From the NCBI RefSeq assembly GCF_000827555.1, contig NZ_CDOI01000173.1, positions 1-63,670 on the forward strand: a stretch of DNA of 63,670 nucleotides. The letters run 5' to 3'. Both the position numbers and the translations under genes were made by a program. This document shows positions 1-63,670 of this stretch, piece by piece (within the stretch, counting starts at the first letter, position 1; each line of letters opens with the position of its first letter). The DNA is from Capnocytophaga canis (lineage in GTDB: Bacteria; Bacteroidota; Bacteroidia; Flavobacteriales; Flavobacteriaceae). The notes below the pieces were generated by a model that worked only from the letters and a program-made list of their open reading frames with translations, made no database searches and had not been told where the DNA came from.

Positions 1-1106
1 ACCCCCGATTTTACCATCGCTACCAATAATGTTCCGTAGTCAAAATAGGTTTGCTCTTCAATAGCTTCGGTAGTGGTAGGAGTTTTCTCAAAATCGGTTT
101 CAGCCGTAGCGGAACGCCACGTAAGCAGGTTTTTGTCGTTGTTTGCCCAATCTTCCATCATCGTTTTTGAAAAATGTCCGCTTAAAATATCGTCCATATG
201 CTTTTCAAAGAGCGGACGCATCATCTTTTTCAAATCTTCGGAAATGGCAAATGCTCTTACTTTGGCAGGATTCGATAGACGATTCATCATATTGGTAATT
301 CCGCCGTGTTTTAAGGCTTCGGTAATGGATTCCCAACCGTATTGAATGAGTTTGGCAGCGTGTTCAGGGGCAACTCCTTCGCGTTTCATCTTATTGAAAG
401 CCAATATCGAACCTGTTTGTAAAAGTCCGCACAGAATGGTTTGTTCGCCCATCAAATCCGATTTTACTTCCGCCACAAACGATGAACGTAGCACTCCGGC
501 AGTGTCACTTCCCAAAGCTGTAGCATAGGCTTTTGCCCACTCAAAACCTTTGTTCTCAGGGTCGTTTTTGGGGTGAACGGCAATCAAAGTTGGTACACCA
601 AATCCACGTTTGTATTCCTCACGCACTTCCGAACCCGGCGATTTTGGAGCTACCATAATCACGGTAATATCTTTGCGGATTTCAATGCCTTCTTCCACAA
701 TGTTAAATCCGTGTGAGTAAGATAAAGTCGCCCCTTGCTTCATCAAAGGCATAATCTTGTTAATCACCGAAGTATGTTGCTTGTCGGGGGCTAAATTACA
801 CACCAAATCTGCCGTAGGAATAAGCTCTTCAAAAGTACCTACTTGAAAGCCGTTGGCGATGGTATTGGTGTACGAGGGGCGTTTTTCAGCGATGGCACAT
901 TCACGCAAAGCGTAGGAAACATTCAAACCCGAATCACGCATATTCAACCCTTGATTAAGCCCTTGGGCTCCTGCTCCCACGATAACAATTTTTTTTCCTT
1001 TTAAGGCTTCAACTCCTTGACTGAAATCGCTTTTCTGTAATAATTCGCAAACGCCTAATTGTGCTAATTTTTCTCTGAAATTTAGGGTATTAAAATAATT
1101 TTTCAT
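1..1106 (-). CDS. ilvC: ketol-acid reductoisomerase, class II (partial, C-terminus beyond window)
   Basis: Reduces and isomerises acetolactate/acetohydroxybutyrate with NADPH, the second step of valine and isoleucine synthesis. The minus strand reads from an ATG at 1106 to the window edge without a stop (about 368 codons). It starts [10 protein letters not shown] and has the Rossmann motif GAGAQG near residue 45, followed by QGLNMRDSG and SYALREC, which are hallmarks of the long, E. coli-type class II enzyme of about 490 residues; the last quarter is therefore missing. It is the last visible gene of ilvD-ilvB-ilvN-ilvC. The 154-base gap to ilvN is AT-rich and shows no promoter. Identity is secure; only the C-terminus is unseen. 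Confidence 0.96.
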
Positions 1107-1260
1107 TGTTCTTCCGATTTAATTTAAAGATTTATATGGATTGTGTTCTTAAAAATATGATGATAACTTTTGGTGTCAAACCGAATAAAATCAAAGTTCT
1201 TGGAATTAAAGATTTGATTTTACTCAACTTGAAAAAACTGTTTTCTTACATCATACTCTA

Positions 1261-1800
1261 CTATTTTTGGTTATCTACCTCATATTTGTTGAGCAAGGGA
1301 GATACTTTCATTTCCGATTTTGAAATAGCAATTCGTGCCGAGCCCGAAAATTGCATAATTCCGTAAGGTTTCAGCTCCTGATAAAGTGCTGCGATGGACT
1401 CTCGTGAGCCTGTTTTTGAAATTACATAAAAATGTTTATAAACAGCAACAATATTAGCATTATATCGCTGAATTATAGCTTGAATGGGAGTTTCTTCATC
1501 AAAAAGGGAAGCCGTAGGCATTTTGAAAAGTGAATTTTCAAGGGAAATGATTTCTTCATCGGTATGATAAAATACTTTGATGATTTCTATCTGTTTTTCA
1601 ATCTGTTGAACCAAATGTTCTACCCATTTTTGAGTGGTATGAGTCACAATAATCATCCGAAATACATTGTCAATTTCCGATGCCGACACATTGATGCTTT
1701 CCATATCAATATGTCTTCTGAGGAAAATCCCCGTCACTCTGTTGAGTAGCCCAAGCTGATTTTCCGAATATATGGTGATGGTGTATGTTTTTTGTTCCAT
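1261..1800 (-). CDS. ilvN: acetolactate synthase small (regulatory) subunit
   Basis: Regulatory subunit of acetohydroxyacid synthase; in this family it binds the feedback inhibitor (usually valine) and activates the catalytic subunit. The 179-residue protein has an N-terminal ACT domain at about residues 5-77 (YTITIYSENQLGLLNRVTGIF and the following IDMESINVS) and a C-terminal ALS_ss_C-type half (about 90-165). The length is typical of long bacterial IlvN/IlvH. It lies 78 bases downstream of ilvB on the same strand, so co-transcription is likely. Whether valine, isoleucine or both inhibit cannot be read from the sequence. Confidence 0.95.
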   Translation of the reverse strand: MEQKTYTITIYSENQLGLLNRVTGIFLRRHIDMESINVSASEIDNVFRMIIVTHTTQKWVEHLVQQIEKQIEIIKVFYHTDEEIISLENSLFKMPTASLFDEETPIQAIIQRYNANIVAVYKHFYVISKTGSRESIAALYQELKPYGIMQFSGSARIAISKSEMKVSPLLNKYEVDNQK

Positions 1801-1878
1801 ATTTACAATTTTACGTTTTAGGTTTTAAAGTTTTAGGCTCAAGGTTTTATTATTTATTGAACTTCTTTTATTGCTTTT

Positions 1879-3561
1879 TTATTTCAGTCTCACTTCCGAA
1901 ACTGAAGCTCCTGTGGGTACCATCGGGAAAACGTTGTTTTCTTTCTCAACACGAACTTCCAAGAAATAAGCCTTGTCGGAATTGAGCATTTCTTTAACAG
2001 CTTCTTCCAAATCGCTGCGTTTGGTAACCAATCGCGATTGAATGTGATACCCTTCTGCAATTTTAATAAAATCAGGATTTATCATTTCGGTGGAAGCATA
2101 TCGGCGGTCAAAAAATAGTTCTTGCCACTGACGAACCATTCCTAAAAATTCGTTGTTTAAAACTACAATTTTCACAGGAATTTGCGACTGAAAAATTGTT
2201 CCTAACTCTTGAATGGTCATTTGAAAACCACCATCACCAATTACCGCAACCACTTGTTTTTCAGGGACTCCTATTTTTGCCCCTATGGCTGCCGGTAGGG
2301 CAAATCCCATTGTGCCTAATCCTCCTGAAGTGATTTTACTGCGTGAATTTTTAAATTTTGCATAACGACAAGCCATCATCTGATGTTGCCCCACATCGGA
2401 AACAATAACCGCTTCGTGATTAGAACATTTATTTATCAATTCTAGAACTTCTCCCATTGTAAGCCCTTCTTTTTCAGGATATAATTCGTTTTTAATGACG
2501 GAATCATATTCTTCTTTGTCGTATTTTTTGAATTCTTCTCGCCACGTTGTATGTTTTTTCTGTTCTACTAACGGAAGTATTTTCTGTAAAGCCTCTTTTA
2601 CATTGCCCAATATGGCGACATCAGCCTTTACGTTTTTGTTGATTTCCGCAGGGTCAATATCAAAATGCAATACCTTTGCTTGTTTGGCGTATCTACTTAA
2701 ATCGCCCGTTACACGGTCATCAAAACGCATTCCCAAAGCGATGAGTACGTCACACGTATTGGTCATTACATTAGGAGCATAGTTGCCGTGCATACCTACC
2801 ATTCCCACATAATTGGGGTGTTCGGTGGGCAATGCCGAAAGTCCTAAAATGGTCGCTGCTGCGGGTATATCGGTCTTTTCTAAAAAGGATTTTAGCTCGT
2901 TTTCAGCTTGACCTAAAATGATTCCTTGTCCGAAAACAACATAGGGTCTTTGTGCTTGATTGATGATTTGTGCGGCTTCAGCCAATTTTGAATCATCTAT
3001 TTCAGGTACAGGATTATAGCTTCGCATTCGAGTACATTTCTTATAGTCGAACTGAGCAACTTGGTCGAACTGAGCACTTTTTACGATGTCGATAAGTACA
3101 GGTCCGGGTCTTCCCGAACGGGCAATGTAAAAGGCTTTGGCGATTGCTTCGGGTATTTCTTCTACTTCCGTGATTTGGAAATTCCATTTGGTTACGGGGG
3201 TAGAAATTCCGATGATGTCTGTTTCCTGAAAGGCATCTGTTCCTAAGAGATGCTTTGCTACCTGACCTGTGATGCACACCAGCGGCGTGGAATCGATTTG
3301 GGCATCGGCAATTCCTGTGATGATGTTGGTTGCTCCGGGTCCTGATGTGGCAAAAACTACACCTACTTTTCCGGTAGCTCTTGCGTAGCCTTGTGCAGCG
3401 TGAATAGCTCCTTGCTCGTGGCGAGTGAGGATGTGTTTCAACTGATTTTGGTATTTGTAAAGTTCGTCGTAAACAGGCATTATCGCCCCGCCGGGGTAAC
3501 CGAAAGCTAAATCGATCCCTTCAGCTAACAAACATTTGATTAAAACTTCTGCTCCTGTCAT
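1879..3561 (-). CDS. ilvB: acetolactate synthase large (catalytic) subunit
   Basis: TPP-dependent enzyme that joins two pyruvates, or pyruvate and 2-oxobutyrate, to start branched-chain amino acid synthesis. The 560-residue protein has the PYR-domain catalytic glutamate in RHEQGAIHAAQGYA (E49), a central FAD-type domain, and the TPP-binding motif GDGGFQM starting near residue 442 followed by NNEF about 27 residues later. The length and three-domain order are normal. It starts with ATG at 3561, 178 bases after ilvD; that gap holds an 11-bp inverted repeat (see separate entry). The regulatory subunit gene follows. Confidence 0.97.
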   Translation of the reverse strand: MTGAEVLIKCLLAEGIDLAFGYPGGAIMPVYDELYKYQNQLKHILTRHEQGAIHAAQGYARATGKVGVVFATSGPGATNIITGIADAQIDSTPLVCITGQVAKHLLGTDAFQETDIIGISTPVTKWNFQITEVEEIPEAIAKAFYIARSGRPGPVLIDIVKSAQFDQVAQFDYKKCTRMRSYNPVPEIDDSKLAEAAQIINQAQRPYVVFGQGIILGQAENELKSFLEKTDIPAAATILGLSALPTEHPNYVGMVGMHGNYAPNVMTNTCDVLIALGMRFDDRVTGDLSRYAKQAKVLHFDIDPAEINKNVKADVAILGNVKEALQKILPLVEQKKHTTWREEFKKYDKEEYDSVIKNELYPEKEGLTMGEVLELINKCSNHEAVIVSDVGQHQMMACRYAKFKNSRSKITSGGLGTMGFALPAAIGAKIGVPEKQVVAVIGDGGFQMTIQELGTIFQSQIPVKIVVLNNEFLGMVRQWQELFFDRRYASTEMINPDFIKIAEGYHIQSRLVTKRSDLEEAVKEMLNSDKAYFLEVRVEKENNVFPMVPTGASVSEVRLK

Positions 3562-3606
3562 ATTTATTTAAAGATTTGATATTTAATGAATTATTTAAAA
3601 ATTTAG

Positions 3607-3673
3607 AAAAGTATGATACATAAGAATAAACGATTTCGATCAGCCTGATATTAAAAATTATCATCATACTTTT
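3607..3673. repeat. 11-bp inverted repeat between ilvD and ilvB
   Basis: The arms AAAAGTATGAT (3607-3617) and ATCATACTTTT (3663-3673) are perfect complements separated by 45 bases, inside the 178-base ilvD-ilvB gap. In the ilv mRNA this could fold into a long-loop hairpin. No run of T follows immediately on the minus strand, so it is not a textbook terminator. A role in mRNA processing or differential stability of the ilvD and ilvBNC parts is possible but only inferred. Confidence 0.5.
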
Positions 3674-3739
3674 TATAACATAGCGAAAAAATTTTGTTGA
3701 TTAATTTGCATCTGATTAATTATGAGTTGAGGCTCTCGA

Positions 3740-5422
3740 CTAAAATTCATCGGTAACACAACCTTGCGAGGCGGAACTTACCGTACGAGCGTATTTGTAA
3801 AGCACCCCTCGTTTGGCAGTATCTTTTAATGGTTTGAGGCTGAAATTGGCTCGTCTTTGAGCTAATTCTTCTTCGGTGAGATGTACATCAATAGTGTTTT
3901 TTACAGCATCAATGGTAATCAAATCACCATCTTGTACCAATGCAATGTTACCACCATTTTGTGCTTCGGGCGAAATGTGTCCAACCACAAATCCGTGTGA
4001 GCCTCCCGAAAATCGTCCATCGGTGATGAGTGCTACTTTTTTGCCCAAACCTGCCCCCATAATGGCAGAAGTCGGTTTTAACATTTCAGGCATTCCCGGA
4101 CCTCCTTTCGGACCTTCATAGCGAATGACCACAACTGTTCCTTCGGTGACTTCGCCTTTGGCAATTCCTTCATTGGCAAGAAATTCACCTTCATAAACTT
4201 TAGCTTTTCCGGTAAACGAAAGTCCTTCTTTACCCGTAATTTTTGCTACAGCTCCTTCGGTGGCTAAATTTCCATAGAGAATACGAATATGTCCCGTTTC
4301 TTTAATTGGTTTTTCTAAGGGATATATAATATTTTGGTTTTCAGAAAGTGATGGTACATCTGCAAGATTTTCAGCTATTGTTTTACCTGTAACTGTAAGG
4401 CAATCACCGTGAAGTAATCCTTTTTCGAGTAAATATTTCATCACAGCAGGGATTCCGCCAATGTGGTGTAAATCTTCCATAACGTACTTTCCGCTTGGTT
4501 TGAGGTCTGCGATAAAAGGTGTGGAATCGCTCAGCTTGGCAAAATCATCAATAGTCATCGGGATTTGAGCTGCTTTTGCAATGGCTAAAAAGTGCAATAC
4601 GGCATTGGTAGAGCCCCCCAAGGCAACCACCAATCGGAAAGCATTTTCGATGGATTTTCGCGTGACGATATCGCGAGGTTTGATGTCGTTTTCTTGCAGA
4701 TAACGCAACGCTTTACCTACTTTGAGGCATTCTTGTCTTTTGGCATCACCTGAGGCAGGAGTTGAAGAGTTGTAAGGCAAACTCATTCCCAATGCTTCAA
4801 TGGCCGAAGCCATTGTGTTGGCAGTGTACATTCCGCCACAAGCTCCTTCGCCCGGACAGGCTTTGTGTATTACTTCCTTATATTCTTTTTCATCAATAAT
4901 TCCTGCTACTTTTTGTCCCCACGCCTCGAAAGCGGAAACTACATCGAGTTTTTTTCCGTTATGGCAACTTGCGGCAATTGTTCCGCCATACACCAAAATT
5001 GAAGGTCGATTCAGTCTGAGCATTGCCATTAAAGCTCCCGGCATATTTTTGTCGCACCCTACCACTGTAACGAGTGCATCGTAACACATTGCTTGAATTA
5101 CCGTTTCGATAGAATCAGCGATAATATCTCTCGAAACCAAAGAGTAACGCATTCCGTAAGTACCCATTGAGATTCCGTCTGAAACACCTATGGTGTTGAA
5201 AATCAACCCAACAGAACCCGATTGCTGTACGCCCTCTTTAATTTTCAAAGCTAAATCATTTAGATGCATATTACAAGGATTTCCCTCGTAACCCGTACTT
5301 GCGATGCCTACTAAAGGTTTTTTTAGGTCGTCATCGGTCAGCCCCAAAGCGTGTAGCATTGCTTGTGCTGCGGGTTGCGTATCGTCTTGTGTAACTTGTT
5401 TGCTGTATTTATTTAATTCCAT
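3740..5422 (-). CDS. ilvD: dihydroxy-acid dehydratase
   Basis: Iron-sulfur enzyme that dehydrates 2,3-dihydroxy acids to the 2-oxo acid precursors of valine and isoleucine. The 560-residue protein carries the three conserved cluster cysteines C50 (EGNPCNMH), C123 (VGCDKNMPG) and C195 ([14 protein letters not shown]). K125 matches the lysine that is carbamylated for Mg binding in known enzymes. The start ATG at 5422 lies about 40 bases beyond the attenuator terminator, so this is the first structural gene controlled by the leader. The order ilvD-B-N-C matches the pathway set. Nothing appears truncated. Confidence 0.97.
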
Positions 5423-5452
5423 ATTTTGATGATGATTTCTGAATCAAATTTT

Positions 5453-5493
5453 AAAAATAAAAAAACCTGCATCTAATTTCTGATGCAGGTTTT
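5453..5493 (-). terminator. attenuator (Rho-independent) terminator ahead of ilvD
   Basis: On the minus strand a perfect 12-bp stem is formed by 5482-5493 and 5462-5473 with an 8-base loop (5474-5481), followed by a T-rich tract that continues to about 5453. It sits between the leader peptide stop (5522) and ilvD (5422), the position of an attenuator rather than an end-of-operon terminator. The upstream arm (CCTGCATC in mRNA sense) can alternatively pair with the bases just after the leader stop. Confidence 0.93.
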
Positions 5494-5554
5494 GTGTGTT
5501 TTACATATACGAAGCCTCGCATCAATAGGTGTTATTGATGATAATAATAAGGCT
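5462..5554 (-). promoter_or_regulatory. ilv transcription attenuator: competing RNA hairpins
   Basis: Three mutually exclusive pairings are visible on the minus strand. (1:2) The Ile-codon part of the leader pairs with the bases around its stop: CATCAATA (5540-5533) with TATTGATG (5527-5520), extended by AGCCT (5554-5550) with AGGCT (5517-5513). (2:3) The segment GATGCgAGG around and after the leader stop pairs with CCTGCATC of the terminator with one bulged base, acting as antiterminator. (3:4) The terminator itself. A ribosome stalled at Ile codons would block 1:2, allow 2:3 and let transcription continue; a ribosome at the stop would mask segment 2 and give termination. This is classic attenuation logic read directly from base pairing; function is inferred. 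Confidence 0.88.
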
Positions 5555-5578
5555 AATAATTATACTGTTATGATACAT
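5522..5578 (-). CDS. ilv operon leader peptide (18 aa, Ile-rich)
   Basis: A short frame from ATG at 5578 to TGA at 5522 encodes MYHNSIIISLIIIINNTY. Seven of 18 codons are Ile (ATA, ATT x4, ATC x2) with one Leu (CTT) and no Val. It starts about 15 bases after the predicted transcription start of a two-box Bacteroidota promoter and ends inside the antiterminator segment, as expected of an attenuation leader. The codon bias implies the operon senses charged tRNA-Ile rather than Leu or Val. It is equivalent in role, though not in sequence, to the enteric ilv leader. Confidence 0.88.
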   Translation of the reverse strand: MYHNSIIISLIIIINNTY

Positions 5579-5597
5579 TTATTAATTAATTCGGTTG

Positions 5598-5629
5598 CAA
5601 ACGTAATACTTTCTGCAAAAAAAAACAAA
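5598..5629 (-). promoter_or_regulatory. Bacteroidota-type promoter of the ilv operon
   Basis: On the minus strand TTTG (5629-5626) is followed after exactly 20 bases by TACGTTTG (5605-5598), matching the TTTG-N19/20-TAnnTTTG consensus of the Bacteroidota primary sigma factor. The start of transcription would lie near 5594, giving a leader mRNA of about 170 bases before ilvD. Confidence 0.8.
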
Positions 5630-5791
5630 TTTTTTATGTTTTTTCTTGTTTAAAAATTGGATTCCTACTCTAATTTCATTTTTAGAATTTTCATTTAGCT
5701 TCTATGATATAGTCCATTAAAAAGTTTTTCCGTTCCTACTGTTTACTTTTTTAAATATTTACGTACCTTTGTAGGCTAATTGTTTAAACAA

Positions 5792-6727
5792 ATGCGAAGA
5801 ACTTTTTTAGATTATATGCTAATTTCCCTAAAAGGAATGGCTATGGGAGCTGCGGATGTAGTTCCTGGTGTTTCAGGTGGAACAATCGCTTTTATATCAG
5901 GTATTTACGAAGAGCTGATTAGTTCTATCAACAATATAAATTTAGGAGCTTTCAAAGTATTGAAAAACCATGGGATTGTCAATTTTTGGAAACATATCAA
6001 CGGTAATTTTTTCTTTTCACTACTTGTGGGGATAGGTATAAGTATTTTATCCTTAGCAAAAGGCGTAAAATGGTTATTGGAAAATCAACCGATTGCTGTA
6101 TGGTCATTTTTCTTCGGATTGATGTTGGCAAGTATACTATTTTTGGCAAAGGACATTAAAAAATGGAATCTTGGAACGGTTTTATCAATGCTCTTTTTCG
6201 GAATTTTGGCTTATTTAATTACCATTGTTCCACCTTTAGGAAGCAACGATGGACTGATTTACGTATTTTTTTCAGGAGCATTGGCAATCTGTGCGATGAT
6301 TTTACCAGGTATTTCGGGAGCATTTATTTTAGTACTTTTAGGGTCGTATCATATCGTTTTGGGAGCCTTAAATGACTGGAATTTTAAAATTATAGGGGTT
6401 TTTGGAATAGGAGCAATCATTGGAATACTGAGTTTTTCAAAAGTATTGAAATGGCTTTTTGCGAATTACCGAAATACCACAATTGCGGGGCTCACAGGGG
6501 TTATCATTGGCTCACTGAATAAAATTTGGCCTTGGAAGGAGATTCTTCAAACTCGCATTGATTCGCATGGCAACGAAGTGCCTGTATGGGAAAAGAGTAT
6601 TTTGCCTTCCACTTATGAAAGTATTTCAGGTGATTCACAATTTCTAACAGCTGTTGTATTGGCGTTGGCAGGATTTTTTATACTCTACGGACTTGAAAGG
6701 TGGGCGGTAAATTTGAAAAAGTCGTAA
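5792..6727 (+). CDS. DUF368 membrane protein (candidate polyprenyl-phosphate translocase)
   Basis: Polytopic inner-membrane protein of the DUF368 family. Members of this family have been linked to recycling of undecaprenyl phosphate across the membrane; the role here is by family only. About 311 residues with some eight hydrophobic segments and two copies of a PGxSG motif: VPGVSGGTIAF near the N-terminus and LPGISGAFIL in the middle, indicating an internal repeat. A promoter box TACCTTTG (5764-5771) places transcription start near 5775, so I prefer ATG 5792 over the in-frame TTG at 5780. It stands alone between the ilv leader and the MMPL gene. Confidence 0.85.
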   Translation: MRRTFLDYMLISLKGMAMGAADVVPGVSGGTIAFISGIYEELISSINNINLGAFKVLKNHGIVNFWKHINGNFFFSLLVGIGISILSLAKGVKWLLENQPIAVWSFFFGLMLASILFLAKDIKKWNLGTVLSMLFFGILAYLITIVPPLGSNDGLIYVFFSGALAICAMILPGISGAFILVLLGSYHIVLGALNDWNFKIIGVFGIGAIIGILSFSKVLKWLFANYRNTTIAGLTGVIIGSLNKIWPWKEILQTRIDSHGNEVPVWEKSILPSTYESISGDSQFLTAVVLALAGFFILYGLERWAVNLKKS

Positions 6728-6900
6728 TTAATAAGAAACTTCATCATATTACGTATTTACGAGACTCAAAAAACAAACATCATGAGCTCAATTGTAGAAT
6801 AAAAACGCATCAAAACAATAAAATTGGAAAAAAATCATTTACCAAATAGACATTAATGATGCAATTAAGTTAAAGATAAACGAAATTAATAAAATAGAAC

Positions 6901-9294
6901 ATGATAAAATGGTTTAAAGCTGAATTTTGGACTACTGTTGCACGTCTGATTCTGAGAAATCGGATTGCGATACTCGTTGCTATTGCACTAATAACCCTTT
7001 TTTTAGCCTTGCAATGGAAAAACATTCGCTTTACATTTACGGAAGCGAATATGCTTCCTGACGGACATCCGATTAACCTAGAATATCATGAATTTCTATC
7101 AAAATTTGGTGAAGAAGGAAATCTTATTCTATTAGCTATTGAAAATAAAAATAGTTACACTCCCGAAATATTAAATCAATGGAAAGGTTTAGCCAATGAA
7201 TTTAAACAATTTAAGGAAGTTGAAGCTGTGCTTTCCATAGGGAATTTACCAGTTTTAACAAAAGACGTAGCTACCGAAAGTTTTACTACGAAACCACTTA
7301 TAGACGGCATAATAACCTCTCAAAATCAAGTAGATAGCATCAAACAATTACTTTCCGAAAAACTGCCTTTCTATAAAGGAATCGTCTACAATCCAGAAAC
7401 AGAAACTTTACAAACGGCGTTGTATATGAACAAAAAGATCATAAACACGAAAGAACGTAAAGACTTCATTATAAACACCTTAATCTCTATTATAGAAAAA
7501 TTTGAACAGCAAACGCAAATCAAAGTACGTACTTCAGGTATGCCCTACATACGAACACTTAGTGCTCAAAACATTATCGATGAAATTGGGTTATTTATCG
7601 GAATGGCGTTGCTTATTACATCATTTATTTTATTCCTTTTTTTCCGCTCTTATCGTGCTATGTTTATTTCGATGAGTGTAGTTTCTATTGGGGTTATGTG
7701 GTCATTCGGGTTGCTTGGTTTATTCAATTATGAAATTACGATTTTGACTGGACTTATTCCTCCTTTGGTAATCGTTATTGGAATTCCAAACTGTATATTC
7801 TTGATTAACAAATATCAACAGGAATTTAACAAACATGGAAACCAAGCCAAATCTCTCCAACGTGTCATCAGAAATGTAGGAAATGCGACCTTGCTTACTA
7901 ACCTAACAACTTCCATCGGTTTTGCTACTTTTATTTTTACGGAAAGTAGTCTTTTACAGGAGTTCGGAACCATTGCTGCCATCAGCATCATGTCTATCTT
8001 TTTCATTTCGTTGTGCATTATACCTATCATATACAGCTTTATGAAAATTCCAAAAGAAAAACATTTGAAACACTTGCACCGCACTTGGATTCAGAAGCTT
8101 ATACAACTGTTGGAACGAACCGTTAAGCACCACCGAATTGCAGTATTCTCTATTGCTGTAATGCTGCTAACACTAAGTATTATAGGGATTAATCAAATGA
8201 AAATATCAGGAAGTTTGATTGAAGATATGCCAAAATCAGCTCCTTTTTTCGATGATATTTTGTTTTTTGAAAAAGAATTTGGAGGCATCATGCCTTTGGA
8301 AATTACGGTAGATACCAAACAGAAAAATGGAGTAATGCGATTGCCTAACTTAAAAAAAATTGACGAGTTATGTAAATATATTGAGGATATTCCAGAAATT
8401 TCTAAACCTATTTCAATAGTTGATTTAGTGAAATATGCTAAACAAACCTACTACAACGGAAATCCAGAGTACTACGATTTACCAACCTCTCAGGAACAAA
8501 ATTTCATAATGTCCTACGTCAGAAATTCAAAAGGTAACGGACAAATGCTAAGTTCCTATGTTGATTCCTTGGGGCAAACGGCTCGAATCACAACCTTCAT
8601 GAAAGATATTGGTACGGACAAAATGCAACAAATAGAAGAAAATATCTACGCAAAAGCAAAAAAATTATTTCCAGAAGAAAAATATGAAGTGAAAGTCACT
8701 GGAAAAGCTTTTCTGTTTACTAAAGGAACTACCTATTTGGCAAAAAATCTTATTTATTCGTTAGGATTAGCAATTTTACTTATTGCACTGATCATGTCCT
8801 ACATGTTCCGTTCATTTAAAATGATACTCACTTCATTGGTTCCTAACCTATTACCACTATTGGTTACAGCAGGAATGATGGGTTATTTTGGCATACCTCT
8901 AAAACCCTCGACCATATTGGTTTTTAGTATTGTTTTCGGTATTTCAGTTGATGACACCATTCATTTTTTGGCAAAATATCGTCAGGAATTGGTTGCAAGA
9001 AACTGGAAAATCAGCAAATCCGTTTATGCGACTTTACGAGAAACAGGAGTAAGTATGTTCTACACCTCAGTGGTATTGTTTTTCGGGTTTTCGGTGTTTA
9101 TGCTATCAAGTTTTGGCGGAACAAAAGCTCTCGGTGGATTGATTTCACTAACTCTTTTATTCGCCATGCTAACCAATTTGTTATTACTACCGAGTTTATT
9201 GCTTTCGTTAGAAAGAACCATCGCAAATAAAGAAACTCTTATAGAGCCAAAAATTGATATTTTACCAGAAGAGGAGGAAGAAAATAAGGCATAA
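6901..9294 (+). CDS. MMPL/RND-superfamily exporter
   Basis: A 797-residue inner-membrane protein with the duplicated RND layout: one N-terminal membrane segment (about residues 17-38), a long extracytoplasmic loop, a block of membrane segments (about 217-395), a second single segment (about 412-432), a second loop and a final membrane block (about 620-770). The second block contains VFGISVDDTIHFLAKYRQE, the acidic pair typical of MMPL/SSD-type permeases. Substrates in this family are mostly lipids or hydrophobic compounds; the substrate here is unknown. murB follows after 11 bases, so the two are likely co-transcribed. There is a 173-base gap upstream without a clear promoter. Confidence 0.85.
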   Translation: MIKWFKAEFWTTVARLILRNRIAILVAIALITLFLALQWKNIRFTFTEANMLPDGHPINLEYHEFLSKFGEEGNLILLAIENKNSYTPEILNQWKGLANEFKQFKEVEAVLSIGNLPVLTKDVATESFTTKPLIDGIITSQNQVDSIKQLLSEKLPFYKGIVYNPETETLQTALYMNKKIINTKERKDFIINTLISIIEKFEQQTQIKVRTSGMPYIRTLSAQNIIDEIGLFIGMALLITSFILFLFFRSYRAMFISMSVVSIGVMWSFGLLGLFNYEITILTGLIPPLVIVIGIPNCIFLINKYQQEFNKHGNQAKSLQRVIRNVGNATLLTNLTTSIGFATFIFTESSLLQEFGTIAAISIMSIFFISLCIIPIIYSFMKIPKEKHLKHLHRTWIQKLIQLLERTVKHHRIAVFSIAVMLLTLSIIGINQMKISGSLIEDMPKSAPFFDDILFFEKEFGGIMPLEITVDTKQKNGVMRLPNLKKIDELCKYIEDIPEISKPISIVDLVKYAKQTYYNGNPEYYDLPTSQEQNFIMSYVRNSKGNGQMLSSYVDSLGQTARITTFMKDIGTDKMQQIEENIYAKAKKLFPEEKYEVKVTGKAFLFTKGTTYLAKNLIYSLGLAILLIALIMSYMFRSFKMILTSLVPNLLPLLVTAGMMGYFGIPLKPSTILVFSIVFGISVDDTIHFLAKYRQELVARNWKISKSVYATLRETGVSMFYTSVVLFFGFSVFMLSSFGGTKALGGLISLTLLFAMLTNLLLLPSLLLSLERTIANKETLIEPKIDILPEEEEENKA

Positions 9295-9305
9295 ATACAA
9301 TTCAT

Positions 9306-10316
9306 ATGATTATAGAACACTACGTATCTTTAAAACCGTTTAACACCTTTGGGATTGATGCTCAAGCCACTACCTTTGTGACCATACATTCGGAAAAAGG
9401 GCTTACAAAAGCACTTAGCAATTACAAAAATCCTTTCATTTTTGGAGGAGGAAGTAACATGTTACTCACAAAAAACATTGAAAATCCAGTTTTTTGGATA
9501 CAACTCAAAGGTATTTCTATTGAAAGGGAAACAGATGACCATGTGTGGATAACCGCAGCAGCAGGTGAAAATTGGCACGAGTTTGTACAATTTTGCTTGG
9601 AAAAAGGATACGGAGGTCTTGAAAATCTATCTCTCATACCTGGAAATGTAGGAGCTACTCCAATTCAAAATATAGGAGCGTATGGTGTTGAAATTAAAGA
9701 TGTTATGGCGTATTGCCAAACCATAAATATCCACTCCATAACTCAAAAACAGTTTTCAAAAGATGAATGTAAATTTTCATATCGGGAATCTATTTTCAAG
9801 TGTGAAGAAAAAGGAAATTATATCATAACTTCGGTAACTTTTAAATTGACCAAAAAGAATCACATTTTACATACAGAATACGGAGCCATTCGTGAAATTT
9901 TGGAACAAAAAAATATTAAAAATCCACAACCGATAGACATCTCAAAAGCAGTCATCTCCATCAGAGAAAGTAAACTTCCTAATCCGAAAGAAATTGGCAA
10001 TAGTGGTAGTTTTTTTAAAAATCCGGTTGTATCCAAAATTCATTTCGAAAAATTACAGAAAATATACCCTCAGATGCCTCATTATGTTGTCAATGAAGAG
10101 TCTACAAAAATCCCTGCGGGTTGGCTCATAGAAACTTGCGGACTAAAAGGCTACCGAAGAGGTGATGCAGGTGTACACCAAAAACAGGCCTTAGTTTTGG
10201 TAAACTATGGTAATGCTACAGGACAAGAACTTGTTGAGTTATCAAAATTCATACAACAAACCGTATACAACAAGTTTCAGATTCATTTGGAAAGTGAAGT
10301 AAATATCATTCAGTAG
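9306..10316 (+). CDS. murB: UDP-N-acetylmuramate dehydrogenase (UDP-N-acetylenolpyruvoylglucosamine reductase)
   Basis: FAD/NADPH enzyme that makes UDP-N-acetylmuramate in the cytoplasm, the committed early step of peptidoglycan precursor synthesis. 336 residues, the length of type I (E. coli-like) MurB. Motifs: NTFGIDAQA at the N-terminus, the FAD-binding GGGSNML near residue 47, SLIPGNVGATPIQNIGAYG around 115, the catalytic serine region GNSGSFFKNP from residue 231, and a C-terminal catalytic glutamate in ESEVNII. It starts 11 bases after the MMPL gene. Confidence 0.96.
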   Translation: MIIEHYVSLKPFNTFGIDAQATTFVTIHSEKGLTKALSNYKNPFIFGGGSNMLLTKNIENPVFWIQLKGISIERETDDHVWITAAAGENWHEFVQFCLEKGYGGLENLSLIPGNVGATPIQNIGAYGVEIKDVMAYCQTINIHSITQKQFSKDECKFSYRESIFKCEEKGNYIITSVTFKLTKKNHILHTEYGAIREILEQKNIKNPQPIDISKAVISIRESKLPNPKEIGNSGSFFKNPVVSKIHFEKLQKIYPQMPHYVVNEESTKIPAGWLIETCGLKGYRRGDAGVHQKQALVLVNYGNATGQELVELSKFIQQTVYNKFQIHLESEVNIIQ

Positions 10317-10359
10317 GGCACAATGTTTTGATATCCCTACTGAATCTGTGTAATTTAAA

Positions 10360-11328
10360 TTAAATTTTTCGATGCATCAAATCAAGCGCAAATTGCTTGA
10401 TTTCATTTCGCTTATCTTGTTGAATATCTAATTTTTCGAGAGTTTGAATGGCTTGTTGGGTATAATATTCAATTTGAGTTTTTACGAAATCAGTGGTTTT
10501 TGTATCCGTAAATATTTTCTTTACTTTTTCAACCTTTTGAGGGGTTTCTTCCGTAGTATTATAAAGATTATACAATAAATTTCTTTGCTCATTATCAGCA
10601 AGTTCCAAAGCTTTCAAATAGAGCATTGTCTTCTTATTTTCTAAAATATCCCCACCAATTTTCTTTCCAAAAGAAGCGTCTCCAAAAGAATCTAAGTAAT
10701 CATCTTGCAGTTGAAATGCCATCCCTAATTGAACACCAAAATCATAAATCAATTGCTTATTTTCGTCTGTTGTTTTGGCAACTATAGCTCCCATCTGTAA
10801 AGCAGCTCCCACCAAAACAGCGGTTTTATATTTTATCATCAATAAATATTCTTCCACACTAACATCGTTACGTGTTTCAAAATCCATATCCCATTGTTGC
10901 CCTTCACAAACCTGCAAAGCTGTCTTGCTAAACAACTTAGCAAGTTGCTGAAAAACAATAGGTTCATAATTTTCAAAAAACTGATAAGCTATGATAAGCA
11001 TAGCATCTCCTGAAAGAATAGCTGTATTTAAGTCCCATTTATGATGAACCGTTTGCTGTCCTCGCCTTAAAGGCGCCTTATCCATAACATCATCGTGAAC
11101 TAATGAAAAATTATGAAAAACTTCTACTGCTAAAGCCGCATGGAGTGCCTTTTTATAATCTGTTTGAAAAATATCTGCCCCTAACAATGTTAAAATAGGA
11201 CGTATACGTTTCCCTCCTAAACCTAAGATATAGTGCATCGGGGCATACAAATTTTCAGGTTCTTGCTTGGTGATATTTTCTTGCAAATGAGTTAAAAATA
11301 CTTTTCTATAATTTTCAATTGACGACAT
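10360..11328 (-). CDS. trans-isoprenyl diphosphate synthase
   Basis: Elongates allylic diphosphates with isopentenyl diphosphate. 322 residues with GGKRIRP (about 38-44), the first Asp-rich motif DDVMD at 79-83 and the second DDYLD near 206. The first motif lacks the two-residue insertion of bacterial farnesyl synthases. The fifth residue before it is Phe (HNFSLVHDD), which by the usual chain-length rules points to a short product such as geranylgeranyl diphosphate; that is an inference. It could instead supply the menaquinone side chain or undecaprenyl precursor. It converges with murB and has its own upstream AT-rich region. Confidence 0.9.
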   Translation of the reverse strand: MSSIENYRKVFLTHLQENITKQEPENLYAPMHYILGLGGKRIRPILTLLGADIFQTDYKKALHAALAVEVFHNFSLVHDDVMDKAPLRRGQQTVHHKWDLNTAILSGDAMLIIAYQFFENYEPIVFQQLAKLFSKTALQVCEGQQWDMDFETRNDVSVEEYLLMIKYKTAVLVGAALQMGAIVAKTTDENKQLIYDFGVQLGMAFQLQDDYLDSFGDASFGKKIGGDILENKKTMLYLKALELADNEQRNLLYNLYNTTEETPQKVEKVKKIFTDTKTTDFVKTQIEYYTQQAIQTLEKLDIQQDKRNEIKQFALDLMHRKI

Positions 11329-11905
11329 ATAATTTAATATGAATAAGGAACAAAATAACTACTTTAATTTGAAATATGCAAATTTGGCATACATCACGAT
11401 AGACTAAACGTCAGTTTCTGAGTAAAAAAAATAGATATTTATCTGCGAAATATATGACAGATTACACTCAAAGGTAATTAGTTTACTTGTAGATATGAAC
11501 TTTTAAAACTACTGAAAATCAGCATATACGTAACAAACTGTGTTGTACGTAAAAGTGAAAAAAATTGATACTTAAATAAAATTAACTTGCTATTGCTTTT
11601 TATAGATATTCTTTAAATAAATTTATAATTATTGTAGGATTTTATTAATTATTTTTTATATTTGTGCTTTGAAGATGTGTATTTATATACCAATATAAGA
11701 ATATCATTCTGAACAAAATTCAACAAGGTATTAAAAATTAAATATTTATTTTTCAGACACATACAGATTCAGAAAGACACAAAAACTCGTATTTTTCCTA
11801 AAAATAAGTAATATACCTCTTTCTGAATTACTTAAATTTCACTGAAAAAAAAGAAATATTTTTTAGATTTTTTAAGATAATTCACAAACAAAACATTTTG
11901 AGGCT
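11329..11905. other. 577-base gene-free divergent region with likely rel promoter
   Basis: No convincing gene is seen. A TATATTTG box at 11657-11664 (plus strand) could serve the rel gene, leaving a leader of about 235 bases. An imperfect palindrome ATGCAAATTTGGCAT lies at 11375-11389 near the start of the prenyl synthase gene. The rest is very AT-rich; I see no stable hairpin with a T-tract and no known riboswitch core. Confidence 0.5.
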
Positions 11906-14107
11906 ATGGGATGGAATTTTGACTTGGAGGAAGAAAATAAAATAATAGCTCGGGAGTATAAAGAGCTATTAAGTATTAGTTATCAGACCCTTACGGAAGA
12001 TGACAAAAAACTAATTCGATTAGCTTTCGACACGGCGGTAGATGCTCATAAAGAACAACGTCGCAAAAGTGGTGAACCTTACATTCTACATCCGATTGCA
12101 GTAGCTAAAATTGTAGCTTCGCAAATTGGTTTGGATGCCGTTTCCATTGCTGCAGCTTTGTTACATGATGTAGTTGAAGATACCGACCACACTGTGGAAG
12201 ATATGGAACGTCTTTTTGGCAAAACAGTAGCACATATCGTTGAAGGACTTACTAAAATTTCCAACCTAAGTAAAGAAAAAGATATATCATTACAGGCTGA
12301 AAATTTCAGAAAACTGCTTTTAACGATGAACGATGATGTGCGTGTAATTATCATCAAAATCGCTGATCGTCTGCATAATATGCAAACGATGGACTCAATG
12401 GCGGAACACAAACAAGCCAAAATAGCTTCTGAAACCTTGTACATCTATGCTCCATTAGCACATCGTATCGGGTTATACAACATTAAAACCGAATTGGAGG
12501 ATTTGGGGCTAAAGTACACAGACCCTGAGTATTATTACAGCATACTCGGCAAGATGGAAGAATCGAAAGAAGAGCAAAAAAGCTATATAGAATCATTTAC
12601 CCAAATCATTGAATCATCTTTAAACAGTCAAAAAATAGAATACCGTATCAAAGGTCGTCCGAAATCTATCTACTCAATTTACAAAAAGATGGAAAATCAA
12701 GGCGTTACCTTTGAAGAAATATATGATAAATTTGCCATACGTATCATTTATAAAAGCACTCCTGAGGAAGAGAAGTTTTTAGCATGGAAAATTTACTCTA
12801 TTGTTACGGATCATTTTCGCCCCAATCCAACAAGGCTTCGCGATTGGATATCAGCACCAAAATCAACAGGTTATGAAGCATTGCATATTACCGTAATGGG
12901 GCCTAAAGGACGCTGGGTGGAGGTCCAAATACGCAGTGAGCGTATGCACGAAATTGCCGAAAAGGGATATGCTGCTCACTTCAAATATAAGCACGGAAAC
13001 CAGGAAGAAGCAGGGATTGAAGTATGGCTTAATCGTTTGCAAGAAGTATTGGAAAATAGTGATGGTAATGCTGTGGATTTCGTTGAGGATTTCAAACTAA
13101 ACCTCTATGCCAAAGAAATTTTTGTCTTTACCCCTAATGGAGAAATCAAATCCTTACCTAAAGGAGCTACACCGATTGATTTTGCATTTTACATCCATAC
13201 GGGGGTAGGAATGAAAACTCGTGGGGCAAAGGTAAACAACAAACTCGTTCCCCTAAGCCATGTTCTGAAAAGCGGCGATCAAGTAGAAATCATCACCGCT
13301 GAAAATGCCAAACCAAACAAAAACTGGCTGAACTATGCAACTACAGCTAAGGCTCGAAGCAAAATCAAATCAGCTCTCAAAGAAGAGGTTAAAACGGTAG
13401 CCGCCGAAGGACGGGAACTGTTGCAACGCAAATTGAAACAATTGAAAGTAAGCCTTACAGAAGATGTTGTAAACGACTTAGTTAGCCATTTCAAAACCAA
13501 AACAAGTTTGGATATTTTTTACCAAGTTGGTACGGGAGAAATCACAAACCAGATGCTTAGAGATTTTGCTTCAAAACGTTCGTCATTCTTCAACTTTTTC
13601 AAAAGCAAAATCACCAGTAAAAAGAATGTGGTGGAAGAGGTGGAAAGTTCAAATGAACACTACGATAGCATTGTTTTTGGCAAAGAAGAGGAATCTTTGG
13701 ACTATACGTTTGCTAAATGTTGTAACCCTATTTCTGGGGATCCTATTTTTGGGTTTATTACTATCAATGAGGGAGTTAAGGTACATAAAAAAAACTGTCC
13801 GAATGCTATTTCAATGCAGTCAAACTATGCTTACCGTATCATGGTTGCCAAATGGGTAAAATCAGCCGAACAAGAATTTAAAGTCGCTATCCGAATTAGC
13901 GGTTTAGATCGTGATGGGTTGGTAGCTGATATTTCACAAACCATTGGAAGTAATAAATTTGTAAAAATGACAAACATAAACATAGACACAGAGGGAAATA
14001 TGTTCAACGGAAAGCTATCAATTACAGTGAACAATAACGCTACTCTAAAGCAATTGATGTTAGATTTGAAACATATCAAAGGTATTGATAAAGTAAACAG
14101 GTTATAG
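11906..14107 (+). CDS. bifunctional (p)ppGpp synthetase/hydrolase, RelA/SpoT family
   Basis: Long Rel-type enzyme (733 residues) that makes and degrades the alarmone (p)ppGpp. The N-terminal HD hydrolase site is intact: H62, H87-D88 (LLHDVVEDTDHT), so degradation should be active. The synthetase domain has RPKSIYSIYKKM and GYEALHITVMGP with VEVQIRSERMHE. The motif that separates bifunctional from synthetase-only enzymes (RxKD versus ExDD) reads RLRD here, a conservative change. A TGS domain (IFVFTPNGEIKSLPKG, about 405-465) and a C-terminal ACT domain (about 655-730) follow. Transcription probably begins at the TATATTTG box about 240 bases upstream. Confidence 0.95.
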   Translation: MGWNFDLEEENKIIAREYKELLSISYQTLTEDDKKLIRLAFDTAVDAHKEQRRKSGEPYILHPIAVAKIVASQIGLDAVSIAAALLHDVVEDTDHTVEDMERLFGKTVAHIVEGLTKISNLSKEKDISLQAENFRKLLLTMNDDVRVIIIKIADRLHNMQTMDSMAEHKQAKIASETLYIYAPLAHRIGLYNIKTELEDLGLKYTDPEYYYSILGKMEESKEEQKSYIESFTQIIESSLNSQKIEYRIKGRPKSIYSIYKKMENQGVTFEEIYDKFAIRIIYKSTPEEEKFLAWKIYSIVTDHFRPNPTRLRDWISAPKSTGYEALHITVMGPKGRWVEVQIRSERMHEIAEKGYAAHFKYKHGNQEEAGIEVWLNRLQEVLENSDGNAVDFVEDFKLNLYAKEIFVFTPNGEIKSLPKGATPIDFAFYIHTGVGMKTRGAKVNNKLVPLSHVLKSGDQVEIITAENAKPNKNWLNYATTAKARSKIKSALKEEVKTVAAEGRELLQRKLKQLKVSLTEDVVNDLVSHFKTKTSLDIFYQVGTGEITNQMLRDFASKRSSFFNFFKSKITSKKNVVEEVESSNEHYDSIVFGKEEESLDYTFAKCCNPISGDPIFGFITINEGVKVHKKNCPNAISMQSNYAYRIMVAKWVKSAEQEFKVAIRISGLDRDGLVADISQTIGSNKFVKMTNINIDTEGNMFNGKLSITVNNNATLKQLMLDLKHIKGIDKVNRL

Positions 14108-14156
14108 GAAAGATTAGGAATTTAAATAAAAAATAGTATATTTGCAACCGAAAAAT

Positions 14157-14229
14157 CGGGGTGTGGCGCAGTTGGTAGCGTACACGTATGGGGTGCGTGT
14201 GGTCGCTGGTTCGAGTCCAGTCACCCCGA
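14157..14229 (+). tRNA. tRNA-Pro (anticodon GGG)
   Basis: A 73-base cloverleaf: acceptor stem CGGGGTG (14157-14163) with CACCCCG (14222-14228), discriminator A at 14229, D-stem GCGC/GCGT, anticodon stem CACGT/GCGTG enclosing the loop ATGGGGT with anticodon GGG, and a T-arm with TTCGAGT loop. The CCA end is not encoded. A TATATTTG promoter box at 14137-14144 sits about 13 bases upstream, so it has its own promoter although it follows the rel gene by only 49 bases. Confidence 0.96.
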
Positions 14230-14254
14230 CTTTCTTCATTGCATTATAACTCTC

Positions 14255-15634
14255 TTACCATTCTATTTTCCTCGAAACGTACATCACGATAGCAAGAATT
14301 GCAAACAAGCCAATGCTTCCCACTAAAAGTGCGTAGTTCTCCAATTGAATAATCACATAAATAAATCCATATACAGCTGATAGTGAGCATCCTATAAAAA
14401 ATGGAAACTTTCTGTTTTTCAGTATGGATACCGAGTATAAGCTAATGAGTAAAATAACCATTAATGATGCAATAAGATACGCTTTTGAAAAGCTACTATG
14501 CTCTGTAATCGAAATCAAAAGTGTATAAAACATGATCAAAGCTAAGCCTATCATCGTATATTGAAAAATATGAATTTTTACTTTACTGATGGTTTGTATC
14601 AAAAAGAAAATTAAAAATGTAAGTCCTATAACCAAAAATCCATACTTACTAGCCCTTTCATTTTGCTGATATTCATCCACAGGGATTACAAAATCTACAT
14701 CGAAAGTGTATTTTTCAATACTTGGTAACACACCAAAAGATTGTTGAGCAAAAGGACGATTGATATGTAACACTTTCCAATCAGCTGAAAATCCGCTATT
14801 TGTAATTTCTTTTTGATACGGCAAGAAATTGCCTTTAAAACTCGGATCTTTCCAATTCGATTTAACTGTACTTTCTGTAATTTTTCCAATCGGGACGATA
14901 CTAATGCTTGAACTTCCATCATATTTTATCGAAAAATTAAAATTACCATTATCAAAATGCTCTTTTAGGTTAAAAAAAGATGTTTCTAATGAAGATACTA
15001 CGAAATAAGTTCCTGTATGACCGTTATACTCATCATATTCAGCATAATTGGAAGAACTTTCTTCATAAATAGGCTCGAAAGAATACGATTTCCCTGATAA
15101 ATTGATGGAAACACCATTTTTTATGCTTGATAAATTGGTTGTTCGAATCAAAATAGTAGCTTTATCCCAGTGAATATCTTCTTCAGGGATATTTTTTGAC
15201 GAGAAATCTGGTTTTACATACTTCCCTTCGAATTCCATTTCAGCTGTGAATACCACCGACTCATAATTATTACGCTTTTTAGTTTCGGTCATCACGTTCG
15301 AAATATTTTTTAATGTCTCAGGAAAAAAGTACGCTACATTTTGTTGGGCTTTTCGCTCTATAACAGTTGTCCCTAATTTTTTGTCATAAACGGTATTTTT
15401 CTCGTAGGAAGTGTAAGGAACCTTTAAAATAGGCCCATAGAAAAACACTTTCTCCCCCCATTTTGAATTGATTTCACCTATGACTTCCTCCTGTCGGTAT
15501 TTGCGTTCTCTAACTAAACTTTTTACTAATTCTAACGGAATTAGCAATACCAAAATTAAAATTCCGACCATGACCATTCGAGCGGTACTTGATTGCAACA
15601 ATGTTGCGATAAATGATTTTTGATTTGATTCCAT
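14255..15634 (-). CDS. creD: CreD family inner membrane protein
   Basis: 459-residue membrane protein of the CreD family, named for the Cre regulon of enterobacteria; its biochemical role is not established. An N-terminal membrane segment (VMVGILILVLLIPLELV) is followed by RERKYRQEEVIGEINSKWG and GPILKVPY, characteristic CreD motifs. There is a large periplasmic part and a C-terminal cluster of about five membrane segments. The frame also allows a GTG at 15712 that overlaps the previous stop by one base; I prefer ATG 15634 (MESNQKSF) because the extra 26 residues do not resemble the family N-terminus. It lies directly downstream of a winged-helix regulator gene. Confidence 0.88.
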   Translation of the reverse strand: MESNQKSFIATLLQSSTARMVMVGILILVLLIPLELVKSLVRERKYRQEEVIGEINSKWGEKVFFYGPILKVPYTSYEKNTVYDKKLGTTVIERKAQQNVAYFFPETLKNISNVMTETKKRNNYESVVFTAEMEFEGKYVKPDFSSKNIPEEDIHWDKATILIRTTNLSSIKNGVSINLSGKSYSFEPIYEESSSNYAEYDEYNGHTGTYFVVSSLETSFFNLKEHFDNGNFNFSIKYDGSSSISIVPIGKITESTVKSNWKDPSFKGNFLPYQKEITNSGFSADWKVLHINRPFAQQSFGVLPSIEKYTFDVDFVIPVDEYQQNERASKYGFLVIGLTFLIFFLIQTISKVKIHIFQYTMIGLALIMFYTLLISITEHSSFSKAYLIASLMVILLISLYSVSILKNRKFPFFIGCSLSAVYGFIYVIIQLENYALLVGSIGLFAILAIVMYVSRKIEW

Positions 15635-15711
15635 AACGTTTGTTTTTATATTAATAATAAATTTAAAAGCTCTTTGAATTTCAAAGTTTAAAATTAAAAA
15701 AATAGAATTCA

Positions 15712-16014
15712 CTAATTTTCAGTCCCTTTTATAATTTTTTCCAAGGCTAGTATATGGCTTTGGAAAGCCTTTCGTCCTTTTTCTGTTGCTTTGTAGGTAG
15801 TATTGGTTTTACGACCGATAAAACGTTTCTCTACAACGATATACTCCTCGTTTTCAAGAGATTTTGTATGACTCGCTAAATTTCCATCTGTGACGTCAAG
15901 TAATTCCTTTAAGGTATTGAAATCAGCACTTTCATTGACCATAAGTATTGACATAATCCCCAATCGTGTGCGATTATCGAATGCTTTATTTATATGTTGT
16001 AAAAGTTCCTTCAA
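15712..16014 (-). CDS. winged-helix DNA-binding regulator (HTH_34 type)
   Basis: A 100-residue protein that is essentially one winged helix-turn-helix domain: NRTRLGIMSILM, then the recognition region ELLDVTDGNLASHTKSLENEEY and the wing VEKRFIGRKTNTTYKATEKGRKAF. The match to the MarR/ArsR-like 'HTH_34' group is by eye. It ends where a GTG in the creD frame begins (TAGTG) and follows an unknown membrane protein gene, a trio often found together in Bacteroidota. It probably autoregulates the unit; no operator was identified. Confidence 0.88.
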   Translation of the reverse strand: MKELLQHINKAFDNRTRLGIMSILMVNESADFNTLKELLDVTDGNLASHTKSLENEEYIVVEKRFIGRKTNTTYKATEKGRKAFQSHILALEKIIKGTEN

Positions 16015-16095
16015 TTTTTAATTTTTATTTCCTTTAAAACAGATGTTCATCAGTATAAAATGGTAATTTTGGTACAGGTTTTAAGAAAGAGAAAA

Positions 16096-16719
16096 CTACT
16101 CCACCCTACCCCTATCATATTTAAAATACATTAACAAACCGTAAAAAATATGACATACTCCAAAACCAATCACCCAAAAGAGCAATCCATAGCCTGAAAA
16201 TTGTACAGCCAACAAGCCCAAAATAACTTCAGTTATTCCCAAATAACGAACATCCCCAAAGGTATATCTACTGACATTCACACAAGCTAAACCATAGAAG
16301 ATCAAAGTCATAGGTGCTAATAATCCATAATATTCATTCTTTAGTAGCAAGAAAATCAGTATCCCCCCTGTAAGCATTGGAATGGCAAAATTCCAAAAAG
16401 CACGTTTCGAAGTGGCGTTGATTAAAGTTTCTCCCCTACGTCTTGCTTTGCGTTGTGATAATATATAAGCCGTTACTAATGAGAGTATCAATACAGTTGC
16501 TGCAACTCCTAAAATAGCCTTAAACGTTTTACTTTCTAAGATAACAAATTGATTATAAGCATAATGTTTTTCAAGCAAAAGATGAACAACATAGGCTCCA
16601 ATGAGTGCATACACTCCAGCTAACACTCCAGAAAGTCCACTCAATGACAGAAATTGAGTAGATTTTCGCATCATTTGTTTAATATGCTGTAAATCTTCTA
16701 AATAGCTTTTATCTTCCAT
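16096..16719 (-). CDS. multi-pass membrane protein of unknown function
   Basis: I recognise no defined function. From ATG 16719 the protein has about 207 residues: a short hydrophilic start (MEDKSYLEDLQHIKQMMRKS) and about six hydrophobic segments, ending in a basic tail (KYDRGRVE). The longer frame to 16848 adds 43 residues that look non-coding and lie near the divergent promoter region, so I rejected it. It is the first gene of the unit that continues with the winged-helix regulator (81 bases later) and creD, suggesting the three act together in the envelope. Confidence 0.75.
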   Translation of the reverse strand: MEDKSYLEDLQHIKQMMRKSTQFLSLSGLSGVLAGVYALIGAYVVHLLLEKHYAYNQFVILESKTFKAILGVAATVLILSLVTAYILSQRKARRRGETLINATSKRAFWNFAIPMLTGGILIFLLLKNEYYGLLAPMTLIFYGLACVNVSRYTFGDVRYLGITEVILGLLAVQFSGYGLLFWVIGFGVCHIFYGLLMYFKYDRGRVE

Positions 16720-16863
16720 TTTTAAAGTCCTTTGAAACGCAAAGTAACAACAAAAAAAGGAAATAACAAAACTTTCTCGCATATTTTTTGTAAATTTGAC
16801 CTCCGATATTCGTACGTAAACGTTTTTTAAATAAAGATAAAGTTGCAATAATTTGACATACTT

Positions 16864-17283
16864 ATGAAAACAATTCAGTATACTATAATTGTATTATTAA
16901 TCTCACTATCAACATCTTGCAAAAATAAAATCACTGAGAAGGAATTGGTGCTACTCAATGGGTATTGGGAAATTGAAAAGGTTATCTTAGCTGACAAATC
17001 TGTAAAAATATACGAAATAAATACAACCTACGATTATATCGACTTGAAGGATAACAGCGGATTTCGTAAAAAGGTTTATCCACAACTTTTTGGTAAGTAC
17101 CAAACGAGTGAGAATGCCGAATTTTTCTCAATCGTCAAAAAAGGTGATACTTGGGAGATGAATTATACCTCCAAAGACAATAAATGGGTAGAAACCTTGG
17201 AGTCGCTATCGGAAAAATCATTTACGGTGAAAAATACAGCGGGAATTGAATACTTCTACAAAAAAGTGGAAAGACAGGAATAA
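16864..17283 (+). CDS. small lipoprotein, lipocalin-like
   Basis: A 139-residue predicted lipoprotein: signal peptide with lipobox LSTSC (Cys19), then a domain beginning ELVLLNGYWEIEKV, which resembles the N-terminus of Bacteroidota lipocalin-like lipoproteins (beta-barrel, ligand usually unknown). Alternating hydrophobic residues support an all-beta fold. It is transcribed divergently from the membrane-protein/creD unit. No partner gene is close downstream (about 200 bases to the porin). Function unknown. Confidence 0.7.
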   Translation: MKTIQYTIIVLLISLSTSCKNKITEKELVLLNGYWEIEKVILADKSVKIYEINTTYDYIDLKDNSGFRKKVYPQLFGKYQTSENAEFFSIVKKGDTWEMNYTSKDNKWVETLESLSEKSFTVKNTAGIEYFYKKVERQE

Positions 17284-17410
17284 TCTATCAAAAAATTATT
17301 TTATATCCTCAGAAATGATAAATATCATATTTATACGCAAAAAACAAACAATTTATTGTGATAAACGTAATTTTTAAGATTTATTTTTTCATTTTATAAA
17401 AAATAGTGTG

Positions 17411-17458
17411 TATATTTGTGCTGTCTCTATAAGAGATTTTTTAATCTCTTATAGAGAT
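17411..17458 (+). promoter_or_regulatory. promoter box and 15-bp 5' hairpin ahead of the porin gene
   Basis: A TATATTTG box (17411-17418) predicts a transcript starting near 17423. Immediately there a perfect inverted repeat begins: 17424-17438 pairs with 17443-17457 over 15 bp around a TTTT loop (17439-17442). The stem would sit at the very 5' end of the mRNA. There is no T-tract after it. It could stabilise the mRNA or be a DNA operator, since each arm is itself nearly palindromic. Confidence 0.7.
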
Positions 17459-17493
17459 ATGAAAGTTATTTAAACAAACTAATACCATTGCAA

Positions 17494-18738
17494 ATGAAAA
17501 AACATTTCTTAACAACGTTATTATTCCTTGTGGGATTTAGTACTTTGGTCGCACAAGATTTCTCTGTTGACGCTAATTTCAGAACTCGATCTGAATATCG
17601 GCACGGTCAGGGAAGGCTTTTTCAAAAAGAAGAGAAACCTGCTTTTTTTGTAAACCAACGAGCTCGATTGGGGACTTCCTATCAAAACGAGTGGTTAGAA
17701 CTTCGCTTGACAGCACAGCAAATTTTTACTTGGGGCGATGCACAACAACCTCAAGCAGAATTAAAAAATCATTTAGGTTTTTTTGAAGCTTGGGCAAAAA
17801 TGCAAATTGATGAAAATTGGAATGTAAAATTAGGACGACAAGTCATTTCGTATGATGATGAGCGGATCTTAGGAGGATTGGATTGGTCTCAATATGGTCG
17901 TTTTCATGATGCAGCAGTTGTTTCGTATAAAAATTTTCTAAACGTTGGGTTGGCATTCAACCAAGAAGGACAACCTAACGTAGGAAACGCTTATGCCATT
18001 GGAAACACTTCAAAAAACACATACAAAACGATGCAGTTTTTAAGAGCCAACAAAAAATGGCAGGACAATTCACTTAGCTTTTTGTTTATCAACAATGGAT
18101 TTCAAGACTTTGACTCATCAGGAAAACAAGATGGTGTGTCGAACATGCAAACCACTGGTTTTTACGGTATTTTCCCGATATCAAGCCTAATGTTGGAAGC
18201 AAGTGCTTATTACCAATTTGGAAAATTTCAAAAAACAAGTGTTTCGGCATATCAACTTCGGGCTGAGTTAATTTATAAGACACAGGAGTTTACCGCAGGA
18301 TTGGGAATGGAAATGCTTAGCGGTAGAGACTATGATGACACTTCTGCTAAAATCAAAAGTTTCAATCCTCTGTACGGAACGGCTCACAAGTTCAACGGGC
18401 ATATGGATTTTTACTACTTAGGTCAAAATTTACAGGGAACCACAGGACTCAACGATATCTATGCTAAAGCCATTGTTAAATTCAATGAGAAATCAAATTT
18501 GCTATTCATGCCGCATATTTTTATGAGCAATGCAAAACGTGCTGATAACAAAAGTTATCTCGGAACCGAATTAGACTTTATGTTCACACAGCAATTCCGC
18601 AAAGATGTTGCCCTAAACGTTGGATATTCACATCACTTGCCTTCCGATGCTATCAAAGTAGCTACCACTCACGGTATGCAAAATTGGTTCTGGGTGCAAT
18701 TGAACATAAAACCAACCTTATTCACTACCAAACAGTAA
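17494..18738 (+). CDS. outer membrane porin of the alginate-export (AlgE-like) family
   Basis: A 414-residue predicted outer membrane beta-barrel. The signal peptide (MKKHFLTTLLFLVGFSTLVAQ) ends with the common flavobacterial VAQ-D cleavage site. Repeated amphipathic strands follow, with the family-type motifs VNQRARLG, KLGRQVISYDDERILGG and GRFHDAAVVSY. The family is named for an alginate channel, but in Bacteroidota the substrate is rarely known. I chose ATG 17494 over a TTG two codons upstream. It has its own promoter with a striking 5' hairpin and its own terminator, so it is a single-gene unit. Confidence 0.85.
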   Translation: MKKHFLTTLLFLVGFSTLVAQDFSVDANFRTRSEYRHGQGRLFQKEEKPAFFVNQRARLGTSYQNEWLELRLTAQQIFTWGDAQQPQAELKNHLGFFEAWAKMQIDENWNVKLGRQVISYDDERILGGLDWSQYGRFHDAAVVSYKNFLNVGLAFNQEGQPNVGNAYAIGNTSKNTYKTMQFLRANKKWQDNSLSFLFINNGFQDFDSSGKQDGVSNMQTTGFYGIFPISSLMLEASAYYQFGKFQKTSVSAYQLRAELIYKTQEFTAGLGMEMLSGRDYDDTSAKIKSFNPLYGTAHKFNGHMDFYYLGQNLQGTTGLNDIYAKAIVKFNEKSNLLFMPHIFMSNAKRADNKSYLGTELDFMFTQQFRKDVALNVGYSHHLPSDAIKVATTHGMQNWFWVQLNIKPTLFTTKQ

Positions 18739-18771
18739 GATACTCTTTCTTACAAAAAAACTTGTAATATT

Positions 18772-18804
18772 CCGCTTGATTATTGAGAATCAAGCGGTTT
18801 TTTT
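18772..18804 (+). terminator. Rho-independent terminator of the porin gene
   Basis: A perfect 10-bp stem CCGCTTGATT (18772-18781) / AATCAAGCGG (18788-18797) with a 6-base loop is followed by seven T (18798-18804), starting 33 bases after the porin stop. Confidence 0.93.
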
Positions 18805-18940
18805 ATGAGTACTTTCAAAATTATTCATCGGATAATATCATTTAGATTACAAATTACAGGTGCAACATCAATAAAGATTTTAAAAACAAAGTGAATCATG
18901 TACCTATTTTTTACTATATTTGCAAGGTAATTAATCAGAT

Positions 18941-19171
18941 ATGAAACAAAAATTGTTCGATTTTCGTTTTTTTTTGGAAAAACACGGATTTGCAGTTTCC
19001 TCCCGAATAGCAGAAAAGCTAGGTGTACGAGCTAAAGATGTACGTATATTTTTCATATACAGCACGTTTGCTACACTCGGAGCTTGGTTCGGAATCTATC
19101 TGTTATTAGCATCTCTATTAAGGATAAAAGACCTATTCTACACCAAACGAAGTTCTGTTTTTGATTTGTAA
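18941..19171 (+). CDS. PspC-like small membrane protein
   Basis: A 76-residue protein with the PspC-type layout: an amphipathic start (DFRFFLEKHGF), then SSRIAEKLGVRAKDVRIFFIY and one membrane segment (ATLGAWFGIYLLLASLL), ending in the tail RSSVFDL that is characteristic of short flavobacterial PspC proteins. PspC domains sense or respond to membrane stress; no function is proven for the short form. A TATATTTG box lies at 18915-18922, about 19 bases before the ATG. It stands alone. Confidence 0.82.
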   Translation: MKQKLFDFRFFLEKHGFAVSSRIAEKLGVRAKDVRIFFIYSTFATLGAWFGIYLLLASLLRIKDLFYTKRSSVFDL

Positions 19172-19398
19172 ATCAACTAGAAAAGCTCAAAAACAGACAT
19201 AGCCTTAAAGGTTAAATCTACCCGGTAAAAATATTTTTACGATTATTTTTAACTTCCCTATCCTTTTCGTATATTTGCACCTCTATTTTTGTCATAAAAC
19301 ATAAGGAAATAAACACTTTATTTCCAAGATATTTGTGTTACAAGATTTACATACATTTTTAGATAATTAATTAATACATAGCATAAAAAATAAACATA

Positions 19399-20481
19399 AT
19401 GAACGAAATAGATTATACATTCATACATAGAGATTTCAAAATTGACAATTTTCCAATGGACAGAGAACGGTTGCTTATCTTGGCTACCGACTATGTAAAA
19501 AACGGAGAGAATCATCTGAAATCTGTCGGAGATTTCTTGTTAAATTGGTTGGATAATCGTGACTTTATTGAAGCAACTACTTCTGGTTCAACAGGTGTTC
19601 CTAAGGTAATACATTTGAAAAAGCAGTTTATGGTCAACTCAGCATTGGCTACAGGTAAATATCTAAATTTATCACCTAAAAATACGGCTCTTTTCTGCTT
19701 ACCAGCTGATTTCATTGCTGGAAAAATGATGATTATCCGTTCTATCATTTTAGGATTGCATTTAGATATCATCCAGCCCTCGTCAATGCCTTTAGCATTA
19801 ACTAACCGTGACTATGATTTCTCAGCGATGATTCCGTTACAAGCTTCAAAGTCGTTGTACGATTTACATCGGGTGAAAAAATTGATTTTGGGAGGAGCTT
19901 CCATCGATGAAGATTTGGAAAACAAATTGCAAAATGTTTCTACACATGTTTACTCTTCATATGGAATGACGGAAACTATCTCACATATTGCAATGCGTAG
20001 AGTGAATCACACCGCTACCCACGAAGAAAGTTACAAAGCACTACCGGGTGTTACCTTTTCACAAGATGACCGAAAATGTTTGGTAATCAACGCACCTCAA
20101 ATCGCGGATCATTTGGTGGTTACGAATGATATTGTGGAACTAATATCTCAAACTGAGTTTATTTGGGTGGGACGTTACGATAATGTAATCAATTCGGGCG
20201 GATTCAAAGTATTTCCTGAAAGTGTGGAGCGTAAAATGAAAAAATATATCAAAAACCAGTACTTTTTAACCAGCGAACCTGACGAAAAACTTGGGGAGAA
20301 AGCGGTTTTATACATAGAAGGTAATGAAAAAGATTATCCAACTTTATCGCATGATTTGTTTGTTGATAAAGATATGTTAAAATTGGAAGTGCCACGAGCT
20401 ATTTATTTTGTTCCAAAATTTGAATACACAGATAACGGAAAAGTTCGAAGAGACGAAACTGTGAAAAAACACAACAAATAA
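19399..20481 (+). CDS. menE: O-succinylbenzoate-CoA ligase (short Bacteroidota form)
   Basis: AMP-forming ligase that activates O-succinylbenzoate with CoA in menaquinone synthesis. 360 residues, shorter than the roughly 450 of E. coli MenE, as is usual in Bacteroidota. The ATP-binding loop TSGSTGVPK lies at about 61-69, SSYGMTETISHIA near 192 and the hinge motif VGRYDNVINSGGFKV near 262. Related AMP-binding enzymes exist, but the short length and motif set fit MenE best. A TATATTTG box at 19270-19277 leaves a leader of about 115 bases. No other men gene is in the window. Confidence 0.88.
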   Translation: MNEIDYTFIHRDFKIDNFPMDRERLLILATDYVKNGENHLKSVGDFLLNWLDNRDFIEATTSGSTGVPKVIHLKKQFMVNSALATGKYLNLSPKNTALFCLPADFIAGKMMIIRSIILGLHLDIIQPSSMPLALTNRDYDFSAMIPLQASKSLYDLHRVKKLILGGASIDEDLENKLQNVSTHVYSSYGMTETISHIAMRRVNHTATHEESYKALPGVTFSQDDRKCLVINAPQIADHLVVTNDIVELISQTEFIWVGRYDNVINSGGFKVFPESVERKMKKYIKNQYFLTSEPDEKLGEKAVLYIEGNEKDYPTLSHDLFVDKDMLKLEVPRAIYFVPKFEYTDNGKVRRDETVKKHNK

Positions 20482-20500
20482 GTATGTTTTTCAGATAGAT

Positions 20501-20548
20501 AAAAAACTCAAAATTCGTGTTTTTATGTGCGTTTTTTGAGTTTTTTTT
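20501..20548 (+). terminator. Rho-independent terminator after menE
   Basis: AAAAAACTCAAAA (20501-20513) pairs perfectly with TTTTGAGTTTTTT (20534-20546) and the T-run continues to 20548, starting 20 bases after the menE stop. The flanking A and T tracts mean it could also work on the other strand. Confidence 0.85.
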
Positions 20549-20718
20549 ATGAAATTTGAGTTCTTTCACATAAAAGTAAATAATGTTTTCCTAAATTCAA
20601 ATTGCGTTATTAATCATCGTAACTACACCAAAAATTGACAAATGTAGCTGATGAATAGAATATGAGAAAGTTTTTTAAAAATATACTCCTGTAAAATAAA
20701 ATTCAGAATCCAAAAAAA

Positions 20719-22554
20719 ATGAATCCTAATTTAAAAAAATTCATACCATATATATACCCATATAAGAAATACGCTTTCTTAAATGTGCTTTTTAATGTAT
20801 TATATGCATTATTCAGTGCTTTGTCGTTTGTATCATTGATTCCCATGTTGGACATTTTGTTTGGAAAGAAAGAGAGCAGGGTTTACGAAGTGCCCACTTT
20901 CTCTGGAAACGTCTCCGATTTAGTGGACTACGGAAAAAAATGGCTAAACTACAAAATTTCGAATATGGTAGGTGAGGATTCTGTATCAGCACTCACTATT
21001 GTCATCTGTTTGGTAATTTTGTTGTTCTTACTGAAAAATTTATTTAACTATATAGCAGTATTTTTCATTACCCATTTGCGAAATGGCGTTTTGAAAGATT
21101 TACGTAACAAACTCTATAAAAAAATTACCAATCTACCGCTTTCCTACTTTTCAGAACAACGAAAAGGAGACATCATAGCTCGTGTGGCTGGTGATGTAGG
21201 AGAAGTTCAGCATTCCTTTTTATCTATATTAGAACTCATTGTACGTGAGCCTCTTACAATTATATTTTCAATTGTAATGATGCTCGGTATCAGTATAAAA
21301 TTAACCATTTTCACTTTTGTATTTATTCCACTTTCAGGGTGGATTATTTCCAAAATAGGAAAATCACTAAAAAAGCAATCCACAAAAGTACAGCAAGAAC
21401 AAGGCAAATTTTTATCACTCATTGAAGAAACAGTCGGCGGATTGCGAGTTGTAAAAGCATTCAATGCCGAAAAAACTTTCCAAAAAAGATTTGAGGAGTC
21501 AACGCATCGTTTTTTTAAATTGGCAAATAATTTAGGTAACCGACAAAACTTAGCCTCGCCCATGAGCGAATTTTTAGGAATATTGATGATTGCTACGCTT
21601 TTATGGTTTGGTGGAACAATGGTTTTGGTGGAAAAAAGTTTAGATGGAGCTGCATTTATCGCTTTTATGGGATTGGCTTACAACATTTTAACCCCTGCCA
21701 AAGCAATTAGCAAAGCCTCGTACGATTTCCGTAGAGGAAATGCCGCAGCCGAACGCGTATTCGAGATTTTGGAATATGACAATCCAATTAAGGAAAAAGA
21801 GAATGCAACCGAAATTTTTGATTTTTCATCAGCTATTTCACTGAAAAACATCACATTCCGATACGGAGAACAAAACGTTTTAACTGATTTTTCATTAGAA
21901 ATTCCCAAAGGAAAAACCATTGCTTTGGTGGGGCAATCGGGAAGTGGAAAAAGTACGATTGCCAATCTTATAACTCGCTTTTACGATGTTAATGAAGGAA
22001 CTATCGAAATCGATGGAATCGACATCAAACAACTAAAAATAAGTCATTTACGCAGACTTATCGGCGTGGTCTCACAAGATTCAATCTTATTTAATGACAG
22101 CATAAAAAACAATTTACTGATAGGAAATCCGACTGCTAACGATGAGGCTATTTTGGACGCATCCAAAGTGGCAAATGCTTACGAATTTATCAAAGACCTA
22201 CCCGAGGGGTTTGACACAAACATAGGTGATTCCGGCAGTAAACTCAGTGGTGGGCAAAAACAACGGTTGAGTATCGCCCGTGCTGTTTTAAAAAATCCAC
22301 CCATTATGATTTTAGATGAAGCCACCTCAGCATTAGATACGGAAAGTGAGCGTTTGGTACAAAGTGCTTTGGAAAATATGATGAAAAATCGAACTTCAAT
22401 TGTTATTGCTCATCGACTTTCAACCATCCAAAATGCGGATTTAATCGTGGTGATGCAAAAGGGGCGCATCGTAGAACAAGGTACTCATGGAGAGTTACTT
22501 GCCAAAGATGGCGTATATCGAAAACTGGTAGAAATGCAATCTTTTGAAACATAA
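20719..22554 (+). CDS. ABC exporter, MsbA-like half-transporter
   Basis: A 611-residue half-size ABC exporter: six membrane segments in the first ~330 residues fused to an ATPase domain with Walker A GQSGSGKST (about 405), signature LSGGQKQR and Walker B ILDEATSALD, plus the H-loop AHRLST. It resembles MsbA-type lipid flippases by layout, but family members also move drugs or peptides, so the substrate is open. An ECF sigma gene begins only 3 bases after its stop, so the four genes to 24067 probably form one transcript. Confidence 0.88.
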   Translation: MNPNLKKFIPYIYPYKKYAFLNVLFNVLYALFSALSFVSLIPMLDILFGKKESRVYEVPTFSGNVSDLVDYGKKWLNYKISNMVGEDSVSALTIVICLVILLFLLKNLFNYIAVFFITHLRNGVLKDLRNKLYKKITNLPLSYFSEQRKGDIIARVAGDVGEVQHSFLSILELIVREPLTIIFSIVMMLGISIKLTIFTFVFIPLSGWIISKIGKSLKKQSTKVQQEQGKFLSLIEETVGGLRVVKAFNAEKTFQKRFEESTHRFFKLANNLGNRQNLASPMSEFLGILMIATLLWFGGTMVLVEKSLDGAAFIAFMGLAYNILTPAKAISKASYDFRRGNAAAERVFEILEYDNPIKEKENATEIFDFSSAISLKNITFRYGEQNVLTDFSLEIPKGKTIALVGQSGSGKSTIANLITRFYDVNEGTIEIDGIDIKQLKISHLRRLIGVVSQDSILFNDSIKNNLLIGNPTANDEAILDASKVANAYEFIKDLPEGFDTNIGDSGSKLSGGQKQRLSIARAVLKNPPIMILDEATSALDTESERLVQSALENMMKNRTSIVIAHRLSTIQNADLIVVMQKGRIVEQGTHGELLAKDGVYRKLVEMQSFET

Positions 22555-22557
22555 AAT

Positions 22558-23097
22558 TTGGACGAAAAAGAGCTCATATCACAACTTCAAAATGAGAAAA
22601 AAAGAGGAAAGGCTTTTGAGATTTTGGTCGATTTGTACCAAAAGCGACTTTATTGGCATATCCGTCGTATTGTAATTTCACACGATGATGCTGATGATGT
22701 ATTACAAGAAACATTTATCAAAATTTTCCGAAGTATTGAAAATTTCAGAGGAGATAGCTCTTTATTTTCATGGATTTACCGCATAGCGACCAATCAAGCT
22801 CTTGATTTTTTGAAAAAGAAAGCTAATGAGAAAAATTGTACTATCGAAGATTTGCAATACGACCGAAGTTCGCACTTAGAAGCTGATACTTATTTTGAAG
22901 GCGACGAAATTGAGCGAAAATTCCAACAAGCCATATCTTCGTTACCTGAAAAACAGCAAATTGTATTCAATATGAAATATTTTGAAGAATTGAAATATGA
23001 GGAAATTTCTGAAATTTTGGGTACTTCAGTGGGAGCGTTGAAATCTTCATATCATCATGCTGTACAGAAAATTAAAAATTATTTAGAAAGTCATTAA
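22558..23097 (+). CDS. ECF-type RNA polymerase sigma factor (TTG start)
   Basis: A 179-residue sigma factor with region 2 (RLYWHIRRIVISHDDADDVLQETFIKIF, SWIYRIATNQALDFL) and region 4 (SLPEKQQIVFNMKYFEELKYEEISEILGTSVGALKSSYHHAVQK). The only start that keeps region 2 complete is TTG 22558, 3 bases after the ABC transporter stop, suggesting translational coupling and low expression. It is followed by a one-span membrane protein and a Spy/CpxP-like protein, which points to an envelope-responsive module. Confidence 0.92.
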   Translation: MDEKELISQLQNEKKRGKAFEILVDLYQKRLYWHIRRIVISHDDADDVLQETFIKIFRSIENFRGDSSLFSWIYRIATNQALDFLKKKANEKNCTIEDLQYDRSSHLEADTYFEGDEIERKFQQAISSLPEKQQIVFNMKYFEELKYEEISEILGTSVGALKSSYHHAVQKIKNYLESH

Positions 23098-23128
23098 ACT
23101 TTTTTACTTTTTTATCGTCTTAGAGGAA

Positions 23129-23620
23129 ATGAACGAAGATAATTTACATATTCAATCGGGAATGCAACTGCCCGAAAATTATTTTGACCAGTTCAAAAAG
23201 AAATTGATGAATAGGGTTGAATTGGAAGAGTATGCACCTAATAAAGAAACATTTATTGTTCCGGAGAAGTATTTTGAGAAGTCAAAACAAGCTATTTTGA
23301 AAGCTACAACGAAAAAAACGAAAACACGGATGTTCTCATTTGTCAGATATGCCGTGGCATCGGTTTTTACAGCTCTCATACTCTCTTCTGTTTGGATGTA
23401 TACATCTCACAATGAAAATAATAACGTTCATTTTTCGGATTTAACTTCGGCAGAGATTCAGGGTTATTTTAGCGATATATATATCGAAGATAAATCTTAC
23501 CTGATAGTTGAAGAATCTGAAGATGTTCACTTAGATAATTTTTTGGTCGGGGACATACAATCCTTTGGAAATATTGACAGTTACTTGTCAGAATACGATT
23601 ATAGATTAGATGAATATTAA
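23129..23620 (+). CDS. single-span membrane protein, putative anti-sigma factor
   Basis: A 163-residue protein with no recognised catalytic motif. A cytoplasmic-looking part contains two related segments (MQLPENYFDQFKKKLMNRVE and FIVPEKYFEKSKQAILKATT), then one membrane segment at about residues 72-94 (FVRYAVASVFTALILSSVWMY) and an acidic outer part. Its place right after an ECF sigma gene and its one-span topology suggest an anti-sigma role; the PxxYF repeat pattern recurs in such Bacteroidota proteins. The function is inferred from context. Confidence 0.7.
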   Translation: MNEDNLHIQSGMQLPENYFDQFKKKLMNRVELEEYAPNKETFIVPEKYFEKSKQAILKATTKKTKTRMFSFVRYAVASVFTALILSSVWMYTSHNENNNVHFSDLTSAEIQGYFSDIYIEDKSYLIVEESEDVHLDNFLVGDIQSFGNIDSYLSEYDYRLDEY

Positions 23621-23635
23621 AAAAAATAGGTAATT

Positions 23636-24067
23636 ATGAAATTGATTTATACTTTCTTGTTATTTAATTTATTTACTTTTTCTGTTTTTGCTCAAAAAGA
23701 GGATAACTATGAGCGTATAAAAACTCTAAAAATAGGATATATCACCGAAGAAGTGAGTTTAACTGCTGAAGAGGCAAAAAAGTTTTGGCCTATATACGAA
23801 AAATATAATAAAATTTTACACGATTTACATACCGAAGCCAAAACGTGTCGTAGACATGGTTTTTCTAAGAAAGAGAATCTGACCGAAAAAGAGGCTTTGG
23901 AAATTTTGAAAAAAGACACTGAATTAGGAGATAAAATTTCAAAAATAAGCAAGGATAAAGATAAAGAACTTTTAAAAGTTATCTCTGCACAAAAATTAGT
24001 ATTATTGAAAAATGCAGAAAGAGATTTTCATAGAAAACTAATGACACAGTACAAAAATTCGAAATAA
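23636..24067 (+). CDS. Spy/CpxP-like periplasmic protein ('sensor of ECF sigma' type)
   Basis: A 143-residue exported protein: signal peptide MKLIYTFLLFNLFTFSVFAQ, then a mostly helical, highly charged domain (YITEEVSLTAEEAKKFWPIYEKYNKIL) resembling the LTxxQ/Spy-like proteins often annotated in flavobacteria as sensors of ECF sigma factors. It starts 15 bases after the membrane protein, completing the sigma / anti-sigma / periplasmic-protein trio. A hairpin terminator follows at 24098. A chaperone or sensing role is plausible but unproven. Confidence 0.72.
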   Translation: MKLIYTFLLFNLFTFSVFAQKEDNYERIKTLKIGYITEEVSLTAEEAKKFWPIYEKYNKILHDLHTEAKTCRRHGFSKKENLTEKEALEILKKDTELGDKISKISKDKDKELLKVISAQKLVLLKNAERDFHRKLMTQYKNSK

Positions 24068-24097
24068 ATACCTACATCTTTGAGGTTGCTTTATAAG

Positions 24098-24137
24098 ACA
24101 ACAAGAGACCGTTTGAATATGGTCTCTTGTTGTTTTG
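24098..24137 (+). terminator. terminator of the ABC-sigma-Spy unit
   Basis: A perfect 13-bp stem pairs 24098-24110 with 24121-24133 around a 10-base loop and is followed by a short T-rich stretch. It lies between the convergent Spy-like gene and msrAB. The minus strand lacks a T-tract, so it mainly fits the plus-strand unit. Confidence 0.78.
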
Positions 24138-24177
24138 TGAACATTTTTATTAGAAGTCCAAATCTAATAAGAAGAAT

Positions 24178-25293
24178 TTATTTCTTCAGCAGTTTCAAAT
24201 AATCACCATAACCTTCCTTTTTCATTTCTTCCTTTGGAATGAAACGCAGAGAAGCACTATTGATACAGTAACGCAATCCTCCCTTGTCCAAAGGTCCATC
24301 TGTAAATACGTGTCCTAAATGAGCGTCACCTGTTTTGCTTCGAACTTCTACACGGGTCATTCCGTGCGATTTATCTATTTTCTCCGCAATGAGTTTTTTA
24401 TCAATCGGTTTGGAGAAACTTGGCCAACCGCATCCCGATTCAAATTTATCTGTTGAAATGAAAAGAGGCTCACCTGTGGTAATATCCACATAAATTCCTT
24501 CGCGAAATTCATTCCAATATTCATTGTGAAAAGGACGTTCCGTAGCGTTTTTTTGTGTAACTTCATACTGAATTTTGGTAAGCTTATCCTTTAATACGTC
24601 ATCGGTCGGTTTTTCGTACATTTTTTTACCGTTTTTAGGCAAAGGATTAGCTTCTTTTGCCACCTGAAACAATTTGGGATTTATGTGACAATACCCATCC
24701 GGATTTTTATCTAAATAATTTTGATGATTTTCTTCCGCATCATAGAAATTTTTCAAAGGCAAATTCTCCACCACAATCGGCTGATTATATTTGGAAGCCA
24801 ATTCGTTAAGTGATTTCTCAATTATTTTTCTATCAGAATCATCAACAGTATAAATCCCTGTGCGATAACGTGTTCCTATATCGTTTCCTTGTTTGTTTAA
24901 ACTGGTTGGGTCGATAGTTTTATAGAATAAATCCAAAAGCAATTGTAAATCAACCTCTTTCGGGTCATAAACAACTTTCACAGCTTCCGTAAATCCCGTT
25001 TTATCGGTATATACTTCTTCATAACTTGGCCTTTGGGTATTTCCGTTGGCATACCCAACTTGAGTGGCAATAACACCACGAATTTGCTTAAAGAAGTGTT
25101 CTGTTCCCCAAAAACAACCTCCCGCAAAATAAATTTCTTTCATATCCTTTTTGTTATTCATTGTTTTGATATCCATATTCTGCTTTTTCATAACTGACTC
25201 TTGAATTTTCACTGATTCCTTTGAGATTTTGCATTGACTTGTAAGCAAAATCATGATAGGCAATACCGCCATAAAAGTAATTATATTTTTCAT
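24178..25293 (-). CDS. msrAB: bifunctional methionine sulfoxide reductase lipoprotein MsrA-MsrB
   Basis: Repairs both epimers of oxidised methionine, here apparently in the periplasm or on the envelope. The 371-residue protein begins with a lipoprotein signal (LLTSQC, Cys21). The MsrA domain has the catalytic Cys in GGCFWG (C60). The MsrB domain has [24 protein letters not shown] and the catalytic Cys in RYCINSASL (C343). The zinc-binding CxxC pairs of many MsrB proteins are absent ([10 protein letters not shown] at that place). It is the last gene of the sigma / anti-sigma / RclC-like / msrAB unit, 19 bases after the RclC-like gene. Confidence 0.94.
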
Positions 25294-25312
25294 TTTGACA
25301 TCTAATTTAAAA

Positions 25313-25771
25313 TTATTTTTTTTCTTGTTTTCCTATCAACATTAGGCTGAAACCCAACAATACAAGGTCTTTCAGTATAAAAAAATCTGTAATTGGTAGC
25401 CATTCTACTTTTCGCCACATATTTGGAGTAGTAAACAAATAACTAATTGTTATTAAAAAAGTTACTATCATTCCGTAGGCAGCATATTTTCTCAATTTTG
25501 GAAAAAACGGACTGAGTAAAAGCAATAAAGCCAATGTAATTTCAACGATACCGACAAGATTTGAAACGGCTTGTACACTCATCAAATCGTATGCCCAAAA
25601 TGTTAAGAAATGATTTTCGACCAAAGGTTTTATCGCATTGGCTTCAGCTGTTGTGAATTTGAAAATTCCTATCCAAAATAAAATTAAAGCTGTCCCGAAA
25701 AGAGATACGTAATAGCCTATTTTGTAGATTTTTTCATCCGACAACGGACAATTTGAAATTTGTTTTTCCAT
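25313..25771 (-). CDS. DUF417/YkgB (RclC)-like membrane protein
   Basis: A 152-residue inner-membrane protein with four hydrophobic segments and the DUF417 signature: [19 protein letters not shown] followed by the NLVGIVEI helix and a last helix of the type [17 protein letters not shown]. coli YkgB/RclC belongs to this family and is part of the reactive-chlorine response. Placement directly upstream of msrAB supports a shared role against HOCl or related oxidants; that link is inference. The two are 19 bases apart and certainly co-transcribed. Confidence 0.82.
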
Positions 25772-25866
25772 CTGGTTTAATTATTAAAAGGTTATCTATT
25801 AAAAATGTATGATTAATCGTACATCCTTATAGTCGTTAACTTTTAAAAAACCTGACAAAAAAAGAA

Positions 25867-26145
25867 CTATTTTTTTAAATTTTCTTTCATTTTACGCTTA
25901 AATAACTGAATTTCAGAATGATTAAAAACAACTTTTTTTTCAGTGATTTCTGTATTTTGAAGTGATTTATCCAAAAACATTACTTTTTTGTGATACATTT
26001 TACACAAACGACACAACCGCAGATGTAAAAAAAGACGTATTTTTTCAAAGAAAGAAATTTTCCTTGCTGTTTTCTTTTCAATAAGCAATGAAATTTCACT
26101 ACAAGGCAATATAAAATAATGAATAATTCTGCTAAACATCTCCAA
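25867..26145 (-). CDS. small Cys/His protein, putative zinc-type anti-sigma factor
   Basis: A 92-residue basic protein overlapping the end of the ECF sigma gene by 14 bases. It contains C15 and the motif HLRLCRLC (H-x3-C-x2-C), the core of zinc-containing anti-sigma proteins, after RKISFFEKIRLF. No membrane segment follows, unlike classic membrane anti-sigmas. The overlap and motif strongly suggest it binds the sigma factor, and the thiols could make it redox-responsive, fitting the msrAB cargo downstream. No function has been shown for this form as far as I can tell. Confidence 0.75.
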   Translation of the reverse strand: MEMFSRIIHYFILPCSEISLLIEKKTARKISFFEKIRLFLHLRLCRLCKMYHKKVMFLDKSLQNTEITEKKVVFNHSEIQLFKRKMKENLKK

Positions 26146-26689
26146 ACCAATTAATTTCCAAACATTTTCTGAGCTGCAAACGACTCCTTTGCAATATTTT
26201 CCACATATTAGTCGTTGAAATTTCCATTTCCTGACAGACTACTTCCGTCTTTTTCTCTTCTAAATAATAAAGTTTAACGAGAAACCTCCATCGTTGAGGC
26301 AGTTTTTCGATGCATTCGTCTAAAGCTCGTGAAAAATCTTCCTTTTCTGAGGAATTTTCTGATATTTCTTGCCAAAAGTTTAAGACGCTCTGATCTGTCC
26401 AGATTCCATCTTCATCAAAAAAATCAGAAAGACTCGTACTGACAGGATTTTTATACTTATTCCGATAAAAATCGGCTGTTTTATTGTGAAGAATATTGTA
26501 CAACCACGTAAGTGGACTACTTTTCCCTTGAAAAGATTCAAATGAAGTGTAAGCTACAAGAAAAACTTCTTGCACGATATCAGCCGCATCTTCCTTATCC
26601 GAAACCAAGTATAAAGCCCTATTGAGCAATGACTCTGAATACATTTCAATCCACAGCGTTATTTGTTGGTCTTTTGTTTTATCTACCAT
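26132..26689 (-). CDS. ECF-type RNA polymerase sigma factor
   Basis: A 185-residue sigma factor: region 2 (LNRALYLVSDKEDAADIVQEVFLVAY, PLTWLYNILHNKTADFYRNKY) and region 4 (LPQRWRFLVKLYYLEEKKTEVVCQEMEISTTNMWKILQRSRLQLRKCLE). It heads the unit that continues with a Cys/His anti-sigma candidate, the RclC-like protein and MsrAB, so it likely directs an oxidative-stress response and its own operon. It starts with ATG 26689, 65 bases after the RND permease; a separate promoter could lie in that gap but none is obvious. Confidence 0.92.
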   Translation of the reverse strand: MVDKTKDQQITLWIEMYSESLLNRALYLVSDKEDAADIVQEVFLVAYTSFESFQGKSSPLTWLYNILHNKTADFYRNKYKNPVSTSLSDFFDEDGIWTDQSVLNFWQEISENSSEKEDFSRALDECIEKLPQRWRFLVKLYYLEEKKTEVVCQEMEISTTNMWKILQRSRLQLRKCLEINWFGDV

Positions 26690-26754
26690 CTTTTATTTTT
26701 TGAAATACTAAATAGTCCTTAAAGTGTGAACTTTTCAATTTTTAAACATAAAGA

Positions 26755-29700
26755 TTATTTTCTTTTGACAACCAACATCGGTAACAATATAAAAATTCCT
26801 ACCAGCGAAAAGAGCAATCCTCCCATCGTTCCTGCAGCAAGTGGAAACCAAAAAGCCTCTCTTTTAAGTCCGATTACAAAAGGGATAAATCCTAAAATAG
26901 TAGAAATTATGGTAAGTAATATCGGAATGATTTTACTGTTCCACGCTTTCAAATAAGCTCTTACTGAGGAAAGATTAGGGTATTTTTTACGAAGACCGTT
27001 ATACTCATTTAAAATGTAAATATTAGCATTTACCGTAATCCCTGAAAGCAATACGAACGAAGCAAATCCGCCTTGATCAAAATTCAAATCGAAACCATAA
27101 AACGTAAGAAATACTCCAATGAACGATATAGGAATAATCAAAATAACTATAAAAGGCTGTTTAAGCGAATTGAACAAAATAGAAGTAGTAAAAAAGATAA
27201 TCGCTATGAGCAGTCCTAATAGCCAATATTGTTTTTTATCTTTTCCCCAATTCCAATTCCAGCCTTGTTTTTCGGCTTTATATCCCGAAGGAAGACTGTT
27301 GTTGAGCTTTTCTATCTCTTTTTCGAGTACTTTATTTCCTTGCTGAGAAGAACCTATGTAATTAAACTGTACTACCAACCGGTACTGTTGATTTTCCTTA
27401 GCGATTTCCTGAGGAGCTTGTCCTTTGGTGATTTGAGCAAATTGATTCAGTTTATGAAATTGTTCGTCAAAATGATTTCCAGCGTGTTGCAATGCCCAAA
27501 TATCGTATGTTTTGGACTGCTTGCTGTGAAGTACGATATCTTCATTTTGTCCGTCAACAAACAATCTTCCTACCCAAATATCTCTCCCAAACATACTCGA
27601 AAGCGAATTAAACAATCGAGAAGGAGACATATTCTGAATGGCAAGTTGTTTTTTATCTAAGTTAAACATAAATTCTTGATAATCATCTTTATAATAAGAC
27701 ATATCTGAACCGATGGTTACTTCTTGGATACGACGATGTTTCAGTAAATTATTTTTCAGAGAGTCTGCCCAAGTGTTCAACTCATCGTAGTTATATCCCA
27801 ATAATTTTACAGAAAAACTTCCCGCAGTTTCTTTCACGTCATTGCTAAATCCTCTGTCTTCCAGTCCGAAAACGCCCCAACTACCACCACCCAATTCCAA
27901 GGCTTTGGTAATCACACTATTTTTCAGTCTGTACGGAAATCCCGAGCGTTCCGCTTCCTTGGTAAAATACACAGAAATGGAAGCTCTGTTAGGGCTATTT
28001 ATAGAGGTTTGAAACTGTTTTATCTCAGAAAAAGTAGAAAGATAACTTTCCATTCGCTGTACCAAAGTATTCATCTGAGAGAGTGTAGTCCCGTTGGGCA
28101 TTGAAGAGGTGATGGTTAAGACCATTTCCTGATTTCGGTCAAAATATCCCCGCTCATATACGTTCTGAACAAATAAACGCAAGGTTCCTCCAAAAACCTT
28201 ATCCGTTATGGGTTTTATTTTTTCTTTGTAAGTTGCCGTATTGAAAACACTATTGTACAGCTCCGCCCATCGAGTTTCCTTATCAATTTTATCGGGAAGC
28301 AAAAAAACAGGTAGTCCAAACAAAAGAATAAAAAATACATATACAGCCCATTTCCCTTTCTTTAAAAGCAAAATGATTTTTTGATAAAACAGGCTCGTTT
28401 TTACGATAAAACGCTTCGATATACGGAATTTCTGTCGCGATTTTCGTGTTTTGTTAGCGATTTTAATTCTTTCCATCATTGCAGGTACGAAAAACAAGGC
28501 AACGAGCAACGAAACCGCCAAATTAATAACAATTACCATCGCAAAATCTTGCAAATTGAGTCGCAATCGTTCATCTAAAAAGAAAATCATACAAAGAGCT
28601 CCGATGGTAGTTAGTGTAGCTGCCAAAATTGGTAAGAAGACCTTTCGATTATTTTTGGTTTGCAAATGATCGGTCATTATGATAGTATTGTCTATCATCA
28701 AATTGAGGGAAATGGTAATCCCTGCCAGTGAATAGAGTTGTATTTCCAAACGTAAAAAATAATACAGCACAACAGCTATTGCCAGATTGATGAACAAACT
28801 GCTAACGATAAGGAACAGATATTTAAAATTTCGTGAGATGAGCAATACAAAAGCCAATAAAATCAGGATAGTAAGCCCACTTCGGAAGTAAATTTTGTTG
28901 AGTTCATCTTTGATGTATTCGGTAGCGTCGTAACTCTGATGTAATTCATACCCTTGCGGAAGATTTTTTCTAATATCTTCCATCAATTTTTTGATTTCGC
29001 TACTCAACTGCAATTGATTGGCATTTTCTTCTGCCGAAATGGAAATATAGATGGAATTGAGTCCGTTGATACGATAATAGCTTCGGGGAGCTTGTTCAAC
29101 CCTACTAACATTTACTAATTGATTCAAATAGAGTATCTTTCCGTCTTTATTGGTGACAGAAATTTTGGAAGCGTCAAAAGTTTCTTTTTCAGAGGCATCT
29201 CCTAAGACAACTCGTGCAAATTTTCGAACATTTCCACTATCTTCAATTTCTCCAATACCCAAAAATTGTGTATTATAATGCAACTGTATGGCTCGTTGGA
29301 TTTCGTCCACACTTACTCCCATTCGGTTCAGTTGGTCGTTGTCGTATTGAAGTTGCCATTCCATAGGAGTTGCTCCGTTTACATCCACTTTGTAGATACC
29401 TTCAATCTCACTAAGTCGGGGTTTGATGCTATTTTCACAATAGTTTTGAATAGTAATAGGCGGTGCTGAAGCATTGAGCGTATAATTTAGAAAAGGGCGG
29501 TTAGCATTTTCATCAGGACGACGCACTTGCAATTGTGGATAAGAAACACTTCTTGGTAAATCGCCCCACAACTGCCTTATAACGGTGGATGCCTCAAAAC
29601 GAGCAACATCAATGGAAGTGTGTTTATCCATTTCCAAGGAAACGCTTCCCCAACCATTTCCCGAACGAGAAGTAATTTTTTTAATACCTTTAATACGGGA

Positions 29701-29901
29701 AAGCATCGCTTCTATCTTTGAAGTAGCTTCCATTTCCACCACACGCGATGCACTTCCGGGCATCGAAAAAGACACCGTCAGAGCAGGGAGATTTTGGGAG
29801 GGTGCTAACTTTACAGGCAATAAAGGAACAAGTGCTATTCCCGCTAAAGAAATGCACAAAAACACTAAAATAATGCTGAATGAAGATATTTTATTTTCCA
29901 A
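26755..29901 (-). CDS. RND efflux permease with TTG start and altered proton-relay residues
   Basis: A 1048-residue RND permease with the usual duplicated layout (12 membrane segments, two large periplasmic loops). The N-terminus MENKISSFSIILVFLCISL enters membrane segment 1. The only usable start is TTG 29901: an in-frame TAG lies three codons upstream and the next Met is near residue 47. In the membrane, the AcrB-type Asp pair of TM4 reads Asp-Asn (SLNLMIDNTIIMTDH, about 402), and the TM10 lysine position reads Asn (SGITVNANIYILNE, about 952), by-eye alignment. A TolC gene lies upstream beyond the propeller genes, but no membrane-fusion protein gene is present nearby. Confidence 0.88.
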   Translation of the reverse strand: MENKISSFSIILVFLCISLAGIALVPLLPVKLAPSQNLPALTVSFSMPGSASRVVEMEATSKIEAMLSRIKGIKKITSRSGNGWGSVSLEMDKHTSIDVARFEASTVIRQLWGDLPRSVSYPQLQVRRPDENANRPFLNYTLNASAPPITIQNYCENSIKPRLSEIEGIYKVDVNGATPMEWQLQYDNDQLNRMGVSVDEIQRAIQLHYNTQFLGIGEIEDSGNVRKFARVVLGDASEKETFDASKISVTNKDGKILYLNQLVNVSRVEQAPRSYYRINGLNSIYISISAEENANQLQLSSEIKKLMEDIRKNLPQGYELHQSYDATEYIKDELNKIYFRSGLTILILLAFVLLISRNFKYLFLIVSSLFINLAIAVVLYYFLRLEIQLYSLAGITISLNLMIDNTIIMTDHLQTKNNRKVFLPILAATLTTIGALCMIFFLDERLRLNLQDFAMVIVINLAVSLLVALFFVPAMMERIKIANKTRKSRQKFRISKRFIVKTSLFYQKIILLLKKGKWAVYVFFILLFGLPVFLLPDKIDKETRWAELYNSVFNTATYKEKIKPITDKVFGGTLRLFVQNVYERGYFDRNQEMVLTITSSMPNGTTLSQMNTLVQRMESYLSTFSEIKQFQTSINSPNRASISVYFTKEAERSGFPYRLKNSVITKALELGGGSWGVFGLEDRGFSNDVKETAGSFSVKLLGYNYDELNTWADSLKNNLLKHRRIQEVTIGSDMSYYKDDYQEFMFNLDKKQLAIQNMSPSRLFNSLSSMFGRDIWVGRLFVDGQNEDIVLHSKQSKTYDIWALQHAGNHFDEQFHKLNQFAQITKGQAPQEIAKENQQYRLVVQFNYIGSSQQGNKVLEKEIEKLNNSLPSGYKAEKQGWNWNWGKDKKQYWLLGLLIAIIFFTTSILFNSLKQPFIVILIIPISFIGVFLTFYGFDLNFDQGGFASFVLLSGITVNANIYILNEYNGLRKKYPNLSSVRAYLKAWNSKIIPILLTIISTILGFIPFVIGLKREAFWFPLAAGTMGGLLFSLVGIFILLPMLVVKRK

Positions 29902-30061
29902 TATTTTCTATCTAATTCAAATTTTTAACCCAATAACTCATTCTTGATTTTGAAAAAACAAAGGAAAAAATAGTTATCTTATTCATTTTAAAAATTATCA
30001 AAAAATGCCAAAATCAATTTAAGTTAGAAGACCATTTTATAATGCTCAAAAATTCAAAGGC

Positions 30062-31048
30062 TTATTTCTTTGGAAATTCGTAAATCATAAAACAATCTTG
30101 CTCAGGATATTTAACTCCCACTAATAAATCATTCCATATAACAAAATCCTTAAAAAAGGTGTTTAATTGATATGTTTCTATTAACTCACCTTCCAACGAA
30201 TATTTGTCGATAAACGTTTTTATATCCTTATCCATTATTTTTCCGCCCTCCTGATTTATTCTGTAAATGAAAAAATGTTCCGATGATGCCAATACTTTAA
30301 AATTATATACCATCGCTTTTCCATAATCCACATTGTCATTGGAAGAAGGAAAAGCTTGATTTTCATATAAAATAGTCTTCAACAATTTTCCACTTGAAGA
30401 AATAATATCAATTTTCGGAATATATTGATATGCGTAAACAAAAATGTCCTTTTTAGAAAGTTTTGTCCAATATCCTGTTTTTAGATTTATAGGAATATTT
30501 AAATTGTTGATTTCTTCAAAAGAAAATAATTCATTTAATTCGCCAACTGAAGTATCATAAGTAACCAACCGAAGTCTCTCACCATCTTTGGTGTCTAACA
30601 CGATTTTATTTTCAGTGAGCAACATAGACAGAGGAGTTTCTTTTATAAATAATCCTTTCCATAATTGACTATTTTTCTTGTTTATAATGCAACTAAACCC
30701 ATCTTTTGCGAAATCAAATACAAAAAGAGAATCGCTCTCTGCATGAATTATCAAAGGCATCAAAAAATCATTCGGACCGCTCCCTTTATATCCAATATTT
30801 CCTATATGTTTCAAATCTTGCAAATCATATACACTAAAAATGGTATCTGTTGCTGAATTTCTAATTACCAAATTGGAATTGTTTGTTACTTGCATTTGTT
30901 CAACATTCAGCAACTGGTTTATAGGAATGCTATCCTTAAAGAACAATTCCACAGGATTATCACTGAATTTCAATGTCTTATCCTTCTGTTCACAACTTAC
31001 GAAAGTAAAACATATGCAAAAACAAACAATTCCAATATAGCTTTTCAT
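30062..31048 (-). CDS. 6-bladed beta-propeller lipoprotein (third of three)
   Basis: A 328-residue lipoprotein: signal and lipobox FTFVSC (Cys19), then a propeller whose signature loop reads IGYKGSGPNDFLMP with blade motifs such as DSLFVFDFAKDG. It belongs to the Bacteroidota 6-bladed propeller family (DUF5128-like) that commonly accompanies NVEALA peptides. It begins 15 bases after the NVEALA gene stop, so the two are co-transcribed from the NVEALA promoter. A binding or scaffold role at the cell envelope is likely; no enzymatic residues are evident. Confidence 0.82.
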   Translation of the reverse strand: MKSYIGIVCFCICFTFVSCEQKDKTLKFSDNPVELFFKDSIPINQLLNVEQMQVTNNSNLVIRNSATDTIFSVYDLQDLKHIGNIGYKGSGPNDFLMPLIIHAESDSLFVFDFAKDGFSCIINKKNSQLWKGLFIKETPLSMLLTENKIVLDTKDGERLRLVTYDTSVGELNELFSFEEINNLNIPINLKTGYWTKLSKKDIFVYAYQYIPKIDIISSSGKLLKTILYENQAFPSSNDNVDYGKAMVYNFKVLASSEHFFIYRINQEGGKIMDKDIKTFIDKYSLEGELIETYQLNTFFKDFVIWNDLLVGVKYPEQDCFMIYEFPKK

Positions 31049-31063
31049 AACTCACAAAATTAT

Positions 31064-31348
31064 TTAATTTACTGAACAAGCCTGAGGGTCGTAACCTTCA
31101 GCTGAATTACACCAACAATCTCTAAAAACTTCTTTCCGCTGCGTCGGGATATTGGTCGTTGCAAACCATTTTTTATACCCATTCTTAGAGCAATCATTCG
31201 TATTCCCCTCTCCATCAGCCAATGCTTCTATATTAGCTAATGTTATTCCACTCAATTCAGTAGTATCATTATCAATACTCTGACTAATTCCATAACTGCT
31301 TATCGCTACAATACCTGTAATTAGTAAGCTTTTAAAAATTTTACTGAT
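31064..31348 (-). CDS. NVEALA-family peptide precursor (non-AUG start, ATC or ATT)
   Basis: Encodes about 94 residues: a lysine-containing hydrophobic N-terminal signal (SKIFKSLLITGIVAISSYGIS), the family motif LANIEALADGE, and a C-terminal part with four cysteines (DCSKNG, DCWCN, QACSVN). NVEALA proteins are small exported peptides of unknown function found next to propeller lipoproteins. Upstream of the signal there is no ATG, GTG or TTG before an in-frame TAA at 31357-31355. The plausible starts are ATC 31348 or ATT 31351; ATC would be one base from ATG. A two-box promoter ends about 25 bases upstream, supporting an expressed gene. An internal TTG at 31255 would remove the signal, so I rejected it. 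Confidence 0.8.
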   Translation of the reverse strand: MSKIFKSLLITGIVAISSYGISQSIDNDTTELSGITLANIEALADGEGNTNDCSKNGYKKWFATTNIPTQRKEVFRDCWCNSAEGYDPQACSVN

Positions 31349-31373
31349 AATGTTTTAGTGTTAAAATTTTCTA

Positions 31374-31404
31374 CAAAGGTAGTAGTTACTTTACATTTCA
31401 CAAA
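31374..31404 (-). promoter_or_regulatory. promoter of the NVEALA peptide gene
   Basis: On the minus strand TTTG is followed after 19 bases by TACCTTTG (31381-31374), a full match to the Bacteroidota consensus. Transcription would start near 31370, about 20 bases before the presumed non-AUG start codon. It lies within the gap after the second propeller gene, so the peptide and the third propeller have their own transcript. Confidence 0.78.
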
Positions 31405-31506
31405 TTATTTTCTAAATTAATTTACATCTCCTCTCTCCCTTAAAAATCAAAGAACAAGATGTATTTTCGTGTTTTGAAAAATATTCAATAAAGAAATGCC
31501 CAACTT

Positions 31507-32643
31507 CTATTTTAATTTTCCGATAAATAACAACGAATTATCATCTTCTTTGAGGTTATTTAGGTTAGGATATAGCTCATTTATCTTATTTTCAATAATC
31601 CACGAGAGGTGTACCATAAACATTACCGTACTGTTTTCTGCAAAAAAAGTGATATCCGATTCTTGAAAAGGCAATTCCTTTCCTTTTGAAAATAAATCAT
31701 CTACAATTTTGTTATAAGAAAATGACTTACTTGTTTTTTTATCGTATGAAATCAGGTATTTTTCACTTTGTTTGAAACATTGAAAATATAATTTTGTTTG
31801 GGTTTCAAATGCGTTGTATGTGGAGTTTATGTAACCATACTTTTTAAATTCTTGGAAGAATTCGAACACATTTGAAAAATTGTTATCCTCATAAAATGAT
31901 GGAGGTACGTTCTTTCCATTGTATGAAATGACATATTTCGGCTTTAATTTATTTTCTTTAAAATTGTAAATGGTGTCATTAAAAGGCTCAAAAAACAACA
32001 TTTCATCTCCACTTTTATAAAAGTGTACCAAGTTTAAAATGTGTAAAAACTTACTCTTTTTTTCGTCTATCCCATAAAAGCGATAACTTTTCCCTTCATT
32101 ATCAAATATATTGAATTTGTACGCATTATTGTTATCTCTCTCGTTTCCGCTGTAAACAAATAAATCTTTATTAGTGTCTCGAGTAAATTTAACTGCCCAA
32201 AAATTCAATGGAATTTCACTTAAATAATCTCCATTATGGTTGTACTGCAATATTTTCTTCTGACGCTTGTCAAGGACTTCAATTTTTTTCGAATTATCAT
32301 CAACATAAAAATCTGAAATACCCAAGTACTCCCCTGCTCCATTGCCTTTGCGGTCGATATTTTTAACAAAATTTCCCTCATAATCAAATAATTTGATACT
32401 TTTATTACTTTCAATAAAAATGAACTGATCGGAAAATTTTAGCTGAGCTCCATCTGTAATCAAGGATAAATCGGTTGTTTGTAAAGGCACAATCTCTACC
32501 GAAGAAAAAATATCTGAAAGATGAATAGTATTATCTTCTAATTTAACGTCAACTTGCAGATAATCAATCGATTTATTTTCCGAGTTACAACTGATTACAA
32601 GCAAAGTAGCTATTAAAGATAAGGCATTTCTAATAAATTTCAT
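31507..32643 (-). CDS. 6-bladed beta-propeller lipoprotein (second of three)
   Basis: A 378-residue lipoprotein with signal and lipobox LVISC (Cys19). The family signature is clear: NIDRKGNGAGEYLGISDFYVDDNSKK, followed by VLDKRQKKILQYNHNG, i.e. the GxGxGEY loop and blade repeats of the Bacteroidota 6-bladed propeller family. It starts 62 bases after the first propeller gene without a visible promoter, so the two are probably co-transcribed. It shares architecture but limited sequence with its two neighbours, suggesting old duplications rather than recent copies. Function unknown. Confidence 0.82.
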   Translation of the reverse strand: MKFIRNALSLIATLLVISCNSENKSIDYLQVDVKLEDNTIHLSDIFSSVEIVPLQTTDLSLITDGAQLKFSDQFIFIESNKSIKLFDYEGNFVKNIDRKGNGAGEYLGISDFYVDDNSKKIEVLDKRQKKILQYNHNGDYLSEIPLNFWAVKFTRDTNKDLFVYSGNERDNNNAYKFNIFDNEGKSYRFYGIDEKKSKFLHILNLVHFYKSGDEMLFFEPFNDTIYNFKENKLKPKYVISYNGKNVPPSFYEDNNFSNVFEFFQEFKKYGYINSTYNAFETQTKLYFQCFKQSEKYLISYDKKTSKSFSYNKIVDDLFSKGKELPFQESDITFFAENSTVMFMVHLSWIIENKINELYPNLNNLKEDDNSLLFIGKLK

Positions 32644-32705
32644 TTTTTAAATCATTATTTATCAATTGCTAAAAAATAAACCTGCTATTTTTTCACTACT
32701 AACTT

Positions 32706-33785
32706 TTAACAGAATGGGATTAGATTCCATTGTATGGCTGTCTTCCGAATCTGCATCGGCTTGATTTTCCACTGCATTGAGTCCATTACGAAATAGATAA
32801 AACCACCATGCATATAGAGAGGAGTTAGAGATACTTTTTCCATAGTTATTATGTTATGGAATAATCTGTTCTTACTAAAATCTTCAGTAGATACAAAAAC
32901 GGATAACAACTTCTGATTATAGAAGAAATTGAAGTAAACAAGATTTTCATCCATCATAAAATTATCTATTAGATAAGCAACATTCTTTTCTTTTTTTAAA
33001 TAATCTAAGAGTTTTTGTCTATCGTAATTCAACACATTCTCAGGCAGATTGTTACTTCCAAAATCTATGTGTACAAAATTTCTTACGCTGTCTTCATTTA
33101 CAAGTTTAATATAATTTGAAAAAGATTTTGTATAAAAGTTTTTTTGAGCATATGTAAATAGAGGTAATCTTAAATCCCATTCTATTTTTTGAGGGTCATA
33201 CACGAAAGATTCCTCTTTTTTGATGAGATTAAAATCATTATCAAACAACAACACATGGTGACATTCTTGCCCTTCACCGTCACAATAATTAGTTACACCA
33301 ATGAAATTTTCCCCGTTAGAAGAGATAAAACTAATATCATATGGTATTTTTTTCTCGTGAGTGAATGTAGAACCTTCAAAATATAGAATTTTTCTCTGAT
33401 CTGCATCTAAAATTAACAACGATCCTGTTTTCTCATCGATAGTAAAGTCATCTAAGGACGAATATTCTCCTGGTCCTTGCCCCGAACGATCTATTTTGTA
33501 GATAAATTTTCCTTTTTCATCAAAAACGAATATAGCCTCTGCAATCTCCTTATCAAGAATATACATATGGTTATTCTTTATTAACATTTTATCAATATTA
33601 CCCAATAAAGAATGCTCTGTACTCTCAAGAGGTATCGTTTCAGAAAATTGAGCTTGTTTAATGTCAAAAAACAGCTCTTTTTTGTTTGGGTCTATTTTAA
33701 TTTGATTGTCACTTTGAGGACGTATTGATTCATTTTTACAAGAAATCAACAAAAGAAAGGAAATAAGGTACGTAAACTGTTTCAT
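32706..33785 (-). CDS. 6-bladed beta-propeller lipoprotein (first of three)
   Basis: A 359-residue lipoprotein: signal with lipobox LLISC (Cys16), then the family signature IDRSGQGPGEYSSLDDFTIDEKTG and the blade motif LLILDADQRKILYF. It is the propeller gene nearest to tolC, with a full two-box promoter of its own. It heads the propeller / NVEALA set. These lipoproteins are presumed to be envelope-anchored binding proteins; which ligand or partner is used is unknown. Confidence 0.82.
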   Translation of the reverse strand: MKQFTYLISFLLLISCKNESIRPQSDNQIKIDPNKKELFFDIKQAQFSETIPLESTEHSLLGNIDKMLIKNNHMYILDKEIAEAIFVFDEKGKFIYKIDRSGQGPGEYSSLDDFTIDEKTGSLLILDADQRKILYFEGSTFTHEKKIPYDISFISSNGENFIGVTNYCDGEGQECHHVLLFDNDFNLIKKEESFVYDPQKIEWDLRLPLFTYAQKNFYTKSFSNYIKLVNEDSVRNFVHIDFGSNNLPENVLNYDRQKLLDYLKKEKNVAYLIDNFMMDENLVYFNFFYNQKLLSVFVSTEDFSKNRLFHNIITMEKVSLTPLYMHGGFIYFVMDSMQWKIKPMQIRKTAIQWNLIPFC

Positions 33786-33814
33786 TTTTATAATTATACA
33801 CTACAGAACTTTGT

Positions 33815-33846
33815 CAAAAGTAACAATTAATTTTACTATTAACAAA
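33815..33846 (-). promoter_or_regulatory. promoter of the first propeller gene
   Basis: On the minus strand TTTG (33846-33843) is followed after 20 bases by TACTTTTG (33822-33815). The start would lie near 33811, about 25 bases before the ATG at 33785. The upstream box overlaps the end of the tolC-like gene's 3' flank (stop at 33852). Confidence 0.75.
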
Positions 33847-33851
33847 TTATT

Positions 33852-35324
33852 TTAATTCAAACTATCAAAATCAATTTGTATGGATTCCCCTACTTCAAAA
33901 TCAAATAAGGTATATTTTCGTATTTTGTAATAATTCAACCAATAGTTTCGAAGTGCCGAAATATAATTGCGTTGTGCTTGTTGGTGTCGGTCATTGGCAA
34001 GGGTAAGACTGTTAATGTCCGCTTTACCAATGATAAATCGTTCTTGAGTCTGTTGATATGCTTGTGATGCCAACTCCAAGGCTTCCTGTGCACTAACAAT
34101 AATTTGCTGTTGTACCTGAAAGTCTCCCAAAGTCATCAGTATTTCCTCTTCAATTTTAATTTCTTCTTGTTTGGTAGAGAGTTCCGCCACCGAAAGATTA
34201 CTTTTTGCCACATTGTACTTGCCCTTATTCACACCCCAATCCAAAATCGGAACAGAAAGCGTGATGGCAAACACATCCTGCTGTAAGGGGGAGTTATAAA
34301 CCTTGTCAAAACTCGGAGCTACTTGATTAAAACCTACACTTGCCGAAACACCCATATTAAATCTCGCTTCTCGCTTGGTTTTATCCACCGTCTTTTGTAG
34401 TTCCAATAGCTGTATTTTTTGTTTTAAGAAGTTAGGATTGTTTTTCTTGGCATAACTGAGTGCTTCTTCAGGGTTTATGGTGATGTTTTTTACCTTTTGG
34501 GGTATATCCAACAAAATTTTAGTATCTTTTTCCAAGTTTAAGTAAGAAACCAACGCAAACATTGCTCTTTTTACACTAATTTCAGCAGTTTGTAAAGCAT
34601 TTTCAGCATTGATTTTATCCAAATGTAGCGTCATGAGGTCAGACTGGCGAATGGCAGCGATTTCAAAACGTTCTTTCCCGATGCTGTATAACGTATCTGC
34701 ACTTTGTATTTTTTCTTTTGCTAATTTGTATTCCGCTTGTGCCATCGCTAAGTTAAAAAAGTAGCCGGTAGCCTCTTCTGCTGTTTGTTCCAAGTTATAA
34801 AGAAGCTCTTTTTGGGCAGCTTCGTATTTGATGGGTTCGATTCTTTTTTCCCACTTAAACGGATTATACCCCAAAAGTTGCTGTCTGTATCCTATACGAA
34901 TGGGTACGCTTGAATATTGTGTAAACTTATTGTCGCTAAAATTACGATGATACCCTAACTCTGAGTCTACAAAAAAGGTTCCCCCTAACCAATCAAAATT
35001 CTGAATTAGAGAAAGGTTTCCGTGTGAAAACAAGGTTTGTTGTGGGCGGTACACATCGATATTTTGTTGGGAATCATACCGCCTTACAAAATCCCTATTG
35101 TAACGCAAAGGCGTCATACTCAGTGAAAGAGAAGGTAATCGGTTTGCTTTGAACGACTTAAAACTCCAATAATTCGATAGGTACATATTTTTTGCCTTAA
35201 ACGAAGCTATAGACTGACCGTTTGCCATCGTCACTAACTGCTCCAAAGTTAAAGTCATTGTTTTCTCTTGGGAAAAAGAAAAGAAGAAAAATAGGATAAA
35301 TAGTAAAGATAATACTGCTTTCAT
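33852..35324 (-). CDS. TolC-family outer membrane efflux protein
   Basis: A 490-residue exported protein: signal peptide MKAVLSLLFILFFFFSFSQ, then the duplicated helical architecture of TolC-like channels with long coiled-coil-prone helices (EATGYFFNLAMAQAEYKLAKEK, and ALELASQAYQQTQERFIIGKADINSLTLA in the second half). The second half shows the typical RFxxGKAD-SLT pattern. It would form the outer membrane exit duct of a tripartite pump. The nearest inner-membrane partner is the RND permease 4 kb downstream, separated by the propeller/NVEALA genes. It has its own two-box promoter. Confidence 0.88.
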   Translation of the reverse strand: MKAVLSLLFILFFFFSFSQEKTMTLTLEQLVTMANGQSIASFKAKNMYLSNYWSFKSFKANRLPSLSLSMTPLRYNRDFVRRYDSQQNIDVYRPQQTLFSHGNLSLIQNFDWLGGTFFVDSELGYHRNFSDNKFTQYSSVPIRIGYRQQLLGYNPFKWEKRIEPIKYEAAQKELLYNLEQTAEEATGYFFNLAMAQAEYKLAKEKIQSADTLYSIGKERFEIAAIRQSDLMTLHLDKINAENALQTAEISVKRAMFALVSYLNLEKDTKILLDIPQKVKNITINPEEALSYAKKNNPNFLKQKIQLLELQKTVDKTKREARFNMGVSASVGFNQVAPSFDKVYNSPLQQDVFAITLSVPILDWGVNKGKYNVAKSNLSVAELSTKQEEIKIEEEILMTLGDFQVQQQIIVSAQEALELASQAYQQTQERFIIGKADINSLTLANDRHQQAQRNYISALRNYWLNYYKIRKYTLFDFEVGESIQIDFDSLN

Positions 35325-35362
35325 AATAATGACATGAGTTTCATTCCAAATAAAGAATAACG

Positions 35363-35394
35363 CAAAAATATAAACATTCTATCTTATAAACAAA
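35363..35394 (-). promoter_or_regulatory. promoter of the tolC-like gene
   Basis: On the minus strand TTTG (35394-35391) is followed after 20 bases by TATTTTTG (35370-35363), a full consensus match. The predicted start is near 35359, about 35 bases before the ATG at 35324. Confidence 0.76.
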
Positions 35395-35716
35395 AAGAAA
35401 CCGTCCAAAATGTTAAAATACAAAACTTTTATCATCTTGAACAGCCCTTTAATACGCTCAACTTGGAAACAATAAAGCTACCTCAACCGTTTTTTGCATT
35501 ACTGATTTCCGTAATTACCCATCAAATTTTACAAAATATTACTCAACCCATATTCGTATACAGTACCATTAATACCAAGTCCGTATATTTTTTTGGCATT
35601 AGTAAAATTTTTATTTTTATTTGAGGTCATAAACACACAAATTCCCTAACTTAACTTAATTAAATCAGGGAATTTGCCTATTGATTGAAAATCTACTCTC
35701 AGAATACGAAAGTAAC
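35395..35716. other. gene-free stretch with a possible terminator
   Basis: Between the tolC promoter and the end of the M48 protease gene no gene is visible. It contains a 9-bp inverted repeat AAATTCCCT (35639-35647) / AGGGAATTT (35667-35675) that could end the M48 transcript on the minus strand, although the following bases are only moderately T-rich. The remainder is AT-rich with no other structure I could support. Confidence 0.5.
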
Positions 35717-36526
35717 TTAGTTATATTGGAACGTTCTAATACCAAATTTTGCAGCTTCGGCTCTTGCTTTAGGAACCATACTTTTGAGATTAGCTATCCT
35801 TGAGGCATTTGAAGGGTGTGTACTGAGTAACTCAATGGTGCCACCTGAACTATTAGCATCCATGCGTTCCCATAGTCTTGGTGCTTCTTCTGGATCATAT
35901 CCTGCTATTGCCATGATTTGAATTCCTATTTCATCCGCTTCCGTTTCATGAGCTCTACTAAAAGGAAGGGTTACACCTACCTGAGAACCAACGTTATAAG
36001 CCATATTAAACTCATCTAAATACTTACTGTTCTGTAAAGCTACGTTTCCTAACATTCCGACAAGTTGTTGTGTTGTACCTACACTCATGCGTCGAGCTCC
36101 ATGGTCAGCCAAAGCATGTGCTATTTCGTGTCCCATAACCACCGCTAAGCCTGTTTCGGTTTGTGTGATAGGTAAAATTCCTGTGTAAACTACAATTTTT
36201 CCTCCTGGCATACACCAAGCATTTACCTGATCGCTTTGTACCAGATTATATTCCCATTGATAGTCCTTTAGATAATCTTTATATCCGTTATGTTCCAACC
36301 ACATTTGAGCTGCTTTCGCAATACGTTGCCCCACTTTCTTTACCATTTCGGTTTCTTTAGTTCCAGTAATGACCTTATTTTCACTCAAAAAAGAAGAATA
36401 TTGAGAAAAAGACAATGGAAATAAATTACTATTCGGCATAAAGTTAAACGTACTTTTACCTGTAAATGGATTCGTTTTACATGAAAAAACGACCAACAGA
36501 ATCACAATGATACTAATCCTCTTCAT
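35717..36526 (-). CDS. M48-family metalloprotease lipoprotein (LoiP/YggG-like)
   Basis: A 269-residue envelope protease with lipobox VVFSC (Cys16). The zinc site HEIAH lies at 133-137 with the third ligand glutamate in ETEADEIG near 195, the hallmark of M48 peptidases. The preceding VNAWCMPGGKIVVYTGIL is the conserved strand of the LoiP/BepA/HtpX-type group. It probably degrades misfolded outer-membrane or periplasmic proteins. A TAACTTTG box at 36562-36555 lies about 30 bases before the ATG. It is a single-gene unit divergent from pcm. Confidence 0.9.
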   Translation of the reverse strand: MKRISIIVILLVVFSCKTNPFTGKSTFNFMPNSNLFPLSFSQYSSFLSENKVITGTKETEMVKKVGQRIAKAAQMWLEHNGYKDYLKDYQWEYNLVQSDQVNAWCMPGGKIVVYTGILPITQTETGLAVVMGHEIAHALADHGARRMSVGTTQQLVGMLGNVALQNSKYLDEFNMAYNVGSQVGVTLPFSRAHETEADEIGIQIMAIAGYDPEEAPRLWERMDANSSGGTIELLSTHPSNASRIANLKSMVPKARAEAAKFGIRTFQYN

Positions 36527-36649
36527 AAAATATTATATTGATATGTTTTCAGGGCAAAGTTAATAAAAAAAGTATGACTTTTGAACTAAATAATTTTACA
36601 AAAATGAAAAAAAAATAATACCTTTGCTCACTGAGGATAAACGATTGTT

Positions 36650-37300
36650 ATGTTACAACTAAATGACACCTTGAAACATAAAGGAATGCGAAATCAGTTA
36701 GTTGATTTGCTCAGAACCAAAGGAATAAAAGACCAAGATGTTTTAGAGGCTATTCGCATAATTCCACGTCATTTGTTCATGGACAGCGGTTTTGAAATGC
36801 ACGCCTATCAAGACAAGCCTTTTCCTATAGGAGAAGGACAGACAATTTCACAACCCTACACAGTGGCTTTTCAAACTGAATTATTAGAAGTTTCGGCAGG
36901 ACAAAAGGTGCTGGAGATAGGTACTGGTAGTGGCTATCAGTCCTGTGTATTAGTTTTTTTAGGAGCAAGAGTTTATACGATTGAACGTCAACACAAATTG
37001 TTCAAACAAACGCAGTTGTTATTACCTAAATTAATGTCTCGTCTGCCAAAAATGTATTTTGGCGATGGTTATAAAGGTTTACCAAACGAAGCTCCATTCG
37101 ATCGTATTTTAGTGACAGCAGGAGCTCCCGAAGTGCCTATGACGTTGTTATCTCAGTTAGCTATAGGGGGGCGATTAGTAGTACCTATTGGAATAGAAAC
37201 CCAAGTAATGACCCTTTTTGAACGTATATCAGATACGGAATTTCACAAAACGGAATACGGTGATTTTCAATTTGTTCCAATGCTTAAAGATAAAACATAA
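36650..37300 (+). CDS. pcm: protein-L-isoaspartate O-methyltransferase
   Basis: SAM-dependent enzyme that starts repair of isoaspartyl residues in damaged proteins. 216 residues with the family N-terminal motif PRHLFM, FPIGEGQTISQPYTVA, the SAM-binding loop EIGTGSGYQ (89-97) and the C-terminal GGRLVVPIG. The length is normal. A TACCTTTG box (36619-36626) lies about 23 bases before the ATG. It is followed after 115 bases by a rhodanese lipoprotein on the same strand. Confidence 0.94.
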   Translation: MLQLNDTLKHKGMRNQLVDLLRTKGIKDQDVLEAIRIIPRHLFMDSGFEMHAYQDKPFPIGEGQTISQPYTVAFQTELLEVSAGQKVLEIGTGSGYQSCVLVFLGARVYTIERQHKLFKQTQLLLPKLMSRLPKMYFGDGYKGLPNEAPFDRILVTAGAPEVPMTLLSQLAIGGRLVVPIGIETQVMTLFERISDTEFHKTEYGDFQFVPMLKDKT

Positions 37301-37415
37301 GTAACATTCTTCTGTTTGTACAAGAGTAAGAATAATACCTAATTACTATGTGACCATACTATTCATGGTGAAATTTAATTATAATGAATGTAAATTGAAT
37401 AAAAAACGAATACCT

Positions 37416-37784
37416 ATGAAAAAATCAATTTTAATTTTAGCTATGGGGCTTTTTTCTTGTAGCAACATTCCTTCAGAAAAAAACATCAAAATCAAAGACT
37501 ATGAGCCAAAAGCTACCGACAAATTAGTGGATATACGCACTGCAGAAGAGTTTGCTGATGGACATCTGAAAGGAGCCGTTAACATAGATTTCTTTGAAGA
37601 TGATTTCTTAGAAAATTTTGAAAAACAATACGATAAAGAGGATACTGTCTACATATATTGCAAAAGTGGTGGACGCAGTTCAAAAGCCTATGCAATACTC
37701 GAAAAGGCTGGGTTTAAAAACTTGATGCACTTAGATGGGGGTTTTATGCAGTGGAGCGGTGCAGGAAAACCTGTAGAAAAATAA
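37416..37784 (+). CDS. rhodanese-domain lipoprotein
   Basis: A 122-residue lipoprotein: signal MKKSILILAMGLFSC (Cys15) and a single rhodanese domain, DIRTAEEFADGHLKGAVNID to HLDGGFMQWSGAGKP. The active-site loop YCKSGGRSSKAY keeps the catalytic cysteine, so sulfur transfer is possible; the envelope location is inferred from the lipobox. The frame extends upstream to 37350, but the signal peptide fixes the start at 37416. The substrate is unknown. Confidence 0.87.
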   Translation: MKKSILILAMGLFSCSNIPSEKNIKIKDYEPKATDKLVDIRTAEEFADGHLKGAVNIDFFEDDFLENFEKQYDKEDTVYIYCKSGGRSSKAYAILEKAGFKNLMHLDGGFMQWSGAGKPVEK

Positions 37785-37883
37785 TTTAAAAGTATTTTAA
37801 ATTAGATTCAAAAACAGAAAAATGTAAAGAATTTATTTTTGAATATGTACGAAAATTTGTACATTTGGCGAAATTTTAAGATT

Positions 37884-38057
37884 ATGTTTGAATTTGACCA
37901 ATATTTAGGATTTTTAGTGTTTTTAGGCATCGCAACTATCGGTTTTTGGTTGATGATTTTCCTATTGACTTTCGTAGTTCCTTACTGGGTAGGAGGAGCT
38001 ATTATGGAAGCTATCAAAGAGAAAAGAGAAGCAAGAAAAGCTAAAAAATCAGCATAG
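37884..38057 (+). CDS. small membrane protein (57 aa)
   Basis: Not a family I can name. It has 57 residues: MFEFDQYLGF, a long hydrophobic stretch (LVFLGIATIGFWLMIFLLTFVV) that could span the membrane once or twice, then a very basic tail (KEKREARKAKKSA). A promoter with TTTG (37838-37841) and TACATTTG (37860-37867), spacer 18, predicts transcription from about 37871, which rules out the upstream in-frame starts at 37839/37845. Its own terminator follows at 38101. It is thus a dedicated small transcript. Confidence 0.65.
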   Translation: MFEFDQYLGFLVFLGIATIGFWLMIFLLTFVVPYWVGGAIMEAIKEKREARKAKKSA

Positions 38058-38100
38058 CTACTTTTTGAGAGTTAAAAGCTCAAGCAGTACAAGATAATTG

Positions 38101-38141
38101 AAGATTTTTGCGAAGTAAAAACTTCGTAAAAGTCTTTTTTT
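38101..38141 (+). terminator. Rho-independent terminator after the small membrane protein gene
   Basis: A 15-bp stem with two G-U pairs is formed by 38101-38115 and 38122-38136 around a 6-base loop, followed by a run of T to 38141. The rest of the 308-base gap to the next gene contains a TACTTTTG box at 38235-38242, a candidate promoter for yihY with a leader of about 120 bases. Confidence 0.85.
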
Positions 38142-38365
38142 GTTCATATAATTTAATTTTAAAACCTATTTACAAGTTGCCATTAGCTTATTACTCGAGC
38201 TGCAAAAAATCTTTCGATTGTGAAATATTTTTTATACTTTTGTCATCAAGTGTAGTTCTTAGCCTAAAATTTACTGACTAAAAGAAAAGCTAATTACTTT
38301 CGAAATTAACGCTTAAAAAACTCATCCTCAATTAGATATAATTACCCTACTTCAACAAAAAACAT

Positions 38366-39283
38366 ATGTCGGAAAAAATAGAACAAAAATTAGCTAAAAT
38401 TCCTGTAGTGAAAAACCTTGTTGCATTACTGAAAAGAGTAACCATTTCGCAAAATAGTTTTTCTCTATACGATTTCTTAGAGCTTTACATTGTTGGGATT
38501 GTCAAGGGGGCATTGACCTATCGTGCTAGCGCTATTTCATTTAGTTTTTTCTTAGCTATTTTTCCGTTTTTGTTGTTTATACTGAATTTGATTCCGTACG
38601 TACCGATTGACACTTTTCAAATTGACGTTTGGAGTTTTATTGACGGGCTATTGCCTCCTGGCACTAATGAACTGTTTTCGAGTATTTTTTTTGACATAGC
38701 CGATAACCGCCGAGGAGGATTACTTTCATCAGTTTTTTTATTATCTATATTACTGATGACAAATGGAATAGTAGCTATTTTTGGAGGCTTTGAATCATCC
38801 TACCATGTACGAATAACACGTACTTACATCCGTCAGTATATGGTTGCTTTAATGGTAGCAATCATTATTGCTTTGCTGATTCTGATTGTGATAGCAATGT
38901 TTATTTACTATGGCATTTACATAGTTCCATACTTGGAGAGAACAGGACTACTTTACAGTACAGAAACTATCATTCAATGGTCAAAAATTGGTTTTGTAAC
39001 TGTCATTATCTATTTAGCAACTTCTATTCTGTTTTTCTTTGGTACTAAGGAGGGTAAAAAAAGTAAGTTTTTTTCCATAGGTTCAATTCTGACAGTGTTA
39101 TTATTTGCATTAACCACCTATTTGTTTGGTATTTACATCGAAAATTTTTCACAATACAATCAATTATATGGTTCCATTGGAGCATTGTTGATTTTTTTGT
39201 TGTACATTTGGTTAAATTCTAATATTCTTTTGTTGGGATTTGAACTCAACGCTTCGCTTTTACGACTTAAAAAAATACGATAA
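38366..39283 (+). CDS. YihY/UPF0761 family inner membrane protein
   Basis: A 305-residue protein with about six hydrophobic segments and the UPF0761/YihY pattern: KGALTYRASAISFSFFLAIFPF and FGSIGALLIFLLYIW-like C-terminal region (YGSIGALLIFLLYIWLNSN). The family was once called BrkB/RNase BN; neither activity is supported. The gene stops with TAA immediately before the ATG of priA, so the two are translated from one mRNA. Confidence 0.88.
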   Translation: MSEKIEQKLAKIPVVKNLVALLKRVTISQNSFSLYDFLELYIVGIVKGALTYRASAISFSFFLAIFPFLLFILNLIPYVPIDTFQIDVWSFIDGLLPPGTNELFSSIFFDIADNRRGGLLSSVFLLSILLMTNGIVAIFGGFESSYHVRITRTYIRQYMVALMVAIIIALLILIVIAMFIYYGIYIVPYLERTGLLYSTETIIQWSKIGFVTVIIYLATSILFFFGTKEGKKSKFFSIGSILTVLLFALTTYLFGIYIENFSQYNQLYGSIGALLIFLLYIWLNSNILLLGFELNASLLRLKKIR

Positions 39284-41734
39284 ATGGCTTATTTCATTGA
39301 CGTTATACTTCCCATTCCGTTGCGAAAACTATTCACATACAACGTAACTAAGGAAGAAGCTAATTTCCTAAAACCAGGGATGCGTGTTGCTGTACCTTTC
39401 GGGAAATCAAAAGTATATGCGGCTTTGGTAGAGAGTGTACACACTACAGAACCTTCATACGAAACCAAAGATATTGAGTATATTTTGGATGAAACCCCTA
39501 TTGTAAATCATTCTCAATTACGACTTTGGAAATGGATTTCGGACTACTATATGTGTTGGTTGGGAGATGTATTTAAAGCAGCCATGCCATCAGCTTTTTT
39601 GTTAGAGAGTGAAACTATCGTGGAGAGGGACGAAACTGATTTGGAAATGACTCTTTTTTCAGATGATGAATGGATGGTTTATGAGGCATTATCCTATAAA
39701 ACAGCACTCACTGCTAAGGAAATAAATCAAATTGTAGGAAAACGAAAAGCTTTGAAAGTGGTTAAAAATTTATTAGAAAAAGGAGCCATTCGTATTTCTG
39801 AAAAAATATTTGAAAAATACGTACCTAAATTAGAAAAATACATTCGTTTGGCAGAAAAATACCAATCGGATGAAGGGATGAAAGCTGTTTTTGAGGATGT
39901 CGGTAAGTCAGTAAAGCAAAAGCAATTATTAGTAGCCTATTTTAATTGGATGATGCGTAATAAACTTCCTCTAAAGGTAGAAAAATTGCTCTCCGATTCT
40001 AACGTTTCGGCTACTGTTTTGAAATCAATGGTTGGAAAAGGAATTTTTGAGGAATATTACATCCAAAAAGACCGAATCAATTTCAAAGGTGAATTGATTG
40101 GAAGTAAATCGCTCAGCGAGGCTCAGCTAACAGCTTTAAAGCAAATTAATGAACAGTTTAATACTAACCAAGTTGTTTTATTTCAAGGAGTTACCGCTTC
40201 TGGAAAAACTGAAATCTACATACATCTGATTCAAAAATGTTTAGATGAAGGCAAACAAGTATTGTATTTATTACCTGAGATTGGACTTACGGAACATTTG
40301 ATCAATCGTTTGAAAAAGCATTTCGGAGATAAATTAGGGGTATATCATTCCAAATATACAACTAATGAACGGGTCGAAGTTTGGAATAATGTACTCAATG
40401 AAAATATTAAAAATCAGCTAATTGTAGGAGTTCGTTCGTCCGTATTTCTACCTTTTTCCAATTTAGGATTAGTCATAATCGACGAGGAACACGATGCTTC
40501 TTACCAACAATTTGATCCTGCACCTCGTTTTCAAGCTCGTGACACAGCCATTATGTTAGCTAAAATACAGAATGCTAGGGTGTTACTAGGTTCGGCTACC
40601 CCCTCAATTGAAAGCCTATACAATGCTAAGCGTAAAAAATATGGATTTGCGTATTTACTAAAACGATTTGGTGAGTTTCAATACCCTGATATTGAGTTGA
40701 TTGATATTAGAGATAAACATTTTCGGAAACAGATGACAGGGCATTTTTCTGATAAACTTATCCAAGAGATACAAACTACCTTGTCAGAAGGACAGCAAAT
40801 AATTCTATTCCAAAATCAACGAGGTTATGCTCCTGAAATACAATGTAAAAGTTGCGGAACAGTAGCTCAATGTCCCGCTTGTGACGTTAGTTTAACGTAT
40901 CATCAGGGTAGGAAACAATTGCGTTGTCACTATTGCGGGTATGCTATTCCAATACTTGATAATTGTATTGCTTGTGGAAGTAATGAATTGATAACCAAAG
41001 GATTTGGAACAGAGCAAATCACAAAGGAATTGGCTCAACTTTTTCCTGAAGTGACCATTGACCGAATGGATCAAGATACCACAAGCGGAAAATATGGCTA
41101 TCAAAAAATACTGTCGAAATTTGAGCAACAACAAACTCAAATTTTGGTGGGCACACAAATGATTAGTAAAGGATTAGATTTTGAAAATGTAGGTTTGGTA
41201 GGAGTGATGAACGCCGATTCGTTCATTCATTTTCCTGACTATAAGGCTTATGAGCGTAGTTTCCAATTACTAATTCAGGTTTCTGGAAGAGCAGGACGGA
41301 GTACTAGAAAAGGTAAAGTATTGATTCAGACTTACAATCCGAACCATCCGGTACTGAAACAGGTATTGGAACACAATTTTAGAGATATGTTCAACAATCA
41401 AATAGCTGAACGCAGGGAATTTTTGTATCCACCAATGGTTCGATTGATAAAAATTTCATTCAAACATGCCGATTTTAATAAAGTTACAGAAGGAGCCGAT
41501 TGGTTTGGAAAATCATTACGTCAAGGATTTGAAAAACATACTGATATACATATTTTAGGCCCTGAAAGCCCTTTAGTTTCTCGTATACGAAATGAATATA
41601 TCAAGGACATTCTACTGAAAATTCCTTTTACCCATTCCGCTGAAAACGTAAAAAAATACATCCTACGTACTGAAATTAGTTTTCAGGCTATCCCGAATTT
41701 TCGTTCAATTCGAGTGATTTACAACGTTAGTTAA
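39284..41734 (+). CDS. priA: primosomal protein N' (replication restart helicase)
   Basis: Superfamily 2 helicase that reloads the replisome at stalled forks. 816 residues: N-terminal DNA-binding domain (FIDVILPIPLRKLFTY), Walker A GVTASGKTE (about 303), DEEHD (about 399), and the zinc-binding insertion with paired cysteines from about residue 521 (CKSCG, CPACD, CHYCG, CIACGS), all eight cysteines present. The helicase motif SGRAGRS is also intact. It starts directly at the yihY stop. Confidence 0.97.
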   Translation: MAYFIDVILPIPLRKLFTYNVTKEEANFLKPGMRVAVPFGKSKVYAALVESVHTTEPSYETKDIEYILDETPIVNHSQLRLWKWISDYYMCWLGDVFKAAMPSAFLLESETIVERDETDLEMTLFSDDEWMVYEALSYKTALTAKEINQIVGKRKALKVVKNLLEKGAIRISEKIFEKYVPKLEKYIRLAEKYQSDEGMKAVFEDVGKSVKQKQLLVAYFNWMMRNKLPLKVEKLLSDSNVSATVLKSMVGKGIFEEYYIQKDRINFKGELIGSKSLSEAQLTALKQINEQFNTNQVVLFQGVTASGKTEIYIHLIQKCLDEGKQVLYLLPEIGLTEHLINRLKKHFGDKLGVYHSKYTTNERVEVWNNVLNENIKNQLIVGVRSSVFLPFSNLGLVIIDEEHDASYQQFDPAPRFQARDTAIMLAKIQNARVLLGSATPSIESLYNAKRKKYGFAYLLKRFGEFQYPDIELIDIRDKHFRKQMTGHFSDKLIQEIQTTLSEGQQIILFQNQRGYAPEIQCKSCGTVAQCPACDVSLTYHQGRKQLRCHYCGYAIPILDNCIACGSNELITKGFGTEQITKELAQLFPEVTIDRMDQDTTSGKYGYQKILSKFEQQQTQILVGTQMISKGLDFENVGLVGVMNADSFIHFPDYKAYERSFQLLIQVSGRAGRSTRKGKVLIQTYNPNHPVLKQVLEHNFRDMFNNQIAERREFLYPPMVRLIKISFKHADFNKVTEGADWFGKSLRQGFEKHTDIHILGPESPLVSRIRNEYIKDILLKIPFTHSAENVKKYILRTEISFQAIPNFRSIRVIYNVS

Positions 41735-41790
41735 GGAAAAATATCTTATTACAATATCCATAGCAAGGACAAAAAACGTATCTTTGCAAA

Positions 41791-41868
41791 ATGAAAAATT
41801 TACTGGTGTATATCATACAAAATTGCGGATTTCTAATTTCACTAAGTATTTTTGATTTATGCATTTAA
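41791..41868 (+). CDS. possible 25-aa leader ORF ahead of tyrS
   Basis: A TATCTTTG box (41779-41786) is followed almost at once by ATG AAA AAT... encoding 25 residues (begins MKNLLVYIIQ, ends IFDLCI) before a TAA at 41866-41868, 57 bases upstream of tyrS. It has a single Tyr codon, so it does not look like a Tyr-sensing attenuation leader, and no terminator hairpin is visible. It may be chance. Confidence 0.25.
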   Translation: MKNLLVYIIQNCGFLISLSIFDLCI

Positions 41869-41925
41869 ATAACTAAATAACAGTGTGTTAAAATAATTCA
41901 TAATTATATAAGAATAATAAAAACA

Positions 41926-43218
41926 ATGAAAAACTTCATACAGGAATTACAATGGCGTGGAATGATTCAGGATATGATGCCTGAAACGGAAGAACATCTT
42001 TTAGAGGGCGTACGCTCGGCGTATGTGGGAATTGACCCAACGGCGGATTCACTCCACATTGGGCATTTGGTGGGGGTAATGATGCTCAAGCATTTTCAGA
42101 ATTGCGGTCATAGACCTTATGCTCTTGTGGGGGGTGCTACGGGAATGGTGGGCGACCCATCAGGGAAATCGGCGGAGAGAAACCTTTTGACCAACGAGGT
42201 TTTAGAGCATAACATTGCCGGAATCAAAAAACAATTGGCAAAATTCCTTGATTTTGAAAGCACTGCCGAAAACAGAGCTATTTTGGTCAATAATTACGAT
42301 TGGATGAAAGATTTTTCGTTCTTAAACTTTATCCGTGATATTGGCAAGCACATCACCGTGAATTATATGATGGCAAAAGATTCGGTAAAAAAACGCTTTG
42401 ACCCAAAAGAAAACACAGAAGGAATGTCTTTTACCGAGTTTTCGTATCAATTGTTACAAGGTTACGACTTTTTGCACTTGTACCGCGAAAACGGATTGAC
42501 TTTGCAAATGGGAGGCTCTGACCAATGGGGAAATATCACCACAGGAACCGAATTGATTAGAAGAATTGCCGGTGGAAAAGCCTACGCAATGACTTGTCCG
42601 CTCATTACCAAAGCTGATGGAACAAAATTCGGGAAATCCGAAGGAGGAAATATTTGGCTCGACCCTGAAAAAACCTCGCCGTACAAGTTTTACCAATATT
42701 GGCTCAATACCTCTGATGCAGATGCCGAAAAGTACATCAAAATCTTTACGATGCTTACGCAAGAAGAGGTTGCCGAACTTACAAAACAACACCAAGAAGC
42801 ACCACATTTGCGAATTTTACAGAAGAAATTAGCCGAAGAAATCACCGTAATGGTACATTCTCGTGAGGATTATGACAACGCCGTAAAGGCTTCGGAAATT
42901 CTGTTTGGAAATTCTACCTCCGAAAGTTTGAAAGGACTCAATAGTAAAATGTTTTTAGAAATTTTTGATGGTGTTCCACAAAAGGAACTTGCCAAAGAGG
43001 AAGTTATCGGTGCAAATATTGTGGAGTTACTTGCTGACCAATCAGGCTTTTTGAAATCACGTGGAGAAGCCCGTCGCGACCTTACAGCCAACGCTATTTC
43101 GGTTAATAAAGAAAAAGTAACAGAAGGGTTTGTAGCCTCTGAAAACGATTTGATAGACGGAAAATTTATCTTGTTACAAAAAGGCAAAAAAAATTATTTT
43201 GTAGTCGTGGTAAAGTAA
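41926..43218 (+). CDS. tyrS: tyrosyl-tRNA synthetase
   Basis: Charges tRNA-Tyr. 430 residues with the class I signatures HIGH (about residue 44, [10 protein letters not shown]) and the KMSKS-equivalent KFGKS (about 233, [12 protein letters not shown]), plus the Tyr/tRNA-binding pattern [11 protein letters not shown] and [11 protein letters not shown]. The C-terminus carries an S4-type RNA-binding domain ([21 protein letters not shown]). Base composition is visibly less AT-rich than priA next door, consistent with a highly expressed gene. Confidence 0.97.
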
Positions 43219-43512
43219 AAGAAAATTATTCATTTGGAACGACTATTTTGTAGTTTTAAAATCACCGTTAATATAGTCATACTAATTTTTTATTCTAGCA
43301 TAAGAAATTAATGAGTACAGAATGTATGACTTTTGAAACGAAAAAGGAGGTTTAATGCCTGATGATTAGTATCAAAACTACCAAATAATTTTATGAATAT
43401 TATGGATTGAAAAATCTAAAAATCTAAGAATATGTATTTTATTTTTCCAATATATTTTTGTAACTTTGATGTTCGTAAAATGACAAAAACAAGTAAATAA
43501 CACATACAAAAT

Positions 43513-44667
43513 ATGAAAGCATATATTCAAGAATCCTTTGAACAAGCATACGGAAAACCTGCTGACAAGATATTTTTTGCTCCTGCAAGAGTAAATCTGA
43601 TAGGAGAACACATAGATTACAACGGAGGACTGGTAATGCCCTGTGCTTTAGGAAATGGAACTTATTTAGCAGTACGTAAGACAGAGGATAATATGTTTAC
43701 TTTCAGGAGTTTGAACTTCCCTGATTCTGTTCATCAGGTTCCTGTAAACACTAAAGGATATACAAAACAAGATTCTCTTTGGATAAACTATCCATTGGGT
43801 TGTATTGACTATTTCACTCGTGAGGGGGCTACTCTATCAGGGTTGGAACTTTTGTTTTATGGCAATATTCCCAACGGAGGAGGATTGTCGTCATCTGCAT
43901 CGATTGAATTGGTAACAACTTTTGCTTTAAACACCCTGTTTGACTTGGGAAAAAATCAAGTAGAATTAGTTAAAATATCTCAACAAGTAGAAAATAAGTT
44001 TGTGGGGGTAAACTGCGGTATTATGGATCAGTTTGCTATTGGTATGGGAAAAGAAGACCATGCTATTATTTTGGATTGTCAGACGTTAGAATATACCTAC
44101 ACACCTTTTGTTTTAAAAGACGATACATTACTGATTATCAATACCAATAAGGAACGTAAATTAGCCGATTCCAAATATAACGAGCGTAGAGCTACCTGTG
44201 AAGCAGCTTTAGAAATATTCAACAAAACCGAAAATTTCAAAGATTTGTGTTCTATCCCTGCGGAATATTTTGAAGCTAATAAGCATTTGCTTACTCCTGA
44301 AATGCAACAACGAGTGAAGCACGTAATTTATGAAAATTTACGTGTTAAAGCATCTGAAAAAGCATTAAAATTGGGTGATATAGAAAAATTTGGTGAGTTA
44401 ATGTCAGCTTCACATAAATCACTGATGGAAGACTATGAAGTAACAGGGAAGGAATTGGATACTATCTATTTAGAAAGTGTTAATTTTGAAGGGGTTACAG
44501 GAGTTCGTATGACGGGAGCAGGTTTTGGAGGCTGTGCTATTGCGTTGGTAAAAAATGACCGTGTTGATGCTTACAAAAAGCATATTGAAAAAGTATACAC
44601 CGAAAAAATAGGTTATGCTCCTTCGATTTATGATGTAAGTATTGGAGACGGTACGAGAGAAATATAG
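43513..44667 (+). CDS. galK: galactokinase
   Basis: GHMP-family kinase that phosphorylates galactose, the entry step of the Leloir pathway. 384 residues: the galactokinase signature RVNLIGEHIDYNGG near residue 30, the ATP-binding PNGGGLSSSAS (about 118-128) and the third GHMP motif VRMTGAGFGGCAIAL near 337. A TAACTTTG box (43461-43468) is a candidate promoter. It is followed after 3 bases by a dipeptide epimerase gene and then truA, an operon with no obvious metabolic logic. No other gal gene is in the window. Confidence 0.95.
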   Translation: MKAYIQESFEQAYGKPADKIFFAPARVNLIGEHIDYNGGLVMPCALGNGTYLAVRKTEDNMFTFRSLNFPDSVHQVPVNTKGYTKQDSLWINYPLGCIDYFTREGATLSGLELLFYGNIPNGGGLSSSASIELVTTFALNTLFDLGKNQVELVKISQQVENKFVGVNCGIMDQFAIGMGKEDHAIILDCQTLEYTYTPFVLKDDTLLIINTNKERKLADSKYNERRATCEAALEIFNKTENFKDLCSIPAEYFEANKHLLTPEMQQRVKHVIYENLRVKASEKALKLGDIEKFGELMSASHKSLMEDYEVTGKELDTIYLESVNFEGVTGVRMTGAGFGGCAIALVKNDRVDAYKKHIEKVYTEKIGYAPSIYDVSIGDGTREI

Positions 44668-44670
44668 ATA

Positions 44671-45699
44671 ATGAAATTGTCTTGGTTTCCCTATGACTTA
44701 CGCCTTCGGCATAGGTTTTCTGTTTCTGGACATTCGCGTAGTACCACACCTGTCGTTCTTACTAAAATAGAATACGATGGGCTGTGTGGGTATGGCGAAG
44801 CCTCTTTGCCTCCTTATTTAGGTGAGACAAAAATTTCTGTGATTGATTTCTTGAAAAAAATCGACTTCACAAGCTTTTCTTCTCCTATAGATATAGATGA
44901 GATTCTGGACTATGTCGATAGCCTCGCTATGAAGAATACAGCTGCAAAAGCATCTATTGATATTGCGTTGCACGATTTAGTTGGAAAAATCAACAATCAA
45001 TCTTGGCACAAGTATTATCATTTAGACAAAAACAATATACCTGATACTACATTCACCATAGGCATTGATACTGATACAGTGGTTCGTGAGAAAACCAGGG
45101 AAGCTGTGGGACGTTTCAATATATTGAAAATAAAACTTGGAGGGAGGGATGATAAACAAATGTTACGGGCTGTACGTTCTGTAACGGATCTCCCTCTTGC
45201 GGTGGATGCCAACCAAGGATGGACAGATGTTCACCAAGCTATGGATACGATTTTCTGGTTACAAGAACAAGGTGTCGTTATGGTAGAACAGCCCATGCAA
45301 AAAGATGACTTAGATAATATAGCTCTCTTAACAGAGAGCAGTCCCTTGCCCATTTTCGCCGATGAGTCGGTTCAGCGTTTAGAAGATATTTCACGATTGA
45401 AAGGCGTTTTTTCAGGTATAAACATCAAATTGATGAAATGTACAGGAATGCGAGAAGCATGGAAAATGCGTGATTTGGCAAAGTCACTTGGAATGAAAAC
45501 AATGATGGGGTGTATGACCGAGACTTCTTGTGCTATTTCGGCTGCGGCACAACTTTGTGCAGATATGGATTTTGCAGACCTTGATGGAGCCTTGCTTATA
45601 GCCAACGATTGTTTCGATGGAGCCAAACTTATTAATGGAAAAATTATCCCATTGGATGATTCAGGAATTGGTGTAAAAAGTTTATTATCAAATTTTTAA
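44671..45699 (+). CDS. dipeptide epimerase, enolase superfamily (L-Ala-D/L-Glu epimerase type)
   Basis: A 342-residue muconate-lactonizing-subgroup enolase superfamily enzyme. Catalytic lysines are in LKIKLGG (about 152-154) and NIKLMKCTG (about 252); the metal ligands are D177 (VDANQGW), E206 (VEQPM) and D230 (ADES). This arrangement matches Ala-Glu epimerases that recycle murein dipeptides; the precise dipeptide cannot be read from sequence. It is sandwiched between galK (3-base gap) and truA (8-base gap), so it is certainly co-transcribed. Confidence 0.9.
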   Translation: MKLSWFPYDLRLRHRFSVSGHSRSTTPVVLTKIEYDGLCGYGEASLPPYLGETKISVIDFLKKIDFTSFSSPIDIDEILDYVDSLAMKNTAAKASIDIALHDLVGKINNQSWHKYYHLDKNNIPDTTFTIGIDTDTVVREKTREAVGRFNILKIKLGGRDDKQMLRAVRSVTDLPLAVDANQGWTDVHQAMDTIFWLQEQGVVMVEQPMQKDDLDNIALLTESSPLPIFADESVQRLEDISRLKGVFSGINIKLMKCTGMREAWKMRDLAKSLGMKTMMGCMTETSCAISAAAQLCADMDFADLDGALLIANDCFDGAKLINGKIIPLDDSGIGVKSLLSNF

Positions 45700-45707
45700 A
45701 TACAAAA

Positions 45708-46448
45708 ATGAGGTATTTCATTGAATTTTCATACAATGGAAAAAATTACTTTGGTTGGCAACGTCAGCCTCATTCAGTTAGTGTGCAAGAAATATTAGAA
45801 AATAGTCTAAGCACATTACTGAGAACTCCTATTGAAGTAGTGGGGGCAGGACGCACAGATAGTGGTGTACACGCTCACCAAATGTTTGCCCATTTTGACA
45901 TCGAAAAAGAGCTTGATAATCAATTGATTTACAGGCTTAATGCTTTTCTTCCAAAAGATATAGCCATTCATAAACTTCATCGTGTTACAGATCAAGCACA
46001 TGCTCGTTTTGACGCTCTAAAACGTACCTATCAATATCATATTTCTATGAAAAAAGATGTGTTTGCCTACGAGTCAAGCATGTATTTGAATCTTCCTTTG
46101 GATCTTCCTAAAATGGAAATAGCTACAAAAAAACTATTTGATTATACTGATTTTCAGTGTTTTTCAAAATCCAATACAGATGTGAGAACTTATGATTGTA
46201 AAATCTACGATGCTTTTTGGCAACAGCAAGAGCATCATTTAATTTTTACGATTTCCGCAGATCGCTTCTTGCGAAATATGGTTCGAGCTATTGTGGGCAC
46301 ATTGCTGGATGTTGGCTTGGGAAAAATTTCCATTGTCGATTTCGAAAATATTATAAAAAGTAAGAATCGAAGTAAAGCAGGAAAATCTGTTCCTGCTTGT
46401 GGATTATTTTTAGTACAAGTGGAATATCCTCAAAGCTGTTTTATATGA
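45708..46448 (+). CDS. truA: tRNA pseudouridine(38-40) synthase
   Basis: Modifies uridines 38-40 in the anticodon stem of tRNAs. 246 residues with the catalytic motif GAGRTDSGVHA (Asp at about 50), YFIEFSYNGKNYFGWQRQ at the start and FLRNMVRAIVGTLLDVG near the C-terminus, all typical. Last gene of the galK / epimerase / truA operon. Its stop codon overlaps the T-tract of the convergent lysA terminator. Confidence 0.96.
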   Translation: MRYFIEFSYNGKNYFGWQRQPHSVSVQEILENSLSTLLRTPIEVVGAGRTDSGVHAHQMFAHFDIEKELDNQLIYRLNAFLPKDIAIHKLHRVTDQAHARFDALKRTYQYHISMKKDVFAYESSMYLNLPLDLPKMEIATKKLFDYTDFQCFSKSNTDVRTYDCKIYDAFWQQQEHHLIFTISADRFLRNMVRAIVGTLLDVGLGKISIVDFENIIKSKNRSKAGKSVPACGLFLVQVEYPQSCFI

Positions 46449-46483
46449 AAAAACTTTGTCAAATCTTAAAGATTTGACAAAGT
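46447..46483 (-). terminator. lysA terminator overlapping the truA stop
   Basis: A near-perfect palindrome spans 46453-46483 (13 or more bp in the stem, short A/T loop). On the minus strand it is followed by TTTTTT (46452-46447), so it terminates lysA, whose stop is at 46540. The T-tract lies within the last codons of truA, so the same bases serve both genes. It may also act on truA transcripts as a 3' hairpin without a T-run. Confidence 0.85.
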
Positions 46484-46539
46484 CATGAATCTGTGTTATA
46501 GATATTACTGAATATTAAATTGTTTAATTATTACCAATT

Positions 46540-47742
46540 CTAAAATATCTGAATTTGGTTTCTCAAAATATCATCAAAGGTTTCGGCCTGTCTGATGAGT
46601 TTTGCCTTTCCGTCGTGCCATAGAACTTCAGCGGGTTTCAAACGCGAATTATAGTTACTTGACATCGAAAAACAGTATGCCCCTGCATTTCTGAAACAAA
46701 GAATATCTCCTTCGGAAATTTCAGCTATTTGTCGGTTAGAGGCAAAAGTATCTGTTTCACAGATATAACCTACCACCGAATAAAAACGTTTTTTTCCATT
46801 AGGGTTGGAAATATTTTCAATTTGATGAGTTGCTCCATAGAGCATCGGTCGAATCAGATGATTGAATCCTGTATCCACTCCAGCAAATACCGTTGAAGTA
46901 GTCTGCTTCACAACATTTACTTTTGCCAAAAAGAAACCTGCTTCACTGACTAAAAACTTTCCTGGCTCAAAAGCTAAAGCTAAATCTTTGCCATATTCTT
47001 TGCAAAATGCTAAAAATCTGCTTGAAAGTCGTTCGCCTAATTCTTCAATATTAGTTTGAATATCCCCCTCTTTATAAGGGACTTTAAATCCACTGCCAAA
47101 ATCAAGAAATTCCAATCCTTCAAAATGTTTTGCTGTTTCAAAGAGAATTTCAGCAGCATACAGAAATACATCAATATCCAAAATATCACTTCCAGTATGC
47201 ATGTGAATTCCATTAATTTGCATTTTGGTATTTTCAACAATACGCAGAATATGAGGTATTTGATGAATACTGATGCCAAATTTACTATCAATATGTCCGA
47301 CTGAAATATTAGAATTTCCACCTGCCATTACATGCGGATTGATACGAATGCAGATAGGAATTTGTGGATATTTACTTCCAAATTGCTCTAAAATAGATAA
47401 ATTATCAATATTGATTTGCACACCCAAAGCAGTGGCTTCTTCAATTTCCTCCAATGAAACTCCATTGGGAGTGAAAATTATTTGTTCAGGTGAAAAACCT
47501 GCTAATAGACCTAATTGTACTTCCTGAATGGAGACTGTATCCAATCCACTTCCTAAATTACGAAGCAGTCTCAAAACAGAAATATTAGAAAGAGCTTTAA
47601 CTGCATAGTTCACTCTGAGGTTTGGAATAGTATTGAAAGCTGACGTAAGTCTTTGATATTGAGAAGTTATTTTCGTAGCGTCATACACGTACACTGGATT
47701 ACCAAATTCATTGGCTATGGAAAGTAGGTCTGTTGTATTCAT
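46540..47742 (-). CDS. lysA: diaminopimelate decarboxylase
   Basis: PLP enzyme of fold type III that makes L-lysine from meso-diaminopimelate. 400 residues with the PLP lysine in NYAVKALSN (K49), the phosphate-binding FLDFGSGFKVPY, EPGKFLVSEAG and the CETDTF motif near the C-terminus. Somewhat shorter than the E. coli enzyme, as usual in Bacteroidota. A TATTTTTG box lies just upstream of the start on the minus strand. Single-gene unit with its own terminator. Confidence 0.95.
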   Translation of the reverse strand: MNTTDLLSIANEFGNPVYVYDATKITSQYQRLTSAFNTIPNLRVNYAVKALSNISVLRLLRNLGSGLDTVSIQEVQLGLLAGFSPEQIIFTPNGVSLEEIEEATALGVQINIDNLSILEQFGSKYPQIPICIRINPHVMAGGNSNISVGHIDSKFGISIHQIPHILRIVENTKMQINGIHMHTGSDILDIDVFLYAAEILFETAKHFEGLEFLDFGSGFKVPYKEGDIQTNIEELGERLSSRFLAFCKEYGKDLALAFEPGKFLVSEAGFFLAKVNVVKQTTSTVFAGVDTGFNHLIRPMLYGATHQIENISNPNGKKRFYSVVGYICETDTFASNRQIAEISEGDILCFRNAGAYCFSMSSNYNSRLKPAEVLWHDGKAKLIRQAETFDDILRNQIQIF

Positions 47743-48117
47743 AATGGTTCTATTTTGAAATGCAAAAATACTATTTCTTTTTAACTACAAAATTTTTATT
47801 AAACAAAAAGTCAAAATACACACAAAAAGTTACAAATAAAACTTTCAAAGATGTGATTAATAAAGTATAAATCAAATTTTGCCATTAATCATTTATTATT
47901 TCATTTTTAATAATGTGGTTATATACACTAAACAGACCTTTTCCATTCTATTTTGTATAAAATAAGAGTCATAATAAAACTATTTTCATCATGACTCTCA
48001 CAAGCTTATATATAAGGTTTTTAAAATCTATCTTAAACTACATTTTCATTCCTAAAATTTAATAATGGAAAAATGTACTTTATCACAAAGGTCAAGATAA
48101 ATCAAAATTAAAAAATT
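47743..48117. other. 375-base gene-free region with terminator and lysA promoter box
   Basis: No gene is visible. An 8-bp inverted repeat AGAGTCAT (47965-47972) / ATGACTCT (47991-47998), whose minus-strand exit is T-rich (TATTTTAT), probably ends the thioredoxin-like transcript. A TATTTTTG box on the minus strand near 47780 is a candidate lysA promoter, but its upstream TTTG is only 17 bases away. The rest is AT-rich without further structure. Confidence 0.6.
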
Positions 48118-48417
48118 CTATTGTAAGTATTTTACCAATTCAGTAATAAGCAGATTACTGCTGTGGAAACCTTCACCACGCCAAACTAATTCACGTTGAT
48201 TGAATATGACAATCGTTGGTAATCCGTTGATTTTTAAAGCCTTTGTCAATTCTTTGTTTTTATCAACATCAATTTTAACAACTTTGACTTTATTTCCAAG
48301 TTGGGTAACTATTTCTTTCAGTACGCCATTCATCTGCACAGAAGTTTCATGCCAATCAGCATAAAAACAGAACAAAACAGGTACGTTAACATCTACAATA
48401 TTTCCGAATTTATCCAT
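48118..48417 (-). CDS. thioredoxin-fold protein lacking the CXXC active site
   Basis: A 99-residue single-domain thioredoxin-like protein: the strand VPVLFCFYADW, then KVVKIDVDKNKELTKALKINGLPTIVIF with the conserved cis-Pro region (GLPT). At the position of WCGPC the protein reads W22-H-E-T-S26: both catalytic cysteines are replaced (His and Ser). The fold is thus preserved while disulfide chemistry at this site is lost. Located directly downstream of topA, 57 bases apart. A chaperone, binding or adaptor role is possible; unknown. Confidence 0.83.
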   Translation of the reverse strand: MDKFGNIVDVNVPVLFCFYADWHETSVQMNGVLKEIVTQLGNKVKVVKIDVDKNKELTKALKINGLPTIVIFNQRELVWRGEGFHSSNLLITELVKYLQ

Positions 48418-48474
48418 TAATATGTTTATTAATTATGTGTTTGTATTATAAAAGGCTAAATTTTTGAATTAAAG

Positions 48475-50994
48475 TTATTTATTTTTAGTTGCCTTCGTTG
48501 TTGTGACTTTTTTAGTTGTGGTTTTCTTCTCAGTCTTTGCTTTTGCTGGAGTCTTTTTTGTTTTAGCATCTAACAAAGCGTTTGCCTGTTCTAATGTAAA
48601 ATTTGCCACATCCGTTTCTTTCGGTAGTTCAATTTTGGTTTTACCTTTGATGAGATTGTAGCGTCCCCAACGAGCTTTTTCCAAACGAACGTCATCCCAT
48701 TCTTTTACAACTTTCTCGGATTCTTTCTGTAATTTGGCTTCTATCAGCTCTTCGGCATCATTCTGTGAAAGATTGTTGAAATCATATTTCTTACTTACAT
48801 TAATAAACATATCATTCCATTTAATGTAAGGACCAAATCGACCTACGCCTTTGCTCACTCCCTTACCTTCATACATCGCAAAAGGAGCATCTGCTTTGTT
48901 TTTTTTCTCAATGACTTCCTTGGCTCTATCAAGGGTGACACTGAATACGTCTTCGCCTCGGTCTAATGAAATGAACGTATCTCCATAACGCACATACGGG
49001 CCAAAACGTCCGATATTCACATCTACCTCTTTTCCATCAACAATCCCTAATTTACGAGGCAATTCAAATAATTGCAAGGCTTCTTCAAAAGTAATTGTTT
49101 CAATTGACATTCCCGAATGAAGACTCGCAAACAATGGTTTTTCTTCATCTTCACTTGTTCCAATTTGTGCCATTGCTCCGAAACGTCCCAGACGCACACT
49201 GAGCGGACGACCCGATTTTGGATCAATTCCTAATACACGTTCACCCGTCTCTCTACCTGCGTTTTTTTCTACATCTTCCACTACGGGATGAAAATGGGAG
49301 TAGAAATTTTGTAGCATTTCTGTCCAATTTTCGGTTCCCTCTGCAATATGGTCAAAACTTCCCTCAACTGTAGCAGTGAAATTGTAATCCATAATCGTTT
49401 CGAAGTTGGATACTAAGAAATCATTTACTACCATGCCAATGTCTGTAGGAACTAATTTTCCTTTGTCCGCACCCACTTTTTCGGAGAGTGTTTTTTGTTT
49501 TACGATTCCATTGCTTAATGTAAGTTGCTGATAGTTACGCTCTTCTCCTTCAAAATTGCTACGTTCTACATAACCGCGATTTTGAATAGTTGAGATGGTT
49601 GGAGCGTAAGTGGAAGGACGGCCGATACCTAACTCTTCCAATTTTTTGACTAATGAAGCTTCTGTATACCGTGCTTGTGGACGTGTAAAACGTTGTGTAG
49701 CAATGATATCATTATTTTTGACGCTTTCTCCCGTTTTTAGTATAGGCAATATACCTTCTTGTTCCTCCTCCTCTTCATCTGTACTTTCTAAGTAAACTTT
49801 CAGAAAACCGTCAAATTTGATCATTTCTCCATGAGCAGCAAACAAATCCTTATGTTTATTAGCTTCGATCTTTACATTTGTTCTTTCTAATTGGGCATCA
49901 GCCATTTGAGATGCGATAGTACGTTTCCAAATCAATTCATAGAGTCGAGCTTGGTCGCTTTCAGCGGGAATATTTGTACGCATCATGTCCGTTGGACGAA
50001 TCGCTTCGTGTGCTTCTTGAGCTCCCTTGGCTTTGGTCGCAAAGTTTCGCACTTGACTATACTTAGTACCATAAAGTTGATGTATGGCATTCTGAGCTGT
50101 CGATAGAGCTTCTTGGGAAAGATTAGTACTATCCGTACGCATGTAAGTGATAAATCCAGATTCATACAACCGTTGAGCTACGGTCATCGTTTTACTCACC
50201 GAAAAGTAAAGTTTTCGCGAGGCTTCTTGTTGTAATGTTGAAGTCGTAAATGGCGGAGCTGGTGATTTTTTAGCGGGTTTAGTTTCTAATGAAGCTATTT
50301 TGAATGTGGCTTCTATATTTTTTTCTAAAAAAGCCTTTGCTTCTTCGAGAGTGTCGAACGATTTGGATAAAGTAGCTTTGAAAGTTTTCCCTTCAGAATT
50401 AGCGAATTCAGCAGTGATTTTATAGGATGAATGTGTTTTAAACTCTTGGATTTCACGCTCTCTTTCCACGATAAGCCGCACCGAAACGGATTGTACACGC
50501 CCTGCAGAAAGCCCACTTTTTACCTTTTTCCAAAGCACCGGAGAAAGTTCATAGCCTACAAGCCGATCCAACACACGACGAGCTTGTTGTGCATTAACCA
50601 AATTATAATCAATACTTCGTGGATTTTGTATTGCTTTTTCAATAGCTGTTTTTGTGATTGAGTTAAAAACGATACGTTTTGTCTTTTCAGGATTTAATTT
50701 CAAAGTTTCTGCTAAATGCCATGAAATAGCTTCTCCTTCGCGATCTTCATCACTTGCTAACCAAACCGTTTCAGCTTTTTGTGTGAGTGCTTTTAATTCT
50801 TTTACCACCTCCTTTTTATCGTTGGAAACAAGATATTTAGGTTTAAATCCGTTTTCAATATCCACCCCAATTTCTTTAGATGGCAAATCAACAATATGCC
50901 CGTAGCTTGATACCACTTTAAAATCCTTGCCTAAGAACTTTTCAATAGTTTTTGCCTTTGCAGGCGACTCAACAATCACTATATTTTTAGCCAT
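48475..50994 (-). CDS. topA: DNA topoisomerase I
   Basis: Type IA topoisomerase that relaxes negative supercoils. From ATG 50994 it has 839 residues: the TOPRIM domain begins NIVIVESPAKAKTIEKFLG and contains the acidic SDEDREGEAISWH; the catalytic tyrosine is in GFITYMRTDSTN (about 285). Zinc fingers of the E. coli enzyme are replaced by repeated topoisomerase C-terminal domains (FGPYVRYGD, FGPYIKWND) and a Lys/Thr-rich tail. A TATTTTTG box at 51020-51013 places transcription downstream of the alternative start at 51015, supporting 50994. Confidence 0.97.
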   Translation of the reverse strand: MAKNIVIVESPAKAKTIEKFLGKDFKVVSSYGHIVDLPSKEIGVDIENGFKPKYLVSNDKKEVVKELKALTQKAETVWLASDEDREGEAISWHLAETLKLNPEKTKRIVFNSITKTAIEKAIQNPRSIDYNLVNAQQARRVLDRLVGYELSPVLWKKVKSGLSAGRVQSVSVRLIVEREREIQEFKTHSSYKITAEFANSEGKTFKATLSKSFDTLEEAKAFLEKNIEATFKIASLETKPAKKSPAPPFTTSTLQQEASRKLYFSVSKTMTVAQRLYESGFITYMRTDSTNLSQEALSTAQNAIHQLYGTKYSQVRNFATKAKGAQEAHEAIRPTDMMRTNIPAESDQARLYELIWKRTIASQMADAQLERTNVKIEANKHKDLFAAHGEMIKFDGFLKVYLESTDEEEEEQEGILPILKTGESVKNNDIIATQRFTRPQARYTEASLVKKLEELGIGRPSTYAPTISTIQNRGYVERSNFEGEERNYQQLTLSNGIVKQKTLSEKVGADKGKLVPTDIGMVVNDFLVSNFETIMDYNFTATVEGSFDHIAEGTENWTEMLQNFYSHFHPVVEDVEKNAGRETGERVLGIDPKSGRPLSVRLGRFGAMAQIGTSEDEEKPLFASLHSGMSIETITFEEALQLFELPRKLGIVDGKEVDVNIGRFGPYVRYGDTFISLDRGEDVFSVTLDRAKEVIEKKNKADAPFAMYEGKGVSKGVGRFGPYIKWNDMFINVSKKYDFNNLSQNDAEELIEAKLQKESEKVVKEWDDVRLEKARWGRYNLIKGKTKIELPKETDVANFTLEQANALLDAKTKKTPAKAKTEKKTTTKKVTTTKATKNK

Positions 50995-51121
50995 ACTACT
51001 AACTTTTGGTCGCAAAAATATAAAATTAAATTATAATATATGGTGTAAGAAGGAAAATATTTTTTATTTAAAGACGTACAGTTACATTAGAACATACCGT
51101 AAATAGAGTAGGCAGGAAAAA

Positions 51122-51412
51122 TCAACTTCTGAAGACTATTTTTTTAACAACTTCTTTGCCTATCTCTTCATTAATACTTCTGACAATAGTTTCTTTTCCA
51201 TACGTAAGTTCCTCACTAAGAGCAGGAGAAGATAATTCAACGTACAACACATCTCCCTTCAGCTCTACGGATTTGGTGTATTTGGCAATACTAATCCCCA
51301 TTATCCGAGCCCATATCTCCTGCACTTCTACTTTATGGAGTCCATATTCCAATTTATTTTGTTGTATAATCTGTTTGATAACAGAAGATAGTACCTTTGT
51401 ATTTCCTTCCAT
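51122..51412 (-). CDS. DUF721 (DciA-like) protein
   Basis: A 96-residue protein of the DUF721 family: VQEIWARIMGISIAKYTKSVELKGDVLYVELSSPALSEELTYGKETIVRSINEE. In many bacteria DUF721 proteins (DciA) help load the replicative helicase where DnaC is absent; this short form has only the core domain. That role is a family-level inference. It lies upstream of topA on the same strand with about 130 bases between them and follows the L,D-transpeptidase-like gene. Confidence 0.82.
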   Translation of the reverse strand: MEGNTKVLSSVIKQIIQQNKLEYGLHKVEVQEIWARIMGISIAKYTKSVELKGDVLYVELSSPALSEELTYGKETIVRSINEEIGKEVVKKIVFRS

Positions 51413-51462
51413 AATAAGTTTAATTTTCTCGAAGAAACTTAGTTTGTTGAATCACAAATAGG

Positions 51463-52230
51463 TTAAAAAACCGTATAGTCAATCAATTTCAATAAGTTGA
51501 GATATTTTGAAGATTTTAAATATTTTTTATCGTTATAATATGCAAAAACAACGGTTTTATCTTTTATAGTTTCAATAACATCTTTATAGATATGCTCAGG
51601 TAGAACAGGGCATCCTAAACTACGTCCCAAACGACCGTTACGTCTGATATAATCTTCACTAACATAATCGGCTGTATGGATAACCACTCCGCGTGTCGCC
51701 ACATTGCTATTATATCCCTTTTCATCACCGTGCAAACGAAGACTGAACCCTTTACTTCCCATGTAGGTACTGCCGGTTATAAAAAAACCTATACTACTTT
51801 TATTAGACTCCTTAGTATTTGAAAATGAGGTAGATAGTTTATCTCCGCTTTTTTTTCCGTGCGAGACATATGTATGAAAAATGATTTGTTTTTCTTCCAA
51901 ATCAATGGTATAAAAACGCTTAGTGTTACTATCTTTTGAAAAATCAATAATAGAAAGAATTTCCTTTTCGTTCAAGCGTTGTTGATTTTTAAGTGATTGA
52001 TAGCCAATGTAGGCATAACGAAAAGCCTCATAATTCAGGTCATAATACTCCCCCTCCAATTCATCGTACAACTCCTTGATATTGTTTTCCATTTTTTTAA
52101 GAGCCAAGGAAACATATTCTTTGGAGCGAATAGAATCTGTAACGGATACCGTGTGATTGTTTTCTGCATTGACAGATTGTAACGAGAAAAACAAAACGAA
52201 AGCATAAAAAACATGACGAATTCTTTTCAT
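51463..52230 (-). CDS. exported murein L,D-transpeptidase-like protein (YkuD_2 type)
   Basis: A 255-residue exported protein with signal MKRIRHVFYAFVLFFSLQSVNA. It carries the YkuD_2-type catalytic pattern: HTADYV with the His and SLGCPVL with the nucleophile Cys (about residue 204), preceded by GRLGR. It therefore probably cross-links or anchors peptidoglycan by L,D-transpeptidation, or acts as carboxypeptidase. The signal peptide and a TAACTTTG box at 52297-52290 both argue for ATG 52230 rather than the in-frame start at 52320. Confidence 0.87.
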   Translation of the reverse strand: MKRIRHVFYAFVLFFSLQSVNAENNHTVSVTDSIRSKEYVSLALKKMENNIKELYDELEGEYYDLNYEAFRYAYIGYQSLKNQQRLNEKEILSIIDFSKDSNTKRFYTIDLEEKQIIFHTYVSHGKKSGDKLSTSFSNTKESNKSSIGFFITGSTYMGSKGFSLRLHGDEKGYNSNVATRGVVIHTADYVSEDYIRRNGRLGRSLGCPVLPEHIYKDVIETIKDKTVVFAYYNDKKYLKSSKYLNLLKLIDYTVF

Positions 52231-52533
52231 ATCGAATGTTAGATAAAAATTAGTTATTAGATAATAATATGTATTGCTATAAGATACTGCAAAGTTATTT
52301 TTATCTATTCGAAAAAGCAACTTTTAGTTCTTTAAATAATGTTAATTAACATTTATCATCGTGTTTTTAAAGGTGTCATAGCTAAATATAGAGTCCTTTG
52401 CAATACCCTCCATTTCCTTTTTCTAACTGGTTTTAAATAATCTTTGAACCGATTTTTTAGAAAATCACATATTTAAAAACAGAAAATAGGTGATTTTCAT
52501 CGTCTTTTCTCCCTTTTTTGAGCCTTTTTTTCA

Positions 52534-52770
52534 TTAAAAGACAGGAAATATCTCCATCTTCGGACTTCGCTTCAGATTGTAGGCAATGGCTTCCAAAATA
52601 TGTTGCGTGTGTACTTTTGCTAAGTCTTTGAGCCGTGTGACGCCCACACCAAACCATCGCTTTTGACTCCCAAAAGTACGCTCTACTACCCAAAGCGTCT
52701 TAGAAATCAGTTTTTTAAACGCTTTCTCCCATTTACTCAATTGAAACTTGATAAATTCGGTGTCTTTGAA
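52534..52770 (-). pseudogene. remnant of an IS5-type transposase (C-terminal fragment)
   Basis: About 79 codons survive, with stops at both ends (TAG at 52773-52771). The sequence KTLWVVERTFGSQKRWFGVGV, then LKDLAKVHTQHILEAIAYNLKRSP, is the C-terminal DDE-E helix region of IS5-family transposases (VERTFG... HTQ... AYNL). The catalytic aspartates and the N-terminal two thirds are gone. No terminal inverted repeats or target duplication could be recognised nearby. It sits in a 615-base gap between the L,D-transpeptidase-like gene and queH. Confidence 0.8.
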
Positions 52771-52845
52771 CTAATTCAATGTTTCGGTTTTTATATTTGA
52801 AAAAAAATTGCGTTATTTGCAAAAAACTAATTAGAAAACACACTT

Positions 52846-53505
52846 ATGACATTAATTCGAGAAAAATTAGTACTGCCAAATGATGGAAAAAAATTGTTGC
52901 TACACTCTTGTTGCGCTCCTTGTTCAGGCGAGGTAATGGAAGCCATTCAGGCTTCGGGCATTGATTTCACAATTTTTTTCTACAATCCAAACATACATCC
53001 ATTGAAAGAATATGAACTTCGTAAGGAAGAAAATATTCGATTTGCTGAACAATGCAATATTCCAATCATTGACGCTGATTATGACGTGGACAATTGGTAT
53101 GAACGAGCCAAGGGTATGGAAATGGAACCAGAACGAGGTATCCGTTGTACGATGTGTTTTGATATGCGTTTTGAACGCACTGCACTCTATGCTTACGAAA
53201 ACGGATTTGATGTGATTAGCAGTTCATTAGGGATTTCACGATGGAAAAATTTTGATCAAATCAATGATTGTGGTGAACGTGCAGCTGCCAAATACGACGG
53301 TATTACGTATTGGACATACAATTGGCGGAAAAAAGGTGGTTCGGCTCGTATGTTAGAAATCAGCAAACGTGAAAAATTCTATATGCAGGAGTACTGTGGA
53401 TGTGCCTATTCACTACGTGATACCAATAAATGGCGTATTGAAAACGGAAGGGAACGTATCAAAATTGGAGTCAAATATTACGGAAACGAAGAACAAAATA
53501 GCTAA
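52846..53505 (+). CDS. queH: epoxyqueuosine reductase QueH
   Basis: Cobalamin-independent enzyme (DUF208) that performs the last step of queuosine synthesis in tRNA, replacing QueG. 219 residues with the cysteine pattern of the family: [10 protein letters not shown] (C22, C23, C26), [11 protein letters not shown] near 100 and EYCGCAYSL near 184, ligands for the Fe-S cluster and metal site. No queG is in the window. A TATATTTG box at 52792-52799 precedes it. truB starts 1 base after its stop, so the two tRNA-modification genes are co-transcribed. Confidence 0.95.
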
Positions 53506-53506
53506 A

Positions 53507-54217
53507 ATGATTATTACCCCAGAAGAATTCTCCAACGGAAAAATATTACTGATAGACAAACCTTTACATTGGTCATCGTTCCAAGCTATTAATAAGATAA
53601 AGTGGTCTATAATCAAAAATTACAAACTCAAAAAGATTAAAATTGGACACGCAGGGACGCTCGACCCACTTGCTTCGGGTTTATTGATTGTATGTACAGG
53701 AAAATTCACCAAAAAAATTACTGAGTTTCAAGAAGCTACAAAAACATATACGGGTACTATTCGGCTTGGAGCGACCACACCTTCTTTTGATATGGAAACG
53801 GAAATCGATCAAACTTTTTCCATAGAACACATTACTCCCGAGCTAATTGAAAAAACTCGTCAACAATTTGTAGGAGAAATTGTTCAGTATCCGCCTATGT
53901 TTTCAGCCCTTAAAAAAAAAGGAAAACGACTTTATGAATTTGCACGTGAAGGAGATGAAACTATTGAAATCCCTTCACGAACGGTTTCTATTGAGCAATT
54001 CAACTTAGATACAAGTGAATTTCCAAATATTCATTTTGAAGTAATATGCGGCAAAGGGACGTACATCCGTTCCTTGGCTAATGATTTTGGGAAAGCCTTA
54101 CAGTGTGGCGGATACTTAACTGCCTTACGACGTACAAAAATTGGAGAATTTTCCGTCGATGAAGCCATTTCTCCCGATGAATTTGTAATAAATCATATAT
54201 TAAAATCAACAAAATAG
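53507..54217 (+). CDS. truB: tRNA pseudouridine(55) synthase
   Basis: Makes the universal pseudouridine 55 in the T-loop of tRNAs. 236 residues: LLIDKPLHWSSF at the start, the catalytic Asp in GHAGTLDPLASG (about 56), QYPPMFSALKKKGKRLYE and CGKGTYIRSLANDFG. The frame is open further upstream into queH, but ATG 53507 gives the normal N-terminus and a 1-base gap. It converges with purE across a structured 130-base gap. Confidence 0.95.
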   Translation: MIITPEEFSNGKILLIDKPLHWSSFQAINKIKWSIIKNYKLKKIKIGHAGTLDPLASGLLIVCTGKFTKKITEFQEATKTYTGTIRLGATTPSFDMETEIDQTFSIEHITPELIEKTRQQFVGEIVQYPPMFSALKKKGKRLYEFAREGDETIEIPSRTVSIEQFNLDTSEFPNIHFEVICGKGTYIRSLANDFGKALQCGGYLTALRRTKIGEFSVDEAISPDEFVINHILKSTK

Positions 54218-54259
54218 GGATAAATTATAAAACCTTTCCTAACCATCATTAAATACAGC

Positions 54260-54333
54260 ACCCAATAAAACTTCAGCTGAGATGCTTAATTAGTCAAAGC
54301 ATTGACAATCAATATTCTATTGTTTTATTGGGT
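54260..54333. repeat. nested inverted repeat between truB and purE
   Basis: The outer arms ACCCAATAAAAC (54260-54271) and GTTTTATTGGGT (54322-54333) pair perfectly over 12 bp around 50 bases, which themselves include ATGCTT/AAGCAT. It lies between convergent genes, so a two-way terminator is the simplest idea, but no T-tract follows on either side. It could also be a small repeat of unknown origin. Confidence 0.6.
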
Positions 54334-54347
54334 ATAGTATTAAATTT

Positions 54348-54824
54348 CTAGAATGTCTCAGCGGATTTTAAAACAGCTTGTTTTAATCCTTCTTTATATT
54401 GTAAAATTTTTTCTAAAGTTTGTGGGTGTTGAGCAGCAATAATCTGAGCAGCCAAAATACCTGCATTTTTCCCCCCATTCAATGCAACAGTAGCTACAGG
54501 AACTCCTCCTGGCATTTGCAAAATAGAGAGAACTGAATCCCAACCATCAATGGAATTACTACTTTTTACAGGCACTCCAATCACGGGCAAAGGTGACATG
54601 GAAGCTACCATTCCCGGAAGATGTGCTGCTCCTCCTGCCCCTGCAATGATTACATTTATACCTCGTTTATGGGCGTTCATACTAAAATCCATTAATTTCT
54701 CAGGAGTTCTGTGCGCCGAAACAATATCAACTACAGTTTCAATACCAAATTCTTTTAAAATATCGACTGCTTCCTGCATCACAGGTAAGTCGCTTTTACT
54801 TCCCATAACAATTGCTACTTTCAT
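54348..54824 (-). CDS. purE: N5-carboxyaminoimidazole ribonucleotide mutase
   Basis: Purine synthesis enzyme that converts N5-CAIR to CAIR. 158 residues with MGSKSDLPVM (class I PurE N-terminus), SAHRTPEKL with the catalytic His, AGAGGAAHLPGMVA, and GVPVATVALNGGKNAGILAAQI. Class I type. It stands alone from its pathway here: no other pur gene is in the window, although purK is a usual partner. Confidence 0.96.
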   Translation of the reverse strand: MKVAIVMGSKSDLPVMQEAVDILKEFGIETVVDIVSAHRTPEKLMDFSMNAHKRGINVIIAGAGGAAHLPGMVASMSPLPVIGVPVKSSNSIDGWDSVLSILQMPGGVPVATVALNGGKNAGILAAQIIAAQHPQTLEKILQYKEGLKQAVLKSAETF

Positions 54825-54928
54825 ATTTTGATTCTTGTATATTTAGTTTGATTTATTTTTGTTTTGTCTAAGTTTTTATACATACATCGTACGTTTAACA
54901 AAACCACGTATCTAAACCCTGAATTTGA

Positions 54929-56203
54929 CTAAATCAAGTCTGCTAATTTCTGGGCCAATTTTTTTCGATGATATGGAGCTAAACCTATCGGATTAGTTTT
55001 CAAACTCCTAATTTTGAATAATTCATACCATTCACAAATAGTTGCTTTTAATTGCTGATGTTCGTCATATAAAAAAGACTTTCCTGTATTAGTTTCCCGA
55101 ATGATTTGAACAGCATCCCAACCTTTTGGGCCTATGGCTAAAATGGGTCGACCCGATACCATATACTCAAACAATTTCCCAGGAATGATACTTTCTGTTT
55201 CTTTGCTATTGATTTCGATAAGCAATAAAATTTGGGAAGAACGTTGTAATTCAATAGCTTCATTATGAGTAATATAACCTCTGTTTATTATATATCTTCC
55301 CAAACCAAAAGCACGAATTTCTTGTTCAACGTCTTCACTAAATTTTCCTGCAAAGCACAGTTGAAAGTCATTAGCAAATTCCTCATTTTCAGTTACTAGT
55401 TCTGAAAATACTTGCCATAACATTTTTGGATTTCGGTCGGAAAGTAACGACCCTATATGCGATACTAAAAATTTCTCTGAAAGAGATATTTTTTGAATGT
55501 TCATGTCATCATATCCATTAGTAATTACATGAATAGGTCGCTTTGTAAGTTCTGAAAATTCTTTCTGAGTTTTGAAACTCGTAACGAGAATCGTATCAGC
55601 AGTATTCAAGATCGTTTTTTCCCAATATTTTTGCTTTGAATCTGCCCATTTTGTTAATCGCAAATCTTTATAGTAACCTATAGTTGTCCATGGATCCCTG
55701 AAATCACTAATCCATTTCAAATCTGGATATTTTTTTTTCAATTTATATCCTATAAGGTGAATACTATGAGGAGGAGATGTTGTTATAATAGTCTGAATAT
55801 CATTTTTTTCAATAAAATCTGATAAAAAAGCAACAGAAGGCTTTACCCAAAATTTACGTGCATCAGGAATAAAAAGATTACCTCGGAGCCAAAGCATCAT
55901 TTTCTCTACAAAAGATATTTTTTTTCGGGGAATGATACCAGCACTCATTTTTTTAGTTTTATTTTTTGAAAAGAATGAAGCCAAACCATAAGGTTCCCAA
56001 ATAGGATGCTTAATAATTTGAATATCAGAAGGAACATCTTCACCAATTTTCTCATCCACAATTGGATAGCTTGGATTTTCAGGTGTATAAACAATCGGTT
56101 CAACTCCAAAATTTCGGAGATATTTCACAAACGTAAGCCAACGTTGTACGCCGGGGCCTCCCGCAGGTTTCCAATAGTATGTGATGATTAGTACTTTTTT
56201 CAT
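54929..56203 (-). CDS. GT4-type glycosyltransferase
   Basis: A 424-residue cytoplasmic glycosyltransferase with the GT-B fold: N-terminal MKKVLIITYYWKPAGGPGVQRWL (GT4 group typical of Bacteroidota), the central VITNGYDD, and the donor-binding region PGKLFEYMVSGRPILAIG with the conserved glutamate. It probably extends a surface or lipid-linked glycan; donor and acceptor are unknown. It starts 2 bases after the ZIP transporter stop, an operon with no known functional link. Confidence 0.88.
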   Translation of the reverse strand: MKKVLIITYYWKPAGGPGVQRWLTFVKYLRNFGVEPIVYTPENPSYPIVDEKIGEDVPSDIQIIKHPIWEPYGLASFFSKNKTKKMSAGIIPRKKISFVEKMMLWLRGNLFIPDARKFWVKPSVAFLSDFIEKNDIQTIITTSPPHSIHLIGYKLKKKYPDLKWISDFRDPWTTIGYYKDLRLTKWADSKQKYWEKTILNTADTILVTSFKTQKEFSELTKRPIHVITNGYDDMNIQKISLSEKFLVSHIGSLLSDRNPKMLWQVFSELVTENEEFANDFQLCFAGKFSEDVEQEIRAFGLGRYIINRGYITHNEAIELQRSSQILLLIEINSKETESIIPGKLFEYMVSGRPILAIGPKGWDAVQIIRETNTGKSFLYDEHQQLKATICEWYELFKIRSLKTNPIGLAPYHRKKLAQKLADLI

Positions 56204-56205
56204 TT

Positions 56206-57024
56206 TTAACCTAACACTACGTCCAACACCATCATGACAATAAAGCCTCCTAAAAAACCGACGGTTGGTACATCTGTATTTTTATTCTGCTGTGATTCAG
56301 GAATAACTTCTTCAACAACTACATAAATCATGGCACCAGCAGCAAAAGCCAAGGCATAGGGCAAAATAGGAGTAAAAAACATTACAGCCACAGCCCCTAA
56401 AACTCCCGCAATTGGCTCAACCACAGCTGATAACTGCCCATAAAAAAAACTTTTCCTACGACTTAACCCCATACGACGTAAAGGCATTGAAACTGCAATC
56501 CCCTCAGGAAAATTTTGTAGACCAATTCCTATTGCCAAAGTAATAGCCCCCGCAATGGATGCCTCAGGAATATTTGCTGCTACACCACCAAAAAGCACTC
56601 CTACTGCCAATCCTTCAGGAATGTTGTGTAAAGTGATTGCTAAAATCAGCAAAGTTGTTTTCTGCCAAGGCGATTTAACACCTTCTGTTTGTTTGAAATT
56701 GGCGTGAAAATGCGGTAAAAGTCTATCTAATAAAAACAAAAAGAATGCACCTAATAAAAAACCAACTGTGGCCGGAATTATTTTTATAAAGTTGTCTCCT
56801 TCAGACATTTCAATAGCAGGAATGAGTAAACTCCATATACTGGCAGCAACCATAACTCCTCCCGTGAAACCTAACATTCCATCAAGAACGATTTTATTTG
56901 CCTTGTTGAAAAAAAATACTACCGATGCACCTAATGCCGTCACTAACCACGTGAAAAGTGTAGCATAGAAAGCGGCTAAAATAGGATCTATATTTTCTAA
57001 ATAAGTTACTAAGGTACTGTACAT
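56206..57024 (-). CDS. ZIP-family divalent metal transporter
   Basis: A 272-residue inner-membrane protein with eight hydrophobic segments and the two signature helices: HNIPEGLAVGVLFGG and GIGLQNFPEGIAVSMPLRR, which carry the metal-binding His/Asn/Glu of ZIP proteins. Likely imports zinc or other divalent metals; direction and metal cannot be told from sequence. First gene of the ZIP-GT4 pair. Confidence 0.9.
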   Translation of the reverse strand: MYSTLVTYLENIDPILAAFYATLFTWLVTALGASVVFFFNKANKIVLDGMLGFTGGVMVAASIWSLLIPAIEMSEGDNFIKIIPATVGFLLGAFFLFLLDRLLPHFHANFKQTEGVKSPWQKTTLLILAITLHNIPEGLAVGVLFGGVAANIPEASIAGAITLAIGIGLQNFPEGIAVSMPLRRMGLSRRKSFFYGQLSAVVEPIAGVLGAVAVMFFTPILPYALAFAAGAMIYVVVEEVIPESQQNKNTDVPTVGFLGGFIVMMVLDVVLG

Positions 57025-57543
57025 TTTAAAAAAAATTGTTTTACCGAGTGCAAAGGTATAACATTTTTTAGATTAAACTAAAAAAATATTTATGTTTTTA
57101 CAAAACATAGATTCACCTCGAATCAAAGCTCATTTTTTTTATGTTAGAAATTTATATATTGTCTCATATGATTATTTAACAGAGAAAAAACATTTCCTTG
57201 AAGAAGCTGTCTGAAAAGGTCTATTTTAACAAAATTAGATTCATAAAAACATTGATTATGAAAGTCTTATTTTTTGAATTGCCAAAATTATACTTTTCAG
57301 ACAACCTTTTTTTCTCATGGATTTTTCTTTCGCAGACTTTGGATACACTCTTTCTAAAAAAAGAGAAAAGGCATGTCAAAAATTGCACTTACTAATCGAA
57401 CTTAAGATAGAAAAGTAAACCCAATCCTCCATCAACGATGAAAAGAAATTCTGCAGAACCTTGAGATTTATAACAATTCTGTTTCTATTGCTTGGATATA
57501 TTAGACTTCTTATAACTTAACAAAGCATTAGTGTAAAATATTT
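57025..57543. other. 519-base gene-poor region around the 100-bp IR element
   Basis: Between the ZIP and glmM genes no supported gene is seen. A 66-codon plus-strand frame (57198-57395) covers the small inverted-repeat element and is judged non-coding. The rest is AT-rich and without clear promoter or terminator; glmM on the minus strand ends at 57544. Confidence 0.55.
57206..57305. mobile_element. 100-bp MITE-like element with 13-bp terminal inverted repeats
   Basis: The left end GCTGTCTGAAAAG (57206-57218) and the right end CTTTTCAGACAAC (57293-57305) are inverted repeats matching at 12 of 13 positions. The interior (74 bases) is AT-rich and lacks a gene. Ends of the form (G)GCTGTCT-AAAAG occur on insertion sequences of Bacteroidota, so this may be a miniature non-autonomous copy or a solo remnant. 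No target-site duplication was evident. Confidence 0.5.
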
Positions 57544-58932
57544 TTATTTTATAATATTCTGAATATCAGCAATTATACGATTTGCTAGAGCATCAGCTTC
57601 TTCAAAACTTTTAGCTTCGGTATAAATACGAATAATTGGCTCTGTATTTGATTTTCGTAAGTGAGCCCAACTTTCAGCAAAATCAATCTTCACTCCATCA
57701 ATCGTATTCACGTTTTCGTGAGCATATTTTTGAGCCATTTTTGTCAAAATCATATCAACATTTACCTCAGGCGTAAGTTCGATTTTGTTTTTACTCATGA
57801 AATACGCTGGATAGCTTTCTCGTAATTCTTTTACGGATGTTATATTTCTAGTAGCTAATAAAGAGAGAAATAAAGCTACCCCAACCAAAGCATCACGCCC
57901 GTAATGTAACTCAGGGTAGATAATTCCTCCATTACCTTCTCCACCTATGATAACGTTGTTTTTCTTCATCATTTCTACTACATTTACCTCACCGACTGCC
58001 GAAGCAAAATAGTTAGCTCCGTATTTTTCTGTAATGTCACGCAAGGCTCTTGATGATGAAAGATTCGAAGCCGTGTTTCCTGGTGTTTTGCTTAGTACAT
58101 AATCCGCACATGCCACCAAGGTGTATTCCTCGCCAAACATTTCTCCGTCCTCACAGATGAGTGCCAATCTGTCTACATCAGGATCAACAACAATACCGAA
58201 ATGAGCTTTTTCAGCTATCACTTTGGCAGAAATATCTCCCAAATGCTCTTTCAAAGGCTCAGGATTGTGAGGAAAATGACCGTTTGGTTCGCAGTAAAGC
58301 TTTACTACTTCCACTCCCAATTTCTCTAAAAGCCGAGGAATAGCTATACCTCCTGTTGAATTTACCGCATCGACTACTACTTTAAATTTCTTACTTTTAA
58401 TGGCGGAAACATCTACAAGTTTTAGGTTTAAAACTGATTCTATATGTTTATCTATGTAAGTGTCATTTTTGGTTATTTTACCCAAATCATCAACTTGAGA
58501 GAATGTAAAATCACTTTTTTCGGCAATTTTCAAGATTTCTTCACCGTCTTTGCCATTTAAAAATTCTCCTTTGCTATTGAGGAGTTTCAGGGCATTCCAT
58601 TGCTTAGGATTGTGACTTGCCGTAAGTATAATCCCTCCATCAGCGTTTTCCATCGGTACAGCAACCTCTACAGTAGGAGTAGTACTCAATCCTGTGTCGA
58701 TTACCTCAATACCTAAACCTACTAAGGTGTACGCTACTAAATTCTGAATCATTTCTCCTGAAATACGTGCATCGCGCCCTAATACTACACGGATATTTTC
58801 TTTATTAAGAGTCGTTTTTAGCCATGTTCCGTAGGCAGCAGCAAATTTCACTGCATCAATTGGAGTTAAATTGTCTTCGGGCTCGCCTCCAATGGTACCT
58901 CGAATCCCTGAAATTGATTTAATTAAAGTCAT
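57544..58932 (-). CDS. glmM: phosphoglucosamine mutase
   Basis: Interconverts glucosamine-6- and -1-phosphate for peptidoglycan and LPS precursors. 462 residues: N-terminal SGIRGTIGG, the active-site phosphoserine in TASHNPKQWNALK (about 103), the metal loop DPDVDRLAL and the sugar-binding GEGNGGIIYPE, ending with the phosphate-binding RKSNTEPIIRIY. Bacteroidota phosphomannomutase-like proteins look similar, so a phosphomannomutase role is the main alternative; GlmM is favoured because the organism needs one and the motifs fit. Confidence 0.88.
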   Translation of the reverse strand: MTLIKSISGIRGTIGGEPEDNLTPIDAVKFAAAYGTWLKTTLNKENIRVVLGRDARISGEMIQNLVAYTLVGLGIEVIDTGLSTTPTVEVAVPMENADGGIILTASHNPKQWNALKLLNSKGEFLNGKDGEEILKIAEKSDFTFSQVDDLGKITKNDTYIDKHIESVLNLKLVDVSAIKSKKFKVVVDAVNSTGGIAIPRLLEKLGVEVVKLYCEPNGHFPHNPEPLKEHLGDISAKVIAEKAHFGIVVDPDVDRLALICEDGEMFGEEYTLVACADYVLSKTPGNTASNLSSSRALRDITEKYGANYFASAVGEVNVVEMMKKNNVIIGGEGNGGIIYPELHYGRDALVGVALFLSLLATRNITSVKELRESYPAYFMSKNKIELTPEVNVDMILTKMAQKYAHENVNTIDGVKIDFAESWAHLRKSNTEPIIRIYTEAKSFEEADALANRIIADIQNIIK

Positions 58933-58967
58933 AATAAATATCTTTTATTCTATATCTGATTATTTGT

Positions 58968-59810
58968 TTACTTTTTCTTATCCAAAAAACGAATACTAAC
59001 TTGGTCAAGATAATCTATCCCAAGCAATGAGGAAGCCCCTCCAACAGTATGTAAATTACTTTTGTACACACTAACTTGCAGATAATCAAGGCTGTTAAAC
59101 AAAATTAATCGCTCTCCATCGGGTATGGCTCTGCGTTGCTTAGGTATCGAAAAATCAATAATATCGCTGTAATTTTCATGTATCTTAGTAAAAGAATACA
59201 TGTTGAAAATGACCTCAAAAGGACGTCCTTGTCCCACCTCGTGGAATAAAGACTTTGGAATATTACTCACTGCATTACCATAGTGGTCAATATAAATCAC
59301 GGTTCCTGTAATAAATGTTTTGTTATCGGACACTTCTGGCTTAAAATAAGTCATTTCAAAACATTTTTCAATTCGATTTCCCAGAACTTGTAACGGAATT
59401 CCTTCCAACAAATCTTTAGCTACTTTCGGAAAGAAATGCAATACAGGAAATTGATTTTTGGTAGTTGTATTAAATAATTCATACACTTCCACATCCGACT
59501 CATTTTCTGAAAGCAAATGAAAAATTCCATTGTCAGCACCAATGAAATAATGACCTCTTAACTTCATTATCAAATGCTTACGCTCTGGTGTAGCTTCAGC
59601 ATCTACTCCAATAATATGAACACTTCCTTTTGGAAAATGATGGTAGGCATTTTTGAGTATGTAATGAGTTTGCATCACATCGAACGGAGCTATAAGATGG
59701 GAAATATCAACCACAGCCACATTCGGAATTTCGGTATAAATCTTTCCTTTAACGGCTGCAACTGCGTAGTCTCGTTCTCCAAAGTCTGTTGTTAATGTAA
59801 TGATTCTCAA
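58968..59810 (-). CDS. S-adenosylmethionine hydrolase (DUF62/SAM hydroxide adenosyltransferase)
   Basis: Member of the fluorinase-related DUF62 family that in most bacteria hydrolyses SAM to adenosine and methionine. The protein begins RIITLTTDFGERD with the conserved DFG Asp, followed by VDISH, HIIGVDAEATPERKHL, GADNGIFHLL and DHYGNAVSNIP. The family N-terminus begins at IITLT, so I use TTG 59810 rather than ATG 59858, which would add 16 unusual residues and lies only 4-5 bases from a TAGATTTG box. The start is uncertain. It is a single gene between glmM and the patatin gene. Confidence 0.85.
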   Translation of the reverse strand: MRIITLTTDFGERDYAVAAVKGKIYTEIPNVAVVDISHLIAPFDVMQTHYILKNAYHHFPKGSVHIIGVDAEATPERKHLIMKLRGHYFIGADNGIFHLLSENESDVEVYELFNTTTKNQFPVLHFFPKVAKDLLEGIPLQVLGNRIEKCFEMTYFKPEVSDNKTFITGTVIYIDHYGNAVSNIPKSLFHEVGQGRPFEVIFNMYSFTKIHENYSDIIDFSIPKQRRAIPDGERLILFNSLDYLQVSVYKSNLHTVGGASSLLGIDYLDQVSIRFLDKKK

Positions 59811-59915
59811 TGTGTTTATGATTAATTTTTCTTTAGTAAAAGCAATATTGGTAAACAACCCACAAATCTACTAAAAAAACGGAAATCGCACGATTTTTTT
59901 TATTAAATTTATCAA

Positions 59916-62144
59916 CTAAAACCAATATCCTATGTTAAGTAGCCAAATTGGTTTTTTAAGTTCAGGCGAATAGGTAAACTTCAATTCGATGGGCCCCAAC
60001 ACACTCTGCAAGCTATAACCAATCCCATAGCCTGAAAAATCAGGAGAAGTTTGCCAATTTAGACTTTGGAATAGCTCATTATCTACTTTAGCGACATTTC
60101 CGTGTAACAGAATGTGATGTTTTCTGTAATGGTTAATGTCTAAGGTAATATCTGCTTTTAAAAAATTTTTTCCTCCAAAGCTCAAAAAGTCATATCCATA
60201 GAAAGGAATATAATTATTTGATGCATTTTTATTGTAGCCTCCAAAGAAATAATCTAACGTGTGAATTCCTTCGGCGTTCCCCAAAGTGAATCCTCCATCG
60301 AAAGCCAATTTTGCTGAAAGCCTAGGAAACAAAGGTATTGCAAATGATAAACTTGCTTTAGTCATTGAAAATTGATTGAATTTCTCTGGAGTTTTTCCTA
60401 ATAAATAAAGATGAAACATAGCGTCAAAATAGACACCTCTACGTGGAAAAAAACTATTGTCAAAAGAATCGTACTTTATGTAGCTATAAGCACTTCCAAA
60501 GTTTGATTTTTCTTTGTAGAGGGGTGTGAAATCTTCTGTGAAGAACACTTGTTCTGTTTTAAAACTTATATCTCTGTTTTCAATACCAATACCCGCTACA
60601 AACCCATTTCCTAATAACGTTTGAAAATAAAACTGATTTACCCAATCATAAGCATCCAAATGTAAACGGTTAAGCTTAGACCCTTCAATACTGTATTTTG
60701 AGATTCTGTCGGGGTGTATTTTTCTATAAAATTGATTGAATTTAGAACGAAATCCGTAACTAGTGTAATATCCTTTATCTACAAAATAATCAAATTGATA
60801 CCTGAAATTATCCCCTAAAACCACATCTACGGAGAAAAAATCGTCGATTTGAAATAAATAGTGTTTGGTGTAATTCATTATGAAACCTGTTTTGAATAAA
60901 TTATCATAATGTAATCCAAACTTGACGAAAGTGCGTTCAGGATTTTCTCGCAATAAGAAATCAATATGTTCTCCTTCATCGGTATAACGAATTTGGTGAT
61001 GTACCGTATGAAACTTATTGGTAGCCATTAAGTTATCTATTCCTTCATTCAAATCTTGAAACGAGATTTTTCGCTCTAATTCTTTCAGATAAAGTTTTCC
61101 TCGCAAATAGCTACGAGAATAATGCTCATTACCGTGAAAATGAACTGCTTTAACATATATAGAATCTATTTTTTTTATTTTTTCAGGAGTTCGTTTCTCC
61201 TTTTGTTGGGAAGCTATTTCTCTAAGTTTTTCTATTTGGTCAAACCCAGCTTTCTCTCCTCTTTTGATGATTGCACTACCTCTGTCAAAGGATATGACAT
61301 TAAATCCAACAATATTTGGTTTTATGTAAACATCTGTCTTTGCTATTTTTTCGGGCATACTCCCATACATTGCAAAAGCATTGACCTGTGATAATACACC
61401 AAAAGCGGAATTAATTTCCTCTCGTGTTTGAAACGGACTTTGCACATCAACTCCAATGATGATATCCATTCCCTTTGCTTTTACTTCATCTATGGGATAA
61501 TTGTTTAATGCTCCGCCATCTGTCAATAAATCTCCATCAATCTCAACTAAATCAAACAATGAAGGAAACGCACCACTTGCCATAATAGCTTTAGGCAAAA
61601 AACCACTTTCCAAAACTACTTGTTTTCCCTTTTCAATATCGGTAGCAATGCACAAAAAAGGAATTGATAGTTTTGAAAAATCAAACGTATCTCCAATTGG
61701 ATATAAGAGTTTAACAAACTCATTATAAATATTTTGACCTTTTGATACTGAACGTGGAATCCCAATTTTTAAATTATTAAAAGGTAGTGCCAAAGCATAC
61801 CTGTCATAAATAAAACGTTCATGCAACGATTTGGCTCGGCGTGATGTTTTATCATAAATCAATTTATCGAAATCTAAACGATGAAAGATAGAATCCAATT
61901 CATTTGCTGAATATCCTGTAGCATACATAGCCCCCACAATTGCTCCCATACTTGTTCCTCCGATGTAATCAATGCGAACTCCAGCTTCTTCAATAGCTTT
62001 CAAAACACCAATATGAGCCAATCCTTTCGCTCCTCCCCCACTCAACACTAAACCTACTTTAAGGTCTTTATCCGTTTTTTTTTCTTGTGAAAAAAGTACG
62101 TTGACTATACAACATATAAGTAATACGTATATTTTATATCTCAT
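59916..62144 (-). CDS. patatin-like phospholipase fused to an outer membrane barrel (PlpD-like)
   Basis: A 742-residue surface or secreted lipase candidate. After a signal peptide (MRYKIYVLLICCIVNVLFSQ) comes a patatin domain: oxyanion loop SGGGAKG, nucleophile GTSMGAIVG (Ser at about 63) and the dyad Asp in LTDGGALNN (about 206). A POTRA-like region (about 310-390) and a C-terminal Omp85-type beta-barrel follow (KFGLHYDNLFKTG to the last strand LLNIGYWF). This matches type Vd autotransporters such as PlpD. The frame extends to 62159 but ATG 62144 begins the signal peptide; a TAAATTTG box lies at 62206-62199. Confidence 0.9.
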   Translation of the reverse strand: MRYKIYVLLICCIVNVLFSQEKKTDKDLKVGLVLSGGGAKGLAHIGVLKAIEEAGVRIDYIGGTSMGAIVGAMYATGYSANELDSIFHRLDFDKLIYDKTSRRAKSLHERFIYDRYALALPFNNLKIGIPRSVSKGQNIYNEFVKLLYPIGDTFDFSKLSIPFLCIATDIEKGKQVVLESGFLPKAIMASGAFPSLFDLVEIDGDLLTDGGALNNYPIDEVKAKGMDIIIGVDVQSPFQTREEINSAFGVLSQVNAFAMYGSMPEKIAKTDVYIKPNIVGFNVISFDRGSAIIKRGEKAGFDQIEKLREIASQQKEKRTPEKIKKIDSIYVKAVHFHGNEHYSRSYLRGKLYLKELERKISFQDLNEGIDNLMATNKFHTVHHQIRYTDEGEHIDFLLRENPERTFVKFGLHYDNLFKTGFIMNYTKHYLFQIDDFFSVDVVLGDNFRYQFDYFVDKGYYTSYGFRSKFNQFYRKIHPDRISKYSIEGSKLNRLHLDAYDWVNQFYFQTLLGNGFVAGIGIENRDISFKTEQVFFTEDFTPLYKEKSNFGSAYSYIKYDSFDNSFFPRRGVYFDAMFHLYLLGKTPEKFNQFSMTKASLSFAIPLFPRLSAKLAFDGGFTLGNAEGIHTLDYFFGGYNKNASNNYIPFYGYDFLSFGGKNFLKADITLDINHYRKHHILLHGNVAKVDNELFQSLNWQTSPDFSGYGIGYSLQSVLGPIELKFTYSPELKKPIWLLNIGYWF

Positions 62145-62393
62145 TTTACTTCTATTCAATTTTTATTGCACTTCCGAATTTAGGAAGGCTCTCAACGGCA
62201 AATTTACGATAAAAATCAATACTAAACTAAAATATAGAATTAATTTTCATAAAAGCACAATCTATTGTTAATAAGCATATTAACCTATCAATAAATAAAA
62301 AAAAACAAAAAAAACATCATTAATACAATAAAAATACGTAACTTCGTAACTTGATTGATAATAGATATTTTTGACAAATAAATATTTTTAAAG

Positions 62394-63670
62394 ATGAGTA
62401 AATACGATATTATTGTATTGGGAAGTGGGCCTGGTGGTTACGTAACCGCAATCCGTGCTTCTCAGTTAGGTTTCAAAACCGCTGTTATTGAGAAAGAAAA
62501 TTTGGGAGGTGTATGTTTGAACTGGGGATGTATCCCAACAAAAGCCTTATTAAAATCAGCTCAGGTATTTGAATATCTGAAACATGCTTCTGACTACGGA
62601 CTTTCGGTTAAGGAGTTCGATAAAGATTTCTCAGCAGTGGTACAACGAAGTCGTAATGTAGCTGATGGAATGAGCAAAGGGGTTCAATTCTTGATGAAAA
62701 AGAACAAGATTGACGTCATCGAAGGATATGGAAAAGTGAAGCCAGGTAAAAAAGTGGAAGTAAAGGACAAGGATGGTAAAATAACTGAATACAGTGCTGA
62801 CCATATTATCATTGCTACCGGAGCTCGTTCGCGTGAATTACCAGCTCTTCCACAAGATGGTAAAAAAGTGATTGGATATCGCCAAGCTTTGACTTTACCT
62901 GCTCAACCTAAAAAAATGATTGTTGTAGGAAGTGGTGCTATAGGAATTGAATTTGCATATTTCTATAACTCAATGGGGACTGAAGTTACTATTGTGGAAT
63001 TCATGCCAAACATCGTTCCTGTGGAAGATGAAGAGGTGTCAAAACAATTAGAACGTAGCTTCAAAAAATTAGGAATTAAAATATTGACATCTGCTGAAGT
63101 TACCAAAGTAGATACCTCAGGTGAAGGAGTGAAAGCTCATGTAAAAACAAGTAAGGGAGAAGAAGTGCTTGAGGCTGATGTAGTACTTTCAGCCGTTGGA
63201 ATCAAAACCAACATCGAAAATATCGGTTTGGAGGATGTAGGAATCGCTACGGACCGCGATAAAATTTTAGTTGACAAATACTACCAAACCAATGTTCCAG
63301 GATACTATGCCATTGGAGATGTAGTTCCAGGACAAGCCTTGGCTCACGTGGCTTCGGCAGAAGGAATTTTATGCGTTGAGAAAATTAAAGGTCTTCACGT
63401 AGAGCCAATTGACTATGGCAACGTTCCGGGATGTACATACTGTACCCCAGAAATTGCTTCAGTAGGACTTACTGAAAAACAAGCTCGTGAGAAAGGTTAT
63501 GACATAAAAGTAGGAAAATTCCCATTCTCAGCATCAGGAAAAGCAAAAGCCGGAGGAAATTCAGATGGTTTTGTAAAAGTAATTTTCGATGCGAAATATG
63601 GGGAATGGTTGGGTTGTCATATGATTGGAGCAGGTGTTACTGATATGATTGCAGAAGCAGTCGTGGCTCC
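62394..63670 (+). CDS. lpdA: dihydrolipoyl dehydrogenase (partial, C-terminus beyond window)
   Basis: E3 component of 2-oxo acid dehydrogenase complexes: FAD flavoprotein that reoxidises lipoamide with NAD. 425 codons are visible from ATG 62394 to the window end; the family has about 465. Motifs: FAD-binding GSGPGGYVTA, redox-active GGVCLNWGCIPTK (C39/C44), NAD-binding VGSGAIGIEFA and the second FAD motif YAIGDVV. The catalytic His-Glu near the C-terminus is not yet in the window. A TATTTTTG box at 62366-62373 precedes it. Confidence 0.95.
   Translation, partial: MSKYDIIVLGSGPGGYVTAIRASQLGFKTAVIEKENLGGVCLNWGCIPTKALLKSAQVFEYLKHASDYGLSVKEFDKDFSAVVQRSRNVADGMSKGVQFLMKKNKIDVIEGYGKVKPGKKVEVKDKDGKITEYSADHIIIATGARSRELPALPQDGKKVIGYRQALTLPAQPKKMIVVGSGAIGIEFAYFYNSMGTEVTIVEFMPNIVPVEDEEVSKQLERSFKKLGIKILTSAEVTKVDTSGEGVKAHVKTSKGEEVLEADVVLSAVGIKTNIENIGLEDVGIATDRDKILVDKYYQTNVPGYYAIGDVVPGQALAHVASAEGILCVEKIKGLHVEPIDYGNVPGCTYCTPEIASVGLTEKQAREKGYDIKVGKFPFSASGKAKAGGNSDGFVKVIFDAKYGEWLGCHMIGAGVTDMIAEAVVA

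Follow-up and report, generated by a model that had tools for sequence, protein, structure and literature searches.

The minus strand of a 63,670-nucleotide stretch of Capnocytophaga canis DNA, hereafter the window, carries upstream of ilvD a short leader that is predicted, with a probability of about 0.93, to act on the ilvD-ilvB-ilvN-ilvC(-ilvA) operon as a ribosome-mediated transcription attenuator. This classical reading, proposed in an initial annotation made from the sequence alone, is strongly supported by the covariation of hairpins 1:2 and 3:4, by the position of the element before ilvD and by the matches of an independent covariance model (R1). Comparison of many genomes, in which compensatory changes are seen, speaks for classic leader-peptide attenuation of branched-chain operons in Flavobacteriales, a bacterial group in which few such switches have been described.

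Architecture of the leader and its operon

All parts of the leader are read on the minus strand. The putative promoter comprises a -33 box, TTTG (5626..5629), which the genus sequences, compared by eye, repeat exactly or nearly so at the corresponding alignment position, and, after a spacer of 20 nt, a -7 box, TACGTTTG (5598..5605), which conforms to TAnnTTTG in 7/7 genus sequences; the same -7 consensus is described for Flavobacterium psychrophilum in passages of PMC9723704. The leader ORF, MYHNSIIISLIIIINNTY (5522..5578), consists of 18 codons and TGA, starts with ATG and contains seven Ile codons, one Leu codon and no Val codon, with no Shine-Dalgarno-like sequence seen by eye before the ATG. 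Leaders of the genus have 18-20 codons in 7/7 sequences, that of L112 starting with GTG. The putative main sensing run, ATT ATT ATC ATC, occupies codons 11-14 (5537..5548).

Segment 1 (CATCAATA, 5533..5540) and the segment 2 arm (TATTGATG, 5520..5527), which has the stop codon inside, form hairpin 1:2, whose 8 pairs involve codons 13-14, the last for Ile, together with the stop codon. In the antiterminator 2:3, GATGCgAGG of segment 2 (5515..5523) faces CCTGCATC (5489-5482) in 8 pairs with one bulge. Segment 3 (5482..5493) is both the antiterminator partner and the 5′ arm of the terminator, the 3′ arm of which is segment 4 (5462..5473). As predicted from sequence, terminator 3:4 spans 5493-5462 with 12 bp and a loop of 8, and a T-tract (5453..5465), overlapping the stem end, gives it the form of an intrinsic terminator. 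The end of the T-tract is 30 nt from the ilvD ATG (5422), and the leader stop lies approximately 100 nt upstream of ilvD with the terminator-like stem in between. The two-box promoter, the 18-codon ORF with its seven Ile codons, single Leu and lack of Val, the antiterminator pairing and the 12-bp terminator with T-tract had all been claimed in the initial annotation and were found as described; the pre-terminator hairpin was also found, but it uses codons 13-14 and the stop codon and not all seven Ile codons.

The genes behind the leader, also on the minus strand, are producers of the amino acid that would be sensed. The first, ilvD (dihydroxy-acid dehydratase, 3740..5422), scores 745.5 bits against NCBIfam TIGR00110 (cut-off 618.15) and is followed by ilvB (acetolactate synthase large subunit, 1879..3561; TIGR00118, 718.6 bits, cut-off 538.35), by ilvN (the small subunit, 1261..1800; TIGR00119, 95.7 bits, cut-off 56.9, and NF008864, 104.7 bits, under its cut-off of 119) and by the part of ilvC (ketol-acid reductoisomerase, 1..1106) that precedes the contig end, identified by reading the sequence. 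A complete ilvC copy in L118 passes TIGR00465 and NF003557 and has ilvA next to it; in genome G150, the ilvD of which is near-identical to that of the window, ilvA lies 3′ of ilvC. On the other side of the leader a divergent gene (5780-6727, plus strand) matches PF04018. Neither leuA nor hisG has a match at E 0.001 in the window's genome, which thus offers no leu or his leader for comparison, and inspection by eye of the region upstream of its aspartokinase-homoserine dehydrogenase gene (L199) revealed no thr leader.

Within the window the leader stands out by its fold and by its coding content. The 144-nt leader folds at -32 kcal/mol versus -17.1 (sd 3.0) for shuffles (z -5.0), with 0/200 shuffles equalling it, and among 585 ATG-started ORFs of 12-30 codons on both strands of the window the leader ORF is the only one that packs 6 or more Ile into 10 codons. 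The terminator by itself is unremarkable and would prove little: a scan of positions 1-8000 found 4 terminator-like sites versus 7.7 expected from shuffles, 3:4 being the sole one on the minus strand.

Leaders before ilvD in relatives

Among 149 genomes of the family, 110 carry ilvD, and upstream DNA of 106 was used, G008, G057, G062 and G065 being left out; further ilvD loci were drawn from genus genomes and from named contigs (the best 80 of a longer list), and removal of 7 of the 197 regions as duplicates (same last 209 nt) left 190. A leader was counted when an ORF of 10-40 codons, 5 or more of any 10 being Ile or Val, was accompanied by a terminator within 60 nt. Such an Ile/Val-rich leader with a terminator occurs in 86/190 non-identical ilvD upstream regions, versus 0/570 shuffles and 2/190 reverse complements; a laxer Ile+Val threshold gives 87 regions (9 reverse complements) and a stricter one 76 (0). 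The other 104 lack such a leader by this definition, some of them having, by eye, another gene directly 5′ of ilvD, and the count of 86 misses elements that are visible by eye in L006, L015 and L017. Ile codons, whose conservation in relatives the initial annotation had suggested as a check, occur in 86/86 leaders of this set, itself chosen for Ile+Val.

According to their terminator arms, the 86 leaders fall into a CCTGYATC-like type (28, the genus included), a CCTTCC-like type (46) and others (12). Going by record labels among the best 80 contigs, leaders are also found in Saprospiraceae, Segetibacter, Elizabethkingia and one Ignavibacteriae record.

Conservation of the alternative pairings

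The 28 loci of the first type were divided into the 7 of the genus (alignment A3) and 21 others, of which 17 entered alignments A1 and A2; the remaining four (L018, L157, L159 and L170) lack TGAT at the leader stop and were excluded after the fold and segment results had been seen, and in 0/4 of them does hairpin 1:2 fold more stably than 95% of shuffles.

Hairpins 1:2 and 3:4 are conserved by compensatory change. Taken together in the 17 non-genus sequences, 97.7% of their cells are paired, falling to at most 45.4% when the arms are slid, and 27 cells are double-changed; 0/500 shuffles equal the real alignment in paired percentage, in double-changed cells or in covariation score, while 3/500 reach the number of double-changed pairs and 343/500 the number of pair types. 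Across the 7 genus sequences all 139/139 cells of 20 pairs are paired and 3 pairs are double-changed (0/500 shuffles). The pairing of 1:2 also appears when arms are exchanged among the 24 loci with TGAT at the leader stop: own arms give -7.70 versus -4.58 kcal/mol for swapped arms, and 0/2000 permutations reach the observed total. Judged alone, 1:2 is better than 95% of shuffles in 45/86 loci (19/28, 21/46 and 5/12 for the three terminator-arm types).

Antiterminator 2:3 is conserved as well, with little variation and weaker statistical support than 1:2 and 3:4. Outside the genus it is 97.5% paired (at most 47.9% when slid), with no double change and an uninformative shuffle control (500/500); within the genus it is 100% paired, with one double change and a weak shuffle control (145/500); and in a duplex test it exceeds 95% of shuffled regions in only 28/86 loci (11/28, 13/46 and 4/12). 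The compensatory changes sought by the initial annotation in all three hairpins are thus present in 1:2 and 3:4, whereas 2:3 is kept and hardly varies. Across the first type, segments 2/3/4 read GATAC/GTATC/GATAC in 7 loci, GATGC/GCATC/GATGC in 5 and GATGT/ACATC/GATGT in 1, so that in these 13/28 loci the change is matched in all three. The other 15/28 show different combinations, with a mispair in 2:3 for one of them (GATAA) and reliance on G-U pairs for all others. The register of 1:2 in the genus is one codon off from that of the other loci.

Search with an independent covariance model

Model R1 was built from the 17 non-genus sequences and represents one sequence type only, the CCTTCC-like terminator type (46/86 loci) being outside its coverage. 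Its best match in the window's genome is the leader itself (5544-5457, E 4.6e-5). In 7/7 ilvD-bearing genus genomes the best match lies immediately 5′ of ilvD (E 8.1e-6 to 1.2e-4), and the 13 genus genomes without ilvD gave nothing better than E 0.0047.

Beyond the genus, in other genomes of the order, 32 places in 23 of 395 genomes were listed, 14 of which were examined: 4 precede ilvD, 3 precede ilvE-ilvD, 1 precedes an ilvN-like gene with ilvA, and 6 have no branched-chain gene downstream within the fetched stretch. Leaders at the places before ilvE-ilvD or the ilvN-like gene and ilvA are, for example, MNILVNIIISVVIISSSPS and MKTNMNIIIISIIIRSFE. The ilvE genes of L239 and L242 pass NCBIfam, and that of L240 is named by its likeness to L239. 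At L243 (G537:C10:330700-333100) an Ile-rich leader and a terminator are followed by an unusual 146-aa protein resembling the acetolactate synthase small subunit, which scores under the curated cut-offs, and by ilvA, ilvB and ilvD being absent from the fetched stretch. No such arrangement of leader and gene was seen at four further places outside this list, L237, L238, L253 and L254 (E 3.4e-4 to 0.0098). Among these, L237 (G166:C1:1128002-1128086; E 3.4e-4) has a strong terminator, no leader ORF was found there, and it is probably a plain terminator. R1 matches plain terminators as well, and it matches the opposite strand of its own sites because the terminator is palindromic.

Proposed mechanism

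RNA polymerase would start near 5590, as judged from the promoter boxes, and a ribosome would load on the leader ORF. When Ile-tRNA is ample, the ribosome would proceed to the TGA within segment 2 and keep this segment covered, 3:4 would form and transcription would stop about 30 nt short of ilvD. When Ile-tRNA is scarce, the ribosome would stall at codons 11-14, covering segment 1 and leaving segment 2 free to pair with segment 3 while segment 4 has yet to be synthesised; the terminator would then fail to form and the operon would be transcribed. If the leader is untranslated, 1:2 would form and lead to termination. Promoter use, termination, stalling, ribosome-polymerase coupling and the Ile response are what we infer from the arrangement of these elements.

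The geometry of the leader is compatible with this sequence of events. On the assumption that the ribosome covers 11 nt beyond its A-site codon, and considering geometry only, 8/8 pairs of 2:3 are possible with the ribosome at codons 11-14, and 0 pairs of 2:3 with the ribosome at the stop codon, where 3:4 remains; a stall at codon 6 or 8 likewise allows 2:3. Equilibrium folding favours 3:4 over 2:3 at every ribosome position tested, and antitermination must therefore be kinetic. Known attenuators are kinetic switches too.

Which amino acid would be sensed

Ile is accepted as the main signal to which the window's leader would respond, and sensing of Ile alone by this leader is plausible. The initial annotation had proposed that the operon reads the charging of tRNA-Ile only in this lineage, which fits the window's leader but fails as a lineage rule: Val codons are absent in 5/7 genus leaders versus 1/79 non-genus leaders, and are present once in L113, three times in L117 and in 78/79 leaders outside the genus. 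Reading of Ile alone would thus be a narrowing in part of the genus. The 79 non-genus leaders hold on average 5.5 Ile, 3.0 Val and 1.2 Leu codons, counts that are not independent, the leaders being related by descent.

A scenario that may be entertained tentatively, at somewhat worse than even odds, starts from a Flavobacteriales attenuator sensing Ile and Val, found before ilvD, ilvE-ilvD or an ilvN-like gene with ilvA. Some members of the genus would have shed every Val codon from it and so narrowed it to Ile sensing only; no leuA could be detected in the organism, and the genus as a whole has its 1:2 register one codon from that of its relatives. If true, the amino-acid specificity of an attenuator would be an evolvable trait, traceable codon by codon.

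The competing reading, held to be rather unlikely, is that the attenuator responds to a broader set of branched-chain amino acids, antitermination being triggered also by the Leu at codon 10 in the window and by the Val codons in relatives. The single Leu codon is part of the stretch that would do the sensing, so that Leu limitation may elicit some response, and Leu is kept at this place in 5/7 genus leaders; Val is frequent outside the genus, as given above; and every sense codon tried as a stall site (6, 8 and 11-14) leaves 2:3 possible. However, the window's leader has no Val, the Leu is replaced in 2/7 genus leaders (by Gln in L116 and by Val in L117), and Leu is probably no product of the window's genome, in which leuA is unmatched at E 0.001.

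Alternative explanations of the element

Outside attenuation itself, the leader or its translation might act on the translation of ilvD, by reinitiation or coupling, and not on transcription. Leader genes near structural genes have been proposed to boost translation by reinitiation, with spacings that in Bacteroidetes peak at 11-14 bp according to passages of PMC4833913. The leader stop of the window is far from such a spacing, at about 100 nt before ilvD and with a terminator-like stem between, and this explanation is considered very improbable.

Still less credence is given to the view that the stem-loop is a mere terminator, perhaps bidirectional, and the Ile-rich ORF an accident of AT-rich DNA. 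The window is indeed AT-rich (G+C 0.348), terminator-like sites are no rarer in its shuffles and the stem scores on the plus strand too; yet the neighbouring gene beyond the leader is divergently oriented, so that no minus-strand transcript arriving from there needs an end, and conservation extends to the Ile/Val leader, to its reading frame and to pairing 1:2. An accident of composition was rejected on the counts of 86/190 regions versus 0/570 shuffles and 1/585 window ORFs, and a stray terminator on the conserved leader and hairpin 1:2. Equally poor are the prospects of a metabolite riboswitch or T-box with an incidental ORF: ilv operons of other phyla are regulated by such elements as well, but Rfam 15 at gathering score reports nothing over the window except a tRNA at 14157, on which ground this candidate was discarded for the leader, the best sub-threshold match, Thr_leader, is itself a leader-peptide family, and the genus alignment, inspected by eye, shows no further conserved block.

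Relation to known attenuators

Enterobacterial leader attenuators share a fixed order of parts, alternative pairings, a terminator with a U-tract and codons for the product of the operon, and the leader attenuator favoured here resembles those of the ilv (ilvGMEDA, ilvBN), leu, thr and his operons in all of these. The ilvGMEDA leader contains a mixture of Ile, Val and Leu codons. The window's leader differs from the enterobacterial ones in having Ile plus one Leu, a Bacteroidota promoter and no Shine-Dalgarno-like sequence in view. Its nearest Rfam match is Thr_leader (RF00506; 5571-5456, 35.9 bits, under the gathering score of 55), from which it is distinguished by the operon behind it, ilv and not thr. 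A survey of 2010 by Lopatovskaya and others may, reportedly, already list such leaders.

No ilv leader of Bacteroidota was encountered in a literature search conducted mostly at the level of titles, with selected passages. A close precedent is a 2021 study of F. psychrophilum, likewise of the Flavobacteriaceae, selected passages of which see 'strong clues' that amino-acid operons are preceded by leader peptide attenuators, report some structured 5′ elements without Rfam matches and name pheA and hisG among the conserved elements, the term 'ilv' not occurring in its main text (PMC9723704). For another member of the phylum, Bacteroides thetaiotaomicron, the corresponding parts of PMC7366714 mention long 5′ UTRs that contain leader-like sORFs, the example being the hypothetical gene BT_4401 and 'ilv' being absent from the main text. 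The Corynebacterium ilvBNC attenuator (ilvB-II motif), as presented in passages of PMC10272879 and PMC11857589, is alike in combining a leader ORF, rich in branched-chain codons there, with a terminator and an antiterminator, and belongs to another phylum and to an operon with another first gene. As far as these sources go, the element is a well-supported new ilv case of a mode of control, leader-peptide attenuation, already suggested for F. psychrophilum (PMC9723704).

A conserved element that reaches no Rfam cut-off is thereby described, together with a natural series of leaders differing in the amino acids they would sense; for specialists it will be a useful annotation more than a surprise.

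Distribution and possible mosaic structure within the genus

The occurrence of ilvD is patchy in the genus (7/20 genomes, that of the window included), and the leader element accompanies it across the genus genomes. The window and G150 (leader L112) are almost identical in ilvD and in the 3′ halves of their leaders, and differ in the promoter and in the first leader codons, a pattern (window 5578-5555 and upstream) that points to recombination, the joint of which would fall within the leader ORF. The leader of the window starts with MYHNS, as does L117, and that of G150 with MTKIYFYS, as does L115. At a greater distance, L059 (JABFGH010000007.1, labelled Ignavibacteriae) has a terminator and an Ile/Val leader ahead of ilvD and, still further upstream, another small ORF that is rich in Ile.
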